This document shows, piece after piece, positions 1 to 64,000 of a stretch of 64,000 bases of DNA. A program made the translations under genes and the position numbers. The stretch's first letter is position 1. Every line of letters begins with the position of its first letter. The notes below the pieces were generated by a model. That model did not search any database, had not been told where the DNA came from, and worked only from the letters and a program-made list of their open reading frames with translations. The stretch comes from Lancefieldella parvula DSM 20469 (GTDB lineage Bacteria; Actinomycetota; Coriobacteriia; Coriobacteriales; Atopobiaceae): the NCBI RefSeq assembly GCF_000024225.1, contig NC_013203.1:372001-436000 (forward strand), in the 5' to 3' direction.

Positions 1-719
1 GCCGTTACCTGCGAGATTGACGCAGAATCGTCTGTCATAAGCACGTCGATATCGGAAGGAGATCCATATTGGAAGCTGGAGTTAACACCCAGCTTACTGG
101 AATCGGCTAAAACGATGTGCTGTTCAGAGTGCTTAAGCATGAGCGAGTTTACACGCATCTCGTTTGAAACCAGTGTGGTAAGACCACGTTCAGCAGAAAT
201 TCCCGAGCAACCCAAAATACACTTTGCGGCGCGAATCTGGTTGATTGAAGCAAGCGCAAAATCGCCGGTCATAGACTTCTTAGCTGGTCGAACTTCTCCA
301 CCTGTAACTAAAACGGTCATTGATGGGGGATAGTCAGCTGCCAGGACGCTCCCGTTATTGGTAACAATTGTGATGTTCTCAGCAGTAATAAATTCCAGAA
401 CTTTAATGGCAGTTGAGCTGGTATTAATGAAGACCGTATCGCCATCTTTAATTAGTTTTGCCGCAGCTTGGGCAAGCTTGAACTTTGCGGTCACTTGGTT
501 AGAACTGAGGCCCGTAGAGAGTGGGTCAAGCAACGTAGCCATGCCATAGCTTCGAGAAATGAGACCTTGAGCTTCAAGTTCATCAAGATCGCGACGGATA
601 GTAAGTGAAGAAACTTCGAACCTATCAGCAAGATCGCTTACGGAAACTTGGCGGTATTGTTCAAGAAGACTCATGATAGAACTTCTGCGTGATGTTACAA
701 ATGAACGACTTGTGGCCAT
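1..719 (-). CDS. DeoR-family transcriptional repressor (UlaR-like), C-terminus cut by window edge
   Basis: Read on the minus strand from an ATG at 719; the frame stays open to base 1, so the C-terminus lies outside the window. The first ~55 residues form a DeoR-type winged helix: after RRSSIMSLLEQYRQVSVSDLA comes the family signature SSLTIRRDLDELEAQG at about residues 38-54. The rest matches the DeoR sugar-phosphate-sensing (isomerase-like) domain, with DGDTVFINTSSTA, IVTNNG, VTGGEVR and the later SNEMRVNSLMLKHS. It diverges from an ascorbate-type PTS operon, so by family and position it is most likely its repressor, sensing a sugar-acid phosphate such as L-ascorbate-6-phosphate. The effector and the gene name ulaR are inference. 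It could also control unrelated sugar genes left of the window. Confidence 0.5.
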   Translation of the reverse strand, partial: MATSRSFVTSRRSSIMSLLEQYRQVSVSDLADRFEVSSLTIRRDLDELEAQGLISRSYGMATLLDPLSTGLSSNQVTAKFKLAQAAAKLIKDGDTVFINTSSTAIKVLEFITAENITIVTNNGSVLAADYPPSMTVLVTGGEVRPAKKSMTGDFALASINQIRAAKCILGCSGISAERGLTTLVSNEMRVNSLMLKHSEQHIVLADSSKLGVNSSFQYGSPSDIDVLMTDDSASISQVT

Positions 720-1371
720 GAATCCCCCAATAGAACTCAAACTGCTGGTAAACCTATAGAAATAGTTGCAAACTTTTCAAGTACACGTTAGCGAGAAACT
801 CGACTGCTCGTGAGAAACTCGTATGGAGCTCATAAGAAGCTCGTGAAAAAGAACAGTTTGCTGTGATTTGACGTCACCATTTCTACAGCTAGGAGTCTTA
901 TGTAACAATATATTATATAAGACTTTTAACTAATTCAGTTTCGCGAAAAACATCGTACAAATTGTTAGTATCTTTTGAATGGTTCATGAACAATTGCACA
1001 GAAGCTTTTCGGCGAACCTTAGTGTATCTTACCCTACATGATGAACGTTTTGAATACTTAAACGGATATTTTTTAACGGTCAACGGTTTTTATGACGTAA
1101 ATCTCTAAAGTGAGCATAAATAAGTATTGATTAACTCCCAACTTTAGCTATACTGACATTATCGATTCGATTGGTAAAACGTTCTAAACGTTCAACAAAT
1201 AGGGAAATTTGTAATATAGCAAGTCAAATGTCATATAAATTATTTATCTAATTGTTGAAGTGTTCAGAACATTCAGGTTTTTCTCATTAAGCAACGTGTT
1301 CTTGTGTGGTCTTGCTATAGTCCAACATAAGAAGAAGATTCACAGTAGTCTACTGGAGAGGAGTGAATCGC
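720..1371. promoter_or_regulatory. Divergent regulatory region between the DeoR gene and the ula operon
   Basis: A 650-base AT-rich gap without a gene. It holds several short symmetric or repeated sites that suit a DeoR-type repressor: the palindrome GTTCATGAAC at 982-991, a direct pair of AAACGTTC at 1177-1184 and 1186-1193, and the palindrome TGTTCAGAACA at 1261-1271. Near 791-854 lie four degraded copies of a GCGAGAAACTC-like word. No experimentally known site is recognised; operator roles are inferred from position and symmetry. Confidence 0.5.
1127..1154 (+). promoter_or_regulatory. Candidate sigma-70-type promoter for the ula operon
   Basis: TTGATT at 1127-1132 and TATACT at 1149-1154 are separated by 16 bases, close to the housekeeping consensus. 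The AAACGTTC pair at 1177-1193 would lie just after the start point, a usual place for a repressor operator. A second possible start is the extended -10 element TGCTATAGT at 1313-1321, which has no good -35. Both are predictions from sequence alone. Confidence 0.5.
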
Positions 1372-1830
1372 ATGTTACTTCGCGATATTTATGAGCAGAA
1401 TCATTATGCATTCGTAAAAACCCCTATGACTTGGGAAGAGTCAATTAGAGAGTGCTGCAAACCACTGGAGGCTGATGGAACAGTTAATCCAGAGTATGCA
1501 GACGATATTATCGAGTGTATAAAAAAGTATGGTCCTTACATTGTTATCGTTCCAAACGTTGCAATGCCACATTCTACTGCTCGCATTGGCTCTAATGGTA
1601 AGACTGCTATTGGTTTTATGCACTCCGATGTTCCCGTTAATTTTGAGGATGGCGATGAAGAGAAGCAGGTTAAGACCTTCTTTACTCTGAGCGCAACCGA
1701 TCAAGAAGCACACCTTAAGAATATGCAGATGCTCGTTCAGGTACTTATGAATCAAGAGGTTCTTGAGCGCCTAAAGAATATTCAATCTCCAGAAGAGCTC
1801 TTGGAGATTGACAAGCTTATCTCTGAGTAA
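1372..1830 (+). CDS. ulaC: PTS system, ascorbate-type EIIA component
   Basis: A 152-residue cytoplasmic EIIA of the fructose/mannitol-ascorbate type. The phosphoryl-accepting histidine is in the motif VAMPHSTARIG (around residue 64). The tail NMQMLVQVLMNQEVLERL is typical of this family. It takes phosphate from HPr and passes it to the EIIB protein encoded downstream. The start ATG at 1372 is chosen because GGAGAGGAG at 1355-1363 sits 8 bases ahead; a GTG at 1363 overlaps that ribosome site and is unlikely. It is the first gene of the operon, ~100 bases before the EIIC gene. Assignment to ascorbate rather than another sugar acid rests on the UlaA- and UlaG-like neighbours. Confidence 0.5.
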   Translation: MLLRDIYEQNHYAFVKTPMTWEESIRECCKPLEADGTVNPEYADDIIECIKKYGPYIVIVPNVAMPHSTARIGSNGKTAIGFMHSDVPVNFEDGDEEKQVKTFFTLSATDQEAHLKNMQMLVQVLMNQEVLERLKNIQSPEELLEIDKLISE

Positions 1831-1932
1831 GCATGTTGTTGTGTACGTTTTTGTGTACACAGTATTGAGGATTTCCTTTTGTAGTGTGGGCTGCAGAAGG
1901 TAAGTATGTAGGACCCTTTGAAAGGGGTATCA

Positions 1933-3444
1933 ATGGATATCGTTCTTGGTATTTGGAAATGGTTTGCGAGTAACTTCTTGACTCAGCCAGCCTATTTCAT
2001 CGGTTTGATTGTTGCTATTGGCTACATTCTTCTTAAGAAGAAGTGGTACGACGTACTCGCTGGTTTCCTTAAGGCAGTCATTGGTTATCAGATTCTCTTG
2101 GTTGGTTCTGGTGGTCTGGTAACTGCATTCCGTCCAGTTCTCGTTGGACTTGAAGCTCGTTTCAACCTTTCTGCAATGGTCATTGACCCATACTTTGGCC
2201 AGAACGCCGTACAGGCAGGCATGGAGGCAGCTGATGCGCCTGCATTTATTGCAGGTCGTTCTTTCTCCTCTGTTATGCTTCTGCTGCTCTTCGCTTTTAT
2301 TCTGAACATTGTTCTGGTTGCTTTTAAGAAGCAGACTAAGCTTCGTGCAATCTTTACTACTGGTCATGTCCAGGTTCAACAGGCAGCAACTGCATTTTGG
2401 CTCATCCTCTTCTGCTTCCCACAGCTTAACGACGTTGCTATCCTTGCAGTCATGACTATTCTTCTTGGTCTTTACTGGGCAGTTGGTTCTAACCTTTGTA
2501 TTGGACCTACTCAGGATCTTACTGATGGCGCTGGCCTTACCATTGCTCATCAGCAGATGTTTGGTGTTTATTGTGCATCTAAGGCTTCCGAGTGGCTTGC
2601 TAAGCACTCTAAGAAGGAGTCTAAGCGCATCGAGGATATTGAGCTTCCAGGTTTTCTGAAGATTTTCAATGAGAATCTCGTTGCAACTGCAATTCTTATG
2701 ACAGCATTCTTTGGTGTTATTCTTGCTGTTCTTGGTCAGGATTTCTTGCTTGAAAACAAGTTCATGAAGCCAGGTCAGGATTTCTTCTTCTACATCATGA
2801 CCACTTCCTTCCAGTTTGCTGTTTACCTTTCTATCCTGCAGCTTGGTGTTCGTACCTTTGTTACCGAGCTCACCAACTCTTTCCAGGGTATTTCTAACAA
2901 GCTTCTTAAGGGTTCCGTCCCAGGTGTCGACTGCGCAGTTACCTACGGTTTTGGTTCTCCAAACGCAGTTACTCTTGGCTTCCTCATGGGTGCAGCTGGC
3001 CAGTTCCTGGCAATTGCAGCTCTGCTGCTTCTCAAGTCTCCAGTTGTTGTTATTGCAGGCTTTGTTCCATTGTTCTTCGATAACGCTACCATCGGCGTTT
3101 ATGCAAACAACAAGGGTGGTCTCCGCGCAGTTCTTATCATGCCTTTCATCTCTGGTCTTCTCCAGGTCTTCGGTTCAGCTCTTATCGCTGGCTGGGTTGG
3201 CATGGCTGCATACGGTGGATACCTTGGCATGTGGGACTGGGCAGTTGTCTGGCCAATCATGACCGGTGTCATGAAGTTCCTGTCCTACGCAGGTCTCGCA
3301 ATTGTTGTTATTGCTCTTATCGCAATTCCACAGCTCCAGTACCGTGCAAATAAAGACACGTACTTTATGGAGGTTGAGGATTATCAGAAGTGCAAGGAAA
3401 TTCGTGCACAGAAGGCCGCCGCAGCTAGTGCGGAAAGTAAGTAG
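1933..3444 (+). CDS. ulaA: PTS system, ascorbate-specific EIIC permease (UlaA family)
   Basis: About 503 residues with roughly ten hydrophobic segments, matching the UlaA/SgaT family of PTS membrane components that bring in and phosphorylate L-ascorbate together with UlaB and UlaC. Conserved features seen are the N-terminal FLTQPAYFIGLIVAIGY, YQILLVGSGGLV, the cytoplasmic GLTIAHQQMFG loop and GFGSPNAVTLGFLMGA. The start ATG at 1933 follows AAAGGGG; an in-frame TTG 15 bases upstream has no ribosome site. The C-terminal ~35 residues are charged and Ala-rich. It has no fused IIB domain; IIB is a separate downstream gene. Substrate specificity within the family is inferred from the neighbouring lactonase and epimerases. 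Confidence 0.5.
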   Translation: MDIVLGIWKWFASNFLTQPAYFIGLIVAIGYILLKKKWYDVLAGFLKAVIGYQILLVGSGGLVTAFRPVLVGLEARFNLSAMVIDPYFGQNAVQAGMEAADAPAFIAGRSFSSVMLLLLFAFILNIVLVAFKKQTKLRAIFTTGHVQVQQAATAFWLILFCFPQLNDVAILAVMTILLGLYWAVGSNLCIGPTQDLTDGAGLTIAHQQMFGVYCASKASEWLAKHSKKESKRIEDIELPGFLKIFNENLVATAILMTAFFGVILAVLGQDFLLENKFMKPGQDFFFYIMTTSFQFAVYLSILQLGVRTFVTELTNSFQGISNKLLKGSVPGVDCAVTYGFGSPNAVTLGFLMGAAGQFLAIAALLLLKSPVVVIAGFVPLFFDNATIGVYANNKGGLRAVLIMPFISGLLQVFGSALIAGWVGMAAYGGYLGMWDWAVVWPIMTGVMKFLSYAGLAIVVIALIAIPQLQYRANKDTYFMEVEDYQKCKEIRAQKAAAASAESK

Positions 3445-3459
3445 CCCTCTTTCTTCCTA

Positions 3460-3487
3460 CCCTGAGCAGACCCCCATCTGCTCAGGG
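3460..3487 (+). other. Intercistronic RNA hairpin between ulaA and ulaB
   Basis: A perfect 11-bp stem, CCCTGAGCAGA against TCTGCTCAGGG, with a 6-base loop (CCCCCA). No U-run follows, so it looks more like an RNA-stability or attenuation hairpin at the 3' end of the permease message than a full terminator. Confidence 0.5.
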
Positions 3488-3609
3488 TTATTAGTAATAC
3501 TCGGCACATTGTTTGGTGCAGTATTTGCCCTAAAGGCAATCCGCGTGGCGCTCAAATGGGTATATACAAAATGTGTCCGTAATCAGTTTGTTTGATCGAA
3601 GGAGTCAAT

Positions 3610-3918
3610 ATGAACGCAAAGATTTTGGTCGCATGTGCAAACGGCGCAGGTACTTCTCTGATGATGAAAATGACCGCTGAGCGCGTTACTCAGAAGCTCA
3701 ACATGGGCGTCGATAAGATTCATCACTGCGCACTTTCTGAGGGCGTAAGCTCCGCTCGTCAGTATGACATCGTTTTTGCACCTCTTAACTTCCTGAACAT
3801 GTACGACGATGCTGCTAAGGCTGGCGTCACCGTCATTGGTCTGCGCAATGTTCTTTCTGACGCAGAGATGGAGGAGAAGCTTAAGGAAACCGGTGCTGCA
3901 GAGAAGTTTTCCGCATAG
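3610..3918 (+). CDS. ulaB: PTS system, ascorbate-specific EIIB component
   Basis: A 102-residue EIIB of the ascorbate/galactitol class. The phosphocysteine lies in the P-loop-like motif VACANGAGTSLMM, with Cys9 as the phosphate carrier. The rest, with DIVFAPLNF and GVTVIGLRNVLS, fits the Rossmann-like IIB fold. It passes phosphate from the EIIA protein to substrate at the EIIC permease. The ATG at 3610 follows GAAGGAG 6 bases earlier. It lies 165 bases after ulaA, across a stable hairpin, which may allow its level to differ from that of the permease. Confidence 0.5.
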   Translation: MNAKILVACANGAGTSLMMKMTAERVTQKLNMGVDKIHHCALSEGVSSARQYDIVFAPLNFLNMYDDAAKAGVTVIGLRNVLSDAEMEEKLKETGAAEKFSA

Positions 3919-3947
3919 TTTATGTTTCTCAGGAATCGAGCACTTTA

Positions 3948-5003
3948 ATGACTTTTGAAAAGAAAATTCTTGCCGAGATGCCTAAGTGCTATGCGCTTGG
4001 TATGTTTGAGGGAGAAGATACACCAAGCTTTTTAGCTGCTGTCGAGAAGGACGGTCCAATCCGTCGTTTTACGCTTGACGGTGAGCCGCTGGAGACTGTT
4101 GTTCCAGGCCCTGGTGGTGTCATGACCATTACACAGGTCCCTGGCAGGAAAGATCAGTTCCTTGCAACCCGCAAGTTCTTCTCGCCAAACTTTGGTGGAG
4201 ATGACGCGGCAATTGCATCCTATACCAAGCAAGCAGATGGTTCGTGGTCTGAGCAGATTCTCTGCGATCTTCCCTATGTTCACCGTTTTGGCATCCTAAA
4301 GGCTGCCGACGGTCAGCTTTGGGTTCTTGCTTGCTCTATCAAGGGTGGAGCTGAGACGGGCGTCAAGGATGATTGGCGCACTCCAGGTGCTGTTTGGGCT
4401 GCTCCTTTAAGCGATAACCTTGAGCAGTACACGGTAGACAACCAGCTTAAGCTGACTTGTGTTGCTAACTATCAAGTTCAGAACCATGGTTTCTGGACTG
4501 CACCTGATAAATCGTACGCTTTGATCTCAACCGCCGCAGGCGTGTTTAGATATGTGCCACCAACAACCCCCGAGGGTTCTTGGGATGTCACTTGCCTTCT
4601 GGTTCAGCCAACAAGCGACATTGTTGCAACAGACTTTGACGGCGACGGCAAGCTGGAGATTCTTACTTTCTCCAAGTTCCATGGTGATACGCTGGCAATT
4701 TGGCACGAAGGACAGACTCGCGATCGCTACGAGCAGGTTTGGTGTGACCCACAGAAACGCAGCTTCCTTCATGCGCTTTGGGCAGCAGACCTTAATGGCG
4801 AGAAGTGCGCGGTTATTGGTAACCGCAAAGATGGTCGCGATTTGTTACTTGTTAGATACGTTGACGGTCAGTACACCGTAGACGTTATCGACCATGACCT
4901 TGGGCCGGCAAACTGCATGGTGTATAAGCATGACGGCAGCAATTACATTGTTGCTGCATATCGTGAGACAGACCAGCTAGCTCTCTACAAAGTAGTGGAG
5001 TAA
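3948..5003 (+). CDS. Uncharacterised cytosolic beta-propeller/FG-GAP-like protein of the ula operon
   Basis: 351 residues with no signal peptide or membrane segment. The sequence is a run of short beta-strand blocks with aromatic and Gly-rich turns. One block, IVATDFDGDGKLEILTFSKF (about residues 225-244), is a clear FG-GAP/VCBS calcium-loop motif (DxDGDG); a second weaker one is WAADLNGEKCAVIGN. This suggests a seven-bladed propeller. It sits exactly where a UlaD-type decarboxylase might be expected, between the PTS genes and the lactonase, but shows no trace of the decarboxylase TIM barrel. The ribosome site is weak (AGGA 13 bases before the ATG). A sugar-acid lactonase, isomerase or sensing role is possible; function is unknown. 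Confidence 0.5.
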   Translation: MTFEKKILAEMPKCYALGMFEGEDTPSFLAAVEKDGPIRRFTLDGEPLETVVPGPGGVMTITQVPGRKDQFLATRKFFSPNFGGDDAAIASYTKQADGSWSEQILCDLPYVHRFGILKAADGQLWVLACSIKGGAETGVKDDWRTPGAVWAAPLSDNLEQYTVDNQLKLTCVANYQVQNHGFWTAPDKSYALISTAAGVFRYVPPTTPEGSWDVTCLLVQPTSDIVATDFDGDGKLEILTFSKFHGDTLAIWHEGQTRDRYEQVWCDPQKRSFLHALWAADLNGEKCAVIGNRKDGRDLLLVRYVDGQYTVDVIDHDLGPANCMVYKHDGSNYIVAAYRETDQLALYKVVE

Positions 5004-5017
5004 AGCTGCGTTTTGTA

Positions 5018-5071
5018 GAGAGTGCTCAGGATGAGCTTCTGAGCATGCAGGCGAAGTCCTGAGCACCTCTC
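5018..5071 (+). other. Intercistronic hairpin ahead of ulaG
   Basis: GTGCTCAGGA (5022-5031) pairs with TCCTGAGCAC (5057-5066), and flanking GAGA/TCTC extends the stem across one bulge. No U-run follows. It separates the propeller gene from ulaG and may protect or process the mRNA. Confidence 0.5.
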
Positions 5072-5126
5072 AAACTACCTGCACATACACCAAGTACTAG
5101 TCTATGTTTTTAGAAAGGAGCGCGTA

Positions 5127-6245
5127 ATGGCAGATTTGAAAGACGTCACACGCGACAGTTGGATTATGAGTACCTTCCCTGAGTGGGGAACGTGGCTTAA
5201 CGAAGAGATTGATAATGCCGTAGTAGAGCCAGGCCAGGTTGAAATGTGGTGGCTCGGCTGCGTTGGTATTTGGTTTAAGACTCCTGGTGGAGCAAACGTT
5301 GCTGTTGATTTCTGGGCAGGCAATGGTAAGCGTACTCACGGTGACGGTCTCATGAAGCCTGGTCACCAGATGGCAAACATGGCGGGCGTTCGTAAGATGC
5401 AGCCAAATCTTCGTAACGTTCCATTTGTTATTGATCCATTTGCTATCAAGAACCTTGACGCTGTTGTGGTAACTCACATTCACCAGGATCACATGTCCAA
5501 GGAGCTTGCAGCTCATGTTGTTAACAACAACATGACTACCACTGACGAGAATGGCAAAGAGATTCCTGTTCCATTTATTGGTCCTAAGGATGCAGTTGAC
5601 ATTTGGGTTGGCTGGGGTGTTCCACGCGAGCAGTGTATTGTTGTTAAGCCTGGTGACCGTGTCAAGATTAAGGACATGGAGATCGTTGCATACGATTCCT
5701 TTGACCGCACTATCATTGTTACCACTACTGATACTTCTGAGAACCGCCCTGACCTCTGGGGTAAGTGCCCAATGGACATGGATGAAAAGGCAGTTAACTA
5801 TCTCTTTGTCACCCCTGGTGGAAACATCTATCACTCTGGTGACTCTCACTACTCCATTTACTTTGCTAAGCACGGCAAAGACATCGCTAAGGAGTTTGGT
5901 GGCGTAGACGTCTGCTTTGGCGCTTATGGTTGCAACCCAATTGGTATCCAGGACAAGATGGAAGCAACCGATATGCTCCGCATGGCTGAGGCCCTTCAGT
6001 CCAAGGTTGTTATCCCAATTCATCACGATGTTTGGACAAACTTCCAGGCAGACGTCCAGGAGATCAAGGTTCTTTGGGACATGCGCAAGGATCGTCTTGA
6101 CTACAAGTTCCACCCATTCTTCTGGGAGGTTGGCGGCCACTACACCTATCCACAGGATAAGGACCGCTTTGCTTACCATCATGACCGTGGCTTCCATGAT
6201 TGCTTCGATCACGAGCCAAACGTTCCATTCCGCAGTGTTCTCTAA
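5127..6245 (+). CDS. ulaG: L-ascorbate 6-phosphate lactonase
   Basis: A 372-residue metallo-beta-lactamase-fold hydrolase that opens L-ascorbate-6-phosphate to 3-keto-L-gulonate-6-phosphate in the cytoplasm. The metal site is seen as [14 protein letters not shown] (HxHxDH, ~residues 117-122), then HSGDSHYS and PIHHDVW. Length and the opening [30 protein letters not shown] match UlaG closely. The ATG at 5127 follows GAAAGGAG by 8 bases. UlaG is the most diagnostic enzyme of the anaerobic ascorbate pathway, so it anchors the substrate prediction for the whole operon. Confidence 0.5.
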
Positions 6246-6257
6246 GGAGCAGTCTTT

Positions 6258-6959
6258 ATGATGCTTAAAGAGCTTCGTGATGAAGTATATGAAGCAAATA
6301 TGGATCTGCCAAAGCATGGCCTGGTAGTTTTTACCTGGGGTAATGCTTCTGGACTTGATCGTGAACGTGGTCTGTTTGTTATCAAGCCATCGGGTGTTTC
6401 TTATGAGGAGCTCAGCCCGGAGAACTTGGTTGTCTGTGATCTTGATGGCAATGTTGTTGAGGGTGAGTTGAACCCATCTTCCGATACTCCAACTCATGCT
6501 TGTTTGTATCGTGCATGGGGCGATAAGATCGGCGGAATTGTTCACACTCACTCAACCCACGCTGTTTCTTGGGCACAGGCTGGACGCTCTATTCCTTGCT
6601 ATGGCACCACACACGCAGATTATTTCTATGGAGATATTCCTTGCGTGCGCAGCCTAACTAAGGGCGAGGTAGAGAGTGCATATGAGCTTGAGACCGGAAA
6701 CGTTATTGTTGAGGGCTTTGCTAACTTGGATCCAATTGCGGTTCCTGGAACGCTCCTTCACAACCACGGTCCTTTCTCTTGGGGTAAAGATGCCATGGCT
6801 GCTGTGTACCACGCTGTAGTCATCGAGGAGGTTGCTAAGATGGCAACACTCACCGAGCTCAATAACCCTAAAGTTCAGGAGGCACCACAGTACCTTCAGG
6901 ACAAGCACTACATGCGCAAGCATGGTCCAAATGCCTACTACGGACAGGGTAATCATTAA
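6258..6959 (+). CDS. ulaF: L-ribulose-5-phosphate 4-epimerase
   Basis: 233 residues of the class II aldolase/AraD fold. It converts L-ribulose-5-phosphate to D-xylulose-5-phosphate. Signature stretches are [34 protein letters not shown], the zinc-binding [18 protein letters not shown] (the two histidines of HTHS) and [11 protein letters not shown] with the third zinc histidine. The start is ATG ATG at 6258/6261, 12 bases after ulaG, with TAAGGAG as ribosome site. The gene is part of the ula operon, and its product feeds the split transketolase encoded 2 kb downstream. Confidence 0.5.
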
Positions 6960-6990
6960 AGCCTGTTCAGTGAGTAGAATTTGTTTCAGT

Positions 6991-7021
6991 CAGGCGGTCT
7001 TTTATAAGGCCGTCTGTTTTT
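6991..7021 (+). terminator. Terminator-like hairpin inside the ula operon
   Basis: CAGGCGGTC (6991-6999) pairs with GGCCGTCTG (7008-7016), with two G-U pairs and an 8-base loop, followed by TTTTT. It looks like an intrinsic terminator of moderate strength but lies between ulaF and ulaE, so it probably causes only partial termination or caps the 3' end of processed mRNA. Confidence 0.5.
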
Positions 7022-7034
7022 AAAAGGAGAAGAT

Positions 7035-7883
7035 ATGTCCAAGTATCAGCTAGGACTTTATGAGAAGGCCACTCCAACTGATCTTTCTTGGGAAGAGCGC
7101 CTCAGCATAGCAGGAGAGTCTGGCTTTGATTATGTTGAGATCTCCGTTGATGAGTCTGACGCTCGTCTTTCTCGCCTTGAATGGAGCGGTGAGGAGCGTG
7201 CAGCAGTTTGTCAGGCAATGGTAAACTCTGGTGTTCGCCTGGGCTCTATGTGCCTTTCTGGTCATCGTAAGTACCCTTTTGGTTCTCGTGATCAGGCAAC
7301 TCGTGAGCGTAGTCTTGAGATTATGCAGAAGGCACTTGATCTTGCGGGTGACTTGGGACTTCACACCATTCAGCTTGCTGGCTATGATGTGTACTACGAG
7401 GACGGTGCAGAGGATACGCGCAAGTATTTTGAGGAGAACCTGGCTAAGGCTGTAGAAATGGCTGCTAAGGCGGGTATTGTTATGGGCTTTGAGACCATGG
7501 AAACTCCTTTTATGGATACGGTCGAGAAGGCCATGCACTACGTAAACCTTATCAAGAGCCCTTACCTTGGTGTTTATCCCGACGCTGGCAATCTTACCAA
7601 TGCATCGTTTATTTACGGCAATACTGTTGCTGATGATATTGCTCTTGGTGCAGGTCATATCTTGGCAGCTCACCTAAAAGAGACTGTTGCTGGCGCTTAT
7701 CGTGAGATTCCATTCTCTACGGGTACCACTGACTATGAGGGCGCTCTGTCACAGCTTGTTCCTCAGGGTGTTAGACGTTTTGTTGCAGAGATGTGGTACA
7801 CCGGAAACGAGAACTGGAAAGAAGATCTTGTCTTTGCTTCCACATACGTTCGCAGCAAAATTGATAAGGTGTTTGAAGGGTAA
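7035..7883 (+). CDS. ulaE: L-ribulose-5-phosphate 3-epimerase (L-xylulose-5-phosphate 3-epimerase)
   Basis: 282 residues, TIM-barrel sugar-phosphate epimerase of the UlaE/SgaU family. It interconverts L-xylulose-5-phosphate and L-ribulose-5-phosphate. Seen: the N-terminal LGLYEKATPTDLSWEERLSIAGESGFDYVEISVDE, SMCLSGHRKYPFGS, IQLAGYDVYYE, GFETMETPFM with the catalytic/metal glutamate, GVYPDAGN and a late RFVAEMWYTG glutamate. Length matches the family. It follows a terminator-like hairpin by 13 bases, and AAAAGGAGAAG supplies the ribosome site. Its substrate would come from a UlaD decarboxylase, which is not found in this window. Confidence 0.5.
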   Translation: MSKYQLGLYEKATPTDLSWEERLSIAGESGFDYVEISVDESDARLSRLEWSGEERAAVCQAMVNSGVRLGSMCLSGHRKYPFGSRDQATRERSLEIMQKALDLAGDLGLHTIQLAGYDVYYEDGAEDTRKYFEENLAKAVEMAAKAGIVMGFETMETPFMDTVEKAMHYVNLIKSPYLGVYPDAGNLTNASFIYGNTVADDIALGAGHILAAHLKETVAGAYREIPFSTGTTDYEGALSQLVPQGVRRFVAEMWYTGNENWKEDLVFASTYVRSKIDKVFEG

Positions 7884-8015
7884 ACGGTCTTTTTGCACTT
7901 GTTTTGGGTTTCTCACCACAGACGGTACATAAGAATCTGTACAATGTGATTAGCTCTTTCTTAGTACGACGTACGTTTCCAAACTCGTTTAAGTTTGTAC
8001 AGGGAAGGATTACAC

Positions 8016-8696
8016 ATGAAGTTCTTTATTGACACTGCGGATATCGATGAGATTTCTGAGGCTTTAAGCTGGGGCTGCTTGGCAGGCGTTACTACTAACC
8101 CATCACTGTATGCAAAGATTGGTGGTAAGCTAGCTGACTTTGAATCTCATATGGTTAAGATTGCCCAGCTCTGCGAAGGTCTTCCTGTTTCTGCAGAATC
8201 TACGGCAACAACAACTGAGGGCATGATTGAGGAAGGCCGTCACCTGGCTTCTCTTGCTCCAAATATTGTTGTTAAGCTTCCTATTTGTGCCGAGAGCCTT
8301 GCTGCTACTCATCAACTTGCTTCTGAGGGAATCCGTGTCAATATGACGTTGATCTTCTCGGCACCTCAGGCCCTTCTTGCTGCAAATGCAGGTGCTCGTT
8401 ATATTTCACCATTTGTTGGTCGTTTTGATGATATTGGTGAGGACGGCATTGAGCAGCTTGCAACCGTAGTTTCATGCATTGAGAACTACGCATGGGATAA
8501 AAACGTTGACCACACCGTAGAGATTATTACTGCTTCTGTTCGTACACCAAACCACGTAACTCAGGCAGCTCTGCTTGGTGCTGATATTGCAACCGTTCCA
8601 TTTGGCGCTCTGAAGAAGTGTTTGAAGCATCCTTTGACCGATGCCGGTCTTAAATCTTTTGAGGCTGACTGGGAAAAGGTTAAGGCTCAGCAATAA
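8016..8696 (+). CDS. tal: Transaldolase / fructose-6-phosphate aldolase-like protein
   Basis: 226 residues, the short TalC/FSA-type transaldolase (class I aldolase barrel). MKFFIDTADIDEI, GVTTNPSLYAK, NIVVKLPICAE (Schiff-base lysine), VNMTLIFSAPQALLAANAGARYISPFVGR and ITASVRTPNHVTQAALLGADIATVPF are diagnostic. It would transfer dihydroxyacetone units between sedoheptulose-7-P and glyceraldehyde-3-P. The ATG at 8016 follows GGGAAGGA; an upstream in-frame TTG has no site. It sits 130 bases after ulaE and just before the transketolase subunits, completing the non-oxidative pentose phosphate branch. Transaldolase versus F6P-aldolase activity cannot be decided from sequence by eye. Confidence 0.5.
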   Translation: MKFFIDTADIDEISEALSWGCLAGVTTNPSLYAKIGGKLADFESHMVKIAQLCEGLPVSAESTATTTEGMIEEGRHLASLAPNIVVKLPICAESLAATHQLASEGIRVNMTLIFSAPQALLAANAGARYISPFVGRFDDIGEDGIEQLATVVSCIENYAWDKNVDHTVEIITASVRTPNHVTQAALLGADIATVPFGALKKCLKHPLTDAGLKSFEADWEKVKAQQ

Positions 8697-8704
8697 TAGT
8701 GATG

Positions 8705-8739
8705 AAGTACGCCCGGCCTAGGTTGGGCGTACTTATTTT
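8705..8739 (+). terminator. Intrinsic terminator after the transaldolase gene
   Basis: AAGTACGCCC (8705-8714) and GGGCGTACTT (8725-8734) form a 10-bp stem around a 10-base loop, followed by ATTTTA. This makes the downstream start at 8699 proposed by a longer open frame unlikely, since that start would lie before the hairpin. Confidence 0.5.
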
Positions 8740-8744
8740 AAGTA

Positions 8745-8772
8745 TTGATTTGGGTGTCTGTTTGGCTACTGT
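8745..8772 (+). promoter_or_regulatory. Possible promoter for the transketolase genes
   Basis: TTGATT (8745-8750) and TACTGT (8767-8772) are 16 bases apart and lie just after the transaldolase terminator, about 40 bases before the transketolase start. This is a weak, sequence-only prediction. Confidence 0.5.
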
Positions 8773-8809
8773 GTTAGAACCATTTAGACACCTGTTTGAG
8801 AGGATGAGA

Positions 8810-9739
8810 ATGGGAACATCTGCATTACCCGAGCGCAATCTCACTGATGACGAGCTCAAGTTAGCGGCTAATACGCTAAGACGTGATGTTATTGACATGC
8901 TTGAGAAGAGTAAGTCAGGACATCCCGGCGGCTCACTGAGTGCGGCAGATATTGTGGCTACACTGTTTTTCTCGGGAGTGATGAAGTACAACCACAATAA
9001 CCCAGAGGACCACACCGAGGACAGATTCTTCCTGTCTAAGGGTCACGTAGCTCCTGTGTTGTATGCTGCGTACCACTTGCTTGACTGGCTTCATGACGAG
9101 GATATGGTTACCCTTCGCCAGCTTGGCAGTCGCTTGCAGGGTCATCCAGACTGTCACGCATGTCCTGGCATTGAAGTTTGCTCCGGTTCTCTTGGCCAAG
9201 GACTCTCAGTAGCCGCAGGATGTGCTCTGGGTCTTTCTATGGACGCTCTGGCAAGCGGCGAGCGTGCCAAGAAGGTTTTTGTCCTTCTGGGCGACGGCGA
9301 GCTGCAGGAGGGCTCTAACTGGGAGGCATGCATGTTTGCTGCTCACCAGAAGCTGGATAATCTCATTGCCATTGTGGACCTCAACAACTTGCAGATTGAC
9401 GGCCACGTAACCGACGTGTGCTCTCTTGGTGATATTGACGAGAAGTTCCGTTCCTTTGGCTGGAACGTGCTGCGCGTTAACGGTCACGAGGTCGTCTCGG
9501 TGCGCAAGGCCCTTCTCACCGCACGAGATGGTCGCGAAGCAGGAAATACCGCACCTACTGTGGTTATTTGCCAGACTGTCAAAGGCAAGGGTGTTTCGTT
9601 TATGGAAGACAAGGCTTCCTGGCACGGAAACGCTCCTTCGGCAGGTCAAGCTGACATTGCGCGAGAAGAACTTGATGCAGCAAGAGAGCTTCTTTTGATT
9701 GATCTTCAGGGTGAAGGTAAGGAGGTTGCCAATGTCTAG
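8810..9739 (+). CDS. Transketolase, N-terminal (TPP-binding) subunit
   Basis: About 309 residues forming the pyrophosphate-binding half of a split transketolase. Motifs seen are EKSKSGHPGGSLSAADI, SKGHVAPVLYAAY, the glycine-rich SLGQGLSVAAGCALG and the TPP/metal motif GDGELQEGSNWEA followed by IVDLNNLQIDG. The longest open frame begins at 8699 but would cross a terminator; ATG at 8810 (or 8804) after GAGAGGA is preferred. With the next gene it makes a heterodimeric transketolase that uses the xylulose-5-phosphate made by UlaF. Split transketolases are known in many archaea, Firmicutes and Actinobacteria. Confidence 0.5.
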   Translation: MGTSALPERNLTDDELKLAANTLRRDVIDMLEKSKSGHPGGSLSAADIVATLFFSGVMKYNHNNPEDHTEDRFFLSKGHVAPVLYAAYHLLDWLHDEDMVTLRQLGSRLQGHPDCHACPGIEVCSGSLGQGLSVAAGCALGLSMDALASGERAKKVFVLLGDGELQEGSNWEACMFAAHQKLDNLIAIVDLNNLQIDGHVTDVCSLGDIDEKFRSFGWNVLRVNGHEVVSVRKALLTARDGREAGNTAPTVVICQTVKGKGVSFMEDKASWHGNAPSAGQADIAREELDAARELLLIDLQGEGKEVANV

Positions 9740-10658
9740 AGCAACTCGTGAGGCATATGGTCAGACTCTTGTTGAGCTGGTTAACGAGGGTCACGATATT
9801 ATTGCCGTTGATGCTGACCTTGCTGGCTCCACTAAACTTGCTGACCTCCAGAAAGCTTTCCCACAGCGCATGGTTGACGTGGGCATTGCCGAGCAAAACA
9901 TGGTGGGCGTTGCGTCAGGACTTTCGCTCACAGGACGTACTGTGTTTACCGGCTCGTTTGCTGTGTTTGCAACCGGTCGCGCCTATGATCAGATTAGAAA
10001 CACCGTCTGTGATTCCGGTCTTAACGTAAAGATCTGCCCAACACATGCAGGTATTACGGTAGGAGAGGACGGCGCTACTCACCAGTCTCTTGAGGATATT
10101 GGCATGATGCGTGCCCTGCCTCAGATGCGCGTGCTTGTTCCTGCAGATTACAATGCTACTAGGGCAGCGCTCAGGCTTGCTGCCGAGGCTGATGGCCCGT
10201 TTTATGTGCGTATGGGTCGTCACAAAGTTGCCGATATTTACGACGAGTCCTTCAAGGGCGGTCTGCCTTTTGCAAATGTCTTGCGAGAGGGTACAGATGT
10301 CACAATTGCTGCCTGTGGTGTGGAGGTTGCTCAAGCACTTGCTGCAGCAGACTTGCTGGCAGAGGAGAAGATTTCTGCCGAGGTTATCGATGTGTTTTCC
10401 ATTAAGCCTTTGGACGAGGAAGTTATTTTGGCTTCTGCCGAGAAGACCCGTCATGTAGTAACTGTTGAGGAGCATAACGTGGCAACAGGTCTTGGAGCTG
10501 CAGTTGCTGAGCTTCTTGCTGAGCAGCTGCCAACGCCTATGCGCTTTGCTGGTATGCGCACGTTTGGCACCTCCGCTCCTGGTGACGTACTACTTTCACA
10601 CTTTGGCTTGGATGCCGAGGGCATTGCTGCTCGCGTCAGGGAGTTTGTGCTCTCGTAG
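9732..10658 (+). CDS. Transketolase, C-terminal (pyrimidine-binding) subunit
   Basis: 308 residues covering the transketolase Pyr domain and the C-terminal domain. VDADLAGSTKL, MVDVGIAEQNMVGVASGLS (with the conserved Glu that activates TPP), HAGITVGEDGATHQSLEDIG, VLVPADYNATRAAL and the C-terminal VEEHNVATGLGAAVAELL are visible. The ATG at 9732 lies inside the last codons of the N-subunit gene (8-base overlap) and uses TAAGGAGG as ribosome site, so the two subunits are translationally coupled. No terminator is seen before the next gene, the XRE regulator, 48 bases downstream. Confidence 0.5.
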   Translation: MSRATREAYGQTLVELVNEGHDIIAVDADLAGSTKLADLQKAFPQRMVDVGIAEQNMVGVASGLSLTGRTVFTGSFAVFATGRAYDQIRNTVCDSGLNVKICPTHAGITVGEDGATHQSLEDIGMMRALPQMRVLVPADYNATRAALRLAAEADGPFYVRMGRHKVADIYDESFKGGLPFANVLREGTDVTIAACGVEVAQALAAADLLAEEKISAEVIDVFSIKPLDEEVILASAEKTRHVVTVEEHNVATGLGAAVAELLAEQLPTPMRFAGMRTFGTSAPGDVLLSHFGLDAEGIAARVREFVLS

Positions 10659-10705
10659 TCTTTGTCATATTTTGATGGCAAATACAATTAAAGGCGGGAT
10701 GAAAT

Positions 10706-11611
10706 TTGAAAGGGAATTCTTTAGGAGAGACCATTTATTCTCTTCGTCATAGTAAGGGATTGACGCAGGAGCAGCTTGCAGAGGGTATCTGTTCTCCGGT
10801 TTCTCTTTCAAGAATTGAAAATGGCCGCCAGATGCCCTCCAAGGTAATTCTCGACGCATTGTTAAGCAGACTTGGAGCGAGTACCTATCAGCTTTGTGAT
10901 GTTTTTTATCAAAGTGATTGCCAGCGTAGCTTTAATGAGATTACAAGACGAGCAAGTCTGCTTATAGAAACAGGTAAAATCCAACAAGGCCTATCCTTGC
11001 TGGAGAGCTTGGATAAAAATGATGCATCTCATGCATTGGAGCGACAGTCAGTTTTGCTTATACAGGCAGCCGCACAACTTAAGCAGAATAAAGATCCCGA
11101 AGATTCATATGTCAAATTATATGAGGCTTTGGAGCTTACAAAGCCTCATATTGACCTATCTGATTTTCGACATGAACTTTTATCTCCTATTGAAGCTGAA
11201 ATAATTGGTTTGATGGTTGTAGCGCTTCAACAAAAGGAAGCCCGTATTAAGGCTATTCGAGTGGGAGAAGAACTTGCAAGAAACCTTTCTGATCAACAAT
11301 CGAGCAGCAATGACTTTATGGTTGTCCGTATCAACCTTGAGGTTAATATATCTTCCTGTTTAGACCTTGAGGGAAGGTTTGAAGAAGCTGCTCAGCATGC
11401 GTATCTGGCAAGAGATTTGAGTATTGAAAGTCATGAACAGATACTTTTACCGGTGATTTTTTATTTGATTGGTCGATCTGAATTTCGTAGTGGAAATATT
11501 GAGAAGGCACGTTCAATAATGCAGACGATTATTCCGTATATGGAACTTATCGGCCAACATGATAATGCGGAAATGGTACGCGCTTTTGTTGAAGAGAATC
11601 TAAGCGCTTAA
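10706..11611 (+). CDS. XRE-family regulator with TPR-like C-terminus (Rgg/PlcR-type)
   Basis: 301 residues. The N-terminal ~65 residues are a Cro/CI helix-turn-helix: LGETIYSLRHSKGLTQEQLAEG, then SPVSLSRIENGRQMPSKVILDALLSRLG. The rest is all helical with repeated ~35-residue helix pairs such as ALERQSVLLIQAAAQLKQ and YLIGRSEFRSGNIEKARSIMQ, like the TPR domain of RNPP peptide-sensing regulators. The start is TTG at 10706, eight bases after AAGGCGGG; no in-frame ATG fits. It lies directly ahead of an ABC exporter, its likely target. No peptide-pheromone gene was found nearby, so a quorum-sensing role is only a possibility. Confidence 0.5.
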   Translation: MKGNSLGETIYSLRHSKGLTQEQLAEGICSPVSLSRIENGRQMPSKVILDALLSRLGASTYQLCDVFYQSDCQRSFNEITRRASLLIETGKIQQGLSLLESLDKNDASHALERQSVLLIQAAAQLKQNKDPEDSYVKLYEALELTKPHIDLSDFRHELLSPIEAEIIGLMVVALQQKEARIKAIRVGEELARNLSDQQSSSNDFMVVRINLEVNISSCLDLEGRFEEAAQHAYLARDLSIESHEQILLPVIFYLIGRSEFRSGNIEKARSIMQTIIPYMELIGQHDNAEMVRAFVEENLSA

Positions 11612-11658
11612 AATTAAACTTAGACGCTTAAAACTAAGCCTAAGCGCTCAAAGACAGT
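11601..11658 (+). repeat. Three imperfect 19-20-bp direct repeats after the XRE gene
   Basis: Units starting at 11601, 11620 and 11640 share TTAGRCGCTTAAAA-like cores (TAAGCGCTTAAAA, TTAGACGCTTAAAA, CTAAGCGCTCAAAG). The first overlaps the stop codon of the XRE gene. With the ABC exporter 180 bases further on, they could be regulator binding sites about two helical turns apart; this is inference. Confidence 0.5.
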
Positions 11659-11841
11659 GAGTAGGGCAGCTCACAGTTCTCATTACCAAAAGTCGAAGTT
11701 TTTACGTGTCATTCTCATTATTTTGATACTTTGCATGGATACTTAACATTTGAGGTAATACAAGAATTGTCACGAGATGTTATGGATGGTCTCCTCCTCT
11801 TTCGAGATGATGTACTCGTCAAAGAGAGAGGAGAGAGATAC

Positions 11842-13467
11842 ATGAGCGTAAAGTATCTTTTAAAGAATGCCAGTAAACGAAACGTGATCATTTTTGTATT
11901 AGTACAAATTATGAGTTCTTGCGTCGTTGCCGGTGTGGCTTTTTTACTGAGTGCACTTCTCAATACGGTTTCTGAAGTCATTATTTCAGGAGATATTGCT
12001 CTGTTACTTAAATTTATAGGTTTGTGCTGTATATATGCTATAGCAACTGGCATCCTTCTTATGCTACAGGGATATGTGCGCGCCCGCCTGGTTCGCGACA
12101 CCGTAATTAAGATGAGAAATTCTGCCGTGAAGGCTTATTTGCGCAGAAATGATATTGTAGACATGAATGAGAACAGTGCTGAGTTTCTTTCTCTTTTAAG
12201 TCAGAATATGGATACCATTGAAAAAGATTGGCTTGGCGGACTGCTTGATGCATTTTCTTCATGCTGCGAAATTACTATTGCGAGTCTCTTACTTTTGTAT
12301 ATAAATCCAATAGTGGCAGTAATTTCGATACTTGTGATGGCAATTCCAACAATCATTCCCGGAATGTTTACAAAACAACTTACACATTGCCAAGAGGAGA
12401 TCGTAAAAAATACGGTTTCGTATAACGGGCAGATTCGTGACATATCGCTTGGAATTGATGTTATTAGGTCATTTCATAAAGAAAGCAATTTTACAAACCG
12501 ACACTTGATGGTTGCGCAGCAGTTGGAAGGTAAGAAGGCACATTTATCTGAAGTTACGGCTCTTATATCTGGGCTTGTTACAGCAATCTCGGTTTCATCT
12601 CAATTTATTATTATGGGCATAACAGGTATTTTTGCGGTGCAAGGATTTGTTTCTCTTGGTAGTGTTGTGGCTGTAACACAGCTGTCAGGTCAGGTAATTA
12701 CGCCCGCTTCAACATTTGCTTCATTGCTTGGAAAAGTCAAGGCTGCCTACCCGGTTTTAAAGGTGGTTATACGCGACGATGAAGAAACTTCGTTCGACAA
12801 CGAGGCACGGCACTATGACGTAGAGCGTGAAATTGAGCTAAAAAATGTTACTTATAAATACCCTGATTCAATTTCCGGAGTGTCTAAGATATCTGCGCGT
12901 TTTAAGACCGGGAGGAAGTATGCGATTATTGGAAAAAGCGGGAGTGGAAAGAGTACGCTTTTAAAACTGATTTCAGGCCAGATAGAACCTCAGGACGGAG
13001 ACATTCTGATTGACGGTTCAAGAGATATTTCATGTGATCCGGCAATGATTCACCAGAATGTGTATTTGTTTGACGATACGCTAAAAAATAACATTACGCT
13101 GGGAAGTTCGTATTCGAATGAGCAAATCGATGAAGCTATTAAAAAGTCTGGCCTCTCAGAGGTAGTTGCGGCTCTTCCAAAAGGACTTGACACTCCAGTG
13201 GAAGAGAACGGAAAGCGCTTCTCAGGAGGTGAAAGACAGAGGATTGCTATTGCGCGAGCCTTACTGTATGGAAAGAAGTTACTGCTTGTTGATGAAGCTA
13301 CGTCTGCATTGGACACACGCATGGCTACTGAGGTCGAGAATAACCTGCTTGGTCTAAGCGGAGTTACCATGATTGAGGTAACTCATCATCTCAATGTTGC
13401 ACAACAATCAAAGTTTGATGCCGTATTTGAAATGACTCCAAGTGGGCTTTTGGAGATAAAACAATAG
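11842..13467 (+). CDS. ABC exporter, fused permease and ATPase
   Basis: 541 residues. The N-terminal half has about six membrane spans of the ABC type-I exporter fold (for example VIIFVLVQIMSSCVVAGVAFLL and LLLKFIGLCCIYAIATGILLML). The C-terminal ATPase has Walker A GKSGSGKSTLLK, signature FSGGERQRIAIARALL, Walker B KLLLVDEATSALD and the switch histidine in EVTHHLN. The start ATG at 11842 follows GGAGAGAG; the frame is open 111 bases further up but without a ribosome site. It has no C39 peptidase domain. Cargo is unknown; the linked XRE-TPR regulator suggests a peptide or drug exporter. It works as a homodimer if no partner half exists. Confidence 0.5.
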   Translation: MSVKYLLKNASKRNVIIFVLVQIMSSCVVAGVAFLLSALLNTVSEVIISGDIALLLKFIGLCCIYAIATGILLMLQGYVRARLVRDTVIKMRNSAVKAYLRRNDIVDMNENSAEFLSLLSQNMDTIEKDWLGGLLDAFSSCCEITIASLLLLYINPIVAVISILVMAIPTIIPGMFTKQLTHCQEEIVKNTVSYNGQIRDISLGIDVIRSFHKESNFTNRHLMVAQQLEGKKAHLSEVTALISGLVTAISVSSQFIIMGITGIFAVQGFVSLGSVVAVTQLSGQVITPASTFASLLGKVKAAYPVLKVVIRDDEETSFDNEARHYDVEREIELKNVTYKYPDSISGVSKISARFKTGRKYAIIGKSGSGKSTLLKLISGQIEPQDGDILIDGSRDISCDPAMIHQNVYLFDDTLKNNITLGSSYSNEQIDEAIKKSGLSEVVAALPKGLDTPVEENGKRFSGGERQRIAIARALLYGKKLLLVDEATSALDTRMATEVENNLLGLSGVTMIEVTHHLNVAQQSKFDAVFEMTPSGLLEIKQ

Positions 13468-13548
13468 TAGGAGCTCAATAAGTTTGTGATAGCTGTCTTT
13501 GAGTTCAATTGCGCTCAATTAGAGATGTTACTGGTGAAGAATATGAGA

Positions 13549-13578
13549 AAACCCCAGCTGCTTTAACAGCTGGGGTTT
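13549..13578. terminator. Bidirectional terminator between convergent genes
   Basis: AAACCCCAGCTG and CAGCTGGGGTTT form a perfect 12-bp stem around CTTTAA. The A/T ends serve as U-runs in both directions, closing the ABC exporter gene (plus) and the NfnAB operon (minus). Confidence 0.5.
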
Positions 13579-13624
13579 ATGTTTATTGTAATGAAAACGG
13601 GGAATCTAGAGTGGGAACCGTCAA

Positions 13625-15022
13625 TTAACCAATGTGTTTGGTAATGGAAGCGGCTGCTATCTTACCAGCGCCCATTGCCAGAATGACGGTTGCAGCACCA
13701 GTCACGATGTCGCCACCAGCCCAGATGCGAGGATCGGAAGTACGGCCCTCTTCGTCGGCCTCAATGTAGCCCCACTTGTTGAGCTTAATGTCACCGATCA
13801 TCTTTGCGAATGGGTTAGCGTTAGTGCCGATTGCAGAAATTGCAACATCGCAAGGAATGTCCTCGATGGCGCCCTCGATAGGTACTGGACGACGACGTCC
13901 ATCAGCGTCAGGTTCGCCGAGCTCCATCTTTTGAACGCGAACTGCGCAAACTGTGCCATCTTCGCCAGCGATGAACTCAAGAGGAGAGACAAGAGGAAGT
14001 ACCTCAACACCCTCAGCCTTTGCGTGGTGAAGCTCTGCACGACGAGCAGGCATCTCGTCCTCAGTACGACGGTAAGCAATAATTGCACGTTCAGCGCCAA
14101 GACGCTTAGCAGTACGGACAGCGTCCATAGCAACGTTACCTCCACCAAAGACAACAACGTTTTTGCCGTGCTTGGTTGGAGTATCGTACTCAGGGAACTT
14201 GTTAGCCTTCATAAGGTTAACACGGGTGAGGTACTCGTTTGCAAAGAAGACGTTAGGCAGATTCTCGCCAGGGATGTTGAGAAGCTTTGGAAGACCAGCG
14301 CCAGTTGCAATGTAGATTGCGTCAAAGCCCTGCTCAAAGAGCTCATCTGCATCGGTGATACGACCGACAACAGAGTTGTACTCAAATTTAACGCCCAGCT
14401 CTTGGAGACCGTCAATCTCGCGTTTAACAACAGCCTTTGGAAGACGGAACTCAGGAATACCGTAGACAAGAACACCGCCGCCGGTGAAGAAAGCCTCAAA
14501 AACGGTAACGTCAAAGCCGTTACGAGCAAGCTCGCCAGCGCAAGCAATACCAGAAGGACCGGAGCCTACAACTGCAACCTTCTTGCCGTTCTTTGGTGCG
14601 ATTGCTGGCTTGGAAGCAAGCTCAGGCTGATCGCCAAGGAAGCGCTCGAGCTGACCAATAGCAACTGGTTCACTGCGCTTACCCATGATGCAGACGCCCT
14701 CGCACTGGTTCTCCTGTGGGCAAACACGACCACAAACTGCAGGAAGCATAGAAGACTCACGGATGATGTCAAGACCGCGACCAAACTCCTCTGCACGGAT
14801 AGCCTCGATGAAACGAGGAATGTTGATGTTTACAGGGCAGCCCTGAACACACAGTGGATTCTTACAATCCAAGCAGCGGTTTGCCTCTGCAATTGCCATC
14901 TCTTTAGTGAAGCCCTTGTCGACAGGGCGGAAGTCTTGTGCTCGCTCTGCAGCTGGCTCTTCGTTGTCAGCTGTACGAGGTGCCTTGACGTTTGGAATGT
15001 AGCGACCGTTTACCTGTGGCAT
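13625..15022 (-). CDS. nfnB: NADPH-dependent glutamate synthase small-chain-like / NfnB subunit
   Basis: About 465 residues of the GltD/NfnB flavoprotein family. The N-terminal part carries two [4Fe-4S]-type cysteine groups, CLDCKNPLCVQGCP and CGRVCPQENQCEGVC, then a FAD dinucleotide fold VAVVGSGPSGIACAGELA and an NADPH fold VVVFGGGNVAMDAVRTAKRLG, ending with RIWAGGDIVTGAATVILAMGAG. No large GltB chain is present; the upstream gene instead encodes an NfnA-type FAD/[2Fe-2S] protein, overlapping by a few bases. That arrangement matches NADH-dependent reduced ferredoxin:NADP oxidoreductase (NfnAB), which bifurcates or confurcates electrons in anaerobes. ATG at 15022 or GTG at 15028 could be the start. 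Often annotated simply as gltA. Confidence 0.5.
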   Translation of the reverse strand: MPQVNGRYIPNVKAPRTADNEEPAAERAQDFRPVDKGFTKEMAIAEANRCLDCKNPLCVQGCPVNINIPRFIEAIRAEEFGRGLDIIRESSMLPAVCGRVCPQENQCEGVCIMGKRSEPVAIGQLERFLGDQPELASKPAIAPKNGKKVAVVGSGPSGIACAGELARNGFDVTVFEAFFTGGGVLVYGIPEFRLPKAVVKREIDGLQELGVKFEYNSVVGRITDADELFEQGFDAIYIATGAGLPKLLNIPGENLPNVFFANEYLTRVNLMKANKFPEYDTPTKHGKNVVVFGGGNVAMDAVRTAKRLGAERAIIAYRRTEDEMPARRAELHHAKAEGVEVLPLVSPLEFIAGEDGTVCAVRVQKMELGEPDADGRRRPVPIEGAIEDIPCDVAISAIGTNANPFAKMIGDIKLNKWGYIEADEEGRTSDPRIWAGGDIVTGAATVILAMGAGKIAAASITKHIG

Positions 15023-15852
15023 GCGCACCTCGTCTCCTCGTAAGCTTTAATGGACTGACCTTCCTCGGTGAGGTAGGCTGCCTGACGCGCACGAAGATCG
15101 TTCCAGTCAACCTTGGTTGCGTCAAAATCAGGGCCGTCAACACAAGCAAATTTGGTCTCGCCACCAACTTCAACACGGCAGCAACCGCACATACCAGTAC
15201 CGTCGACCATGATTGGGTTCAAAGAAGCGATGATAGGCGTGTTGTACTTCTCAGCAGTGAGAGTGGAGAACTTCATCATAGGAACTGGGCCAACGCAGAA
15301 TACGCGGTCAACCTGCTTGTCCTGTAGAAGACGCTCGAGAGGTGCGGTTACAACGCCCTTCTCACCAAGAGAACCATCGTCTGTGGTGATGTGGATGTGA
15401 TCGTCGTCCAAAATGGAACGGAACTGATCCTCAAGCAGCAGCAGCTCTTTGGTACGAGCGCCCATGATTGCGTGAACCTCACGGCCAGCTGCTACAAGTT
15501 GACGAGCAACAGGGAAGGCGATAGCAAGGCCAACGCCGCCGCCGATAACTGCCCATTTGCCTTCGCCCATCTCGGTAGGCTCACCCAGAGGACCAGTGAC
15601 GTCTTGTAGTGAGTCACCAACCTCATAGGTGGAAAGCATCTGGGTAGTCTTGCCAATTACCATAAAGATGAATTCGACCCAACCCTCTTCAGGATTCCAA
15701 TCCGCAAAGGTAAATGGGACGCGCTCACCACACTCGTTTGCGCGAACCATTAGGAACTGGCCAGCATGGGCATGCTTAGCCATCTGTGGTGCCTCGATGC
15801 GGAACTTAAAAACCTTCTCTGAGAACTGAGTCTTTTCGAGGATTTTATACAT
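15010..15852 (-). CDS. nfnA: Sulfide dehydrogenase-like FAD/NAD-binding subunit (NfnA)
   Basis: 280 residues, similar to the PyrK/NfnA flavoproteins. It has a ferredoxin-reductase FAD domain (VPFTFADWNPEEGWVEFIFMV), an NAD fold (AVIGGGVGLAIAFPVARQL) and a C-terminal [2Fe-2S] cluster with cysteines in GMCGCCRVEVGGETKFACVDGP. The ATG at 15852 follows GGAGAGGAG. Its 3' end overlaps the nfnB start, so translation is probably coupled. It passes electrons between NADH, ferredoxin and the NADPH-reducing NfnB in the cytosol. An alternative role as a dihydroorotate dehydrogenase electron-transfer chain is less likely, because no pyrD is adjacent. Confidence 0.5.
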   Translation of the reverse strand: MYKILEKTQFSEKVFKFRIEAPQMAKHAHAGQFLMVRANECGERVPFTFADWNPEEGWVEFIFMVIGKTTQMLSTYEVGDSLQDVTGPLGEPTEMGEGKWAVIGGGVGLAIAFPVARQLVAAGREVHAIMGARTKELLLLEDQFRSILDDDHIHITTDDGSLGEKGVVTAPLERLLQDKQVDRVFCVGPVPMMKFSTLTAEKYNTPIIASLNPIMVDGTGMCGCCRVEVGGETKFACVDGPDFDATKVDWNDLRARQAAYLTEEGQSIKAYEETRCACHR

Positions 15853-15911
15853 TCAGTGGTACTCCTCTCCCGAATTAGGTATCCTCGTGCAGCTGATTGA
15901 GACTGTGCTCA

Positions 15912-15955
15912 ACTTGCTAACAATTAAATGACCGCCTGGGTAGCGGTCAAAAAAC
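15912..15955 (-). promoter_or_regulatory. Possible promoter/operator of nfnAB
   Basis: On the minus strand TTGACC is followed 17 bases later by TTAATT, and between them lies a dyad TGACCGC / GCGGTCA (15929-15949) with a 7-base loop. It starts ~75 bases upstream of nfnA. A repressor could sit between -35 and -10. Low-confidence prediction. Confidence 0.5.
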
Positions 15956-16100
15956 ACACAGGTAATATTGTATAACGCCGCTAGAATTTATGTGGCGAGA
16001 AAAGCTGTTTGCATTGCAAATTCATGCTTATAATGAAGTTGAAATTGATGATGTGAAACGTTCTTATATAAGTTCTTTTTTCTTGTATTGATGAAAAATT

Positions 16101-16640
16101 TTATAAATGGATAAGCTCTTCAACTTTATCTGCAGCAGCTTCTGCTTCTATATAAAAATTTGTAAGCGAGACACCTTTAAGCTCTTTTAATACATAATTT
16201 GCAACTGTCATGCGACCAGGTGGCCGACTAATACCACACTGTAGACGCATAAAATCACGAGTTCCTAATTTGTCAGCAATGGAGCGTAGGCCATTATGGG
16301 CATTGAGTCCACCACCTGTACGAAAACGAATATGTTCGTCTTCGAGATCAATTTCATCATGAATAACAAGTATCTGATCAGCAGTTATGTTATGTGCACG
16401 TGCAAGTTTGCAGAGAGGACCTCCACTTGTGTTCATAAAATCCCATGGTTTAGCAAGGATAATTTTTTGTGACTGACCGCTAGCATTTGTGATGTTAATG
16501 GTAGACACTTGACAACCCGCTTCATTTTTCCAGTAGTGTACGTTATAGCGGGCAGCAAGTACGTCGATTACTGCAAAGCCAATGTTATGTCTCGTATGAG
16601 CATATTTTTCTCCAGGATTACCAAGTCCACAGATAAGCAT
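16101..16640 (-). CDS. pth: Peptidyl-tRNA hydrolase
   Basis: About 179 residues from ATG 16640. It releases tRNA from stalled peptidyl-tRNA. The family opening MLICGLGNPGEKYAHTRHNIGF carries the substrate-binding Asn and the catalytic His of RHNIGF; later AKPWDFMNTSG, the catalytic Asp in VIHDEIDLE and FRTGGGLNAHNGLRSI are present. The open frame runs 46 codons further upstream, but that stretch is unlike the family and has no good ribosome site; the true start remains uncertain. No terminator separates it from the leftward NfnAB genes, yet 250 AT-rich bases lie between. Confidence 0.5.
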   Translation of the reverse strand: MLICGLGNPGEKYAHTRHNIGFAVIDVLAARYNVHYWKNEAGCQVSTINITNASGQSQKIILAKPWDFMNTSGGPLCKLARAHNITADQILVIHDEIDLEDEHIRFRTGGGLNAHNGLRSIADKLGTRDFMRLQCGISRPPGRMTVANYVLKELKGVSLTNFYIEAEAAADKVEELIHL

Positions 16641-16891
16641 GGGAATTTTAGGATGCTCACATGATTGCTTCTGTTTGGGAGAGTTGTTGAGCTTATACTG
16701 CGATTGTCTTTGCACGTGTATGTATCTTTCTTTGATGATAAGAATGATTCTGTTTACGGAATGTAACATATTATTCAACTTTTTGTATTTGTCTTTGTAT
16801 CAAATGATTTTACCTGTAGTTTGTACTGTATTTAGCGATGTTGTTTGTTGCTTATCTAACACTGTTTCTGTAGTAATTGATGGAGGTTGTT

Positions 16892-17542
16892 GTGCCAACA
16901 ATTCTTGTAACCGGTTTTCAGCCTTTTGGTGGCGAGAAGATAAATCCAGCGTGGGAAGCTATTAGAGTACTTCCGGATAGTATTGTTGGATCTAAAGTTG
17001 TTAAGCTTCAAATTCCTGTAGTCTTTGGGGTAGGCGCTGATGTAGTGTCTACAGCAATTGATCATATTAATCCTGATATCGTACTTTGTGTTGGGCAGGC
17101 AGGAGGCCGCGCAAAGATTACTCCGGAGTTTGTGGGAATCAATTATCGGGATGCTCGTATTCCTGACAATGATGGCAACCAACCACATGCTCAGAGGATT
17201 GTTGAAGATGGTCCCGATGCTTATTTTGCAACGCTTCCCGTTCGCGCTATGACAGAGGCAATGAATGAATCAGGCATTCCTGCTGCTTTGTCGTATACAG
17301 CAGGTACGTATGTCTGCAACGATGTGATGTATTCCATGCTGCATGTTCTTGCTACAAAGTATCCTAATGCGCGCGGAGCTTTTATGCATGTTCCTTTTGC
17401 AACCGAACAGGCAACAAAGCAGCCAGTAAATACTGCGAGTCTTCCTATTGAGGTTATGGCACGTGGTCTTGAAGTTGCATTATCAGTCGCTGTAAAGCAT
17501 AAGATTGATGTTACGAGTGAATCAACTGGAACTATTTATTAA
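16892..17542 (+). CDS. pcp: Pyrrolidone-carboxylate (pyroglutamyl) peptidase
   Basis: 216 residues of cysteine peptidase family C15, which removes N-terminal pyroglutamate. The family opening TILVTGFQPFGGEKINPAWEA is clear. The catalytic triad is placed in TPEFVGINYRDARIPDN (Glu), GTYVCNDVMYSMLH (Cys) and RGAFMHVPFA (His). The GTG at 16892 is chosen because GGAGG sits 5 bases ahead; an ATG at 16880 lies before that site. It is divergent from pth and followed 100 bases later by a lipoprotein gene. Confidence 0.5.
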   Translation: MPTILVTGFQPFGGEKINPAWEAIRVLPDSIVGSKVVKLQIPVVFGVGADVVSTAIDHINPDIVLCVGQAGGRAKITPEFVGINYRDARIPDNDGNQPHAQRIVEDGPDAYFATLPVRAMTEAMNESGIPAALSYTAGTYVCNDVMYSMLHVLATKYPNARGAFMHVPFATEQATKQPVNTASLPIEVMARGLEVALSVAVKHKIDVTSESTGTIY

Positions 17543-17644
17543 CCCAGTTATAACTAAGAGCTTTAGAGTGTATTAGTGTTCTTAGTGTATTTCTATTACA
17601 CTATGTATTGGTGTAGTGCGAGTATGTGAACATAGGAGAAATTT

Positions 17645-18748
17645 ATGCGAAAAGAACTGTTTACTCGTCGCTCTTTTACCGGATTAGCGGCAGCAACTAC
17701 GGTAGGTCTTCTTACCGGATGTAGTACGTTTATGCAGGTTTTTAATGGACAGAACGCAGATGAAAATCAAGGAGACAATAAGGATAAAGATCAAAGCAAG
17801 GGCTTCTCTCAAGAGGATCTCAAGGCTGAATGGAATTCAACACCGCTTGCAGAACAGCCAGATAATCCAACATTAGATGGAGATATCAAAAAGATTATTA
17901 TTGGTGTATGGCAGGTTGATTCTGCTGCAGGAGCTGGTGATAAAGCAGGTCAGACTTATGACCATGCGGGAATATTAAATCAGGCATATAAAGATGGTAC
18001 CGTTCCACATTACATTTTTAAGAGTGATGGCACTCATGAATTGCATCATTTCGATGGTAAGGTAGATCAAGGCAAATGGACTATCAAAGAGGGTTCAACC
18101 ATTTCATGCTTTTATGAAGAAGATAACACGACAGATGAGCTGACTTATGATAAAGATAAGCAGCGTCTTAGGTTCACAGGAAAATCTGCCGTTTCTGATT
18201 ATCAAAAGTTAACTGATAACCCTGAAGATACTTCTCAAATTGCTTATGACAATGGTAAAGTTGTTAATTTTGCTGCAACACTCCCAGGTGTCTGGGAGGT
18301 TATATATGTTGATCATGCCGATAAAAATGAGCCTGATTTAGACTTAAAAGCTATTCAGAAGAATATCAAAGAAACAAATTCGAGTTATTTCTTTTCAGTA
18401 CATAAAAATGGTTTTTGTGCTCTTTTTTATCCAAGTGGAAGAGTTTTACCTGCAAAAATTTATACAAAAGATTTATCCGATGATGGACTTTCTTATCCGC
18501 TGATGGTTGCTTCATCAGATCAATTTGAGAACGTCGAAGATGCTGTACTTACAAGAGAAGCAAATAATCCAAGGACTATTCGCGTTAAATTGAAAGATGT
18601 GGAATATTTGTTCCAGCATTACAACCATCGTGAGGATGATTTTGGTGACATTTCTTATGCGCCAAAGGCACCATTTCCTTGGAATTTAGACCATCTGAAT
18701 GATCAAAATTCTAAATCGGATAGCAGTAGTTCTTCAGGTTCAAAGTAG
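17645..18748 (+). CDS. Putative lipoprotein with lipocalin-like repeats
   Basis: 367 residues. The N-terminus carries a twin-arginine-like motif TRRSFTGLAAA followed by a lipobox LLTGCSTF, so it is probably exported and lipid-anchored at Cys27 or nearby. After a polar linker rich in Asn, Asp and Lys come two similar beta-rich blocks: IIIGVWQVDS...FKSDGTHELHHFDG...GKWTIKEGSTISC and LPGVWEVIYV...FSVHKNGFCALFYPSG. The GxW openings recall lipocalin/DUF folds. The tail is Ser-rich. Function is unknown. It stands as a single gene between pcp and a terminator. Confidence 0.5.
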   Translation: MRKELFTRRSFTGLAAATTVGLLTGCSTFMQVFNGQNADENQGDNKDKDQSKGFSQEDLKAEWNSTPLAEQPDNPTLDGDIKKIIIGVWQVDSAAGAGDKAGQTYDHAGILNQAYKDGTVPHYIFKSDGTHELHHFDGKVDQGKWTIKEGSTISCFYEEDNTTDELTYDKDKQRLRFTGKSAVSDYQKLTDNPEDTSQIAYDNGKVVNFAATLPGVWEVIYVDHADKNEPDLDLKAIQKNIKETNSSYFFSVHKNGFCALFYPSGRVLPAKIYTKDLSDDGLSYPLMVASSDQFENVEDAVLTREANNPRTIRVKLKDVEYLFQHYNHREDDFGDISYAPKAPFPWNLDHLNDQNSKSDSSSSSGSK

Positions 18749-18851
18749 ACATCCAAAAAGAAATAGCATGGATTATAGAGATATGGGCAATGAGTTATTT
18801 AGAACAAACTAAGACGATATTTGACTTTGCTCAATAAGAATAAGCTTATAT

Positions 18852-18885
18852 ATAATTCCACTCCAAAGTTTTGGAGTGGAATTAT
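18852..18885. terminator. Bidirectional terminator between lipoprotein gene and prs
   Basis: ATAATTCCACTCCAAA (18852-18867) pairs perfectly with TTTGGAGTGGAATTAT (18870-18885), flanked by AT-rich sequence on both sides. Confidence 0.5.
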
Positions 18886-18960
18886 TAGTTAGAAAAATTT
18901 TATAGATGAAGTTCTCATCGTAAAAGCATACTACGAGGATTAGTCTTTGTAAGAAATGCT

Positions 18961-19956
18961 CTATAGGTTGAAATCGCCACCAAAGATGTCAGAGACAGGT
19001 CTATCGGTGTAGACAGCATAGATTGCCTCGGCAAGCTCGTTTGCAATGGTGATTGTCTTGATCTTGGAGCCTTTCTGGTTTGCTGCTGGACAAGGAATTG
19101 CATCAGTAACAATGCACTCCTCGATAGGAGCATTATTGAGACGCTCAATTGCAGGACCAGAGAAGACACCGTGAGTAGCGCAGACATAAATGTCGCCAGC
19201 GCCCATTTCCTTTAGCTTTACAACAGATGCGCAAAGGGTGCCTGCGGTATCAATCATGTCATCATTAACAATGCAGGTTTTGCCTTTAATATCACCGATA
19301 ATGCCCATAACAGCACTCTCGTTGTGGCGTGGACGGCTTTTATGTGCAATAGCAAGTCCGCAATCAAGATAGTCAGAGAGTTTTTTGGCTGCTTTTGCAC
19401 GACCCATGTCAGGGGAAACAACAACGGTATTCTCCCAGTCAAGTGATTTGCTCTTAAAGTAATCACCCAAAAGATATAGGGCGGTTAGGTGAGAAACGGG
19501 GATGTCAAAGAAGCCTTGAATCTGACCTTGGTGAAGATCAAGAGTAATGACACGATCAACACCAGCATTTTCAAGTAAGTTTGCCATAAGACGAGCAGTA
19601 ATAGGCTCACGTGCAGCAGCTTTACGGTCCTGACGAGCGTATGCGTAGTGAGGGATAACTACAGTAAAGCTGTTAGCAGATGCGCGCTTTGCAGCGTCAG
19701 CAACAATCAGCGTTTCCATAACTAGGTCGTTGACGTTGACACCCGCCAAAGACTGAATGAAGAAAACCTCATCGCCGCGGACAGATTCATCAAAGCGAGC
19801 GTAGATTTCTCCGTTAGCAAACTTCTCAAGAAGAAGGCCTTGTAGCTCTAGGTGAAGAATGTCTGCAACCTTACGAGCCAGTTCAGGATTACCTGTACCG
19901 GTATAGAGCTTGATATTTCTAGCAACTAACAGTGGTTCACTCAGGTTCTCGAACAT
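18961..19956 (-). CDS. prs: Ribose-phosphate pyrophosphokinase (PRPP synthetase)
   Basis: 331 residues, class I PRPP synthetase, making PRPP from ribose-5-phosphate and ATP for nucleotide, His and Trp synthesis. The sequence shows KLYTGTGNPELARKVAD, FANGEIYARFDESVRG, IPHYAYARQDRKAAAREPITARL (ATP loop), VVSPDMGRAKAAK and the PRPP loop CIVNDDMIDTAGTLCAS. The ATG directly follows the stop of glmU (TAGATG), so the two are translationally coupled; glmU-prs is a common pair in Gram-positive bacteria. It ends near a bidirectional terminator. Confidence 0.5.
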   Translation of the reverse strand: MFENLSEPLLVARNIKLYTGTGNPELARKVADILHLELQGLLLEKFANGEIYARFDESVRGDEVFFIQSLAGVNVNDLVMETLIVADAAKRASANSFTVVIPHYAYARQDRKAAAREPITARLMANLLENAGVDRVITLDLHQGQIQGFFDIPVSHLTALYLLGDYFKSKSLDWENTVVVSPDMGRAKAAKKLSDYLDCGLAIAHKSRPRHNESAVMGIIGDIKGKTCIVNDDMIDTAGTLCASVVKLKEMGAGDIYVCATHGVFSGPAIERLNNAPIEECIVTDAIPCPAANQKGSKIKTITIANELAEAIYAVYTDRPVSDIFGGDFNL

Positions 19957-21345
19957 CTAGTCCTCTTTCTCAAGCTTGTGACGCCTCTGAGCGGCGTATC
20001 CCTCAACAATTTTTTGCTCAGAGCGCTCGAGTGCAAGCGCATCTGCTGGTACATCCTTTGTAATGCACGAACTTGCCCCCACAAGTGCGCCATCACCAAT
20101 TGAAACAGGTGCTACCATCATGGTATCGGATCCAACAAAGACGTTGTTGCCAATGTGGGTCTTAAACTTGTGGTAACCATCGTAATTGCACGTAATTGAG
20201 CCTGCACCAATATTGACGCCAGAGCCCATGGTAGTATCACCAATGTAAGAGAGGTGAGGAACCTTGGAGCCTTCGCCGATAGTTGAGTTTTTGATTTCAA
20301 CATGTGTGCCGGCTTTAGCGTGGGGCATAAGGTGCGTACCTGGACGAAGATAAGCGCGAGGACCACAAGTGGCGTAATCGTCAACTTGTGCGTTAATGGC
20401 AACAGTTTCGTCGACAATAGCGTCGTTGCCAACGCAGGTATCGGTTAGACGAGTGTTAGGACCTATCACGCAATTCTCGCCAATTGAGGTTTTGCCATAG
20501 AGCATGGTCTGAGGGAGAACCTCGGTATCCATGCCAAGCGTGACCTCGGGGCCAATCCAAACCGAGGTTGGATCCAGCATGGTGACGCCTTGGCTCATCC
20601 AGTGCTCGTTGATGCGCTCCTGCATGATACGGGTAGCAACAGCAAGCTCGGAGCGGGAGTTGACTCCCAGCGCTTCTTTGTAGTCGTCAACGTGGACGGC
20701 AGCAACAGGCTCACCTTGGCTTACATAGAGGCCCACCATATCGGTGATGTAGTACTCGCCTTGGACGTTATCGTTGCCGAGAAGATCGATGTTTGCGGTC
20801 AGTCTTCCGCCACAGAAGCAGTACACACCAACGTTGCATTCACGTTCTTGTTCGCGTTGCTCTGGTGTAGCGTCTTTATGTTCAATAATGGCAGTTACCT
20901 GGCCGTTAGAAGAAATAACGCGACCATATCCAGTTGGATCTGGCGGCGTCATCGTAAGTACAGTACACGCGTTGTGATGAGCTTTAGTTTCTGCGACAAG
21001 GTCGAGAATAGACTGTGCGCGCAACAAAGATGCGTCACCATTAATGACAACAACGGGTCCCTTGAAGCCACCAAGAGCATCCTTTACAACCTTGACTGCG
21101 TGGCCAGTACCAAGACGCTCGGTCTGGGCAACATACTCAAGGTTAGGGAAGCAAGAAAGTGCAGATTTAACCTCGTCGGCGTGGTTACCAACAACTACAA
21201 TGACGCGGTCAGCGCCAGCAGTAATTGCGGCGTTGACACTCCACCAAACAATAGGTTTATCTAGTAATTTGTGCACAATCTTAGGGTGGTGGGACTTCAT
21301 GCGCGTTCCCTCGCCTGCGGCGAGGACAATCGCAGTAAGTGGCAT
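19957..21345 (-). CDS. glmU: Bifunctional UDP-GlcNAc pyrophosphorylase / glucosamine-1-phosphate acetyltransferase
   Basis: 462 residues. The N-terminal uridyltransferase has LAAGEGTRMKSHHPKIVHKLLDKP and VVINGDASLL; the C-terminal half is a left-handed beta-helix with hexapeptide repeats (TSIGENCVIGPNTRL, AGTHVEIKNSTIGEGSKVPHLSYIGDTTMGSGVNIGAGSITCNYDG). It makes UDP-GlcNAc for peptidoglycan. The ATG at 21345 follows GGAGG; the frame is open further up across the tRNA-Gln region but that part is not protein-like. It is followed immediately by prs. Confidence 0.5.
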   Translation of the reverse strand: MPLTAIVLAAGEGTRMKSHHPKIVHKLLDKPIVWWSVNAAITAGADRVIVVVGNHADEVKSALSCFPNLEYVAQTERLGTGHAVKVVKDALGGFKGPVVVINGDASLLRAQSILDLVAETKAHHNACTVLTMTPPDPTGYGRVISSNGQVTAIIEHKDATPEQREQERECNVGVYCFCGGRLTANIDLLGNDNVQGEYYITDMVGLYVSQGEPVAAVHVDDYKEALGVNSRSELAVATRIMQERINEHWMSQGVTMLDPTSVWIGPEVTLGMDTEVLPQTMLYGKTSIGENCVIGPNTRLTDTCVGNDAIVDETVAINAQVDDYATCGPRAYLRPGTHLMPHAKAGTHVEIKNSTIGEGSKVPHLSYIGDTTMGSGVNIGAGSITCNYDGYHKFKTHIGNNVFVGSDTMMVAPVSIGDGALVGASSCITKDVPADALALERSEQKIVEGYAAQRRHKLEKED

Positions 21346-21414
21346 ACGTAAGCCTCCAAAGTACTTCGTATTATTTAATACGAATACGTCCCTACACAAA
21401 AGTTGCGTAAAAAA

Positions 21415-21489
21415 TGGCTGGGGTAGTAGGATTCGAACCCACATTCCAGGCACCAAAAACCCGTGTCCTAACCGTTGGACGATACCCCA
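21415..21489 (-). tRNA. tRNA-Gln (anticodon TTG), CCA encoded
   Basis: Minus strand. Acceptor TGGGGTA pairs with TACCCCA; the D-arm is GTCC...GGAC; the anticodon stem CGGGT/GCCTG holds the 7-base loop TTTTGGT with anticodon TTG; the T-arm contains GGTTCGAATCC. Discriminator G is followed by genomic CCA. It lies 70 bases upstream of glmU and 45 bases after the CwlM-like gene, in the same direction. Confidence 0.5.
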
Positions 21490-21533
21490 ATGTAATCACT
21501 ACGTTGGTTTTGTCCGCAACCCTATTAAGTGTA

Positions 21534-22463
21534 TCAGCTTAGCGAGGCAAATGCTCCACAAATTGCATCAAGAACAAGAACTGCTAAAGTTTGTGCGTCT
21601 GCGGTAGTAAATGAACCGTCAACATTTGTTCCTTCTGGAAGCACAATCCTAATAGGAGCTCCTGTTGCATCTGCAGATTCAATAGCAGTGCGAAGTCTTG
21701 CGGGCAATGTCTCGTTTTCTTCCATAGAAACAGATCCAATGCCAATTTGTCCGCGAGCGGGTATGTTTGGCTTATCGTCTGTGGTAAGTACCAAAATGGT
21801 AGCAGCATCAGTGGGGGAATCGGCGCGATCAATCATGGTCATGCCGCTTGCCTCGGTAGTTGCCTTAGAAAGGTTATAGACGCGAGCAGCTACGTTTCTA
21901 GAGATAGGATCTTCTCCTGTAATAGCAATGCAGGTGGTCTCAAGAACATTGGCTGCGCGAGCAAAGCCCATAGGGCCCTGTGGATGTGGACCTTTTGCCT
22001 GCTTGCCCGACCAAACGTGGCGCAGACGCTCAATAGCATCGAGGGTGTCCTGGAATGCCATACCGTCTGCAAGCTCACCGACGCTCTCTTGAAAGAGCTT
22101 AACGGCAGCTTCGGTGTGAACACCATAGTGACCGTCAACTTTTCCGCACGAGAAACCCAAGATGTTGAGGCGTTCCTGCAGCTGACGCACATCATTGCCA
22201 TGGAAGTTAGGAAGACGCAAGTAGAGAGTTCTATCGCCAAGTTCATAGCCCTCATCGACCATGATTGCCCAGGTAGAGGCATCTACTTCTTCACCAAGAG
22301 AAAGATCATGGTCAAGCCTAAAGCGGGCAACCGCACGAGCAGTAGATTTGTCAAACACGTGGTTCTGGCGCTCATCGTCTTCAATGGTGTAGCCAAGCTT
22401 TACAAGTCGTTCTTGAATGTCTTCAACGGCAGCACCGATGCTACCAGGAGTAATTGGATCCAT
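21534..22463 (-). CDS. CwlM-like protein: two peptidoglycan-binding domains plus degenerate amidase-like domain
   Basis: 309 residues without a signal peptide or membrane helix. Two PG_binding_1 units are visible: PGSIGAAVEDIQERLVKLGY ... FDKSTARAVARFRLDHDL (about 6-55) and RLPNFHGNDVRQLQERLNILGF ... YGVHTEAAVKLFQESVG (about 83-130). The remaining ~150 residues resemble the amidase_3 fold in outline (NVAARVYNLSKATTEASGM, TDAATILVLTTDDK) but lack the usual HxGH and zinc glutamate motifs. This layout matches actinobacterial CwlM, a cytosolic regulator of MurA, although shorter. It sits with galE, a polyprenyl synthase and glmU, which suits control of wall-precursor supply. Regulator role is inference; start ATG follows AAAGGT. 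Confidence 0.5.
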   Translation of the reverse strand: MDPITPGSIGAAVEDIQERLVKLGYTIEDDERQNHVFDKSTARAVARFRLDHDLSLGEEVDASTWAIMVDEGYELGDRTLYLRLPNFHGNDVRQLQERLNILGFSCGKVDGHYGVHTEAAVKLFQESVGELADGMAFQDTLDAIERLRHVWSGKQAKGPHPQGPMGFARAANVLETTCIAITGEDPISRNVAARVYNLSKATTEASGMTMIDRADSPTDAATILVLTTDDKPNIPARGQIGIGSVSMEENETLPARLRTAIESADATGAPIRIVLPEGTNVDGSFTTADAQTLAVLVLDAICGAFASLS

Positions 22464-22465
22464 AA

Positions 22466-23509
22466 TTACCTTTCTCGGTTCACAAAGAAGTCTGCCATAG
22501 ACAAAAGTGTGTCGCGAGCGTCTTCAGTAAGTATCACATTTTTAAGCACAAGCTTTGCTTCTTCAACTAAGGCAAGAGCGCGCGTGCGGACAAATTTTAT
22601 CGCATTAACGCTTTCCATGAGTTCCACAGCATGCTGAAGCCTCAAAGTATCGGTAGTATGCGCAGAAAGTATGGAGACAAGCTCGGCCTTATCTGCTGAG
22701 CCAAGATGTTCAAGTGCGTAGACCACAGCAAGAGTGCGCTTGCCTTCAGTAATGTCCGACCTAAAGTCTTTACCTTGTTCCTTGGCGTCTCCTACCAGGT
22801 TGAGAAGATCGTCTTGTAGCTGAAAGGCAAGGCCAACCTTAAGGCCAAAATCTTTGAGTGCGTCAAGTGTTTTCTGGTCAGCGCCACCAATAAGTGCACC
22901 CAATACCAAGGGATATGCAGCAGAGTAATAGGCAGTCTTAGAGAGTGCCATAAAAAGATACTGGTCAGAGGTAACATCCCAGCGCTCGTTTTGAGCCCAG
23001 CCAAGGTCAAGTGCCTGGCCTTCAAGAGTATGCTCTTCCATGCTGAGAAGAGCGTCGATAACGCGAACTTTAATCTGGTCAGAGAGGTGGTCGGCTACGG
23101 TAACGCGTCTGACAACATTTACCAGGGCAGAATCACCAACATTAATGGCAAGTCCGGTGCCAAGTGTCTTGTAGAGGCATTTCTCGCCACGGCGCAGCTC
23201 TGATTTGTCTGCAATGTCATCGTGGATAAGAGCTGCCGACTGGAAGTCCTCGATGGCGCAGCCCACAGGCAGAGCAGCTTCTGCTGATCCGCCAACTGCC
23301 TCGGCGCCTAGGCAGCACAGAACCGGACGTACGCGCTTGCCGCCGCCTGCACTAAAGTGAGCGAGTGGCTGGTAGAGGTAGGTGTTCAAGTCCGCGTGGG
23401 TACGCTCTGAGCTGGCATTAGCCGGTGAGGTGGATGCCGCGGGAAGTCCGCGCATAATTTCCGCCTCAACAGCAGGGAGTTTTTGTTTGAGATAGTCGGC
23501 GAAGTTCAC
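22466..23509 (-). CDS. Polyprenyl diphosphate synthase (trans-isoprenyl type)
   Basis: 347 residues of the FPP/GGPP synthase family. It joins isopentenyl units onto an allylic diphosphate. First aspartate-rich motif: AALIHDDIADKSELRRG (DDxxD); second: GLAFQLQDDLLNLVGDAKEQGKDFRSDITEGKRT, with GGKRVRP near the N-terminus for the substrate diphosphate. Chain length cannot be told by eye; a long-chain quinone or lipid-carrier precursor role is possible. The start is GTG at 23509, with AGGA overlapping the end of galE as ribosome site. Two bases separate its stop from the CwlM-like gene start, so galE-polyprenyl synthase-CwlM-like form one operon. Confidence 0.5.
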   Translation of the reverse strand: MNFADYLKQKLPAVEAEIMRGLPAASTSPANASSERTHADLNTYLYQPLAHFSAGGGKRVRPVLCCLGAEAVGGSAEAALPVGCAIEDFQSAALIHDDIADKSELRRGEKCLYKTLGTGLAINVGDSALVNVVRRVTVADHLSDQIKVRVIDALLSMEEHTLEGQALDLGWAQNERWDVTSDQYLFMALSKTAYYSAAYPLVLGALIGGADQKTLDALKDFGLKVGLAFQLQDDLLNLVGDAKEQGKDFRSDITEGKRTLAVVYALEHLGSADKAELVSILSAHTTDTLRLQHAVELMESVNAIKFVRTRALALVEEAKLVLKNVILTEDARDTLLSMADFFVNRER

Positions 23510-23516
23510 GGAAATC

Positions 23517-24572
23517 CTAGCCGCGATAGCCGTCTGGGTTCATTGACTGCCACTTCCAGGAGTCGCGGCACATGTCGGCAAGATTGTACTGAGCCTTCCA
23601 GCCAAGTACCTTAGCAGCCTTCTGGCAGTCGGCGTAGTTGGTTGCAACGTCACCTGCACGACGAGGCTCAATGACATAAGGAATCTCTTTGCCGCAAGCC
23701 TTTGAGAATGCCTTGATAACGTCAAGTACTGAGCTACCAGTGCCGGTACCCAGGTTGAAGACCTCAACGCCGGTACGGCCAGCCATCCACTTAAGTGCAG
23801 CAACGTGGCCGGAGCCAAGGTCACAGACGTGGATGTAGTCGCGAACGCCCGTGCCATCTGGAGTGTTGTAGTCGTCGCCAAAGACGTGAACTGCCTCGCG
23901 CTTGCCCACGGCAACCTGAGCCACGTAAGGGACTAGGTTATTTGGAATACCTGCAGGATCTTCTCCGATGAGGCCAGATTGGTGAGCGCCAATAGGATTG
24001 AAGTATCTGAGCAGAACAACGTTCCACTCTGGATCTGCAGTGTGAACGTCGGTGAGAATTTGCTCAATCATCCACTTGGTCCAGCCGTAAGGGTTGGTTG
24101 CGTTCTTCTTGGGACTTCGCTCGGTCAGAGGAAGACTATCTGGGTCTCCGTAGACAGTTGCAGAGCTCGAGAAAATAATTGACTTGCAGCCATGGTTCCT
24201 CATGACATCAAGAAGGGTGAGGGTGTTACCCAGGTTGTTTGTGTAGTACTCAATAGGCTTGGTAACAGACTCGCCAACAGCTTTGAAACCTGCAAAATGA
24301 ATAACAAAATTAATAGGATGCTCGTCAAAGATACGGTTCAGTGCGTCTGCATTATTGACGTCTGCCTTATAGAACGAAAGACGCTTGGCGTTCTCTTCTC
24401 CCACAATGGTTTTGATGCGATCAATAACCTTTGCCGAGGCATTGGAGAGGTCATCAACAATTACAGCCTCGTAGCCGGAGTTGAGCAGTTCAACAACGGT
24501 ATGGCTACCAATAAAGCCCGCACCACCAGTAACAAGTACGCAGCCATTTGATGAGGTAGACGTATCTGACAT
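23517..24572 (-). CDS. galE: UDP-glucose 4-epimerase
   Basis: 351 residues of the extended short-chain dehydrogenase family, interconverting UDP-glucose and UDP-galactose. NAD-binding VLVTGGAGFIGSHTVVELL lies at the N-terminus, with VIVDDLSNAS, FAGFKAVGESV, SSSATVYGD and the catalytic YxxxK in NPYGWTKWMIEQ; NPIGAHQSGLIGEDP and GVRDYIHVCDLGSGHV complete the match. The ATG at 24572 follows AAAGGA; ten more in-frame codons upstream lack a ribosome site. It heads the envelope-precursor operon. Confidence 0.5.
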   Translation of the reverse strand: MSDTSTSSNGCVLVTGGAGFIGSHTVVELLNSGYEAVIVDDLSNASAKVIDRIKTIVGEENAKRLSFYKADVNNADALNRIFDEHPINFVIHFAGFKAVGESVTKPIEYYTNNLGNTLTLLDVMRNHGCKSIIFSSSATVYGDPDSLPLTERSPKKNATNPYGWTKWMIEQILTDVHTADPEWNVVLLRYFNPIGAHQSGLIGEDPAGIPNNLVPYVAQVAVGKREAVHVFGDDYNTPDGTGVRDYIHVCDLGSGHVAALKWMAGRTGVEVFNLGTGTGSSVLDVIKAFSKACGKEIPYVIEPRRAGDVATNYADCQKAAKVLGWKAQYNLADMCRDSWKWQSMNPDGYRG

Positions 24573-25277
24573 AACAATCCTTTCATGAACACTATGTGTC
24601 ACAAGTATACGGCTTTTTTATGAAGCGATGCGCGTTGCAAGTGCACGGGTTTCTTGGCAGGCGGGTCAACCCCGTACGTCCTTCTCGCTAAGCACGCAGA
24701 AATGAAACGCGCGCCTAAAAAGTTCAAAGAATCTGTGTTTGAGACACCGATTCTTTAAGGAAATCAGGCAAATTCACAGATTCTTTGATGTTTTAAGGCA
24801 AAAGTTACAGATTCTTTGAGAAAACAGGCTCACTCCAGAAGCTCTCCGCCTCGTATTACCCACTTGGCGAGAAACCCTGTCCACTAGCGGCGCTTTCGCA
24901 CAAGAAACCCGGCATCCACACGAAATGATTGCCTGGGTTTTGGATTAATCGATCCTAGGATATCTACGATTCGGGCTCGCACGGTCCCTCATAGATCCTT
25001 CTCTAAAAAATTGATCGAGACACTTTCTTTTCTAATGGGTTCTCATAAGCTCATCAATTATTTAATGGTGCTCAATTATTCTTTTTTCTTATAAGAAATA
25101 TGATTAAAAGGAATAACTTATTTAATAGTTAAATATATTTTCATCTATAAAAAGTAAATATTTAGATATAAAAAATAATCATGCATGCTGTTTACTGATT
25201 GTTTTTAGAAAATGAATTTTACAATTTAGAAGTAGAGAAAGATGCGGCCTATTGTCATGATGCAGAAGGGGAGTCTT
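24573..25277. other. Intergenic region upstream of galE and the RiPP-like segment
   Basis: About 700 bases with no gene. The galE-proximal part holds three degraded ~31-bp repeats (24726-24840) and one copy of the GGCGAGAA motif (24866-24873). From about 25000 onward the sequence becomes strongly AT-rich (runs such as TAAATATATTTTC), marking the likely edge of acquired DNA. No RNA gene was recognised. Confidence 0.5.
24726..24840. repeat. Degenerate ~31-bp tandem repeats with an inverted copy
   Basis: The word GATTCTTT starts at 24749, 24779 and 24810 (spacing 30 and 31) and is each time followed about 12-15 bases later by an AGGC. An inverted copy, AAAGAATCTGTG, starts at 24726 and can pair with CACAGATTCTTT. 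Too few and too diverged to be a CRISPR array; it may form a hairpin or be a regulator site cluster. Confidence 0.5.
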
Positions 25278-25405
25278 ATGTCTAATTCAGAAGACGGACT
25301 GAAAGATATTTGCAGAATAATCAGATTGACACGAGTGAGCTTGAAGAGCTTGAAGAGATGATTGCTCCAACATTTGGATGTGGTTGTGGAGGAATTTGCT
25401 GGTAA
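25278..25405 (+). pseudogene. Cys/Gly-rich RiPP precursor-like peptide, leader and core out of frame
   Basis: An ATG at 25278 preceded by AAGGGGAG opens MSNSEDGLKDIC..., which in this frame stops at 25361. In the -1 frame, from about 25310, the sequence reads LQNNQIDTSELEELEEMIAP and then TFGCGCGGICW, ending at TAA 25403-25405. An acidic leader followed by a short Cys/Gly-rich core is typical of ribosomally made, modified peptides. One base lost or gained between 25285 and 25312 would join the two parts into a ~43-residue precursor. Either the gene is broken or the core starts at a poor TTG. It is followed by a BtrH_N-like fragment and an ABC exporter. The peptide class is not recognised. Confidence 0.5.
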
Positions 25406-25493
25406 TTCTTTTTGAGATAGGAGTTCTTCCTGTCTTAGATCATGTGTTTTGACTAATTAAAGGCCTACATCTTCCTTTTCTTTGGAGAGTCTT

Positions 25494-25805
25494 ATGGGAT
25501 TAGGTGATTGTAATTTAGGAGCTGTATCATATCCCCTAAAAGATAAAGGATTAAACATTACTCCTGAAATGTGCTTTGGCATTGGGGAAGGTTATGGCTT
25601 TTCTTTCTGGGTTGAGAAAAGCAATCGGTTGCCCATAGTAGCCATAATGGGCAGAACAAGAAGTTGTGAAGAGGACCTATTTAGAAAATGTATTAGTACA
25701 TTTTCTCTGTTTGATGCCCTGTTCCCTCAAGAAAGTGAAATTGAAAAAGAGATTGTTGCTCTTGGAAGAAGCTTTACAGGAAGCAAGAGTAGGGAGTCAA
25801 AGTAA
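25494..25805 (+). CDS. BtrH_N-domain-like fragment in RiPP-like segment
   Basis: 103 residues. The stretch GDCNLGAVSYPLKDKG...MCFGIGEGYGFSFWVE...PIVAIMGR follows the pattern of the BtrH N-terminal domain (papain-like fold, a Cys near the N-terminus, then L-x-G-x-G-x-G-F), known from butirosin acyl transfer and found in peptide natural-product clusters. Full BtrH-type proteins exceed 300 residues, so this is at most the N-terminal third and may be truncated. Start ATG at 25494 follows GGAGAG. It lies 90 bases after the precursor-like peptide and 20 bases before the ABC ATPase. The assignment is made by eye and is moderate. Confidence 0.5.
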   Translation: MGLGDCNLGAVSYPLKDKGLNITPEMCFGIGEGYGFSFWVEKSNRLPIVAIMGRTRSCEEDLFRKCISTFSLFDALFPQESEIEKEIVALGRSFTGSKSRESK

Positions 25806-25825
25806 ATAAAGGGAGGTAAATTAAC

Positions 25826-26521
25826 ATGATACGGTTTGAGAATGTTTCAAAATCTTTTAAAGATGGCGATAAATATCACACAATTTTGAATCGTGCGTCT
25901 ACGAGTTTTAACGATGGCCAGAAAAACTGTATTGTTGGACGTTCTGGTTTGGGAAAATCAACTGTTCTTAAATTAATCTCATCAATTGAGAATGCAGATG
26001 AGGGCTCAATTTATATAAATGATATTAATATTTCAACTGCCTCTCAAGAAGAGATTCGTAGCATTCGTCAGCATCTAATAGGCTACGTATTTCAATCATT
26101 TAACCTTATCAAGTCCTTAACCGTAGAAGAAAACATTTTGCTTCCGACATTTTTCCTTGAAAGTCCTAGCGATTTGTTTGACATCTCATATCTGTTAGAT
26201 GTTTTGAATTTGCCTTCAAGCATACTAAAACAGGATGTCTCTACGATTAGTGGAGGCGAAAAACAGAGAGTAGCAATTGCTCGCGCTCTTATTAATAAGC
26301 CTAGAATTCTATTAGCAGATGAGCCGACAGGTAATCTTGATAGTAACAATGAGGAAAACGTTCTAAAGCTGTTTGACCGAATTACCAACGAGTTAGATAT
26401 GACTTTGGTCATTGTGACCCATTCTTCAAAAGTAGCTGCAAATTGCGACTGTATAGTGACTATTGAAAATGGAGAGTTCCAGCAGGTAAAAGATACTTTT
26501 AGTCAAAATCAGTTTGTTTGA
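25826..26521 (+). CDS. ABC transporter ATPase, MacB/LolD type
   Basis: 231 residues. Walker A VGRSGLGKSTVLK, Q-loop GYVFQSFNLIKSLTV, signature [15 protein letters not shown], Walker [14 protein letters not shown] and switch VIVTHSS identify a MacB/LolD-family ATPase. It works with the FtsX-like permease encoded directly after it. Base composition is AT-richer than the flanking core genes. GGGAGG 10 bases upstream is the ribosome site. Together they probably export or extract the peptide of the RiPP-like segment, or give immunity to it. Confidence 0.5.
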   Translation: MIRFENVSKSFKDGDKYHTILNRASTSFNDGQKNCIVGRSGLGKSTVLKLISSIENADEGSIYINDINISTASQEEIRSIRQHLIGYVFQSFNLIKSLTVEENILLPTFFLESPSDLFDISYLLDVLNLPSSILKQDVSTISGGEKQRVAIARALINKPRILLADEPTGNLDSNNEENVLKLFDRITNELDMTLVIVTHSSKVAANCDCIVTIENGEFQQVKDTFSQNQFV

Positions 26522-26533
26522 TTGGAGATTGTA

Positions 26534-27736
26534 ATGCATTCTTCAATGTATTTATTAGTCAAAAGAGCTTATTCAGCAAACAAAAAGAGAAATAGTTTGA
26601 CGATTCTTGCTGTTGGGATTTCAGTATTTCTTCTAACTGCTATTTTGACTTTTTCGACATCGTTCTATCATAAGATGATAGAAGAGATGAGAGTAGCTGA
26701 CGCAGACGTTGTAACAGTTGCTTTTGGAGCTGGCGACAACGCCTTAAACTATACGTATTTAAACCTTTACACCGATGATGATATAAAACTTATCAATCAG
26801 ATTGATGGAGTGACTGACGTTACAGGAGTGAAGGGTTTAAATGTTTCAGCGGTTACTTATGATAACAATAAGAGAATACTTGCAAATTCACTTAGAGGAA
26901 TTGATAGAAGCTATCTAGACAATTATAAAATTAGTTACACAGGTACATTCCCGGATAAGGATGATGAAATAATCATTGGCGCAAGGATTGCCGATGCCTC
27001 TGGTCTTCAAATAGGGGATAGTATTGATATTGATTTTGGCTCGCAAAGAAAAACATTTAAAATTGTTGGGATTTTAGATAAGCAAGAAGAACAGCTTTTC
27101 TCGACATTTCCTACCGAAATCAATCAACTAATTGCAACTTATTCAAACAGCTCTTTGTTTGAGACTTCAAATTACATTTATATATCTGCACGAGTTAAAG
27201 ATCAGGATCAGTTGTCAGAAGTTTCTAAAAAGATTGTTGAAGCGATTAATACAGACTCTAACCTTACTGAAGCTTTAGAAAATACAGGGCTTCATCCACT
27301 TGTGGCAACAAGGCAAAATGTATTAGACATGCTTGATACTTGGTTCAGCTACATCCTACTGTTTGTCTATGTCGTCTCAGTTCTTCTTGGAATAATTTCA
27401 ACTGTAAATATTTTTAATATTTTTGTTATCACCATCCAAGAGCAATTCAAAGATATTGCCGTTTATAAAATTGTCGGCGCTTCAATTAGACAAATCAGAA
27501 ATATCTTTATCTATCAGAGCGTTTTTATTGGAACAATGGGTTCAGTTTTAGGAATTCTACTTGGCTATCTCTTATCAGCTATTGTTATTTTGCTGCTTCA
27601 TTGGCCAATTAGGTTTGATGTCTATACCGTTCTTATTCCTTTTGCTATTGGAATGACTTCTCCTATTTGTGCTGGAGTTTGGTCATCTAAGAAATCTGAA
27701 AAAGTTGATATTAATATTTTAACAGGGAATCTATAG
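26534..27736 (+). CDS. FtsX/MacB-type ABC permease
   Basis: 400 residues with one N-terminal membrane helix (NSLTILAVGISVFLLTAILTF), a ~220-residue extracytoplasmic region of the MacB periplasmic-core type (IIIGARIADASGLQIGDSIDI) and three C-terminal spans (YILLFVYVVSVLLGIISTVNIFNIFVI, SVFIGTMGSVLGILLGYLLSAIVILLL and a last short one). ATG 26534 follows GGAG; an earlier TTG touches the ATPase stop. Partner of the preceding ATPase. Mechanotransmission-type exporter rather than substrate channel, by family. Confidence 0.5.
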   Translation: MHSSMYLLVKRAYSANKKRNSLTILAVGISVFLLTAILTFSTSFYHKMIEEMRVADADVVTVAFGAGDNALNYTYLNLYTDDDIKLINQIDGVTDVTGVKGLNVSAVTYDNNKRILANSLRGIDRSYLDNYKISYTGTFPDKDDEIIIGARIADASGLQIGDSIDIDFGSQRKTFKIVGILDKQEEQLFSTFPTEINQLIATYSNSSLFETSNYIYISARVKDQDQLSEVSKKIVEAINTDSNLTEALENTGLHPLVATRQNVLDMLDTWFSYILLFVYVVSVLLGIISTVNIFNIFVITIQEQFKDIAVYKIVGASIRQIRNIFIYQSVFIGTMGSVLGILLGYLLSAIVILLLHWPIRFDVYTVLIPFAIGMTSPICAGVWSSKKSEKVDINILTGNL

Positions 27737-27745
27737 GTGGTCAGA

Positions 27746-27940
27746 ATGTTACATACTCTAAAAACAGGACACATTTTTTTATTCGATAACGAAACTCTTT
27801 CTATCTATTCTCTTGATAAAGAGCAGGGGCAGCGTTTTTACGATATCGGCGATATTGAGCTGACTAAGGCTTTTCAAAAGAATAAGAGCGGGAATAAAAA
27901 AGTGAGCTTGTTGAGGATAATCAGATTGCCTCTAGGTTAG
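27746..27940 (+). pseudogene. Short ORF, probable remnant of a larger (maturase-like?) protein
   Basis: 64 residues opening MLHTLKTGHIFLFDNETLSIYSLDKEQGQRFYDIGDIE, then a lysine-rich stretch and a stop. The strand pattern resembles the short N-terminal region that precedes radical-SAM domains of some peptide maturases, but no CxxxCxxC motif exists downstream. Other frames after the stop (to about 28022) give further peptide-like tails such as an open run ending AENC, consistent with a deleted and frameshifted gene. Identity is uncertain; it is adjacent to the ABC permease gene in the AT-rich segment. Confidence 0.5.
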
Positions 27941-28044
27941 TATTGGTCATCACTTTTTCAGTAATCCATTAAGGGCTATGCAGATTTCTAATATTGAAAA
28001 AGAACTAGCTGAAAACTGCTAAGACAAAAAGAGTAATTTTTAAA

Positions 28045-28077
28045 AGGGTTCCACATTTGTTCGAAATGTGGAACCCT
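28045..28077 (-). terminator. Terminator of purL
   Basis: A perfect 14-bp stem, AGGGTTCCACATTT with AAATGTGGAACCCT, loop of 5 bases. On the minus strand it is followed by TTTTAAAAATT, fitting termination of purL, whose stop is 28 bases upstream; it also closes the plus-strand segment. Confidence 0.5.
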
Positions 28078-28105
28078 AACTTATCTTGTATTTCCTAAGA
28101 TTAGC

Positions 28106-31100
28106 TTACTTGAAGTACTCGACGCCGCCCTCAATGAGAGGCTGGAACTGGTCGCCAGGGGTGAGCTCGGGGATGTTCTTGTAGAGGCCTGCGCCAGAGC
28201 GCTCCGTGTGACCCATCTTGCCCAAGATACGACCGTCGGGGCTGGTGATGCCCTCGATAGCCAGGACGGAGCCGTTAGGGTTAACGGAGAAGTCCATGCT
28301 TGGAGTACCTGTTGCGTCAACGTACTGCGTTGCAATCTGGCCGTTTGCCTTGAGCGTCTCAAGCAGCTCGTCGGAGGCAACAAAGCGGCCTTCTCCGTGG
28401 CTAATTGCAATGGTGTGAATGTCGCCAAGCGCGCATTTGGAGAGCCATGGGGACATCGTTGATGCAACGCTGGTGTGAACAAGCTGGCTCTGGTGACGGC
28501 CGATGGTGTTGAACGTTAGCGTTGGACAGGTGTCGTCCATAGGACGAATGTTGCCGTAAGGAACAAGGCCCAGCTTGATGAGTGCTTGGAAGCCATTGCA
28601 GATGCCCAGCATAAGTCCATCGCGCTGCTGTAGAAGGTCGCAAACAGCCTCGGTAACCTGAGGAGCACGGAAGAGAGCGCAGATGAACTTAGCAGATCCG
28701 TCTGGCTCGTCTCCGCCGGAGAAGCCGCCTGGAATCATGACAATCTGGCTCTTCTTGATAGACTCTGCCAGCGCATTTGCGGACTCAACAATGTCTTGAG
28801 GTGTCAGGTTGTTGATGACCAGCGTGGTTGGGTCAGCGCCCGCACGCTCAAAGGCACGCGCAACATCGTACTCGCAGTTGTTACCTGGGAATACGGGGAT
28901 GATGACGCGTGGGCGAGCAGGTGCGATAAGGGTTGGACCAGCGTAGGAGTGTCGTGTGGATGCACCATCGAAGCTGATTTTCTCCACAGCCTCGTCGGAG
29001 CCTCCGCGGTAAGGGAAGACTTCCTCAAGTGGGCGCTCCCACGCTTCCTGAAGCTCGGAGAGATCGATTTTCTCGCCACATGCGCTGAAGGTGTACTCGG
29101 ACGTGGTGGCGCCTAGCGGAGCTACGCACACGCCGTCGACGTCGTCAACGGATACGCCGTCTGCCAGCTCAACAATGAAGGCACCGTAAGTTGGCGAGAA
29201 GAGCGCGTTGGCAGAAATCTCTGGCACAAGCTCAACGCCCAGCTTGTTGCCCAGACAGCTCTTGAAGAGAGCCTCGGCTACGCCGCCGTAACCTGGTGTG
29301 GTGATGGCAAGCGCACTCTTGGACTGGACAAGAGTGCTGACCAGCTTGTATGCGGTAAGCAGGGACTCGTTGTTGGGGAGAAGACCGCTCTCGTCGTAGG
29401 ACGGAACAATAGAGATAAGCCTATGACCTGCGCCCTTGAACTCGTTGGAGACAATCTTGTCTACTTTGGTAAGGCCGGTGGCAAACGAAACCAGTGTTGG
29501 TGGAACGTCCAAGTCCTCAAAGGTACCGGACATGGAATCCTTACCACCAACAGCCGCAAGACCAAGGTTGACCTGCGCCATCAGTGCGCCGAGCAGTGCT
29601 GAGGTAGGTTTGCCCCAACGGTTTGGATTCTGGCCAAGTTTCTCGAAGTACTCCTGGAAAGTGAGGTAGAGGTCCTGGTACTTAAAGCCGGTAGCAACCA
29701 ACTTGGAGACGGACTCGACAACAGAGAGGTATGCACCGCGGAACTGGTCAGCCTCCATGAGGTAGGGGTTAAAGCCCCAGGCCATGCCCGAGACGGTGCT
29801 GGTTTGGCCCATAACAGGGAGCTTAGCCACCATAGAAAGGGCAGGGGTTAGCTGGCGAGCACCACCAAAGGGCATGAGGACAGTACCTGCGCCAATAGTG
29901 GAGTCAAAGCGCTCGGAGAGGCCCTTATTAGAGGCAACGTTTAAATCGCGTACCAGCGAGTGGAGTTTCTCGCCAAGGGTTGAGCCTGCCCAGGTGCGCT
30001 GGTAGACAAGAGGTTTGGCCAGGCGTACGGTGATTGATTTAGGCGCGCCGTTTGAGGCGAGAAATGCGCGGCTGATGTTGACAATCTTCTGACCGCGCCA
30101 ACGCATGACTAAACGAGGGTCTTCAGTGACTGTTGCCACAATGGTTGCCTCGAGATTTTCTTCGCGGGCGTATGCGCAGAACTGCTCAACGTCTTTTGCC
30201 TCAAGCGCAACAGCCATGCGCTCCTGAGACTCGGAGATTGCCAGTTCAGTGCCGTCAAGACCGTCGTACTTTTTAGGAACAGCGTCCAGGTTAACGTCAA
30301 GGCCGTCGGCAAGCTCGCCAATAGCAACAGAAACGCCACCTGCACCAAAGTCATTGCAGCGCTTGATAAGCTTGCAAGCGTCTTCACGGCGGAAGAGACG
30401 CTGAAGCTTGCGCTCAACAGGGGCGTTACCCTTCTGAACCTCGGCGCCGTCGCGCTCAATAGAGCCTGCGTCGTGAGCCTTGGAAGAACCAGTTGCGCCG
30501 CCAATGCCATCGCGACCAGTGCGGCCGCCGAGAAGAACAATGACGTCGCCATCTTCTGGGCGTTCGCGACGGACGTGGCTTTGAGGAGTTGCGCCTACAA
30601 CAGCACCAATCTCCATGCGTTTTGCAACGTAGCCTGGGTGGTAGAGCTCAGAAACTTGACCGGTAGCAAGGCCAATCTGGTTGCCGTAGCTGGAATAACC
30701 TGCAGCTGCCGTGCGTACGATGGTGCGCTGGGGAAGCTTTCCAGGAAGTGTCTGGAAAACAGGAACGGTTGGGTCTGCAGCACCAGTGACGCGCATTGCC
30801 TGGTAGACGTAGCTGCGGCCAGAAAGAGGGTCGCGGATAGCACCGCCGATGCAGGTTGCTGCGCCACCAAAAGGTTCAATTTCGGTTGGGTGGTTATGAG
30901 TCTCGTTCTTGAAGAGGAAGAGCCAGTCTTCGTCTTTGCCGTCAACGTCTACTTTGACCTTTACGGTACAAGCGTTAATCTCTTCTGACTCATCAAGATT
31001 GGTGAGGATACCCTTCTTGCGAAGGTACTTTGCACCAATAGTTGCCATATCCCAAAGAGACACGGCACGATCTTCTCGCCCAAGCTCTTTACGCATGGAG

Positions 31101-31861
31101 AGATACTTTTCAAACGCAGCCTTTACCAGGTCATCATCAATCTGTACGCCGGTAATTCCGGTGTTAAAAGTGGTGTGGCGGCAGTGGTCTGACCAGTAGG
31201 TATCAATGACGCGAATCTCGGTGATGGTTGGGTCTCGCTGCTCATCGGTGAAGTACTGTTGGCAGAAGGTGAGGTCAGCCAGGTCCATAGCAAGGCCGTG
31301 AGAAGAAATGAACTCTTTGAGACCGTCTTGGTCAAGGGCGTTAAAACCCTCAAGAACCTCTACGTCAGCAGGTTCTGGAATGGAAATCTTGAGAGTCTCG
31401 GGTAGCTCAAGGGATGCCTCGCGAGCCTCAACGGGGTTAATCAGGTAGTTCTTAATGGCGGCAACGTTTGCCTCAGTAAGGTTTCCGGTTAGCACATAAA
31501 GGCGAGCAGAGCGGACAAGAGGGCGTTCTCCCTGGCTGATGAGCTGTACGCATTCAGCAGCAGAGTCTGCGCGTTGGTCAAACTGTCCAGGCAAAAACTC
31601 AACAGCAAACGTATGAACAGCTGCACCTTCAGAAGAAAATTCTGGCATGGTACGGCTGGCAAAATCGGACTGTGGCTCAGAAAAAACGGTGGGGATGCAG
31701 GACTCAAAGAGCTCCTCTGAAATTCCTTCAACATCGTAGCGGTTGAACAGGTCAATGCGTTGTAACTCGGTAATACCAAGAAGATCTTTCACTTCTTTGA
31801 GCAGGGCTTTTGCCTCGCCCTCGAAACCTGGTTTTCTTTGGACGTAGACGCGCAGGACCAT
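28106..31861 (-). CDS. purL: Phosphoribosylformylglycinamidine synthase, single-chain
   Basis: 1251 residues. It converts FGAR, glutamine and ATP to FGAM in purine synthesis. The synthetase part has DTYWSDHCRHTTF, FKNETHNHPTEIEPFGGAATCIGGAIRD and GRDGIGGATGSS, with a second AIRS-like domain. The C-terminal ~260 residues are a class I glutamine amidotransferase: VIIPVFPGNNCEYDVARAFERAG, nucleophile Cys in LMLGICNGFQALIKLG and SHGEGRF. PurQ is therefore fused and no PurS is needed; this is the long form found in Firmicutes and Coriobacteria. ATG 31861 follows AAAGGTGG; five upstream codons in frame are not used. It carries four or more copies of the GGCGAGAA motif. Confidence 0.5.
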   Translation of the reverse strand: MVLRVYVQRKPGFEGEAKALLKEVKDLLGITELQRIDLFNRYDVEGISEELFESCIPTVFSEPQSDFASRTMPEFSSEGAAVHTFAVEFLPGQFDQRADSAAECVQLISQGERPLVRSARLYVLTGNLTEANVAAIKNYLINPVEAREASLELPETLKISIPEPADVEVLEGFNALDQDGLKEFISSHGLAMDLADLTFCQQYFTDEQRDPTITEIRVIDTYWSDHCRHTTFNTGITGVQIDDDLVKAAFEKYLSMRKELGREDRAVSLWDMATIGAKYLRKKGILTNLDESEEINACTVKVKVDVDGKDEDWLFLFKNETHNHPTEIEPFGGAATCIGGAIRDPLSGRSYVYQAMRVTGAADPTVPVFQTLPGKLPQRTIVRTAAAGYSSYGNQIGLATGQVSELYHPGYVAKRMEIGAVVGATPQSHVRRERPEDGDVIVLLGGRTGRDGIGGATGSSKAHDAGSIERDGAEVQKGNAPVERKLQRLFRREDACKLIKRCNDFGAGGVSVAIGELADGLDVNLDAVPKKYDGLDGTELAISESQERMAVALEAKDVEQFCAYAREENLEATIVATVTEDPRLVMRWRGQKIVNISRAFLASNGAPKSITVRLAKPLVYQRTWAGSTLGEKLHSLVRDLNVASNKGLSERFDSTIGAGTVLMPFGGARQLTPALSMVAKLPVMGQTSTVSGMAWGFNPYLMEADQFRGAYLSVVESVSKLVATGFKYQDLYLTFQEYFEKLGQNPNRWGKPTSALLGALMAQVNLGLAAVGGKDSMSGTFEDLDVPPTLVSFATGLTKVDKIVSNEFKGAGHRLISIVPSYDESGLLPNNESLLTAYKLVSTLVQSKSALAITTPGYGGVAEALFKSCLGNKLGVELVPEISANALFSPTYGAFIVELADGVSVDDVDGVCVAPLGATTSEYTFSACGEKIDLSELQEAWERPLEEVFPYRGGSDEAVEKISFDGASTRHSYAGPTLIAPARPRVIIPVFPGNNCEYDVARAFERAGADPTTLVINNLTPQDIVESANALAESIKKSQIVMIPGGFSGGDEPDGSAKFICALFRAPQVTEAVCDLLQQRDGLMLGICNGFQALIKLGLVPYGNIRPMDDTCPTLTFNTIGRHQSQLVHTSVASTMSPWLSKCALGDIHTIAISHGEGRFVASDELLETLKANGQIATQYVDATGTPSMDFSVNPNGSVLAIEGITSPDGRILGKMGHTERSGAGLYKNIPELTPGDQFQPLIEGGVEYFK

Positions 31862-32046
31862 GGGGCCACCTTTCAATGCAAGCCATCAACGCTTTTACTG
31901 GCTTTATTGTACGTTACTTAGGTGGACAAATTGACGCTTGTCGAGAAAAGAAAAACGGGTTGTAACAGAGCGTTAAAAATACAGATTATTTAGTTAAAAG
32001 TTTTACGCCAGCATGATTTGCGTCGGCAAGTTTACGTCGGAACGTT

Positions 32047-32841
32047 TTATGCCAGAACAAAGACAAGGGCGATAAAACAGGCAGTTACTCCCAAGGCAAT
32101 TGCCTCGCGAGCGCCAAAGGTTGGTTGATGCCAACGTGTGCGAGAAGCCCCTGCTACATAGTGACGAGCATCAAGTGCCTTGGAGAGATTGTTGGCGTGT
32201 CTGAGTGAACTTGCCAAAAGTGCCACCACAATAGAGAGAGTAGCGCGAAGTCTTTTAGGAAGCGAGCCTGAAACTACGTCTCCTGCGCGAGCGGTTTGAG
32301 CCTCGGAAATAGACACGGCGTCGCCTGCAAGCGTTGGAATAAAACGCAGCATAAGCGAGAAAACCATGGCAATTTCTTTACCAGGCAAGCCAATTTTTGA
32401 GAGCGGTGCGCAAGCTGCTTCAAAGGCATTGCCCAGATCAGTTTGAGTTGTGGTAAGCAGAAGCAATGCACCAATTAAAATTGCAGATAAAATGCGCATA
32501 GGGTAGAGAAAGGCGCTCCATGCTCCCACATCGGTGATAGTGAAGATTGACCAGGAAACAAGTACTGTTCCTTCTCGCGTAAGCAACAGGTCAAAGAGTG
32601 AGAGGAAGATTAAAAGCCAGGCAATCGGGATGATTGACATGAGTACTTGTTTGACGGGGATTTTTGCTATGACAAGCAGGCAGAGTGCGCCTACTACAAG
32701 CAGCGCGAGCTGTGGTGCAGTGCGGATAAAAAACGTTGTGAGCATCAGTAGGAGCGCAGCCAGACATTTAACGTTGGGGTTAAGCCTGTGGATGGGCGAG
32801 TTTGCATGGTAATACTGGCCGACAGAAATTTTAAGCGCCAT
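32047..32841 (-). CDS. ecfT: ECF transporter transmembrane protein (EcfT)
   Basis: 264 residues with 5-6 membrane spans, the coupling component of an energy-coupling factor transporter. It has the early SPIHRLNPNVKCLAALLLML and the two ATPase-contact motifs near the C-terminus (AQTARAGDV and SLRHANNLSKALDARHYV). ATG 32841 follows AAGGAGG and lies 11 bases inside the preceding ATPase gene. It is the last gene of the ribU-ecfAA'-ecfT operon, so the full transporter is encoded in one transcript. Confidence 0.5.
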   Translation of the reverse strand: MALKISVGQYYHANSPIHRLNPNVKCLAALLLMLTTFFIRTAPQLALLVVGALCLLVIAKIPVKQVLMSIIPIAWLLIFLSLFDLLLTREGTVLVSWSIFTITDVGAWSAFLYPMRILSAILIGALLLLTTTQTDLGNAFEAACAPLSKIGLPGKEIAMVFSLMLRFIPTLAGDAVSISEAQTARAGDVVSGSLPKRLRATLSIVVALLASSLRHANNLSKALDARHYVAGASRTRWHQPTFGAREAIALGVTACFIALVFVLA

Positions 32842-34717
32842 GATTCTGACCTCCTTGTGTGAGGTCGCTGACCTGTGCGGCACCAGGGGTGGTCATCACC
32901 ACATCCAACAGCGAATCTGCCAGCTCAGATAGGGTCAAAGGTTCCCCCAGGTTGATTCCCGTAGCTCGTGACAGACGTTGTGCCCACGCAAGTGCATGAG
33001 GAATGCCCAGTCCAAGCTTCTGGAATTCTGCCTCTGAGAAATGAGTAAATGTTTGTTGCGGTGAGCCAGAAAAAATCAGGTCACCCTCATGGAGCACGAT
33101 AATCTGGTCAGTTTCTGCCGCATCCTCCATCGAGTGTGTCAATTCAATAACAGTGCAGCCATCCTTAAGAACAGCGTTAATAATTTTTCTGAGCTTAGAG
33201 CGATAGTAGGGATCAAGTCCGTTGGTAGGCTCATCGAGTACAAGCACCTGTGGCTGCATGGCAATAACGCCCGCAAGTGCGCAAAGTCTTTGCTGACCAC
33301 CAGAAAGCTCAAAAGGGGATGCGTCTGCCTTGCGGGAAAGTCCGACAAGTTCCAGAGCAGCATTCACAGCGCTTGTTACATCGCAGGCAGAAAAGCCCAG
33401 GTTAGTGGGGCCAAACGCAACGTCTTCGGCGACCGTTTGCGCGAAAAGCTGGCGTTCTGGTCGCTGCATGACGTAACCAACAATGCCGTGGAGTTTTCTG
33501 CGATTTTGCTTCTGTCGAGTATCCAAACCAGTTACGCAAAGGCTGCCGGTGTCAGGTGTATCAAGTGCGCAAATCAAACGCGCCAGGGTAGACTTGCCGG
33601 AACCAGTGGAGCCGATAACAGCAACATGCGAGCCTTTTTGCACGTCAACCGAGATGTTTTTGAGCACAGGTTTCTGGTACGAGAACGTCACGTTCCGCAC
33701 GGAAACCGCCGCTGGCTCGGATGCGCTATCAGTCGCAGTGATGCCGTTGTTCGTGTTGCAACCTGCAGCCGCGCCGTTGCAGTTCTCAGCCATATCTCCG
33801 CCCTGCGTCGCCGTGGCGAGAAGCCCTGTCAGCTCGTTGAGAACACGCTCAGCCGAAGGGGATTTGCACACGACAACTCCGCGGTTGTTGAGCGCGTGAG
33901 CAACCTGATAGGCAAACGGTTCTTCAAGATGTAGACATTCAACTAGTTCGTGCTGGTCAAAGAGGGCTTCGGGTGTTCCCTCAAACGCAATGCGGCCGTC
34001 GTCCAAGGCAATAACGTGATCAGCAGAAACCACTTCGTCCATGAAATGCGTTATATGAACGATAGTCTTTCCAGCTGCACGAAGTTTCTTGACAAGACCC
34101 ATGACATTATTTCTATGAACAACGTCAAGAGCTGCGGAAGGTTCATCAAGAATTAGAATCTGGGGTTTCATGACCAGCGTACCCGAGATGGCTACACGCT
34201 GTTGCTGGCCACCCGAGAGCTTTTGCGGATTTTCAGACGAAAATTTGGTAAGAGAACCAAGCTTAATCTGCTCTTCTACCAGTTGCGTTATGTGGCCACT
34301 GGGAACCTGAAGGTTTTCCAGACCAAAAGCAATATCGTCTGCGACCACGCTGCAAATAATCTGATCCTCAGGATTTTGGAAGACCAAACCAAGCTGTGGA
34401 CGAATGGTTTTGTACGACTCAAAGTCAACCTGGCCATCGTTAACAACGGTTGTTCCCAAAAAGGTAACAGTTCCTTCATCGGGAGCGGTAAGGCCAGAGA
34501 GAATCGAGGCAACAGTTGACTTGCCTGAACCATTTGCACCAACAATACAGGTACGTTTACCCGCGGGAATAGAGAACGAGACATGATCTAAGGCAACTAC
34601 GCCCTTTGCGTGCACAAAGGTCACGTCCGAAAGCGTTGCAGCTACAGGGAGGTCCTGAACTTGTGCGGCGCTTTCAGACGTGTGTGTATCTGGGGAGTTG
34701 TCGAGCAGATTACTCAC
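32831..34717 (-). CDS. ecfA: ECF transporter double ATPase (EcfA-EcfA' fusion)
   Basis: About 628 residues containing two complete ABC ATPase domains in one chain. First: Walker A VGANGSGKSTVASIL (~59-73), signature KLSGGQQQRVAISGTL, Walker B ILILDEPSAALD. Second: Walker A IGSTGSGKSTLARL, signature ELSGGQQRLCALAGVI, Walker B VLVLDEPTNGLD. ECF systems often have two separate ATPases; here they are fused. The start is taken as GTG 34717, which overlaps the end of ribU (GGTGAGTAA), so translation is coupled. It powers riboflavin uptake through EcfT and RibU and could serve other S components encoded elsewhere. Confidence 0.5.
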   Translation of the reverse strand: MSNLLDNSPDTHTSESAAQVQDLPVAATLSDVTFVHAKGVVALDHVSFSIPAGKRTCIVGANGSGKSTVASILSGLTAPDEGTVTFLGTTVVNDGQVDFESYKTIRPQLGLVFQNPEDQIICSVVADDIAFGLENLQVPSGHITQLVEEQIKLGSLTKFSSENPQKLSGGQQQRVAISGTLVMKPQILILDEPSAALDVVHRNNVMGLVKKLRAAGKTIVHITHFMDEVVSADHVIALDDGRIAFEGTPEALFDQHELVECLHLEEPFAYQVAHALNNRGVVVCKSPSAERVLNELTGLLATATQGGDMAENCNGAAAGCNTNNGITATDSASEPAAVSVRNVTFSYQKPVLKNISVDVQKGSHVAVIGSTGSGKSTLARLICALDTPDTGSLCVTGLDTRQKQNRRKLHGIVGYVMQRPERQLFAQTVAEDVAFGPTNLGFSACDVTSAVNAALELVGLSRKADASPFELSGGQQRLCALAGVIAMQPQVLVLDEPTNGLDPYYRSKLRKIINAVLKDGCTVIELTHSMEDAAETDQIIVLHEGDLIFSGSPQQTFTHFSEAEFQKLGLGIPHALAWAQRLSRATGINLGEPLTLSELADSLLDVVMTTPGAAQVSDLTQGGQNHGA

Positions 34718-35297
34718 CGTTTTTGATGCTCTCAAAAAGTGAAGTAGCCGAGCGTATGATAACAACAAAAATAATGCTGTTGATAGCAACCTTTACCACG
34801 TTGAAGGGGAGAAGAGCGGGGACAATCAGTCCGCTTACTGCCTCTACGCTCATGCCGGTGTAGATTGGAGTAACTAAAAGGTTGCCAAGAATGCAAGCAA
34901 TAACACTGACAACACTACCCACAATTAGGGCAAGTACCAGCTGTTTGATTTTCTCGGAACGATTGTACACAATCAAGGAAATAGGCAAAACGTAGGTAAG
35001 TGTTGCCAAGATTGCCATGATAGTGCCGTAAATTCCGGACTCTGTAGCGAGGTGCAGAAGGTAAGGAAGTACGGAAACAATTGCGCCTGCAGCGGGTCCA
35101 AAGGCCACGCCAGCAAGCAGAGCAAAGACGCCCGACGGATCGTACTTTAAAAATGTTACACCTGGAATTAAGGGGAACTGAAGAACCATAGTGCTAATTG
35201 CAGCAGCAGCACAAAGCATGGCGAGAATAGCGATTCTCTTGGTAGACCAACCGTTAGAAGATACGGTTGTTGCGTGAGTTGAATGGGACGATGTCAT
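34710..35297 (-). CDS. ribU: ECF transporter riboflavin-binding S component
   Basis: 195 residues with about six membrane helices. LCAAAAISTMVLQFPLIPGVTFLKYDPSGVFALLAGVAFGPAAGAIVSVLPYLLHL is the RibU-type signature (K/D in FLKYDPS). An FMN riboswitch lies directly upstream, which supports riboflavin as substrate. The gene leads the operon ribU-ecfAA'-ecfT. The first 18 residues are polar and variable, and the start ATG at 35297 follows the riboswitch expression platform. With no rib biosynthesis genes in the window, the cell may rely on imported vitamin B2, but that needs the whole genome. Confidence 0.5.
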   Translation of the reverse strand: MTSSHSTHATTVSSNGWSTKRIAILAMLCAAAAISTMVLQFPLIPGVTFLKYDPSGVFALLAGVAFGPAAGAIVSVLPYLLHLATESGIYGTIMAILATLTYVLPISLIVYNRSEKIKQLVLALIVGSVVSVIACILGNLLVTPIYTGMSVEAVSGLIVPALLPFNVVKVAINSIIFVVIIRSATSLFESIKNGE

Positions 35298-35307
35298 AAA
35301 AAACTCC

Positions 35308-35464
35308 GTTTCTTACATCCGGACTGTACCGTTGGTCCTGGAATTTAACCAGGTTAACCGCTTGTGCGGGTCGCGGACTTGATGGCTCCTTGAGCGAGGT
35401 TGTTACAAACCTTGAAGTTCGGCCACCTTACCACCAGTAGGGAATTGCACCCTTTCCTGAAACA
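35308..35464 (-). promoter_or_regulatory. FMN riboswitch (RFN element)
   Basis: On the minus strand the conserved parts appear in order: CAGGAAAGGGTGCAATTCCC, TACTGGTGGTAAGG, then a variable arm, then GACCAACGGTACAGTCCGGA followed by TGTAAGAAACG. These match the FMN aptamer core, including the closing P1 stem (GTTTC/GAAAC ends). It precedes ribU by about 10 bases, so FMN probably blocks ribosome access or transcription of ribU-ecfAA'-ecfT. Confidence 0.5.
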
Positions 35465-35613
35465 TACCGGTAAGTACTATAGCAGAGTTAATAGCTGATA
35501 ACACATAAAACAGGATGGACACGAAAATTGAAGAAGAACAAAAGAAATACGTTTTGCAGTTTTGAGGTGTTTTTCCTTCCTCTATTTGTCTTTTTACCAT
35601 GCCACGACTCTAT

Positions 35614-35667
35614 GTTTTTCTCGCCCAATCCCACGTTTTTCTCACTTCAACATCACGTTTTTCTTGC
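35614..35667 (+). repeat. Three decaying GTTTTTCTCGCC-type repeats ahead of murB
   Basis: Words GTTTTTCTCGCC, GTTTTTCTCACT and GTTTTTCTTGCT begin at 35614, 35635 and 35657, 21 and 22 bases apart (two helical turns), each preceded by A(T/C)-rich bases (TAT, CAC, CAC). The first is an exact copy of the genome-wide GGCGAGAA motif in reverse orientation. They lie 45-95 bases upstream of the murB start, where they might act as protein-binding sites. Confidence 0.5.
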
Positions 35668-35710
35668 TTGCGATAAACTATAAAAAGCAACTTATTAAGG
35701 AGCGTGTTAC

Positions 35711-36637
35711 ATGTCTGAAAGTGGCTATGACTTACAAAGCCTGGCCGGAAAGCTTTGCTCGATTGTTGGAGAAGAGAACGTCCTGGTAGACGAGCCAATG
35801 AGCGAGCACACCACCTTTAAAGTGGGTGGACCTGCGGATCTCTATGTTATCCCTGATGATCCCGATGAGGTTAAAGAGACTCTTCTTGCAGTTAAAGACG
35901 CAAAAGCTCCTTATTTTATTCTTGGATACGGCTCTGACCTGCTTGTTTCTGACGCGGGTTATCGCGGCGTCATCATTGCCGTCGCTGACGGCCTAACCGG
36001 TGTAAGCATCGACGACACCGAGATGACCTGCCAGGCTGGCGTTGGCCTTAAAGAGGCTTCCGAGATGGCCTGTGAACTGGACCTTTCTGGACTCGAGTTT
36101 GCGTGCGGCATCCCAGGTTCTGTGGGCGGCGCATGCTTCATGAACGCAGGAGCTTACGATGGCTGCATCTCTGACGTGCTCAAATCCGTCCGCGTTCTTC
36201 TCGCCGATGGCACCTTTGCTACGCTGGACGCTTCCGAGCTTGACCTGGGTTATCGCCACAGCAGAATTGCTGATGAAGGCATGATTGTGCTTTCAGCTAC
36301 GTTTAATCTTCATCGTGCAGACGGCGAGAAGATCCGCGAAAAGATGGAAGAGTTCACGCGTGCTCGCGAGGAGAAGCAGCCTCTTGAGCTGCCTTCCGCT
36401 GGTTCAACTTTCAAGCGTCCCGAGGGTCACTTTGTAGGCAAGCTTGTTACGGATGCTGGTCTTAAGGGTTATCGCTTTGGTGGCGCTGGTGTTTCCGATA
36501 AGCATGCTGGTTTTGTGGTCAACTATGACAACGCTACCGCTGCCGAGGTTCATGCAGTTATCGAGCATGTCCAGGCAGAGGTTAAGCGCCAGTTTGACGT
36601 CGAACTTTATCCCGAGGTTAGGTTCCTTGGAGAGTAG
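35711..36637 (+). CDS. murB: UDP-N-acetylenolpyruvoylglucosamine reductase
   Basis: 308 residues. FAD enzyme that reduces the enolpyruvyl group to give UDP-MurNAc. TTFKVGGPADLYV, ILGYGSDLLVSDAGYRG, CGIPGSVGGACFMNAGAYDG, the serine motif LPSAGSTFKRPEGHFVGKLV and a final VRFLGE mark a type II MurB. The ATG at 35711 follows TAAGGAG. It stands alone, convergent with a phosphofructokinase gene only 22 bases away, without a visible terminator between them. Confidence 0.5.
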   Translation: MSESGYDLQSLAGKLCSIVGEENVLVDEPMSEHTTFKVGGPADLYVIPDDPDEVKETLLAVKDAKAPYFILGYGSDLLVSDAGYRGVIIAVADGLTGVSIDDTEMTCQAGVGLKEASEMACELDLSGLEFACGIPGSVGGACFMNAGAYDGCISDVLKSVRVLLADGTFATLDASELDLGYRHSRIADEGMIVLSATFNLHRADGEKIREKMEEFTRAREEKQPLELPSAGSTFKRPEGHFVGKLVTDAGLKGYRFGGAGVSDKHAGFVVNYDNATAAEVHAVIEHVQAEVKRQFDVELYPEVRFLGE

Positions 36638-36659
36638 CGTCAGAGGTTAACACAGCCCG

Positions 36660-38042
36660 TTATCTTAGCTTTGGGATAAATGGTGGCAGACCGTTATTGT
36701 CGGGCAAGATGTTGCTGCTGACAAATCTCCTGGTATCTGCGTCAAAAGCTAGTTCTTCATTAGAGACAAGAGGACGAAGATACGCGAGGGCCTTCTCGGT
36801 AATCCAAAGGCCGTCGTCAGAGATCATTTCCGCAGGTACAGACTTCACTCGATTAGCAATATCCGAGATAGGGATGCAGCGGATTTCAGCTTGGTATGGC
36901 ACATCGCTGAGCCTTTGCAGACCAATCATGCAGCCAGTTTTGTGGGCAAGGAGTGCGTCTACTCCGGCTTTTCCCAGCTCAAACGCCTCGGACAGATCAG
37001 TTTTGCTGGACGAATGCATGGCACAGCGCTGCAGTGAGTTGAGGTTGATGCCTCTAATCTTGGCGTCAAAGTGCTTCTGGAAAAGGTCGGCCAGATAAAG
37101 GGCGTTTCCGGACTGATCTGCAAGATGGCCGAAGGCATCCATTTTTGTGTGACTTTTGTTCAGAAGCGTTGAGCCATCGGGTCTTCTAACTCCCTCACTG
37201 ATAACAATTACAACGCTGTTTTTGTGTTCAAATAGCTCTGCCGTCTTGCGAAGTAGCCGTTTCTCGTCGTAAGTAACCTCGGGGAGCAGAATAAAGTCTG
37301 GAGCTTCTTCGTTTTTCTCGCGAGCAAGAGCCGAAGCCGCGCCCAACCAGCCTGCATCGCGGCCCATAGTTTCGACGATAGTGATGTTTGGCTTGTTGTA
37401 AACCTCGGAGTCGCGGGCTAGTTCGCGGACAATGGTAGCGATGTATCGCGCTGAGCTGCCAAAACCCGGCGAGTGATCGGTGCCTTCGAGGTCGTTATCA
37501 ATGGTTTTGGGAATGCCGATGACGGAAATGTCATTGTTGTGCTGGGCAAAGTAAGCCGCAAGCTTGTTGACGGTGTCCATAGAATCGTTGCCGCCAATGT
37601 AGAGAATGCCGTCGATTTCAAGGGAGGTCAGGCGGCATTCAATGTCTTGGTAAAAGGATGTTTTTTCGGATACTTCGGGAAGCTTGTATCGACAGCTTCC
37701 CAGAAAGCTCGAAGGCGTTTTGACGAGAAGTTCTACGGTGTGTTTCTGTTGGTCAGCTCCGCGCTGGTCCACGCCGTGTTCCTGCTGGTCAACACTGCGC
37801 TTCTGCTGGTTGACGATATGTTCCTGCTGGTCAACGTTGCGATTCTGCTGGTTTTCTTGTGGAAAGAACAGGTTAGTCAGATTGGTATAGCGACCATTGA
37901 GAAATCCTTCAATTCCGTTTTGCATGCCATAAATTTCGATGCCTTCTTCGTGCGCACGCGCGACAATTCCTGCAAGAGAAGAATTGATTGCTACTGTTGG
38001 GCCGCCTGATTGACCGATAAGTATTTTTCTAATCTTACGCAT
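36660..38042 (-). CDS. 6-phosphofructokinase, probably pyrophosphate-dependent (copy 1)
   Basis: 460 residues. ILIGQSGGPTVAINSSLAG at the N-terminus, IGGNDSMDTVNKL, IGIPKTIDNDLEGTDHSPGFGSSARY and ETMGRDAGWLGAASALA define the fold. The residues equivalent to E. coli PfkA Gly104 and Gly124 are Asp (GGNDS) and Lys (PKTIDND), which mark PPi rather than ATP as phosphoryl donor. Unlike other members, residues ~64-103 hold a run of seven-residue repeats of the type (D/N)QQxxxV. The start ATG at 38042 is followed closely by the motif. A paralogue lies 320 bases upstream in the same direction. Confidence 0.5.
   Translation of the reverse strand: MRKIRKILIGQSGGPTVAINSSLAGIVARAHEEGIEIYGMQNGIEGFLNGRYTNLTNLFFPQENQQNRNVDQQEHIVNQQKRSVDQQEHGVDQRGADQQKHTVELLVKTPSSFLGSCRYKLPEVSEKTSFYQDIECRLTSLEIDGILYIGGNDSMDTVNKLAAYFAQHNNDISVIGIPKTIDNDLEGTDHSPGFGSSARYIATIVRELARDSEVYNKPNITIVETMGRDAGWLGAASALAREKNEEAPDFILLPEVTYDEKRLLRKTAELFEHKNSVVIVISEGVRRPDGSTLLNKSHTKMDAFGHLADQSGNALYLADLFQKHFDAKIRGINLNSLQRCAMHSSSKTDLSEAFELGKAGVDALLAHKTGCMIGLQRLSDVPYQAEIRCIPISDIANRVKSVPAEMISDDGLWITEKALAYLRPLVSNEELAFDADTRRFVSSNILPDNNGLPPFIPKLR
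37734..37853 (-). repeat. Coding 21-bp repeats in phosphofructokinase copy 1
   Basis: Encodes NQQNRNV, DQQEHIV, NQQKRSV, DQQEHGV, a shortened DQRGA, and DQQKHTV. On the plus strand this appears as repeated CTGCTGGT words at 21-base spacing. The insertion falls between the first beta-alpha units and the PPi-binding loop, where the paralogue has a different stretch. Confidence 0.5.
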
Positions 38043-38360
38043 GTAACTCCCTGTGATTCATGAACGGATAAGACAGAGAACATTGGTGCGTTTGTATGTC
38101 GCAATCGTCTTCAAAATTGCGAGTAATTCAAAATGACATACATAAAAAACTATACAAAGAACGATTTAGACACGTTTTAACTGGAATTATTTGAGTACGT
38201 AACCATACCGCTCACAAAAAATTTTAGTAGGTGAGCGGTAGAAAATCTTTATTTGTGATAGAGAATTATTACATTTTTGATGCGCATTGTGCATGATTCG
38301 CATGCGCTGTGCGATTTTTGCGTAGAGAGGATGACTTTCTCGCGACTGTCGTATTGGTTT
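38043..38360. other. Gap between the two phosphofructokinase genes
   Basis: 318 bases, AT-rich, no gene. Two secondary-structure candidates: TACCGCTCAC (38206-38215) with GTGAGCGGTA (38231-38240), and TATGTC...GACATA with an inner GCAAT...ATTGC pair (38095-38152). They may be a terminator or leader structure for copy 1 of phosphofructokinase; no U-run favours the latter. Confidence 0.5.
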
Positions 38361-39704
38361 TTATGGCAACTCCGCAAGAAAGCGGGGAAGACCGTCGACG
38401 GAAACTGGTTCCTCTATGCCTGCGACAAGAGGACGCAGGTAGGTCAGAGCGGTGTCAGTAACGTTGAAGCCATCTTCGGAGATCATTTCTCGAGGTACAA
38501 GCTTTACTTTGTTGGCCACGTCGGCGACAGGGGTAGTACGTATTTCCGTCGTATATGGTTCGTTTGGAATGCGGTGAACGCCAACCATGACGCCTGTTTT
38601 ACCTTGGAGAACAGCCTTAACTCCTGCGGCGCCAAGCGCTTCTGCCTCGTCCAAGTCAACCTTGCTAGCAGCATGTGATGCACAACGTTGCAGCGTATTG
38701 AGTTCGATACCGCGAGACTTTACACCCAGCTGATCTTTGACCAGCTGCGACAAATATTGCGCGGTTCCGGACTGCGCCGCAAGGTGGCCAAACGTGTCAA
38801 TCGCAACAGACTTTGCATCAAAAAGGAAACTACCATCCGCGTGATGGACGCCTTCGCTGACAACTACAATTACGTTGTTTTTCTCGCGAAGACGCTGTTC
38901 AATAGCAGAAAGAAGTGCGTTCACATCAAGAGGAACTTCGGGAAGAAGGACAAAATCTGGAGCAGTTCCGCAAATATCTTGCGCGAGTGCACCGGCTGCC
39001 GTGAGCCAACCTGCATCGCGGCCCATGGCCTCGATAAACGTTACATTTTTGGTGTTGTAGACGCCGCCATCGCGGGTGAGCTCGGCAGTTACGGATGCAA
39101 CGAATCGCGCCGCGCTACCAAAGCCGGGGGTGTGATCCGTGCCCTCTAGATCGTTGTCGATGGTTTTTGGCACGCCAACAACACGAACAGCGCTTTCCAC
39201 CTGGGCAAAGTATCGAGATAGCTTATCCGCGGTGTCCATGGAATCGTTTCCGCCAATGTAGAGCACGGCGTCTACCTGGTATTTCTTGAGCTGTAAATCA
39301 ATCTGCTGGTAGATAGGGGAGACGGCTGCGGATTTGGAGTTTGCAGTAGATTCAGAGCTGGCACCAGACGTAGAATTAGCTTCAAGCTCTGGCAGCTTAA
39401 AGCGGCAGCTGCCCAGCCAGCTCGATGGCGTTTTTCTGAGAAGCTGAAGGTTTTTCTCGCCAAGATTTGTATCGGCTTGCTTGAGCGCTCCAAGTTTAGG
39501 TTTCTCAAGCTCAAGTACTTCAATCAGGTCAACGACATTGCCCTCAAGAAAACCTTGGATTCCATTGCGCATTCCGAGTACGCGAAGTCCCTGGGCATGA
39601 GCTGCGCGAATAATACCCGCGAGCGACGCGTTGATAGCCGTGGTTGGCCCGCCCGACTGTCCGACCAGGATTGTGTGAATTGCGTGCTCTGATGTGCTGT
39701 GCAT
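38361..39704 (-). CDS. 6-phosphofructokinase, probably pyrophosphate-dependent (copy 2)
   Basis: 447 residues, clearly paralogous to copy 1: ILVGQSGGPTTAINASLAG, IGGNDSMDTADKL, VGVPKTIDNDLEGTDHTPGFGSAARF, EAMGRDAGWLTAAGALA. It has the same Asp/Lys pair expected for PPi use. The segment between the first helices and the active-site loop is expanded by a Ser/Ala/Thr-rich run (ANSTSGASSESTANSKSAAV) where copy 1 carries QQ repeats. ATG 39704 follows GAGG. One copy might favour glycolysis and the other the reverse reaction, or sedoheptulose-7-phosphate, but sequence alone does not say. Confidence 0.5.
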   Translation of the reverse strand: MHSTSEHAIHTILVGQSGGPTTAINASLAGIIRAAHAQGLRVLGMRNGIQGFLEGNVVDLIEVLELEKPKLGALKQADTNLGEKNLQLLRKTPSSWLGSCRFKLPELEANSTSGASSESTANSKSAAVSPIYQQIDLQLKKYQVDAVLYIGGNDSMDTADKLSRYFAQVESAVRVVGVPKTIDNDLEGTDHTPGFGSAARFVASVTAELTRDGGVYNTKNVTFIEAMGRDAGWLTAAGALAQDICGTAPDFVLLPEVPLDVNALLSAIEQRLREKNNVIVVVSEGVHHADGSFLFDAKSVAIDTFGHLAAQSGTAQYLSQLVKDQLGVKSRGIELNTLQRCASHAASKVDLDEAEALGAAGVKAVLQGKTGVMVGVHRIPNEPYTTEIRTTPVADVANKVKLVPREMISEDGFNVTDTALTYLRPLVAGIEEPVSVDGLPRFLAELP

Positions 39705-39914
39705 GGGCGCCTCGGATTCTTGAGAGTTGACGTATCAAGTATAACTGCAACAGAGTATTGCGCCATTCGCGAGGCTTTTTAATGTGATTTGTACAGTGCA
39801 ATAGGAGCATGATTTGCTTCAATTCATTTTTATGCATAAACAATATTCAATATACTGAATTATGGATATCGTTGTATAAAAGATTAAACTATCACAAATT
39901 TCTGAATTAAAAAT

Positions 39915-40041
39915 CACACCTATGTCGGATAATCTGCTGATTTAGGGACAAATAGCACTTCTAATGACGATATTCTGCATGATGAAAGCAGTTTTAGTGA
40001 AATGTATAGTCTTTTTTGGCAGATTATCCGACATAGGTGTG
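39915..40041. mobile_element. MITE-like 127-bp element with perfect 23-bp terminal inverted repeats
   Basis: The left end, starting CACACCTATGTCGG at 39915, is exactly repeated in reverse complement at 40019-40041 (ending CCGACATAGGTGTG). The 81 bases between carry no ORF. No target duplication is obvious at the flanks. The size and ends fit a non-autonomous insertion (MITE) or a large-hairpin RNA; the parent transposon is not recognised. Confidence 0.5.
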
Positions 40042-40213
40042 GTTAGACGTCTTGCAGCCGAAACGGATGTGCCAGCGTGACCCGCGTATCCTTCACGTCA
40101 CTGGTGCAGCTCATGGCGAGAAACCCGCAGGTGCCGTAACCATTTCTGATTCCACACCGCTTCGTTCCCGACGCTCATCCTGCGTCTAGCGCTCAACTTT
40201 GCTCGATCGTCCA

Positions 40214-40248
40214 CAAAAAAGCCGCACCTCAAAATTGAGATGCGGCTT
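40214..40248 (-). terminator. Enolase terminator
   Basis: On the minus strand AAGCCGCATCTCAA pairs with TTGAGGTGCGGCTT (one mismatch) and is followed by TTTT. It lies 80 bases after the eno stop. Confidence 0.5.
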
Positions 40249-40329
40249 CGTAGCTTCTAGCAGACTAAACGGCGTTGCAACTCGGTCGGACCAGATGCAT
40301 GCAAACCGCCTAGCGCACAACCTGAGGGT

Positions 40330-41622
<1,293 letters not shown>

Positions 41623-41735
41623 TCACCTTTCTTTAGGTTTAACATTTTGCCGATTGCATAGACATAACTAGTATACCCATTCTGTTATGAGGTGTGTATT
41701 GTAATTACACAGAGTATGAGGCCAGGAAGAGATAG

Positions 41736-41774
41736 TATTTGGCCAGGCAGACGCGCTGTCCACCTGGCCAAATA
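41736..41774. other. Inverted repeat between eno and the cupin gene
   Basis: TATTTGGCCAGG (41736-41747) and CCTGGCCAAATA (41763-41774) are perfect complements around a 15-base loop. It lies 40 bases after the cupin stop; a weak U-run follows, so it may end the cupin transcript or serve as an operator for eno. Confidence 0.5.
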
Positions 41775-41810
41775 GAAAATACCTGCGGAATTGTTAGGTA
41801 AATATAAAAA

Positions 41811-42167
41811 TTATTTCTGTGGATAAACAACAACCAGCAGCATCTTGAATTCTTCTGGGGCCTGAAGTGCATGTGGGTGACCCAGAGGCATCACAATAGA
41901 CTGGCCAGCTTCAAGAGTGTAGACGTCGTCATCAATGGTGATGTTTGCGCGTCCCTCAAGAATGGTGACAAATGCGTCGCCGCCTGCGCGATGGCTTGCG
42001 ATCTCTTCACCTGAGCCAAAGCCAAAGAGGGTAACGCTGACGGCATCGTTTTGTGCAAGAGTCTTGCTGATGACCTGGCCAGGCAGGCATGCAACCTGGT
42101 CTTTGAGGGTTACCACGGTCTTTGCGTCGATGTTCTTCATGACACCAGGAATCAATTCTTCGGACAT
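41811..42167 (-). CDS. Cupin-domain protein
   Basis: 118 residues, a single small cupin barrel. The first metal motif is EIASHRAGGDAFVTILEGRANITI and the second PLGHPHALQAPEEFKMLLVVV, with His residues in place of a complete set of four ligands. ATG 42167 follows GGAGG. Possible roles include metal-dependent dioxygenase or ligand binding; unresolved. A perfect 11-bp inverted repeat sits right upstream of its ribosome site. Confidence 0.5.
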   Translation of the reverse strand: MSEELIPGVMKNIDAKTVVTLKDQVACLPGQVISKTLAQNDAVSVTLFGFGSGEEIASHRAGGDAFVTILEGRANITIDDDVYTLEAGQSIVMPLGHPHALQAPEEFKMLLVVVYPQK

Positions 42168-42180
42168 ACTAACCTCCAAC

Positions 42181-42210
42181 GGTAAATGTTATCGATGACT
42201 AACATTTACC
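42181..42210. promoter_or_regulatory. Operator-like inverted repeat ahead of the cupin gene
   Basis: GGTAAATGTTA (42181-42191) and TAACATTTACC (42200-42210) are perfect complements with an 8-base centre, directly next to the GGAGG ribosome site of the cupin gene. It could be a repressor operator or an RNA hairpin that closes the site. Confidence 0.5.
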
Positions 42211-42269
42211 CGAACCAGCCGTCTTCAATCAGTAAATTTCAAAAAAATCGCAGGTAGAAATTGCTTTTT

Positions 42270-44480
42270 TTAAAGCAAATTGCTGAGCAGCGGAGTCATC
42301 TTTCCTTGAGAGACCACAATCACGTGATGCATCGCGCGCGACAGCGCAGTATAGAGCCTACGGCGAGAAATTCCGTCTGCTTTATACACTTCCTCTTGTG
42401 CGTCGGCAACGATGACCTGATCAAACTCAAGGCCTTTTGCTAGCGCAAGGTCAAGAAGTACGACGCCCTTCGCGGGTAGGGAATCGTGGCTGGTGAGCAC
42501 TTTGACGCCAGTGTTTGACTCGCTTGATTTCATGCCGTCGATCTGCACCGTATCGTCAGTGCCACCGCTCACATCTTCCGCAGCAAACAGCTCTTCCATC
42601 TGCTTGGCCAGCCAACGAACGCGAGACTTTTCGGTGCACACAATGGCGGTCAGGCCGTCAAACTCTTGCGCCTGTTCAACAAGAGACTTCATCGTCTTCA
42701 GGTACTCAGCGCGCTCAGTCTCTTTATCGTCAGCTACCACCTCAAAGAACTCAGGCTTTTTGCCGCCACGCTGAACAGAGCTTGTCTGGCCGCGTCCTTC
42801 TTCACTTAAAAGCGAGGTAAAGAGCGCGGTAATCTCGGGAGAAGATCGGTAGCTTATCAGAAGCTTGCAGGTAGAAACTGCGCCCTCGCCATGTGTTGCG
42901 GTAAAGATTTTTTCAATCTGCTCAAATGTTGCGGTGTCTTCCCAAATTGCCTGGTTGGAGTCACCCAAAAGCAGGAAGTGCGCGCGCGAGAAGTACTTTC
43001 CAAGCACCATAAGCTGCGTCTCGGTATAGTCCTGGACCTCGTCAATCATGACAAATTTGACGTTTTTCTCGCCAGCCCCTGTGATAAGGAGTCGCAGGTA
43101 AACGCATTCGGCGCCACTGAGTGCGGAGGTGTTGAGCATGCGCATACCAATGCGGTCGATGCGGAGCCAGGAAGTGGACTCGATGACCTCGTGAGCGGAG
43201 GAGTAGCGCCAGTTAAGGAACTCGCGGGTGCGCGCTAGAACTTCTTCCTCGTCGGAAGGGCTGATGGTGCGGCCAAAGACCTCAAGCTGCTGCTCAACGT
43301 CAAGGGAGAGCATCTCTTCTTGGATTTCGTCGTTGTGAGCCATCTGGCCAAGCCTGCGCTCCAGGCGGATGTGGAGCTCGTCTTTGGCAAGCGCAATGAG
43401 GCGTGGTCCCACAGGGAATTGCGAAAACTTTGCTACAGAACTAGCCACTTGAGCTGGCTTAATAAGCGTTGTTCCCTCAACAGAGATGGCCTTGAAGTCA
43501 TCCTCATAGAGCTCAAGCGAGGCAAGTTGCTCCTCAAGCTTCTTCAGAGAATCGGGGTTGTTGTGAGCGCCCGATGCGTGGTCGGCAAGGCCCAATGCTT
43601 TGAGGAAAGAATCCCAGGTAAATACCTGCGGATTGTGCTCGCCCATGCTGGGCAAAACGGTATTGATGTAGCGACCAAACATCTCATTGGGAGTGAACAG
43701 GTACACCTGATCTGCGGTCAGCGTAGTGCGCTGCTGGTACAGAAGGTACGCGATGCGCTGCAGCAAAACAGACGTTTTACCCGATCCTGCAATACCGTTG
43801 ACCAGCAGAACTGGCACGTCCTCGTGCCTGACCACAACGTTTTGTTCGCGCTGGATAGTCGCGGTGATGGCCTGCAGCTTCTCGGTGTGCTGGCGCTTCA
43901 GGGCGGCAAGCAGCAGAGAATCTTCAATGGCAACCGTTGTATCAAAGTAGAGGTTCAGCTTGTCACGCGTAATGTCAAATTGTCGGCGAAGCTCCAGCTC
44001 AACCGTTCTTTTCTTGCCGTCTACCTGGTACGACGTAGTTCCCATTTCTTGGTTGTAATATGTCTCGGCAACGGGGCTGCGCCAGTCAACAATGAGTTGC
44101 GAGCGGTCTTTGTCCGTGATGCCTGCTGCTCCAATGTATACATCGCGAGAAGGACGGCCAGGTCGCATCTTGAGCGTGACCTTGGCAAAGTAAGGCTGCC
44201 TCAAGAGGATTTCGACTCGACCGAGTTTCTCGACAGTGAAATCGTGGTATTGGTTGTACGTATCAATAACGCTGTTGAGCGTCTCAATAGCCGCAAGGGT
44301 CTCAATGGTTTCGTCCGCTCCGCCAAAGTCTGGACGGATTTCTTCACTCATCTGACGAAGGTCTCTAGCTGCATCTTTTTGCGTGGTGTTGAGCGTTGTA
44401 TCCAAATCCTCACGAATCTCAACAAGTTTTTGATATACGTGGGTGAGGTGCTCTTGTTCTTGCTGGTGGATTGGATCCAT
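42270..44480 (-). CDS. helD: HelD-type DNA/RNA polymerase-associated helicase-like ATPase
   Basis: 736 residues of the UvrD/Rep superfamily 1 branch formed by HelD, which releases RNA polymerase from DNA in Gram-positive bacteria. The N-terminal ~60 residues are a charged coiled-coil arm (HQQEQEHLTHVYQKLVEI...), then the HelD-specific IVDWRSPVAETYYN, Walker A LVNGIAGSGKTSVLLQRIAYLLY, motif II MIDEVQDYTETQLMVLG, motif III LLLGDSNQAI and motif VI SRRRLYTALSRAMHHVIVV. ATG 44480 follows AGGAGC overlapping the engB stop, so engB-helD are coupled. A replicative helicase role is unlikely because of the inserted domains. Confidence 0.5.
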   Translation of the reverse strand: MDPIHQQEQEHLTHVYQKLVEIREDLDTTLNTTQKDAARDLRQMSEEIRPDFGGADETIETLAAIETLNSVIDTYNQYHDFTVEKLGRVEILLRQPYFAKVTLKMRPGRPSRDVYIGAAGITDKDRSQLIVDWRSPVAETYYNQEMGTTSYQVDGKKRTVELELRRQFDITRDKLNLYFDTTVAIEDSLLLAALKRQHTEKLQAITATIQREQNVVVRHEDVPVLLVNGIAGSGKTSVLLQRIAYLLYQQRTTLTADQVYLFTPNEMFGRYINTVLPSMGEHNPQVFTWDSFLKALGLADHASGAHNNPDSLKKLEEQLASLELYEDDFKAISVEGTTLIKPAQVASSVAKFSQFPVGPRLIALAKDELHIRLERRLGQMAHNDEIQEEMLSLDVEQQLEVFGRTISPSDEEEVLARTREFLNWRYSSAHEVIESTSWLRIDRIGMRMLNTSALSGAECVYLRLLITGAGEKNVKFVMIDEVQDYTETQLMVLGKYFSRAHFLLLGDSNQAIWEDTATFEQIEKIFTATHGEGAVSTCKLLISYRSSPEITALFTSLLSEEGRGQTSSVQRGGKKPEFFEVVADDKETERAEYLKTMKSLVEQAQEFDGLTAIVCTEKSRVRWLAKQMEELFAAEDVSGGTDDTVQIDGMKSSESNTGVKVLTSHDSLPAKGVVLLDLALAKGLEFDQVIVADAQEEVYKADGISRRRLYTALSRAMHHVIVVSQGKMTPLLSNLL

Positions 44481-44487
44481 GATGCTC

Positions 44488-45072
44488 CTAGATAGTTGCG
44501 TCTTCGATGCGGCGGCGCAACTCATCAATGCCTAGGCCAGTCTCGGATGAGGTAATAATGGTCTGTTCAGGGGTGATGTGGAATGCCTTGCGCAGGGCGG
44601 CTGCGGCTTGATTTTGCTTGCCGCGAGCAATCTTGTCTGCCTTGGTAAACGCAACTACAAAAGGCAGCTCAGCCTCTTGGAGAAAGTTGATCATTTGCAG
44701 GTCAAGCTTTTGAGCTTCGTGTCTGATATCAACAAGGCTAATGACCAGGTTAAAGCTGCGCTCTTGCTCAAAATAGCCGCCAATGAGGTCTGCCCAACGC
44801 TGTTTTTCTTGGCGAGAAACTCGTGCAAATCCGTAGCCAGGCAAGTCTACAAATTTGACACCGTCAACATCAAAGAAGTTGATATTTGCAGTTTTACCTG
44901 GGACGCTTGAAACTCGTGCAAGCTGCTTTCGACCAATAAGTTTATTTAAGAGGGAAGACTTACCTACGTTTGAGCGGCCCACAAAGGCTACCTCTGGGGT
45001 CTCTGGAGAAGGAAGTTGTGAAATTGTCCCGTATGATGCCTCATATTGTGCGGTTTCATACTTAAGATCCAT
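44488..45072 (-). CDS. engB: Ribosome-biogenesis GTPase EngB/YsxC
   Basis: 194 residues. G1 motif GRSNVGKSSLLNKLIG, G2/G3 PGKTANINFFDVDGVKFVDLPGYGFARVS, G4 AFTKADKIARG and G5 TSSETGLG define a TrmE-Era family GTPase needed for large ribosomal subunit assembly. ATG 45072 follows GGGAGGC. It is followed by helD. Upstream lies a 120-base gap with one 24-bp repeat copy that marks the edge of the neighbouring ABC island. Confidence 0.5.
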   Translation of the reverse strand: MDLKYETAQYEASYGTISQLPSPETPEVAFVGRSNVGKSSLLNKLIGRKQLARVSSVPGKTANINFFDVDGVKFVDLPGYGFARVSRQEKQRWADLIGGYFEQERSFNLVISLVDIRHEAQKLDLQMINFLQEAELPFVVAFTKADKIARGKQNQAAAALRKAFHITPEQTIITSSETGLGIDELRRRIEDATI

Positions 45073-45113
45073 GATGCCTCCCGTTGCGCTTCAAAAACGT
45101 AAGGTATTATTTT

Positions 45114-45137
45114 AGCGCAAGTTAGGAGGCAGCTAAC
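45114..45137. repeat. Left copy of 24-bp imperfect direct repeat bracketing the ABC island
   Basis: Starts AGCGCAAGTT and continues through GGAGGCAG to CTAAC; 21 of 24 bases match the copy at 50080-50103. Contains a small stem GTTAG/CTAAC. Confidence 0.5.
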
Positions 45138-45146
45138 AATCCATTC

Positions 45147-45183
45147 ATCTGTAGTAGGGGTGACGAAATCTGTAGTAGGAGTG
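45147..45183. repeat. Pair of 16-bp direct repeats
   Basis: ATCTGTAGTAGG-G/A-GTG occurs at 45147-45162 and 45168-45183 (one mismatch, spacing 21). It lies between engB and the last gene of the ABC island; possibly regulator sites. Confidence 0.5.
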
Positions 45184-45193
45184 GTAAGAATTG

Positions 45194-45820
45194 CTACAGA
45201 GATACTCGAATTCGTTTTTCTACAGGTAGACGAGAAACAAGCAAATCAAACGTCGTATCAGTAATCGAAGTTCTATAGATTTCTTCTCCAGAAAGATTTA
45301 CTACATAGGGCACATGAAGAACATATGAAGTGTGCGGTTTGATGGCAATTAGTGAAGTGGTTATATTTGGCTGGACAAGCGGCCAAAGGGAATTTTCATT
45401 TCCTAAATCGCAAATGTAATACGTGTTGTTGGCTTGTGGAATTAAAACTGTGCCGAGAAAATCTATTCCCCCTACAGGGTCAGTCTCTTCTCTATCATTT
45501 TTAATTTCTATAGTTACATCAATCACACTTGTTTGATTGCTATGAGCATTGGGATGTTGTGGCGTAATCCCATGTTTTTCCAGGTAACCGTCATATGTGG
45601 TTAGAGAAATTTCAGTTATTCGCATTGAATATCCATTTGTATTCTCAGAAGACGAATAATGAAAATTTCCGTCAAGAGGAACCCATTCTCCCATTTGATA
45701 AATCTCTTCGGGGATAGTTAGTGCATGGGCATTTACCCACCAAACCCTGTAGCCAAGAGCACAAACCAGTACAAGGCTTATGGCAATTGCGAATAATGGT
45801 ACTTTGCTTTTTAGTTTCAT
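45194..45820 (-). CDS. Membrane-anchored protein of the ABC island (DUF5027/5028-like?)
   Basis: 208 residues. An N-terminal uncleaved signal anchor (LFAIAISLVLVCALGYRVWWV, ~residues 9-29) is followed by an outer beta-rich domain with MRITEISLTTYDGYLEK and VIDVTIEIKND blocks and SRLPVEKRIRV at the end. It resembles the first protein of the same operon (49041-49784) in layout. Last gene of the operon, overlapping the ATPase gene by 4 bases. Probably an accessory or immunity-type protein of the transporter; function unknown. Confidence 0.5.
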   Translation of the reverse strand: MKLKSKVPLFAIAISLVLVCALGYRVWWVNAHALTIPEEIYQMGEWVPLDGNFHYSSSENTNGYSMRITEISLTTYDGYLEKHGITPQHPNAHSNQTSVIDVTIEIKNDREETDPVGGIDFLGTVLIPQANNTYYICDLGNENSLWPLVQPNITTSLIAIKPHTSYVLHVPYVVNLSGEEIYRTSITDTTFDLLVSRLPVEKRIRVSL

Positions 45821-46476
45821 GATGCACGTCTTTGCACGTCGATTTTCTCAACAATTTTACCGAGCTTCATTTTGTAAATTACATCGCAAACAACCTCTAA
45901 GAACTCAGCATCATGACTTGAGATGAGAAGCGTTGCACCTCTATCTCTTTGTTCAACAATGAGCTCAGTGAGCATACGGACACCGTTTTCATCAAGAGCA
46001 TTTGTTGGCTCGTCAAGAATAATTAAATCTGGCTGCTCAAAAAACGCCATGGCAATTCCTAAGCGTTGCTTCATGCCAAGGGAGTATTTTCTGACAGGTC
46101 TTTTGTCTTTAGGATCAAGTCCTACTTTTTTAATTGCAGCATCAATAGCTTGCTCAGATACAATTTGTTTTATTGACGAGAGAATCTCTAAGTTCTTATG
46201 ACCGCTATATGAGCTGAGAAGTGCCGGTTTTTCTAGGAGCAGGCCAACACTTGGTGGAAAATCTATATCATCCCAGAGCTTTTTGTTTTCAATAGAAACA
46301 TATCCTTGGGTAGGCTTAATGAGGCCACAGACTGCTCGCATAAGCATTGTTTTGCCAGAGCCGTTTTGGCCTTCGAGACCAATTATTTGCTTCTTTTCTA
46401 GGGATAATGTGACATCCTTGAGAACAGTATCGTTTCCGATTTCCTTTGTTAGATGCTCAGCTGAAATGTACGACAT
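45817..46476 (-). CDS. ABC transporter ATPase of a lantibiotic-immunity-like exporter
   Basis: 219 residues. Walker A LEGQNGSGKTMLMRAVCGLI, signature YSLGMKQRLGIAMAFF, Walker B LIILDEPTNALD, switch LISSHDAEFLE. The SLGMKQR signature is typical of antibiotic/lantibiotic self-protection and Na/drug exporters. It overlaps the downstream gene by 4 bases and follows the permease gene by 2 bases. It should drive the three membrane proteins encoded upstream. Confidence 0.5.
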   Translation of the reverse strand: MSYISAEHLTKEIGNDTVLKDVTLSLEKKQIIGLEGQNGSGKTMLMRAVCGLIKPTQGYVSIENKKLWDDIDFPPSVGLLLEKPALLSSYSGHKNLEILSSIKQIVSEQAIDAAIKKVGLDPKDKRPVRKYSLGMKQRLGIAMAFFEQPDLIILDEPTNALDENGVRMLTELIVEQRDRGATLLISSHDAEFLEVVCDVIYKMKLGKIVEKIDVQRRAS

Positions 46477-46478
46477 GT

Positions 46479-47342
46479 TTACTCACCGCCAAACTGATCA
46501 ATGTTTTTAAAGCGTGAAAGAGACAGATAAAGAAAAATACCTAGTGAGCCAATACAAAAAACTAGCGTGAGGAGCGGATTGACTCCTGCGCAAAGGTTAC
46601 CTTCAACGATTTCCCTGCTAGCTGAATCAATATATAGAGAACTTCGAGAAAACATCATGTAGTTGCCAATAAGGATTGGATGTAATTTGAAAATCGAGGA
46701 GACTATCCAAGAAATTATTAAAAAGAGAGGAGGCCATTCTTTAATAAATAATCCTGCTGAACATTGAAGCGTTATAAGAGATAGCGAAGTAATGAATAGA
46801 GATCCAATCAATGGGACAATACTTACCGTATTTGCGGGTAATGTTGAAGCGTCAAAACCTTCGAGAATTTCTAAGCTTATTGTTGTTGATGGTAAAATTT
46901 CTCCACCGTGTAGTAGTGTGAATAAGAGGATTAAAACTCCCGCTATTATCCAATAGAGCCCAGTTGCTGTTACACAACTTACTGTTAAAAGAATTGGATA
47001 AAAGCTCTTTGAGGAAGACATAACAAGATACATATCTTTTCTTAGTGACCTGGAGACTGCCAGAAAACACATTAGATGGGGAAGTAAAACAAGTATTAAC
47101 CAGGCAAAAGGAACTTTAATTTTTGGCATAGCAGCATTTGAAGAAATGCTTTGCGATATCTGTGGCATTCCAGCAAATAGACTTGATACGTTATCTGCAA
47201 ATGTTGGATTACTTGTTGCCGAGCGATTGAACACTACAAGAGATGTAGTAACGATAAGCACCATTAAGATGGTACAGATACAAAATGGACTACGTAATGA
47301 ATAGATAAAGGGGCCAAAAGGAATTACTTTAGAGTTTCTCAT
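46479..47342 (-). CDS. ABC-island membrane protein 3
   Basis: 287 residues, about six membrane segments (for example PFCICTILMVLIVTTSLVVF and GLYWIIAGVLILLFTLL). ABC-2-like arrangement. ATG 47342 overlaps the end of the previous gene by 14 bases; GGCGG is the ribosome site. The substrate is unknown. Confidence 0.5.
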   Translation of the reverse strand: MRNSKVIPFGPFIYSLRSPFCICTILMVLIVTTSLVVFNRSATSNPTFADNVSSLFAGMPQISQSISSNAAMPKIKVPFAWLILVLLPHLMCFLAVSRSLRKDMYLVMSSSKSFYPILLTVSCVTATGLYWIIAGVLILLFTLLHGGEILPSTTISLEILEGFDASTLPANTVSIVPLIGSLFITSLSLITLQCSAGLFIKEWPPLFLIISWIVSSIFKLHPILIGNYMMFSRSSLYIDSASREIVEGNLCAGVNPLLTLVFCIGSLGIFLYLSLSRFKNIDQFGGE

Positions 47343-48147
47343 AATGACCGCCAAACTCTGTATTTTTAGTTCCAATGAGGCCAAAAATGTTTAAGCAAAT
47401 GATTCCAACAAGAAAATATAAAGTTGTATATACAAGGCTAAATCCTTCTGGATTAAAAGGAAGAAGTCTCGAAAAAGTCATTAATGTAGAGGGGAACGAC
47501 AGCTTAGGAAAGAACTCTCCTAAAACTAGCAGCGATACGCTTAGTAATACAGCTAGTGAATTGTGAGTATAGAGTTTTATTACTTTGTAAATAGAGCAAA
47601 AGAACAAGAGACCAAGATAGTAAATCCCAAGAAGAATCAATACTTCTGGAGCCGTGAGTGATATATCCACACCAGTTTGAACGGTATGGTTAATGAAGAT
47701 ATCTACATTTAGTGTAGCAATATCAGAGCTATTACCTGTACAATTAAGTAAGATAAAATACGTTACTATATAGACGGCAATTAAAACGAGACAAGATACA
47801 ATTATATTTATATAGCTATAAATCCAATATCTAGTTTTCTTCTCAAATCTCATTATGCGTTGAATAGAAAAATGTTCATTCTTGTCTGAGCTAGAAATAA
47901 CAATTATGAGAAAAAAAGAGATGCAGAGCGCGGTCCACTCTACAGAGAACGTGTGAGCAGATCCATAGAGTGTTGCGATAATCAAATCACCTAAAGAAAA
48001 TGAATATCCTCCTTGTGTAATTAAGCTGAATTGTGCAAAAGAAGAAATAAACGCTGTGCAAGATAACAACATCGCAAAAAGCGCTGCCAGAAGATTTTTA
48101 TGCATATCAAAAAACTGAGTACAGATTTTTGAAATTTTATGCTTCAT
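47329..48147 (-). CDS. ABC-island membrane protein 2
   Basis: 272 residues with about six hydrophobic segments (LLAALFAMLLSCTAFISSF, WIYSYINIIVSCLVLIAVYIVTYFIL, ILLGIYYLGLLFFCSIY and others). Start ATG at 48147 overlaps the stop of the preceding gene by 4 bases, a tight operon junction. Together with its neighbours it probably makes the membrane part of one exporter; it has no recognised motif of its own. Confidence 0.5.
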   Translation of the reverse strand: MKHKISKICTQFFDMHKNLLAALFAMLLSCTAFISSFAQFSLITQGGYSFSLGDLIIATLYGSAHTFSVEWTALCISFFLIIVISSSDKNEHFSIQRIMRFEKKTRYWIYSYINIIVSCLVLIAVYIVTYFILLNCTGNSSDIATLNVDIFINHTVQTGVDISLTAPEVLILLGIYYLGLLFFCSIYKVIKLYTHNSLAVLLSVSLLVLGEFFPKLSFPSTLMTFSRLLPFNPEGFSLVYTTLYFLVGIICLNIFGLIGTKNTEFGGHYEKL

Positions 48148-49031
48148 AGCAGATCACTTCTACAAGTCTTTTTGTAAGAAATGAAGATTACTAGAAATAG
48201 CAAAACAAAACAGAAGCAATAAAATCCAAGTTTTGTTGGAGCATATTCGGAACTTGTTAATTGAAAGAAATTCAACTTAATAAAAGAATTTTGCCCGACT
48301 TCTCTTAATTGAGCAGAGGAGAGGATTGCTGAAAATTGTGAGCCTAAGAACGCTAATAGGTGAAGCAGAAAATAAGAAACAAAAATTGCTTGGAATGTGG
48401 TCTTGGTTAAACTTGCAAAAAGAGAAACAGTGCAGGAAAACAGCCCTCCAATTATGAAGGCTAATGCGGATAGGGTAATGACATAAGCAAGAGGAGAGTT
48501 ATAAAAAAGTCCTGAGAATAGAGAGTTCATAGGAACAGCGGTATATATCTCATCGTAAATTTTTGGTGTAGATAACGGTAAGAAACAGATTACAGCTAAA
48601 AAATTTAGGACAAGAGGTAAGGCAGAGCAAATACCTCCAGAAACAAAGCTTACATATAGTTTTATCCTGATAACACTAGCTTTTTTAATTCTAAGACATT
48701 GCTGTTCAAGCACTCCTTCTTTTGAATCGTTGCTTAAAATCCAAGCGGTTGGGATGGTTGCTAAGAGTGGCCATAAGAGATAGTACAGTCCACTGTAAAA
48801 ATCTCCGATTCGTGTTGGAATCCAAGCAGTATAAGTAGAAATGACAGAAAGCAAAGTGTTATAGGAAAGATGATCTCCCTGTTGAAGAGTTGCCTCTAAG
48901 GTATTTAATTCAATTTGTATTTCAATCCAAGCGGCAAGTATTGCAATACAGGCGCCAATTGCAATACATATCCAAAATAATGGATTATTGGTAAGCTGTC
49001 GCTTAAATTCAGCCTTGAACAATGAATTCAT
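48144..49031 (-). CDS. ABC-island membrane protein 1
   Basis: 295 residues, about six spans (LFWICIAIGACIAILAAWIEI near the N-terminus, YLLWPLLATIPTAWIL, then four more). A short conserved-looking SNDSKEGVLEQQCLRIKKASVIRIKLYVSFVSG loop links spans 2 and 3, as in ABC-2 bacteriocin-immunity permeases. ATG 49031 follows AGGTG. AT-rich compared with flanking housekeeping genes. Confidence 0.5.
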   Translation of the reverse strand: MNSLFKAEFKRQLTNNPLFWICIAIGACIAILAAWIEIQIELNTLEATLQQGDHLSYNTLLSVISTYTAWIPTRIGDFYSGLYYLLWPLLATIPTAWILSNDSKEGVLEQQCLRIKKASVIRIKLYVSFVSGGICSALPLVLNFLAVICFLPLSTPKIYDEIYTAVPMNSLFSGLFYNSPLAYVITLSALAFIIGGLFSCTVSLFASLTKTTFQAIFVSYFLLHLLAFLGSQFSAILSSAQLREVGQNSFIKLNFFQLTSSEYAPTKLGFYCFCFVLLFLVIFISYKKTCRSDLL

Positions 49032-49040
49032 AGCAAACAC

Positions 49041-49784
49041 CTACTTATCACTTTTTAATGCAGACTGTATATCAACTAACTTTGCGTTTGAATAAATTCC
49101 TCCCATATTTGCTAGATGAATAGAAGTAACATCTCTCAGTTCTTCTGGAGATAGCGCAAAAGCAAGTTTGACGTCACATTCATCCCCTGCATTAATCCAA
49201 AAATACCCTTTAGTTTTATCAGTATCCGAATTGTCAATTCGGGCATTTTCAGGTGTAATTTGGGACATGAAAATATTATGCCCCTCAGCATTAATTGAGT
49301 AACTAGAAAGTAATATATAGTCCGGACCATTTGGGGTGTGTTTTTGAACGGCGTCTATGTTTTTAAAATGAAGCGTATAGACTAGATACAAGCTATCTGC
49401 ATTTTCTGGTGTTAATGAATTGTTAAGTGTTCCAGAGGTAAAACCTGCTTCGTCTATAGAATGACAAAGGATTACGTCTGTTACCGTTACTTCAATTGTG
49501 CCAACCCATGGTAAATCAGCCCCAAAAGGAGTCTCAACTGGATTACCTTCTTCTTGATCAAGTCCAGTTAGTTGTACAACATCGCCAATTTTATAAGTTT
49601 CCGAGGCTTCGTTTTGTTTTTGCATAACTTGTTGCGCAAAGAGTTCTTGCTGAGCCTGTTTTTGGGCAAGACTATAAAAATAAAGTAGACCTGCAATGGT
49701 GACACAAGCAATCAATACTGCCAAAAAAGGGGCTTTTTGGGGAAGTTTATTTGTTTTTAAGTTTTTAGAATCGTGAGAAAACAT
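49041..49784 (-). CDS. Membrane-anchored extracytoplasmic protein of the ABC island (DUF5027-like?)
   Basis: 247 residues. One membrane anchor (APFLAVLIACVTIAGLLYFYSLA, residues ~18-40), a coiled Gln/Glu-rich stretch (QKQAQQELFAQQVMQKQNEA) and an outer beta domain with IEVTVTDVILCHS and LYLVYTLHFKNID strands. First gene of the six-gene operon. Layout similar to the last gene (45194-45820). Perhaps an adaptor or immunity protein; not established. Confidence 0.5.
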   Translation of the reverse strand: MFSHDSKNLKTNKLPQKAPFLAVLIACVTIAGLLYFYSLAQKQAQQELFAQQVMQKQNEASETYKIGDVVQLTGLDQEEGNPVETPFGADLPWVGTIEVTVTDVILCHSIDEAGFTSGTLNNSLTPENADSLYLVYTLHFKNIDAVQKHTPNGPDYILLSSYSINAEGHNIFMSQITPENARIDNSDTDKTKGYFWINAGDECDVKLAFALSPEELRDVTSIHLANMGGIYSNAKLVDIQSALKSDK

Positions 49785-50105
49785 AATAAGCCCCAGATGA
49801 CCTCGATAAATTCACTACACGAGTCGGGACTCCATACGCCCTTCACTATGCTGTTTCTTCGGTCTTTAGCCTATTACTATATTGGAGTAGATGCCGGCTC
49901 CCTTTTTTAATTTTATTCTTATAGGTATTGTTGTTATGTGTTTTACTGTGAACGGTATGTTTTTATCGGTTAAATAAATAACATAATTGTTGAATGTTAT
50001 TTATTGAAATAAATCATTATGAGCAGATAACTTTCAATTGATATAAAAGGTCAGAACATTTCATATAGAAAATTTGATGAGCGCAAGTTGGGAGGCAACT
50101 AAATC
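49785..50105. other. AT-rich gap between lysR and the ABC island
   Basis: 321 bases, no gene. A perfect 12-bp inverted repeat, AATAAATAACAT (49973-49984) with ATGTTATTTATT (49994-50005), lies in the middle; it could be an operator of the ABC island or end the lysR transcript. The right 24-bp island repeat is at 50080-50103. Confidence 0.5.
50080..50103. repeat. Right copy of 24-bp imperfect direct repeat bracketing the ABC island
   Basis: Reads AGCGCAAGTT, then GGGAGGCA, then ACTAAA; matches the left copy at 45114-45137 in 21 of 24 positions, in the same orientation, 4.97 kb apart. It sits 2 bases from the lysR stop codon. Confidence 0.5.
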
Positions 50106-51020
50106 CTACACCCACGTAACTGCTTGGCAGCAGCGCTTAAGCGCGTCGATGTAAAGTTCACCAAAGAGCGAGAGGCTCTTCTCGTCATGTGTAACGTAGC
50201 CAACTTCCATGTAGTCATCAACAGCCAAAGGAACTGCAACAATGTTTGGTCCGTTGAGCTCCTCATTAATAAGGCCGGTGCTGATGGTATAGCCGTTTAG
50301 GCCAATAATCAGGTTGAAGATAGTAGCGCGGTCTCGGACCATGATGTCCTTATCGCGATCAAGTGTTGCCAGAAGTTCCTCGGAGAAATAGAACGCGTTA
50401 TGCTCGCCCTGCTCATAAGAAAGACGAGGGTAGGGGGCAAGATCGTTGAGCGTCACTGATGGACGTTTTGCCAGCGGGTTATCTTTTCCCACAAAAACGC
50501 TTGGCTTGCACTTAAACAATGGCGAGAAGACCAGGCCCTGATCCTGCAGTGTTTTTCTAATAACACGCTCGTTGAATGAGTTGAGGTAGAGAACGCCTAC
50601 CTCACTTCTTAGCTTGGATACGTCTTCAATAATCTCGTAGGTTTGCGTCTCTCTGATACGGAAGTCGTACTTTGAGCCGCCGTGTTCTTTAATCAGGTTG
50701 ACAAAGGCTTCAACTGCAAAGGAATAGTGCTGGCAAGAAACGCAGAAGCGCTGCTTAGTGGGAGCAGTGCCCAGATAGCGCTCTTCAATGAGATCGGTCT
50801 GCATGACAACTTGCCTGGCGTAACTCAAAAACTCCTCGCCATCTGCGGTAGGTTCAACACCCTTGCTGGTCCTGTTAAAAAGGGAGATTCCCAGCTCGGC
50901 TTCAAGCTCTTTAACTGCGCTACTTAGAGTAGGCTGCGAGATAAAGAGCTGTTTAGCTGCGGCGTTAATGGTGCCTGCCTTAGCAATGGCAAGAACATAT
51001 TTGAGTTGAGTCAGAGTCAT
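50106..51020 (-). CDS. LysR-family transcriptional regulator
   Basis: 304 residues. The N-terminal helix-turn-helix reads MTLTQLKYVLAIAKAGTINAAAKQLFISQPTLSSAVKELEAELG (residues 1-44), with a CysB/LTTR effector-binding domain after it (for example VGVLYLNSFN, PSVFVGKDNPLA). Start ATG 51020. It lies just downstream of pyrE in the same direction, 34 bases away, and might regulate neighbouring metabolism or the island; the target is unknown. The C-terminal ATG-poor end reaches the 24-bp island repeat. Confidence 0.5.
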   Translation of the reverse strand: MTLTQLKYVLAIAKAGTINAAAKQLFISQPTLSSAVKELEAELGISLFNRTSKGVEPTADGEEFLSYARQVVMQTDLIEERYLGTAPTKQRFCVSCQHYSFAVEAFVNLIKEHGGSKYDFRIRETQTYEIIEDVSKLRSEVGVLYLNSFNERVIRKTLQDQGLVFSPLFKCKPSVFVGKDNPLAKRPSVTLNDLAPYPRLSYEQGEHNAFYFSEELLATLDRDKDIMVRDRATIFNLIIGLNGYTISTGLINEELNGPNIVAVPLAVDDYMEVGYVTHDEKSLSLFGELYIDALKRCCQAVTWV

Positions 51021-51053
51021 AAGTCAGATTTCTACGCAGAGGTTTTTCTCGCC

Positions 51054-51734
51054 TTATTTAACGCCATACTGCTGGTAGTAGGCATCAATGGCACTCTTCA
51101 AGGTGTCGTCGATAATAACCTTGCCATCAACCTCTTTGTTATAGAGGGCCTCGGTAACCTCATCCATGGAGACAATGGCTGCGGTTGGCATGCCCCAGCG
51201 CTCGGAGACTTCCTGAAGAGCTGCAACTTTTCCACCCTTTCCAACTTCCATACGGTTGAGCGAGACAATAAGGCCAACTACCTCAATATTTGCAATAGAG
51301 GTAATCAGAGGATAGGTCTCTTCAATAGACTTACCCGAGGTAGTCACGTCTTCTACCATCACTACGCGTTGGCCATCTTTGAGTTCAGCACCAAGTAACA
51401 TGCCAGCATCGGCGCCGTGATCTTTGGCTTCTTTTCTGTTGGAGCAGTACTGCACTTGCTTGCCATAGAGTTCATTGATACCCATAGCAGTGATAACGGA
51501 AAGTGGAATGCCCTTGTAAGCAGGACCAAAGACTACGTCAAAATTCAAGCCAAAGTTGTCGTGAATGGCACGAGCGTAATAAAGGCCAAGTTTATGCAGT
51601 TGCTCGCCTGTGACATAGGCACCTGCGTTCATAAAGAAAGGAGACTTGCGACCACTCTTGAGCGTAAACTCACCAAATTTAAGTACGTTGCTCTGGACCA
51701 TAAACTCAATAAATTCGCGCTTGTAGTCTTCCAT
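51054..51734 (-). CDS. pyrE: Orotate phosphoribosyltransferase
   Basis: 226 residues. It makes orotidine-5-phosphate from orotate and PRPP. LKSGRKSPFFMNAGAYVTG and FGPAYKGIPLSV, then the PRPP loop VVMVEDVTTSGKSIEETYP, identify it. ATG 51734 follows AAAGGAGA; the open frame continues 60 bases upstream without a ribosome site. Its substrate PRPP is made by prs in this window. It stands alone, without other pyr genes, with lysR downstream. Confidence 0.5.
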   Translation of the reverse strand: MEDYKREFIEFMVQSNVLKFGEFTLKSGRKSPFFMNAGAYVTGEQLHKLGLYYARAIHDNFGLNFDVVFGPAYKGIPLSVITAMGINELYGKQVQYCSNRKEAKDHGADAGMLLGAELKDGQRVVMVEDVTTSGKSIEETYPLITSIANIEVVGLIVSLNRMEVGKGGKVAALQEVSERWGMPTAAIVSMDEVTEALYNKEVDGKVIIDDTLKSAIDAYYQQYGVK

Positions 51735-51976
51735 AGTTTCTCCTTTAGCAGGCCTTTTGAAGCGGTAGCAGGTTACAGGTACGTTCCACTGCACTAGTTT
51801 AGCTGAATTACGGATATGTGTTTTATGACGCGCTGACTTGGCTGTGTGAGATTAGCGTAAATACCGCCAGATATATAAAAGTGAGCGTTTGCCATGTGGT
51901 TATGCGGTATTCTAAATAAATATTTGTTCGTCTCGCAGGATAAGCCTGCAGAGTGAGTTACAAGGAGGGTATGCCC

Positions 51977-53380
51977 GTGGAGCGCATCACGATTTCTGCA
52001 TTGTACGCAGATGCAGAGCAACTTGGTGGCCAAAAAGTTACCGCGGCCGGCTGGGTACGTTCAGTAAGGGATATGAAGAATTTTGGCTTCGTCACACTTA
52101 ATGACGGTAGCTGCTTCAAAGACCTACAGGTTGTTATGAATCGTGAGAACCTTAGCAATTACGAGGAGGTTGCTTCTTGTGGTGTTGGCGCTGCTCTGAT
52201 TATCGAGGGCGTCCTTGAGCTTACTCCTGATCGCCCACAGCCTATTGAGCTGCAGGCACAGACTATTGTGATTGAGGGACCATCCAGCCCAGATTATCCA
52301 ATGCAGAAGAAGCGTCAGTCTCTTGAATACCTTCGTACGCAGCAGCACCTTCGTCCTCGCACCAACATGTTCCGCGCCGTCTTCCGCATCCGTTCTGTGG
52401 CTGCTTTTGCTATCCACCAGTTCTTCCAGGATCGCGGCTTTGTCTACGTGAACACCCCAATCATCACTGCATCTGATGCTGAGGGTGCAGGCGAGATGTT
52501 CCGTGTTACCACGCTTGATTTGAACAACGTTCCACGTACCGAGAAGGGCGATGTCGACTATTCAAAGGATTTCTTTGGTCAGTCTTCTCACCTCACCGTT
52601 TCTGGTCAGCTTCAAGCGGAGAACTTCGCCATGGCCTTTGGTGACGTGTACACCTTTGGTCCAACGTTTCGCGCAGAGAATTCCAACACACGTCGCCACG
52701 CTGCAGAGTTTTGGATGATTGAGCCAGAGATGGCTTTCTGCGACCTTGCACAGGACATGGACGTTGCAGAAGAGATGCTCCGCTACGTTATTGCATACGT
52801 GCTTGAACATTGTCCAGATGAGCTTGAAATGCTCAATAAGTTTGTGGATAAGGGCTTGCTTGAGCGCTTGAATCACGTTGCAAATTCCCAGTTCTCTCGC
52901 GTTTCTTACACTGAGGCAATTGAGATTTTGCAGGAGGCAGTAAAGGCTGGTCAGAAGTTTGAGTACCCTGTTGAGTGGGGCATTGACCTTCAGACTGAGC
53001 ACGAGCGTTACCTCACTGAGCAGCACTTTGGAAAGCCAATTTTTGTTACTGATTATCCAGCAGCAATTAAGGCTTTCTACATGCGTCTTAACGACGACGG
53101 TAAGACCGTTGCTGCAGCTGACTGCCTTGTTCCAGGCATCGGCGAGATTATTGGTGGCTCACAGCGAGAAGATCGTCTTGAGCTTCTGGAGAAGCGCATT
53201 GTTGAGCTTGGCATGAATCCTGACGATTACAAGTATTACTTGGATCTTCGTCGTTACGGCTCTTGCACACACTCTGGCTTTGGTCTTGGCTTTGAGCGCC
53301 TTGTTATGTACCTCACTGGTGTGGATAACATTCGTGACGTTATTCCACATCCTCGTACCGTTGGCAACGCCGACTTCTAA
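51977..53380 (+). CDS. asnS: Asparaginyl-tRNA synthetase
   Basis: 467 residues, class II synthetase. An N-terminal OB-fold anticodon domain ([25 protein letters not shown]) is followed by the catalytic core with motif 2 [27 protein letters not shown] and motif 3 [28 protein letters not shown]. Only two bases separate AAGGAGG from ATG 51971, so the GTG at 51977 (spacing 8) is the better start. Single gene, divergent from pyrE, no T-box leader seen. Confidence 0.5.
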
Positions 53381-53652
53381 GATTGCAGGTCATAGGTGGT
53401 GTAGGAGAGCGTGGTTGATGTGCAACCTCTACTATCACAGATTTGAGCTTTGCTGGGTGGAATTTTGCTTGCATGTTGTGCATAACCGTTATGCAAAAAA
53501 TGCATAGCAAAGATGTGAGATAAAAGTTTTTCTCGCCATATACCGATATATTTGCCCGTTGGCAGTAAAAATAGGATGTTCGTACAAAATTGCGCGGGCG
53601 TCCTATTACGCTATAAGAAGCAGTTTTCTGCAGATGACCAGCGGAGGTAAAC
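53381..53652. promoter_or_regulatory. Gap between asnS and sixA-CHAD with a 17-bp palindrome
   Basis: 272 bases, no gene. TGCATAACCGTTATGCA at 53479-53495 is a perfect palindrome of two 8-base arms about a central C, a typical operator shape for a GntR- or TetR-like regulator. A copy of the GGCGAGAA motif lies at 53530-53537. Confidence 0.5.
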
Positions 53653-54993
53653 ATGGTAAAGACTTTGGTTCTTGTTAGACATGGTGTATCTGAACGTGGC
53701 TCTGAAGATATGAGTCGAGAGTTAACACGTGCTGGTCAGAGGGCTCTTTCTGCCAATTACCCTCATATCTTTGGTCTGTTGGGAGCAGAGGGTGAAGAGG
53801 CTGAGATTTGGACAAGTCCCGCTCTTCGTGCACTGGAGACCGCAGAGATTGTGGCAGAAGCCTTGGATGCAGAGGGCCTAGAGATTCATGACTCCCTTTA
53901 CGATCAAGATCTTCCTGCACTTCAGGCAGAGCTTGAGCACGCTGATGCAGAGACGCTGGTTCTTGTTGGTCATGCTCCATTTTTGGGCTATGTTGCAGAG
54001 ACTCTTCTGGGATTTGAGCTTCCGCTGACAAAGGGTGCTGTGTGCGCAATTGACGTACGTGGTTCACTTGGTCATCAACACGAGTGCGTCTGGAAGCAAC
54101 TTGGAGATGTTCGTGAGCCTCATGGTAAACTTCTTTGGCTGGTAAGCGGTCCTTCTACACAGCCGTGGGAGACACTTGATGCCCTGGATGAGGCGTGCGC
54201 TCATGCAGCAACCAATCTGGAAGATGCGTACACAGAGTTTCGTGTCCATCCAGAAGATCCTGCGGTAATCAAAGCATTTAGATTTGCTCTTAGGGGAACC
54301 CAGCTGCTTACCAAGTTCTTCTCGCCACTTCTTAACGAGGAGGCGGTTGAGATTGCTGAGCCTGTTTATAGGCTGATGCTTGGAGCAACTACGCGCCTTC
54401 GTGAAATTGATGGCTTCTCTGATACCGTTGCAGATTTGATGGAGTCTGGAGAGCTTTCACAGGGCTCTAAGCTAGTCAGCGCTGTAGGGGCAGCTCGCGA
54501 GGCTGAGCGTGATCGTGTCTGTGAAGGTTTGCGCAAGAAGGCGGTTCGCCGTAGTCTGCGCTGCGCTTTGGATGAGCTCTTTGAGCCCGCATGGTCAGAT
54601 ACGGTTTTGCAGGACGGTCTCTCATTTGAAGACATTACCAGCCGCTTTGACTATATGCTTGAGACTATTGATGCACGTCTGTTTGGTCTGGATATGACCA
54701 GTTTTTCCGAGGTTCATCACGCAAGGCGAGAAGTCCGTGAGGTTGAGCACATTCTGCTCCACCTCAGTGACACGCTAGGTGAAAAGCGCGCTAATTACGC
54801 TCAGATTATGCAGGATATTGACTCTGAGCTCAGTACTGTTTGTACAGCTCAGCGAAACATTTCTCTGGTCAAGGAGTGGAAAGACTCCATGGACTTCAGA
54901 GATGTTACCTCAGATCTCGCAATTGTTTCAGAACATGAAAAAGTTTTAATTAAGCGTGTTATTGAAGGTAGAGAGACGAGTATCCTTAGATAA
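53653..54993 (+). CDS. SixA-type histidine phosphatase fused to a CHAD domain
   Basis: 446 residues. The N-terminal ~150 residues are a SixA-like phosphohistidine phosphatase: VLVRHGVSERGSEDMSRELTRAGQRAL with the catalytic RHG, TSPALRALETAEIVAEAL and the second histidine in LVGHAPFLGYVAETLLG. After a linker the rest is a helical CHAD domain (conserved His in VHPEDPAVIKAFRFALRG and Lys/Arg-rich helices), a fold that binds inorganic polyphosphate. ATG 53653 follows GGAGG. It may link phosphate transfer (such as PTS or two-component phosphohistidine) to polyphosphate; this is inference. Confidence 0.5.
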   Translation: MVKTLVLVRHGVSERGSEDMSRELTRAGQRALSANYPHIFGLLGAEGEEAEIWTSPALRALETAEIVAEALDAEGLEIHDSLYDQDLPALQAELEHADAETLVLVGHAPFLGYVAETLLGFELPLTKGAVCAIDVRGSLGHQHECVWKQLGDVREPHGKLLWLVSGPSTQPWETLDALDEACAHAATNLEDAYTEFRVHPEDPAVIKAFRFALRGTQLLTKFFSPLLNEEAVEIAEPVYRLMLGATTRLREIDGFSDTVADLMESGELSQGSKLVSAVGAAREAERDRVCEGLRKKAVRRSLRCALDELFEPAWSDTVLQDGLSFEDITSRFDYMLETIDARLFGLDMTSFSEVHHARREVREVEHILLHLSDTLGEKRANYAQIMQDIDSELSTVCTAQRNISLVKEWKDSMDFRDVTSDLAIVSEHEKVLIKRVIEGRETSILR

Positions 54994-55062
54994 TCACATA
55001 GTCCACGTTTGGAGCACATAGACGTTTGTGTGGCGTGGATGATGATTATGAGGGAGGATGCT

Positions 55063-56343
55063 ATGTCTGAGAGCATCGAGACTCGCTGCGTACAAGGCGG
55101 TTATCAGCCTGGTTGTGGCGAGCCTAGGCAAGTGCCTATCATTCAATCAACCACGTTCAAATATGACGAGTCGATGCAGCTTGGAGAGTTGTTCGACCTC
55201 AAAGCTGCTGGCTATTTTTATTCTCGTGTTCAGAATCCAACGCTTGATAATGTAGCGTCAAAGATTTGTGCTCTTGAGGGCGGCACTGCTGCAATGCTGA
55301 CATCCTCTGGTCAAGCAGCAAACTTCTTTGCCGTCTTTAATATTGCTGAGGCTGGAGATCATTTTATTGCGCTTTCCACCATTTATGGCGGCACCTTTAA
55401 CCTGTTTGCTATCACCCTCAAGAAGATGGGTGTGGAGTGTACGTTTATCTCGCCAGATGCAACTGACGAGGAGATCAATGCTGCCTTTAGGTCAAATACT
55501 AAGTGCGTTTTTGGCGAGACTATTGCAAATCCTGCACTGGTTGTTCTTGATATTGAACGCTGGGCAAAGGCTGCTCATGACCATGGTGTGCCGCTGATTG
55601 TTGACAATACCTTTGCTACACCTGTGAACTGTCGTCCTCTTGAGTGGGGAGCAGATATTGTGACCCATTCTACTACCAAGTATATGGACGGTCACGGCTG
55701 TGCTGTTGGCGGTGCAATTGTTGATGGCGGCAACTTTGATTGGGCTACTCATGCAGACAAGTTCCCAGGTCTGACCCAGCCCGACCCTTCGTATCACAAC
55801 CTTGTTTATACCGATACCTTTGGCAACGGCGGCGCTTTTATTACGAAGGCAACTGTTCAGCTTATGCGCGACTTTGGCTCCATTCAGTCACCTCAGAGCG
55901 CTTTCTATCTCAACCTTGGCCTTGAGTCTCTACACGTTCGTATGGCTCAGCATTGCAAGAATGGCCAAGCAGTTGCCGAGGCACTTGCTAATAACCCTAA
56001 GGTTGCCCATGTAAGCTATCCAGATCTTCCGGGTGATACGTACTATGACCTGGCTCAGAAGTACCTTCCTGGTGGGTCCTGTGGTGTTATCACCGTTGAT
56101 GTTGCGGGTGGTCGCGAGGCTGCCGAGAAATTCCTGGGTAACCTCAAAGTCTTCTCCATTGCAACACATGTTGCAGACGCTCGTTCTTGCTGTCTGCACC
56201 CAGCTTCTTCAACGCATCGTCAGCTTACTGACGAGGAGCTTGTAGCAGCAGGTATTACTCCAGGTACCGTTCGCTTAAGCTGTGGTATTGAGGGCACTGA
56301 GGACCTTATCAACGACGTCGAGCAGGCACTTGCTGCTCTGTAG
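55063..56343 (+). CDS. metY: O-acetylhomoserine sulfhydrylase (PLP-dependent)
   Basis: 426 residues of the Cys/Met metabolism PLP family. It makes homocysteine from O-acetylhomoserine and sulfide, or related reactions. QGGYQPGCGEPRQVPIIQSTTFKY, YFYSRVQNPTLDNVASKICALEGGTAAMLTSSGQAA, PLP lysine in VTHSTTKYMDGHG and HPASSTHRQL support MetY rather than cystathionine synthase, though the two are hard to separate by eye. ATG 55063 follows GGGAGG; the longer open frame has no ribosome site. Ends at a strong terminator. Confidence 0.5.
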   Translation: MSESIETRCVQGGYQPGCGEPRQVPIIQSTTFKYDESMQLGELFDLKAAGYFYSRVQNPTLDNVASKICALEGGTAAMLTSSGQAANFFAVFNIAEAGDHFIALSTIYGGTFNLFAITLKKMGVECTFISPDATDEEINAAFRSNTKCVFGETIANPALVVLDIERWAKAAHDHGVPLIVDNTFATPVNCRPLEWGADIVTHSTTKYMDGHGCAVGGAIVDGGNFDWATHADKFPGLTQPDPSYHNLVYTDTFGNGGAFITKATVQLMRDFGSIQSPQSAFYLNLGLESLHVRMAQHCKNGQAVAEALANNPKVAHVSYPDLPGDTYYDLAQKYLPGGSCGVITVDVAGGREAAEKFLGNLKVFSIATHVADARSCCLHPASSTHRQLTDEELVAAGITPGTVRLSCGIEGTEDLINDVEQALAAL

Positions 56344-56370
56344 TTAGACGTTCTATAACCGTTCATGTTT

Positions 56371-56416
56371 ATGGCGAGAAGATCTTTGAAGCAAAAGATC
56401 TTCTCGCCATGTTTTT
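56371..56416 (+). terminator. metY terminator built from two inverted copies of the GGCGAGAA motif
   Basis: A perfect 17-bp stem: ATGGCGAGAAGATCTTT (56371-56387) with AAAGATCTTCTCGCCAT (56394-56410), 6-base loop, then GTTTTT. Each arm contains the whole genome-wide motif GGCGAGAARNNC. Also faces the MATE gene on the other strand. Confidence 0.5.
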
Positions 56417-56481
56417 GAGGAGTTGGTTATGGCACGCGTATACATGTGCGAGTGTGAATGGAGCTACATGGTCACTTGGGC

Positions 56482-57954
56482 TTATTGAGCTCGGGAGATG
56501 GACTCGGGATCTAGGTGATCTTCTGGGCTGGAGAGTTCGGATGTTGCAAGTGCTGCATCGGTGAGTTCGGCATCTTCTTCTTGGCTGGCGTCAGATGCAG
56601 CACCTACGTCATCTTTGTCTACACTTGTAAAGTACTTGCGATAGATATGGATGAGACAGCCAACGGAAAGCAGCGCTGAGAGAATGTTGGACACCACCGA
56701 GACATACCAGAGTGCATCTAGGCCAAAAGGCTTCAATATCAGAAGTGAGCTGATAGGGAAGATAAGCGCCATGAAGATACTTAAAAGATTAGAAATTTTT
56801 GTTTGCTTCAGGGCAATAGCAAGGCTCTCGGTGCACATGGTAATCCAGCTAAAAATGAAGATAAATGCATGGATGCGCATGGCAGGGATAGCTATATTAA
56901 GCAGTTCTTGGGTTCCGTCAGGTAGGTATAGCTTAACTAAGAATTCCGAGAAGAAAAACGAGACACAGAAAGCAAAGATGCCAATGATGATGCCTGTGGA
57001 GAAAATGTACTTCTCGATAGCAAGAACTCGATTTTTCTTCTTTGCGCCCCAGTTATAGCCAACAGCAGGTTGCATGGCATCAGCCTGTCCATAAATAAGT
57101 GGCTGGATCAGGCCGCCAGAATAGAGAAGCACGCCGTAAGAAGCAATGGCAATATCTCCACCAAGGGTGAGCAGGGCAGCGTTCATGAGCAGAGAATAAA
57201 TCCTACTTGAGATGTTCTGCATAAAGATGGGGAAGCCGTTTACAAAGATCTCTCTTATGTGTGTCCAGTTAAAGTGCGGCTTTACAAATTTGAGAATCTG
57301 TTTGTTGCCAATGAAGGGCCAGACACCATAGAGTGATGAGAAGGTAATAGAGATACAGTAGCCCAGCGCTGCGTACTCAACGGAAAGTCCCAAAACACCT
57401 AGAAAGTAGTACTCAAGCACGGTTCCCAGAATTGCAGAAATAAAGGCAATGCTGGTAGAGCGCCTAATTTTTCCACAGATTTTAAGAAAGTTATCAACGG
57501 CGTATGAGATGCACATAACCGGCAAGAAAAGAGTCCATACGCGCAGGTAGATGGTTCCTTGCTCAGCAATTTTTCCCTGAGCACCCATAAGCGCTAGAAC
57601 GTTTGGTGCAAAAAAGAAGAAGAAAATACCGCTGATAACACCAGTGGTGATGAGCATGATAAATGCAATGGTAAAGATGTTATTAGCTGTTTGGTGGTTC
57701 TTTTTGCCATGTTCAACTGCAATGACAGCAGAGGCACCAACGCCAATAAGGTCAGCAATAGCAAAGCAGAGAATGACCAGAGGAACGGCAATAGTTACTG
57801 CGCCAAAAGACTCCTGACCCAAGTAGCGTCCAACAAGAATTCCGTCTGCAGTGTCATAAAGCATCGACGCAAGCATGGCAATGGCGCCTGGGAGCGCTGC
57901 TCGTATAAATAATTTAAATGGTGGTGTTTCCGCAAAAAGCTTATTCGATTCCAT
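56482..57954 (-). CDS. MATE-family multidrug/sodium exporter
   Basis: 490 residues with about 12 membrane spans (e.g. FGAVTIAVPLVILCFAIADLIGVGASAVIAV) and MATE-specific LPGAIAMLASMLYDTADGILVGRYLG and PLIYGQADAMQPAVGYNWGAKK. The C-terminal ~50 residues are soluble and acidic (DDVGAASDASQEEDAELTD). It exports cationic drugs or dyes with Na or H uptake by family. ATG 57954; direct repeats lie upstream that could bind a repressor. No adjacent regulator gene. Confidence 0.5.
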   Translation of the reverse strand: MESNKLFAETPPFKLFIRAALPGAIAMLASMLYDTADGILVGRYLGQESFGAVTIAVPLVILCFAIADLIGVGASAVIAVEHGKKNHQTANNIFTIAFIMLITTGVISGIFFFFFAPNVLALMGAQGKIAEQGTIYLRVWTLFLPVMCISYAVDNFLKICGKIRRSTSIAFISAILGTVLEYYFLGVLGLSVEYAALGYCISITFSSLYGVWPFIGNKQILKFVKPHFNWTHIREIFVNGFPIFMQNISSRIYSLLMNAALLTLGGDIAIASYGVLLYSGGLIQPLIYGQADAMQPAVGYNWGAKKKNRVLAIEKYIFSTGIIIGIFAFCVSFFFSEFLVKLYLPDGTQELLNIAIPAMRIHAFIFIFSWITMCTESLAIALKQTKISNLLSIFMALIFPISSLLILKPFGLDALWYVSVVSNILSALLSVGCLIHIYRKYFTSVDKDDVGAASDASQEEDAELTDAALATSELSSPEDHLDPESISRAQ

Positions 57955-57969
57955 AGTTCTCCTCGATTA

Positions 57970-58009
57970 GTGGTGGGACATGTCAGACAGACTCGTGGTG
58001 TGGACATGT
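57970..58009. promoter_or_regulatory. Operator-like direct repeats upstream of the MATE gene
   Basis: GTGGTGGGACATGT (57970-57983) and GTGGTGTGGACATGT (57995-58009) are near-identical, 25 bases apart, in the leader region of the MATE gene. A pair CTCGTG/CACGAG (57992-57997 and 58018-58023) flanks the second. Regulator unknown. Confidence 0.5.
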
Positions 58010-58153
58010 GACACGATCACGAGAAGATTAAAAAAGCATCGAACAAGCCTCCTTACATACTTGCAGGTACACGGACAGTTGCAAATACTAACACAGCAAA
58101 GTGGCTAATGCTATGATTTATTTGAACATTTTGGACAAGTGTGAGGATTTTTT

Positions 58154-59311
58154 GTGTCAACGGAACAGAAGAAAGATATCGGCACTGAGTTTGCCAAGTT
58201 GACTGAGAGCTTGCGAGTAGACGAGTTCTCTAAAAAGATCACTGAGGCATCGTCTGAACTGGTGGAGAACGTTTCTGAAGTAGCAGAACGTGCAGAGAAA
58301 ATTCTTGTAGTTGACGAAGACGAGCCGCTAGATTTTTCTGCGTCTGATCAAGTTAAGGCTACTATTCCAAGAACTCCTGCTCAACATGTTTTACGCATCG
58401 TCTCAATTGTTTTAATTATCTTGGGCGCAGCAGATGTCTTGACTACGTTAACATCTCTTTTTGCAACTATTATGGGCTTACAACCAGCAGTTCCTTTGGA
58501 GCAGCTTGAGTTTAGCGGCGTGTATTTTACGTTTAGTAAGAATATTCTTCTAGGCTATATATTTGTATTGCTTATTGGTGTGATGCAGATTGTTACTTCG
58601 GTACTTGGATTACGTGCAGCTAAAGATTCATCAAAAGTTGAACCATACAGATTTCTTTGTTATCTGATTGGTCTTATTATTCTGGTGGGAATTTTATGGG
58701 CATGGGGTAGAGGAGAATTGCTTATCCTTGATCCATTTGTTCAGTTAAATACCATTGTGTACGTGGTAATTTGTTCTAATCTTGCAGACAAAGTAAAGAA
58801 GGAGCACGATCAGGGAGTTGTGGGGACTACGTATTGGCGCTCTCGTCACCAGCGGGTTCTTCATTTGTTTGCACTTGTCTCCATTACATTTAGTGGCATT
58901 GTGCTTTTTCAAGTTCTGATTTTACTGGGACTCCATGATCTTTCTGGGGTTGTGAATCAGCCGGTTTTAGAAACTGTTAATCAATTCCTTACACAGCAGG
59001 GAATTCTTGCTATTTTCTTGGTGACACTTGGTGCGGTGTTTTCTCTGGTTGTGGGACTTCTGGCTCTTAAAGGCTCAAACGACGCTCGATTTATTAGACC
59101 CTACATTCTTGCTGTGACTGTTATTGTTCTGTTTGACATAGCAAGAATTATTTTTACTGCACTAACGCAGGGAATTCCTGCCGTGACTAGTCAAGATATC
59201 TTTGAGTTGACCTATAACGTTGCTGGATTGTATTTGGCTATTCGTATTGAGGCGGGATTGCCAAATAGCTATGGACAACGTTTGTGGAAAAAGATTCACT
59301 CAAATACGTAG
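58154..59311 (+). CDS. Multi-pass membrane protein, unknown function
   Basis: 385 residues. The N-terminal ~75 residues are a charged, helical cytosolic stretch (AKLTESLRVDEFSKKITEASSEL...), followed by about seven membrane segments (RIVSIVLIILGAADVLTTLTSLF, GYIFVLLIGVMQIVTSVLGL, YLIGLIILVGILWAW and more). The hydrophobic halves look weakly alike, as in an internal duplication. GTG 58154 follows GAGGA. No family recognised. Not in an operon; a terminator follows. Confidence 0.5.
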   Translation: MSTEQKKDIGTEFAKLTESLRVDEFSKKITEASSELVENVSEVAERAEKILVVDEDEPLDFSASDQVKATIPRTPAQHVLRIVSIVLIILGAADVLTTLTSLFATIMGLQPAVPLEQLEFSGVYFTFSKNILLGYIFVLLIGVMQIVTSVLGLRAAKDSSKVEPYRFLCYLIGLIILVGILWAWGRGELLILDPFVQLNTIVYVVICSNLADKVKKEHDQGVVGTTYWRSRHQRVLHLFALVSITFSGIVLFQVLILLGLHDLSGVVNQPVLETVNQFLTQQGILAIFLVTLGAVFSLVVGLLALKGSNDARFIRPYILAVTVIVLFDIARIIFTALTQGIPAVTSQDIFELTYNVAGLYLAIRIEAGLPNSYGQRLWKKIHSNT

Positions 59312-59337
59312 TGTGTTTTGAATTGATTGCTTACAAA

Positions 59338-59372
59338 AAAACCTCTGTATCCAAATGAGATACAGAGGTTTT
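59338..59372. terminator. Bidirectional terminator between the membrane protein gene and pepV
   Basis: AAAACCTCTGTATC (59338-59351) and GATACAGAGGTTTT (59359-59372) form a perfect 14-bp stem with a 7-base loop. Confidence 0.5.
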
Positions 59373-59401
59373 GTTTATAGCATTTCAGGTACTCGTAAGC
59401 T

Positions 59402-60847
59402 TTACAGGTCAAGTTGCATAAGGCGAGCAATGCTGACAATGTAAATCTTAAGAGCGCGCTTAAGCCATTCCTCAGAGATTCCCTCGTCAGGACCGTGCTC
59501 CATGCCAACCCACTCAGGTAGGTCTTTTGCAGCTTTGCTGTCATAAGGGCCAAAGGCAACAGCACGCTTAAAGTGACGTGCATAGGTGCCGCCACCGATA
59601 ACAAATGCCTGCTCATTACTACCTGTGTACTCATGGAACGTATCAAGAAGAGTAGTAATCTCAGGAGAGCTTGGGTCAATGTAGAAAGGAACTGCATCAG
59701 AGAGCACCTCAAAGGTGCAGTCATGCTCAGCTCCTAGCTTTGTCATACGAGTGGTAATAGCCTCGCCAGTAGTGGAAGTAGGATAGCGAGAGTCAATAGT
59801 CTGCACATACCTATCTCCCTTAGTACGGATAGTACCGGAGATGCAGGTCAGAGGACCAAATTTGTCGTCAGCGCTCTGGATGCCCGTGCCAGTGCCGTCA
59901 GTGGTTGAGCAAAGCTGTTGTGAGAAGGTTAAAAAGTCGCGTTCTTTTTCTCCGCAGATGTTGTTATCAAGCAGATAGGTTACAAGCAGTCCAATGGCAT
60001 TGACTGTTCCCTCAGGCATGGAAGCGTGTCCACCCTTACCTGTTGCGTTAATGCGTGCAAGTTTGGTCCCGTCATCCTCAATGCCTGCGTCTTCAACTTT
60101 GATGGAATTAGTGTTGGTCAAAGTGGAAGCGTCAGCACGAACAAGTGCGCTCGCAAGTCCTGGAATTGCATTAGGTACGGTGCCACCATCAAGCTCAACG
60201 ATCTTCTCGCTGTATGCGCCAGCAATCTTTGGAGAAGTGAACTGTGCGTGGTAAACGCCCTTCTCGCCGCAGATAAGTGGGAACTCAGCGTCAGGAGTAA
60301 AGCAGAATGCTGGTTCTGGATACTTGGAGAGGTAGTAAGGAACGTCACCCATACCGGTCTCCTCGTTGTTGCCAACGATGGCGCGCAGGGTGTAAGGAAG
60401 CTTCTTGCCGGTCTTTTTAACCTGCTCAACAAAGAAGTGAGCTGCCCAAAGGGAGAGGGCAAGAGGACCCTTATCGTCCAGAACACCACGGCCCAGAATG
60501 AAACCCTCGCGGCGGGTAACGTCAAGCGGATCTACCGTCCAGCCCTTGCCCAGAGGAACAATATCAGAGTGAGCGATGGTAGCAAGGTACTTCTCAGACT
60601 CACCAGGAAGATCACCAAAGCCCAGGTAACCGTCTACATTTGTAGTCTCAAGGCCCAGGCGCTCTGCAATCTCAAGTCCGCGGCGAAGTGCCTCGTAAGA
60701 CTTTGGACCCCAAGGCTTGCCTGGCTCTGCAAGGGATAAATCTTCTACGGACTCTACCTGCACAAGATAGCGAATATCCTCAATAATCTCTTCCCAGTGC
60801 TCGTTAACAAACGCCTCAGCGCTTGTTTTGAGTTCTGCATCAGTCAT
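59402..60847 (-). CDS. pepV: M20-family dipeptidase (PepV/Sapep type)
   Basis: 481 residues, zinc aminopeptidase family M20. Metal and catalytic motifs: ATIAHSDIVPLGKGW (His, Asp), ILGRGVLDDKGPLALSLW (Asp), VGNNEETGMGDVPYY (Glu-Glu), PDAEFPLICGEKG and the final VIGGGTYARHFKRAVAFGPYD with the last His. It hydrolyses dipeptides in the cytosol, with a lid domain (residues ~190-330) typical of PepV. ATG 60847 follows AGAGGAG. Stands alone, closing on a shared terminator. Confidence 0.5.
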   Translation of the reverse strand: MTDAELKTSAEAFVNEHWEEIIEDIRYLVQVESVEDLSLAEPGKPWGPKSYEALRRGLEIAERLGLETTNVDGYLGFGDLPGESEKYLATIAHSDIVPLGKGWTVDPLDVTRREGFILGRGVLDDKGPLALSLWAAHFFVEQVKKTGKKLPYTLRAIVGNNEETGMGDVPYYLSKYPEPAFCFTPDAEFPLICGEKGVYHAQFTSPKIAGAYSEKIVELDGGTVPNAIPGLASALVRADASTLTNTNSIKVEDAGIEDDGTKLARINATGKGGHASMPEGTVNAIGLLVTYLLDNNICGEKERDFLTFSQQLCSTTDGTGTGIQSADDKFGPLTCISGTIRTKGDRYVQTIDSRYPTSTTGEAITTRMTKLGAEHDCTFEVLSDAVPFYIDPSSPEITTLLDTFHEYTGSNEQAFVIGGGTYARHFKRAVAFGPYDSKAAKDLPEWVGMEHGPDEGISEEWLKRALKIYIVSIARLMQLDL

Positions 60848-60990
60848 GAAAACTCCTCTAATTCAAACGTTTGACCCTGAAACATATTAAGAGCAGTGGT
60901 TTTAGTAGCATCCTGCGTATGAAATAGTCAAGGTCGGGAACAAGGTACTAGTTACACTATACTTAATACCCCTTCACAAAGGAGTTAACT

Positions 60991-61512
60991 ATGACGAAAA
61001 AGACTTTTATTGGAAATGCATTGTTTCTTGGCGTTTTAACAGTTTTGGGAATTGTTTTAATGGTTCTTCGACAAACGTTGGCTCAAGACCCTTACACTCC
61101 GCTGTTCTACGCCTACTTTGTTGCGCCAATTGTGCTGTATTTTAGCATTGCTGGCCTGGTGGGCTTGCTCATTGCACGCTATACAAGCTTCTCGTTGACT
61201 AAGACAGTGGCGGTTGTGTTGCGCACCCTTGCAGCAATTTTCTTTGTATTACCGTTCTTTTTCTTTCTGATTGTGATGCTCCCTTGGGCTATACTTCGAG
61301 GACTTTTTGCCATCTTAATGGTTGTTATGCTCTATGCACCTTGGTTCTGGATGTTCTTTGGCTTGTTCTATGGCTTGAGCTGGGCTCAACAAAAGCTTGT
61401 TGAAGACGTCGCTGCTGATCCATTTGCGGAGGACACGACTGCTCAGAAAATTGCTGGCGAGAAGACCAATGCAGCTGATACAGATACAACTGATGAGGGT
61501 GCTAAAAACTAG
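60991..61512 (+). CDS. Small membrane protein ahead of the ABC gene
   Basis: 173 residues, four to five hydrophobic segments (LFLGVLTVLGIVLMVLRQ, FYAYFVAPIVLYFSIAGLVGLLIA, LRTLAAIFFVLPFFFFLIVMLPWAIL and others) with a charged C-terminal tail. ATG 60991 follows AAAGGAG. It is followed 47 bases later by a MacB-like ABC gene and may belong to its operon. Function unknown. Confidence 0.5.
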   Translation: MTKKTFIGNALFLGVLTVLGIVLMVLRQTLAQDPYTPLFYAYFVAPIVLYFSIAGLVGLLIARYTSFSLTKTVAVVLRTLAAIFFVLPFFFFLIVMLPWAILRGLFAILMVVMLYAPWFWMFFGLFYGLSWAQQKLVEDVAADPFAEDTTAQKIAGEKTNAADTDTTDEGAKN

Positions 61513-61559
61513 CACTACAATCTTGTACTACAAACAGCACAACAAGAAAGAAGCAACTC

Positions 61560-64000
61560 GTGCTTGAACTCAAAGGTATTTCAAAACGTTATAACACTGG
61601 CGGATTTGAACAAATTGCAATGGATCACATTTCCGTTGCATTTAGAGATAACGAGTTTGTAGCAGTTCTTGGCCCTTCGGGCTCAGGTAAGACTACTATG
61701 CTTAATGTTATTGGCGGTCTTGATCGCTTTGATTCTGGAGATTTGCTGGTAGATGGCATTTCTACAAAGGAATTTAAAGAGCGTGACTGGGATACGTATA
61801 GAAACAACCGCATTGGTTTTGTATTCCAGAGTTATAACCTTATTCCGCACCAAAGTGTTGTTAGCAATGTTGAGCTTGCGTTGACGCTCTCTGGTGTTTC
61901 TAAGGCAGAGCGTCATGAACGTGCGCTTGAAGCGCTTGATAAGGTTGGCCTAAAAGAGCATGCAAATAAGCGTCCAAATCAGCTTTCTGGTGGACAGATG
62001 CAGCGTGTGGCTATTGCTCGTGCGTTGGTAAATGATCCAGAGATTCTACTGGCAGATGAGCCAACAGGTGCTCTTGACTCTTCAACGTCTGTACAAGTTA
62101 TGGATCTGCTCAAAGAGGTAGCACAGGACCGTCTGGTCATCATGGTTACCCATAACCCTGAGTTAGCTCATCAGTATGCAACTCGTATTGTTGAGCTGGC
62201 AGATGGTCAGATAACTGCTGACTCAGATCCATTTGATGTTGCAAGCGTTGCTCGTCGAGAAGCTAAGCCTTCTCGTAAAACCTCCATGTCGCTTTTAACT
62301 GCATTGGGTCTCTCGTTTAATAACCTTATGACCAAAAAGGGTCGTACGCTTATGACGGCGTTTGCGGGTTCTATTGGCATTATTGGTATTGCGGCAATTC
62401 TGGCGCTAGCAAATGGAACAAACGAATATATTAAAAAGATTGAGGAGGATACGCTTTCAATGTATCCTCTGACTATCTCTGAGCAGGCTGTTAATATTTC
62501 TTCGTTTATATCGGGAAGTGGAAGTAGTTCTGACTCGGCTGACTCTCAAGGTCAAAGTGTCCAGAGTGAGATGACACAGAATCAGAAAAATGCAGAAGCT
62601 GCAAAGTTAGAAAATCAGCCTGCTGAAGGTGCTATCCCTACAAATAACAGACTGGGAATGCGGGCGGAAAGTATTGGTTCTAATGATTTGACCAGCCTGA
62701 AGGCATTTCTCGACAAAAATGGTGATGACATTAATACGTATGCCAGCGCTATTACGTATGGTTATTCTGTCAGTCCCTTTATTTACCTGCCCGCAGGTGC
62801 TGATTCCAACTCTTCTGATCCTGTTCAGGTTCAGCCAGACGTTACCTTTTCCAAGGTATCTCCTAAGATTCCGTCATATAATCCGCTTGCTTCTTTTGTG
62901 AGTACTACACTTTTTAATGAGCTTCCGGATAATCCTTCTATTTACGAAGATAGCTACACTGTTCGTGCTGGTAGATGGCCCACTGCTTGGAATGAAGCTG
63001 TTTTGGTATTGCGTCCAAATGGCACCATAGATGACTTTTTGGAGTACACACTTGGCCTACGTGACTATGCTGGTCTGCGCTCTACCGTTGATAAAATTGC
63101 AAATGGAGAATCCGGCACTATTGAAGAGTCCAATAGCAGGTACACCTACGAACAGCTGATGTCCCCAACGTTTAAGCTGGTTATGCCCAATCAACGTTAT
63201 GTATGGGACGGTAATCTTGGTGTCTGGACGGATAAGTCCGACGATCAGACGTACATGAATGATCTCATTTCCAATGCGCCTGACCTGCATATTGTTGGTG
63301 TTGTTCAGGCAAAAGATCCAACAACTACAGGAGCGCTTTCTGAAGGTATTTACTACACGCCGCAACTGACTCAGAAGATGATTTCTGACGCAAAAGCTTC
63401 TCCTATTGTTCAGGATCAGATGAATCGCCCAGATGTTGATGTTTTCACAGGTAAGACCTTTGAGGACGAGAAGAACGGTCAAACTTCAGAGGGACTTTCA
63501 ATTGGTTCCCTCATTTCCGTTGATTCAAATGTGCTGTCTTCGGCGTTTAACTTTAATCCACAAGCATTGAGCTTCTCGTCAATTAATCTGTCCGGTTTGG
63601 ATATGTCCTCGCTTGACCTTTCTGACGTGCAGTTACCTGCTTTTGATCCCTCGCAGCTTAATCTGTCTGATAGCGATGTTCTGTCTTCCGTCACATCTTC
63701 ACTTGATCCATCTGCGTTAGCCGCAGCTTTCCCAGAGCTCTCCGCAGCAGACATTCAGCAGATTCTTTCTGGCATTACCGTTAACTTCAAACCAGGCGGA
63801 CAGGCTGCTATTTCTTCTCTCATGGGTACTATTGCTCTTGGTTGGAATTCTTGGAGCGCAGCTAATCCTGGTAAGACCATGGCTGACTATCTTGCCACAG
63901 ATCAGGTACGCACTCAGATTGTGAACACTGTTTCTTCTGCGATTGATACTGATGATTTGCAGAAACAGTTGGTTACTGCTTTGGCAAATAAGTTGGGCAC
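61560..64000 (+). CDS. Large MacB-like ABC transporter, ATPase-permease fusion (3' end outside window)
   Basis: At least 813 residues to the window edge, still open. The N-terminal ~225 residues are a MacB-family ATPase (Walker [20 protein letters not shown], signature [16 protein letters not shown], Walker [14 protein letters not shown], switch MVTHNPELA). Then comes one membrane helix ([19 protein letters not shown]) and a very long extracytoplasmic region with MacB-core-like blocks. Near 63550-63720 that region has a run of Leu-Ser-Asp motifs ([20 protein letters not shown]). Start GTG 61560 is weakly placed after AAGAAAGAAG. Its substrate is unknown; by family it may be a mechanotransmission exporter, or assist envelope processes. 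Confidence 0.5.

What the first reader, a model, noticed from the sequence alone, without database searches (positions are those of the whole stretch)
25278..28022. Decayed RiPP-like gene cluster with a GCGCGGICW core peptide
An ORF with a good ribosome site (MSNSEDGL...) lies out of frame with an acidic leader end EELEEMIAP followed by TFGCGCGGICW and a stop. Next come a BtrH_N-like fragment, a MacB-type ATPase and permease, and a truncated 64-codon ORF followed by frameshifted remnants. Composition changes sharply at about 25.0 and 28.0 kb, and the genome-wide motif is absent. This reads as an acquired peptide natural-product cluster that has lost or frameshifted its maturation genes while keeping the exporter. 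The peptide class does not match one I know.
Basis: partly seen in the sequence, partly recalled or inferred. Interest (0 to 1): 0.75.

Follow-up and report, generated by a model that had tools for sequence, protein, structure and literature searches.

The report
Decayed peptide-antibiotic-like gene cluster remnant
A small, foreign-looking piece of DNA in this bacterium is probably the wreck of a gene cluster for making and exporting a small modified peptide; a fuller, related cluster on a plasmid of the mouth bacterium Actinomyces oris hints at a peptide family that the searches made here did not find described.

Summary
The observation largely holds. An AT-rich island of about 3.2 kb (24928-28104; left edge uncertain by some 40 bases) occupies a spot where the nearest congener (G004) has 78 bases beside purL. 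It carries a strong ribosome site and ATG (25278), a minus-one-frame acidic leader ending in TFGCGCGGICW (0 comparable ORF tails in 14.4 Mb of simulated DNA), a 103-aa BtrH_N fragment, an open MacB-type ATPase and permease, and a 64/67-codon unidentified ORF. The key lead: the minus-one-frame peptide finds (tblastn E 0.7) an unannotated 31-aa ORF on an Actinomyces oris plasmid, 13 of 29 identical without gaps into the Cys-rich end, just before an ABC ATPase, a permease, a 319-aa BtrH_N-type protein, a radical SAM/SPASM enzyme and an M50-like protease. So the core is probably a real RiPP precursor, with radical SAM and BtrH_N as likely maturation partners. The window has no radical SAM-like ORF and only half a BtrH_N domain, so this is most likely a relic with its exporter kept. 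The frameshift is not proved: a TTG start gives a 31-aa peptide in one frame. The peptide family, not the wreck, is the interesting part.

The parts
24712..24940 (.). copy of a dispersed intergenic repeat found in this genome and in G004; the island begins at its right end
   Evidence: many copies in own genome and G004, some matching as far as 24939; alignment to the purL side of G004 stops at 24927
24928..28104 (.). AT-rich island, absent at the purL side in G004 (78 bases instead); left edge uncertain, between 24928 and about 24969
25278..25361 (+). frame-0 ORF MSNSEDGL... (27 aa) with strong ribosome site; probable original start of the precursor
25310..25405 (+). minus-one-frame precursor reading, 31 aa from a TTG; acidic leader plus Cys/Gly-rich end
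25370..25402 (+). presumed core TFGCGCGGICW (borders inferred)
   Evidence: aligned, but for its last residue, with the A. oris peptide end
25411..25439 (+). stem-loop after the precursor, possible attenuator
   Evidence: consensus scan only: 4 terminator-like sites in the region, shuffles mean 1.4
25494..25805 (+). 103-aa BtrH_N fragment, N-terminal half with the conserved DC, C-terminal half missing
25826..26521 (+). ABC exporter ATPase (LolD/MacB type), open
26534..27736 (+). MacB/FtsX-type permease, 400 aa, open
27737..27940 (+). 67-codon ORF (64 from ATG 27746), unidentified; possibly the N-terminus of a lost maturation protein
   Evidence: no family match above chance; found in 1 of 200 relatives, its own genome; similarity to a radical SAM N-terminus not significant, 63 of 1000 shuffles as good
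28045..28077 (+). 14-bp perfect inverted repeat, terminator-like, at the island's right end

Best explanation
This is the relic of a horizontally acquired RiPP cluster of the same kind as one on the Actinomyces oris plasmid NZ_CP116225.1. In a complete cluster I infer that a precursor of about 31-40 aa is recognised by its acidic leader (shared letters ID..EL..LEE....P), that a radical SAM/SPASM enzyme closest to the PapB group installs cross-links at the Cys/Gly-rich end, that the papain-fold BtrH_N protein trims the leader or acylates the peptide, and that a MacB-type ABC pair exports the product or protects the cell. Shown: similarity of the two precursors, the gene neighbourhood in A. oris, a half BtrH_N domain and open exporter genes here, no radical SAM-like ORF in the window, island-free purL side in G004. 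Inferred: the chemistry, the role of BtrH_N, the loss of a maturase, the frame break as damage, and that the kept exporter may now serve transport or immunity.
For: Peptide to A. oris: tblastn against 72,556 plasmid records, E 0.7, best of 3 hits; the other two (E 1 and 5) fall in a macro-domain gene and an ABC substrate-binding gene, with no RiPP genes annotated within 4 kb. Pairwise 13 of 29 identical, no gaps; 0 of 5000 shuffles as good, also when leader and core are shuffled apart. The hit ORF (31 aa from a GTG, ribosome site -20.1) lies 82 bases before an ATPase; then follow a permease (FtsX 4.1e-4, below Pfam's cut-off), a BtrH_N-type protein (PF14399 9.7e-5, below the cut-off), a radical SAM (4.7e-19) with SPASM (2.9e-5), and a YydH/LiaK-like protease (3.2e-11, below the cut-off). 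A hand-scrambled peptide gave 1 hit, E 3, with no RiPP gene annotated within 4 kb. BtrH_N here covers only profile 2-63, against open frames of 384 and 392 codons in G334. The only close exporter relative among the Coriobacteriia searched (G040, permease 53%, ATPase 56%) is also disrupted, by two transposase genes.
Against: The A. oris link rests on one peptide match with a search E of 0.7 plus its neighbourhood; the A. oris peptide itself finds only its own record in plasmids, and the window peptide finds 4 phage records at E about 8, not examined. The window's BtrH_N fragment shows no direct similarity to the A. oris BtrH_N protein (210 and 496 of 1000 shuffles as good); they share only the Pfam family, in different halves. 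ATPases are 35% and permeases 19% identical, the permeases differ in size (400 against 696 aa) and gene order differs. No trace of a radical SAM gene was found here; ORF 27737 is unidentified. No second complete cluster was found.
Confidence: 0.6

Rival explanations
1. The precursor is intact and starts at TTG 25310 (31 aa); MSNSEDGL is a spurious or regulatory short ORF. The maturase acts from elsewhere in the genome, or the peptide is exported unmodified.
For: One open frame, 31 aa, the same length as the A. oris precursor from its GTG; the alignment covers residues 2-30 of these 31.
Against: Weak ribosome site at the TTG (-4.9; the best quarter of random island positions reaches -4.6) against -9.7 at the ATG; half BtrH_N domain and no radical SAM-like ORF in the window. 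The rest of the genome was not searched for radical SAM maturases.
Confidence: 0.2
2. The frame break is a sequencing error and the precursor gene is intact from 25278; only downstream genes are lost.
For: The strong ribosome site is at the ATG and the core lies in the neighbouring frame.
Against: No reads or second strain could be checked, so there is no direct evidence either way; it does not explain the half BtrH_N domain.
Confidence: 0.15
3. Not a RiPP remnant: an ABC exporter gene pair with chance short ORFs around it.
For: G040 holds such a pair with no precursor or BtrH_N found in 19.9 kb around it; the last ORF matches nothing.
Against: BtrH_N match, and the A. oris precursor match with its neighbourhood; 0 such ORF tails in 14.4 Mb simulated.
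Confidence: 0.05

Closest known systems
Cluster on the Actinomyces oris WVU627 plasmid (NZ_CP116225.1, about 150.7-156.6 kb), precursor not annotated
   Same: precursor leader and Cys/Gly-rich end; ABC ATPase and FtsX-type permease; BtrH_N-type protein
   Different: has radical SAM/SPASM and M50-like genes, a larger permease, another gene order, and an end ATGGGCGAFC instead of TFGCGCGGICW
Epipeptides (yydFGHIJ of Bacillus subtilis; PMC7026026, passages seen)
   Same: the A. oris cluster has a radical SAM enzyme, a YydH/LiaK-like protease and an ABC pair
   Different: neither precursor reaches the cut-off of a precursor family in NCBIfam; Cys-rich end; extra BtrH_N protein; window lacks radical SAM and protease
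PapB-type ranthipeptides (NCBIfam NF047865)
   Same: best named family of the A. oris radical SAM enzyme, 189.7 bits
   Different: below its cut-off of 340 bits
BtrH of butirosin biosynthesis (PF14399; PMC10318531, passages seen)
   Same: N-terminal papain-like domain
   Different: acts on an aminoglycoside; here half the domain is missing

Membership tests
RiPP cluster (general) | short precursor gene with leader and core | tested here: met
   in one frame only from the TTG, across a frame break from the ATG
RiPP cluster (general) | modifying enzyme next to the precursor | tested here: not met
   only half a BtrH_N domain; no CxxxCxxC frame over 150 codons in the window; met in the A. oris relative
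RiPP cluster (general) | exporter or immunity transporter | tested here: met
   that it carries the peptide is not shown
Ranthipeptide/sactipeptide | radical SAM/SPASM maturase | tested here: not met
   no radical SAM-like motif in the window; present in A. oris
Ranthipeptide/sactipeptide | Cys thioether cross-links in the product | not testable with these tools
   needs mass spectrometry
Epipeptide | YydF-like precursor with YydG, YydH, YydIJ | tested here: not met
   no epipeptide precursor match for either peptide; LiaK/YydH match in A. oris is 43.4 bits against a cut-off of 225
Daptide | daptide precursor family | tested here: not met
   12.1-12.6 bits against a cut-off of 25
BtrH_N (PF14399) | whole N-terminal domain | tested here: not met
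   profile 2-63 of 134; 30.8 bits against a cut-off of 29.7, 29.2 in the genome search

The most novel reading that the evidence does not exclude
The window relic and the A. oris cluster belong to an undescribed RiPP family of actinobacteria, with a leader of the type ID..EL..LEE....P and a short C-terminal Gly/Cys core, matured by a radical SAM/SPASM enzyme together with a papain-fold BtrH_N enzyme that trims or acylates a peptide instead of an aminoglycoside.
Probability: 0.4. Interest if true: 0.62.

Novelty: new variant of a known kind. Interest (0 to 1): 0.45.

Why it matters
If right, an unannotated 31-aa gene on an Actinomyces oris plasmid is the precursor of a testable new RiPP whose pathway pairs a radical SAM enzyme with a BtrH_N enzyme. 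The window would then be a case in which a maturation pathway decayed while its exporter stayed open, as expected if the exporter is kept for transport or immunity.

Tried and rejected
Core pattern GCGCGGICW: 2 matches in genome contigs (Actinoplanes, Sphingomonadales), both in frames where the string is not a C-terminus, and 0 in viral contigs: taken as chance. Viral contig scans with the BtrH_N fragment, the permease, the permease alignment, A. oris BtrH_N and A. oris radical SAM found no relative. BtrH_N fragment in plasmids and phages: none. Permease in plasmids: 578 records, the 20 listed 21-24% identical; in phages 11 records, 20-24%. ATPase in plasmids at E 1e-40: 4 records, 38-42% identical; the places of three were looked at and no like precursor was seen by eye. 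ORF 27737 in plasmids: none at E 1. A. oris radical SAM in plasmids: 42 records, the 24 listed besides itself at most 29% identical and mostly annotated peaB; neighbours not looked at.

Radical SAM N-terminus for ORF 27737: attractive by eye, not significant (63 of 1000 shuffles as good against an Anaerococcus radical SAM N-terminus, 269 of 1000 against the A. oris one). Fold predictions had low confidence (pLDDT 62.7 and 42.0) and the one fold search gave nothing at E 0.001 or better. NCBIfam 'actinodefensin-associated protein B' for that ORF has E 0.24: chance level. PDB sequence search of that ORF: best E 0.56. Apilactobacillus BtrH-like hits (E 0.8): the one scanned has no Pfam match, dropped. 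The G334 BtrH_N proteins: the one whose surroundings I read lies beside an ORF that looks by eye like an acyl-activating enzyme. A programmed frameshift was considered by reading the sequence by eye; I saw no slippery heptamer. Rfam over 24500-28200: one match, E 0.45.

Literature: 10 searches. No paper held BtrH_N with precursor peptide and ABC transporter, Atopobium parvulum with gene cluster and RiPP (17), BtrH with radical SAM and RiPP (30), butirosin protein H with bacteriocin, the peptide strings, PF14399 with precursor peptide, or actinodefensin with PqqD (74). Lancefieldella with bacteriocin gave 8 listings, none relevant by title and abstract start; BtrH with acyltransferase gave 5 listings, one opened for passages; the epipeptide search gave 19 papers, 10 listed, one opened for passages.

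Full report
Setting. The window is bases 372001-436000 of a single 1,543,805-base contig. The size fits what I recall for Lancefieldella (Atopobium) parvula DSM 20469; no call names the organism.

The island. GC is 0.31-0.38 in the windows inside about 24.9-28.0 kb, flanked by 0.46-0.58, and third-position GC of the exporter genes is 0.27-0.31 against 0.475-0.59 in five neighbouring genes. In the four congeners searched two show nothing, and in the other two the island's own DNA gives matches of 45 bases or less; the longer matches belong to a dispersed repeat left of it. In G004, the nearest (galE 93% identical), the purL end is followed after 78 bases by the repeat that lies left of the island in the window (window 24927 and 28105). 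The left edge is uncertain: other repeat copies match as far as 24939 and one 45-base match in G004 reaches 24969. G004's galE lies on another contig that ends in the repeat, so adjacency on that side is inferred. In G001-G003 purL is not within about 6 kb upstream of galE, so they offer no empty site.

The genes. Frame 0 from ATG 25278 reads MSNSEDGLKDICRIIRLTRVSLKSLKR. The frame one base back reads ERYLQNNQIDTSELEELEEMIAPTFGCGCGGICW to a stop and has a TTG at 25310. Ribosome-site energies: -9.7 at the ATG, -4.9 at the TTG. BtrH_N 25494-25805 matches only profile positions 2-63 of 134; two relatives in G334 have open frames of 392 and 384 codons and share the DC motif. After its stop only 20 bases remain before the ATPase start, so the missing part is not simply out of frame downstream. 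ATPase and permease are open and match over their length. ORF 27737 and the frames after it match nothing, although its ATG 27746 has a good ribosome site (-12.8).

Relatives. BtrH_N fragment: 1 of 140 genomes in the family, its own; 4 of 396 in the class with its own counted, none close. ORF 27737: 1 of 200 relatives, its own. Permease: 17 of 396 in the class at E 1e-12, 3 of 140 in the family at 1e-12, 2 of 357 in the order at 1e-18, 8 of 346 in the phylum at 1e-15, its own genome counted in each and the sets overlapping. Only G040 is close (53% over 291 columns; ATPase 56%); there the permease is in pieces with two transposase genes between them (DDE_Tnp_1 1.8e-8; rve 1.6e-17), and no precursor or BtrH_N was found in the 19.9 kb read. 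Chromosomes of Bacillota were reached only by the core pattern in genome contigs; otherwise only plasmids, phages and viral contigs.

The peptide. tblastn of the minus-one-frame peptide against 72,556 plasmid records gave 3 hits. The best, E 0.7, is an unannotated ORF on an Actinomyces oris plasmid, source oral cavity. It ends in GGGCGAFC and aligns 13 of 29 without gaps. Downstream lie an ATPase (35% identical to the window's), a 696-aa permease, a BtrH_N-type protein, a radical SAM/SPASM enzyme and a YydH/LiaK-like protease; permease, BtrH_N and protease matches are below the curated cut-offs. The other two hits, and the hit of a scrambled control, have no such genes annotated within 4 kb. 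Phages gave 4 records at E about 8, not examined. The neighbourhood was not used in the search, so it is independent support that the window peptide is a RiPP precursor. The radical SAM enzyme scores below the cut-off of each of the 25 NCBIfam families shown of 79 (best PapB, 189.7 against 340 bits). The A. oris peptide matches no family in NCBIfam or Pfam and only its own record in plasmids.

Mechanism. Most likely the leader binds the maturases, the radical SAM enzyme cross-links Cys residues, BtrH_N trims or acylates, and the ABC pair exports or protects. [quoted passage not shown] PMC7026026 (passages seen) describes the epipeptide operon, in which the ABC pair had been proposed as immunity but had at most a minor part. 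None of these steps is shown for the present family.

Verdict. It is most likely a decayed member of a RiPP family for which A. oris gives a fuller cluster; the frame break as damage and the loss of a maturase are inferred.

Noticed in passing
window 24712-24940: Dispersed intergenic repeat with many copies in this genome and in G004; the island lies at the end of one copy, and two G004 contigs end in such copies.
   Followed up: partly
L056 (G040:C1:2482657-2488181): Related exporter in another Atopobiaceae genome; the permease start is present twice around a transposase gene and the C-terminal part lies beyond a second one.
   Followed up: partly
window 25211-25282: A short stretch (NEFYNLEVEKDAAYCHDAEGESYV) ends at the ATG, in the same frame as the core peptide; no family match.
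   Followed up: partly
window 25314-25359 and 27901-27935: Two short similar stretches (82% over 22 bases, 73% over 26) between the precursor and the last ORF; could be chance or a second precursor remnant.
   Followed up: no
L092:4396-8758 (Anaerococcus prevotii plasmid NC_013164.1): A 50-aa Cys/Trp-rich small ORF before a radical SAM gene, an ATPase 41% like the window's and a permease: another possible radical SAM RiPP cluster, beside annotated class III lanthipeptides.
   Followed up: partly
L090:12898-13053 (A. oris plasmid): The annotated start of the radical SAM protein may be too late: 52 codons beginning with ATG are open in frame upstream of it.
   Followed up: partly
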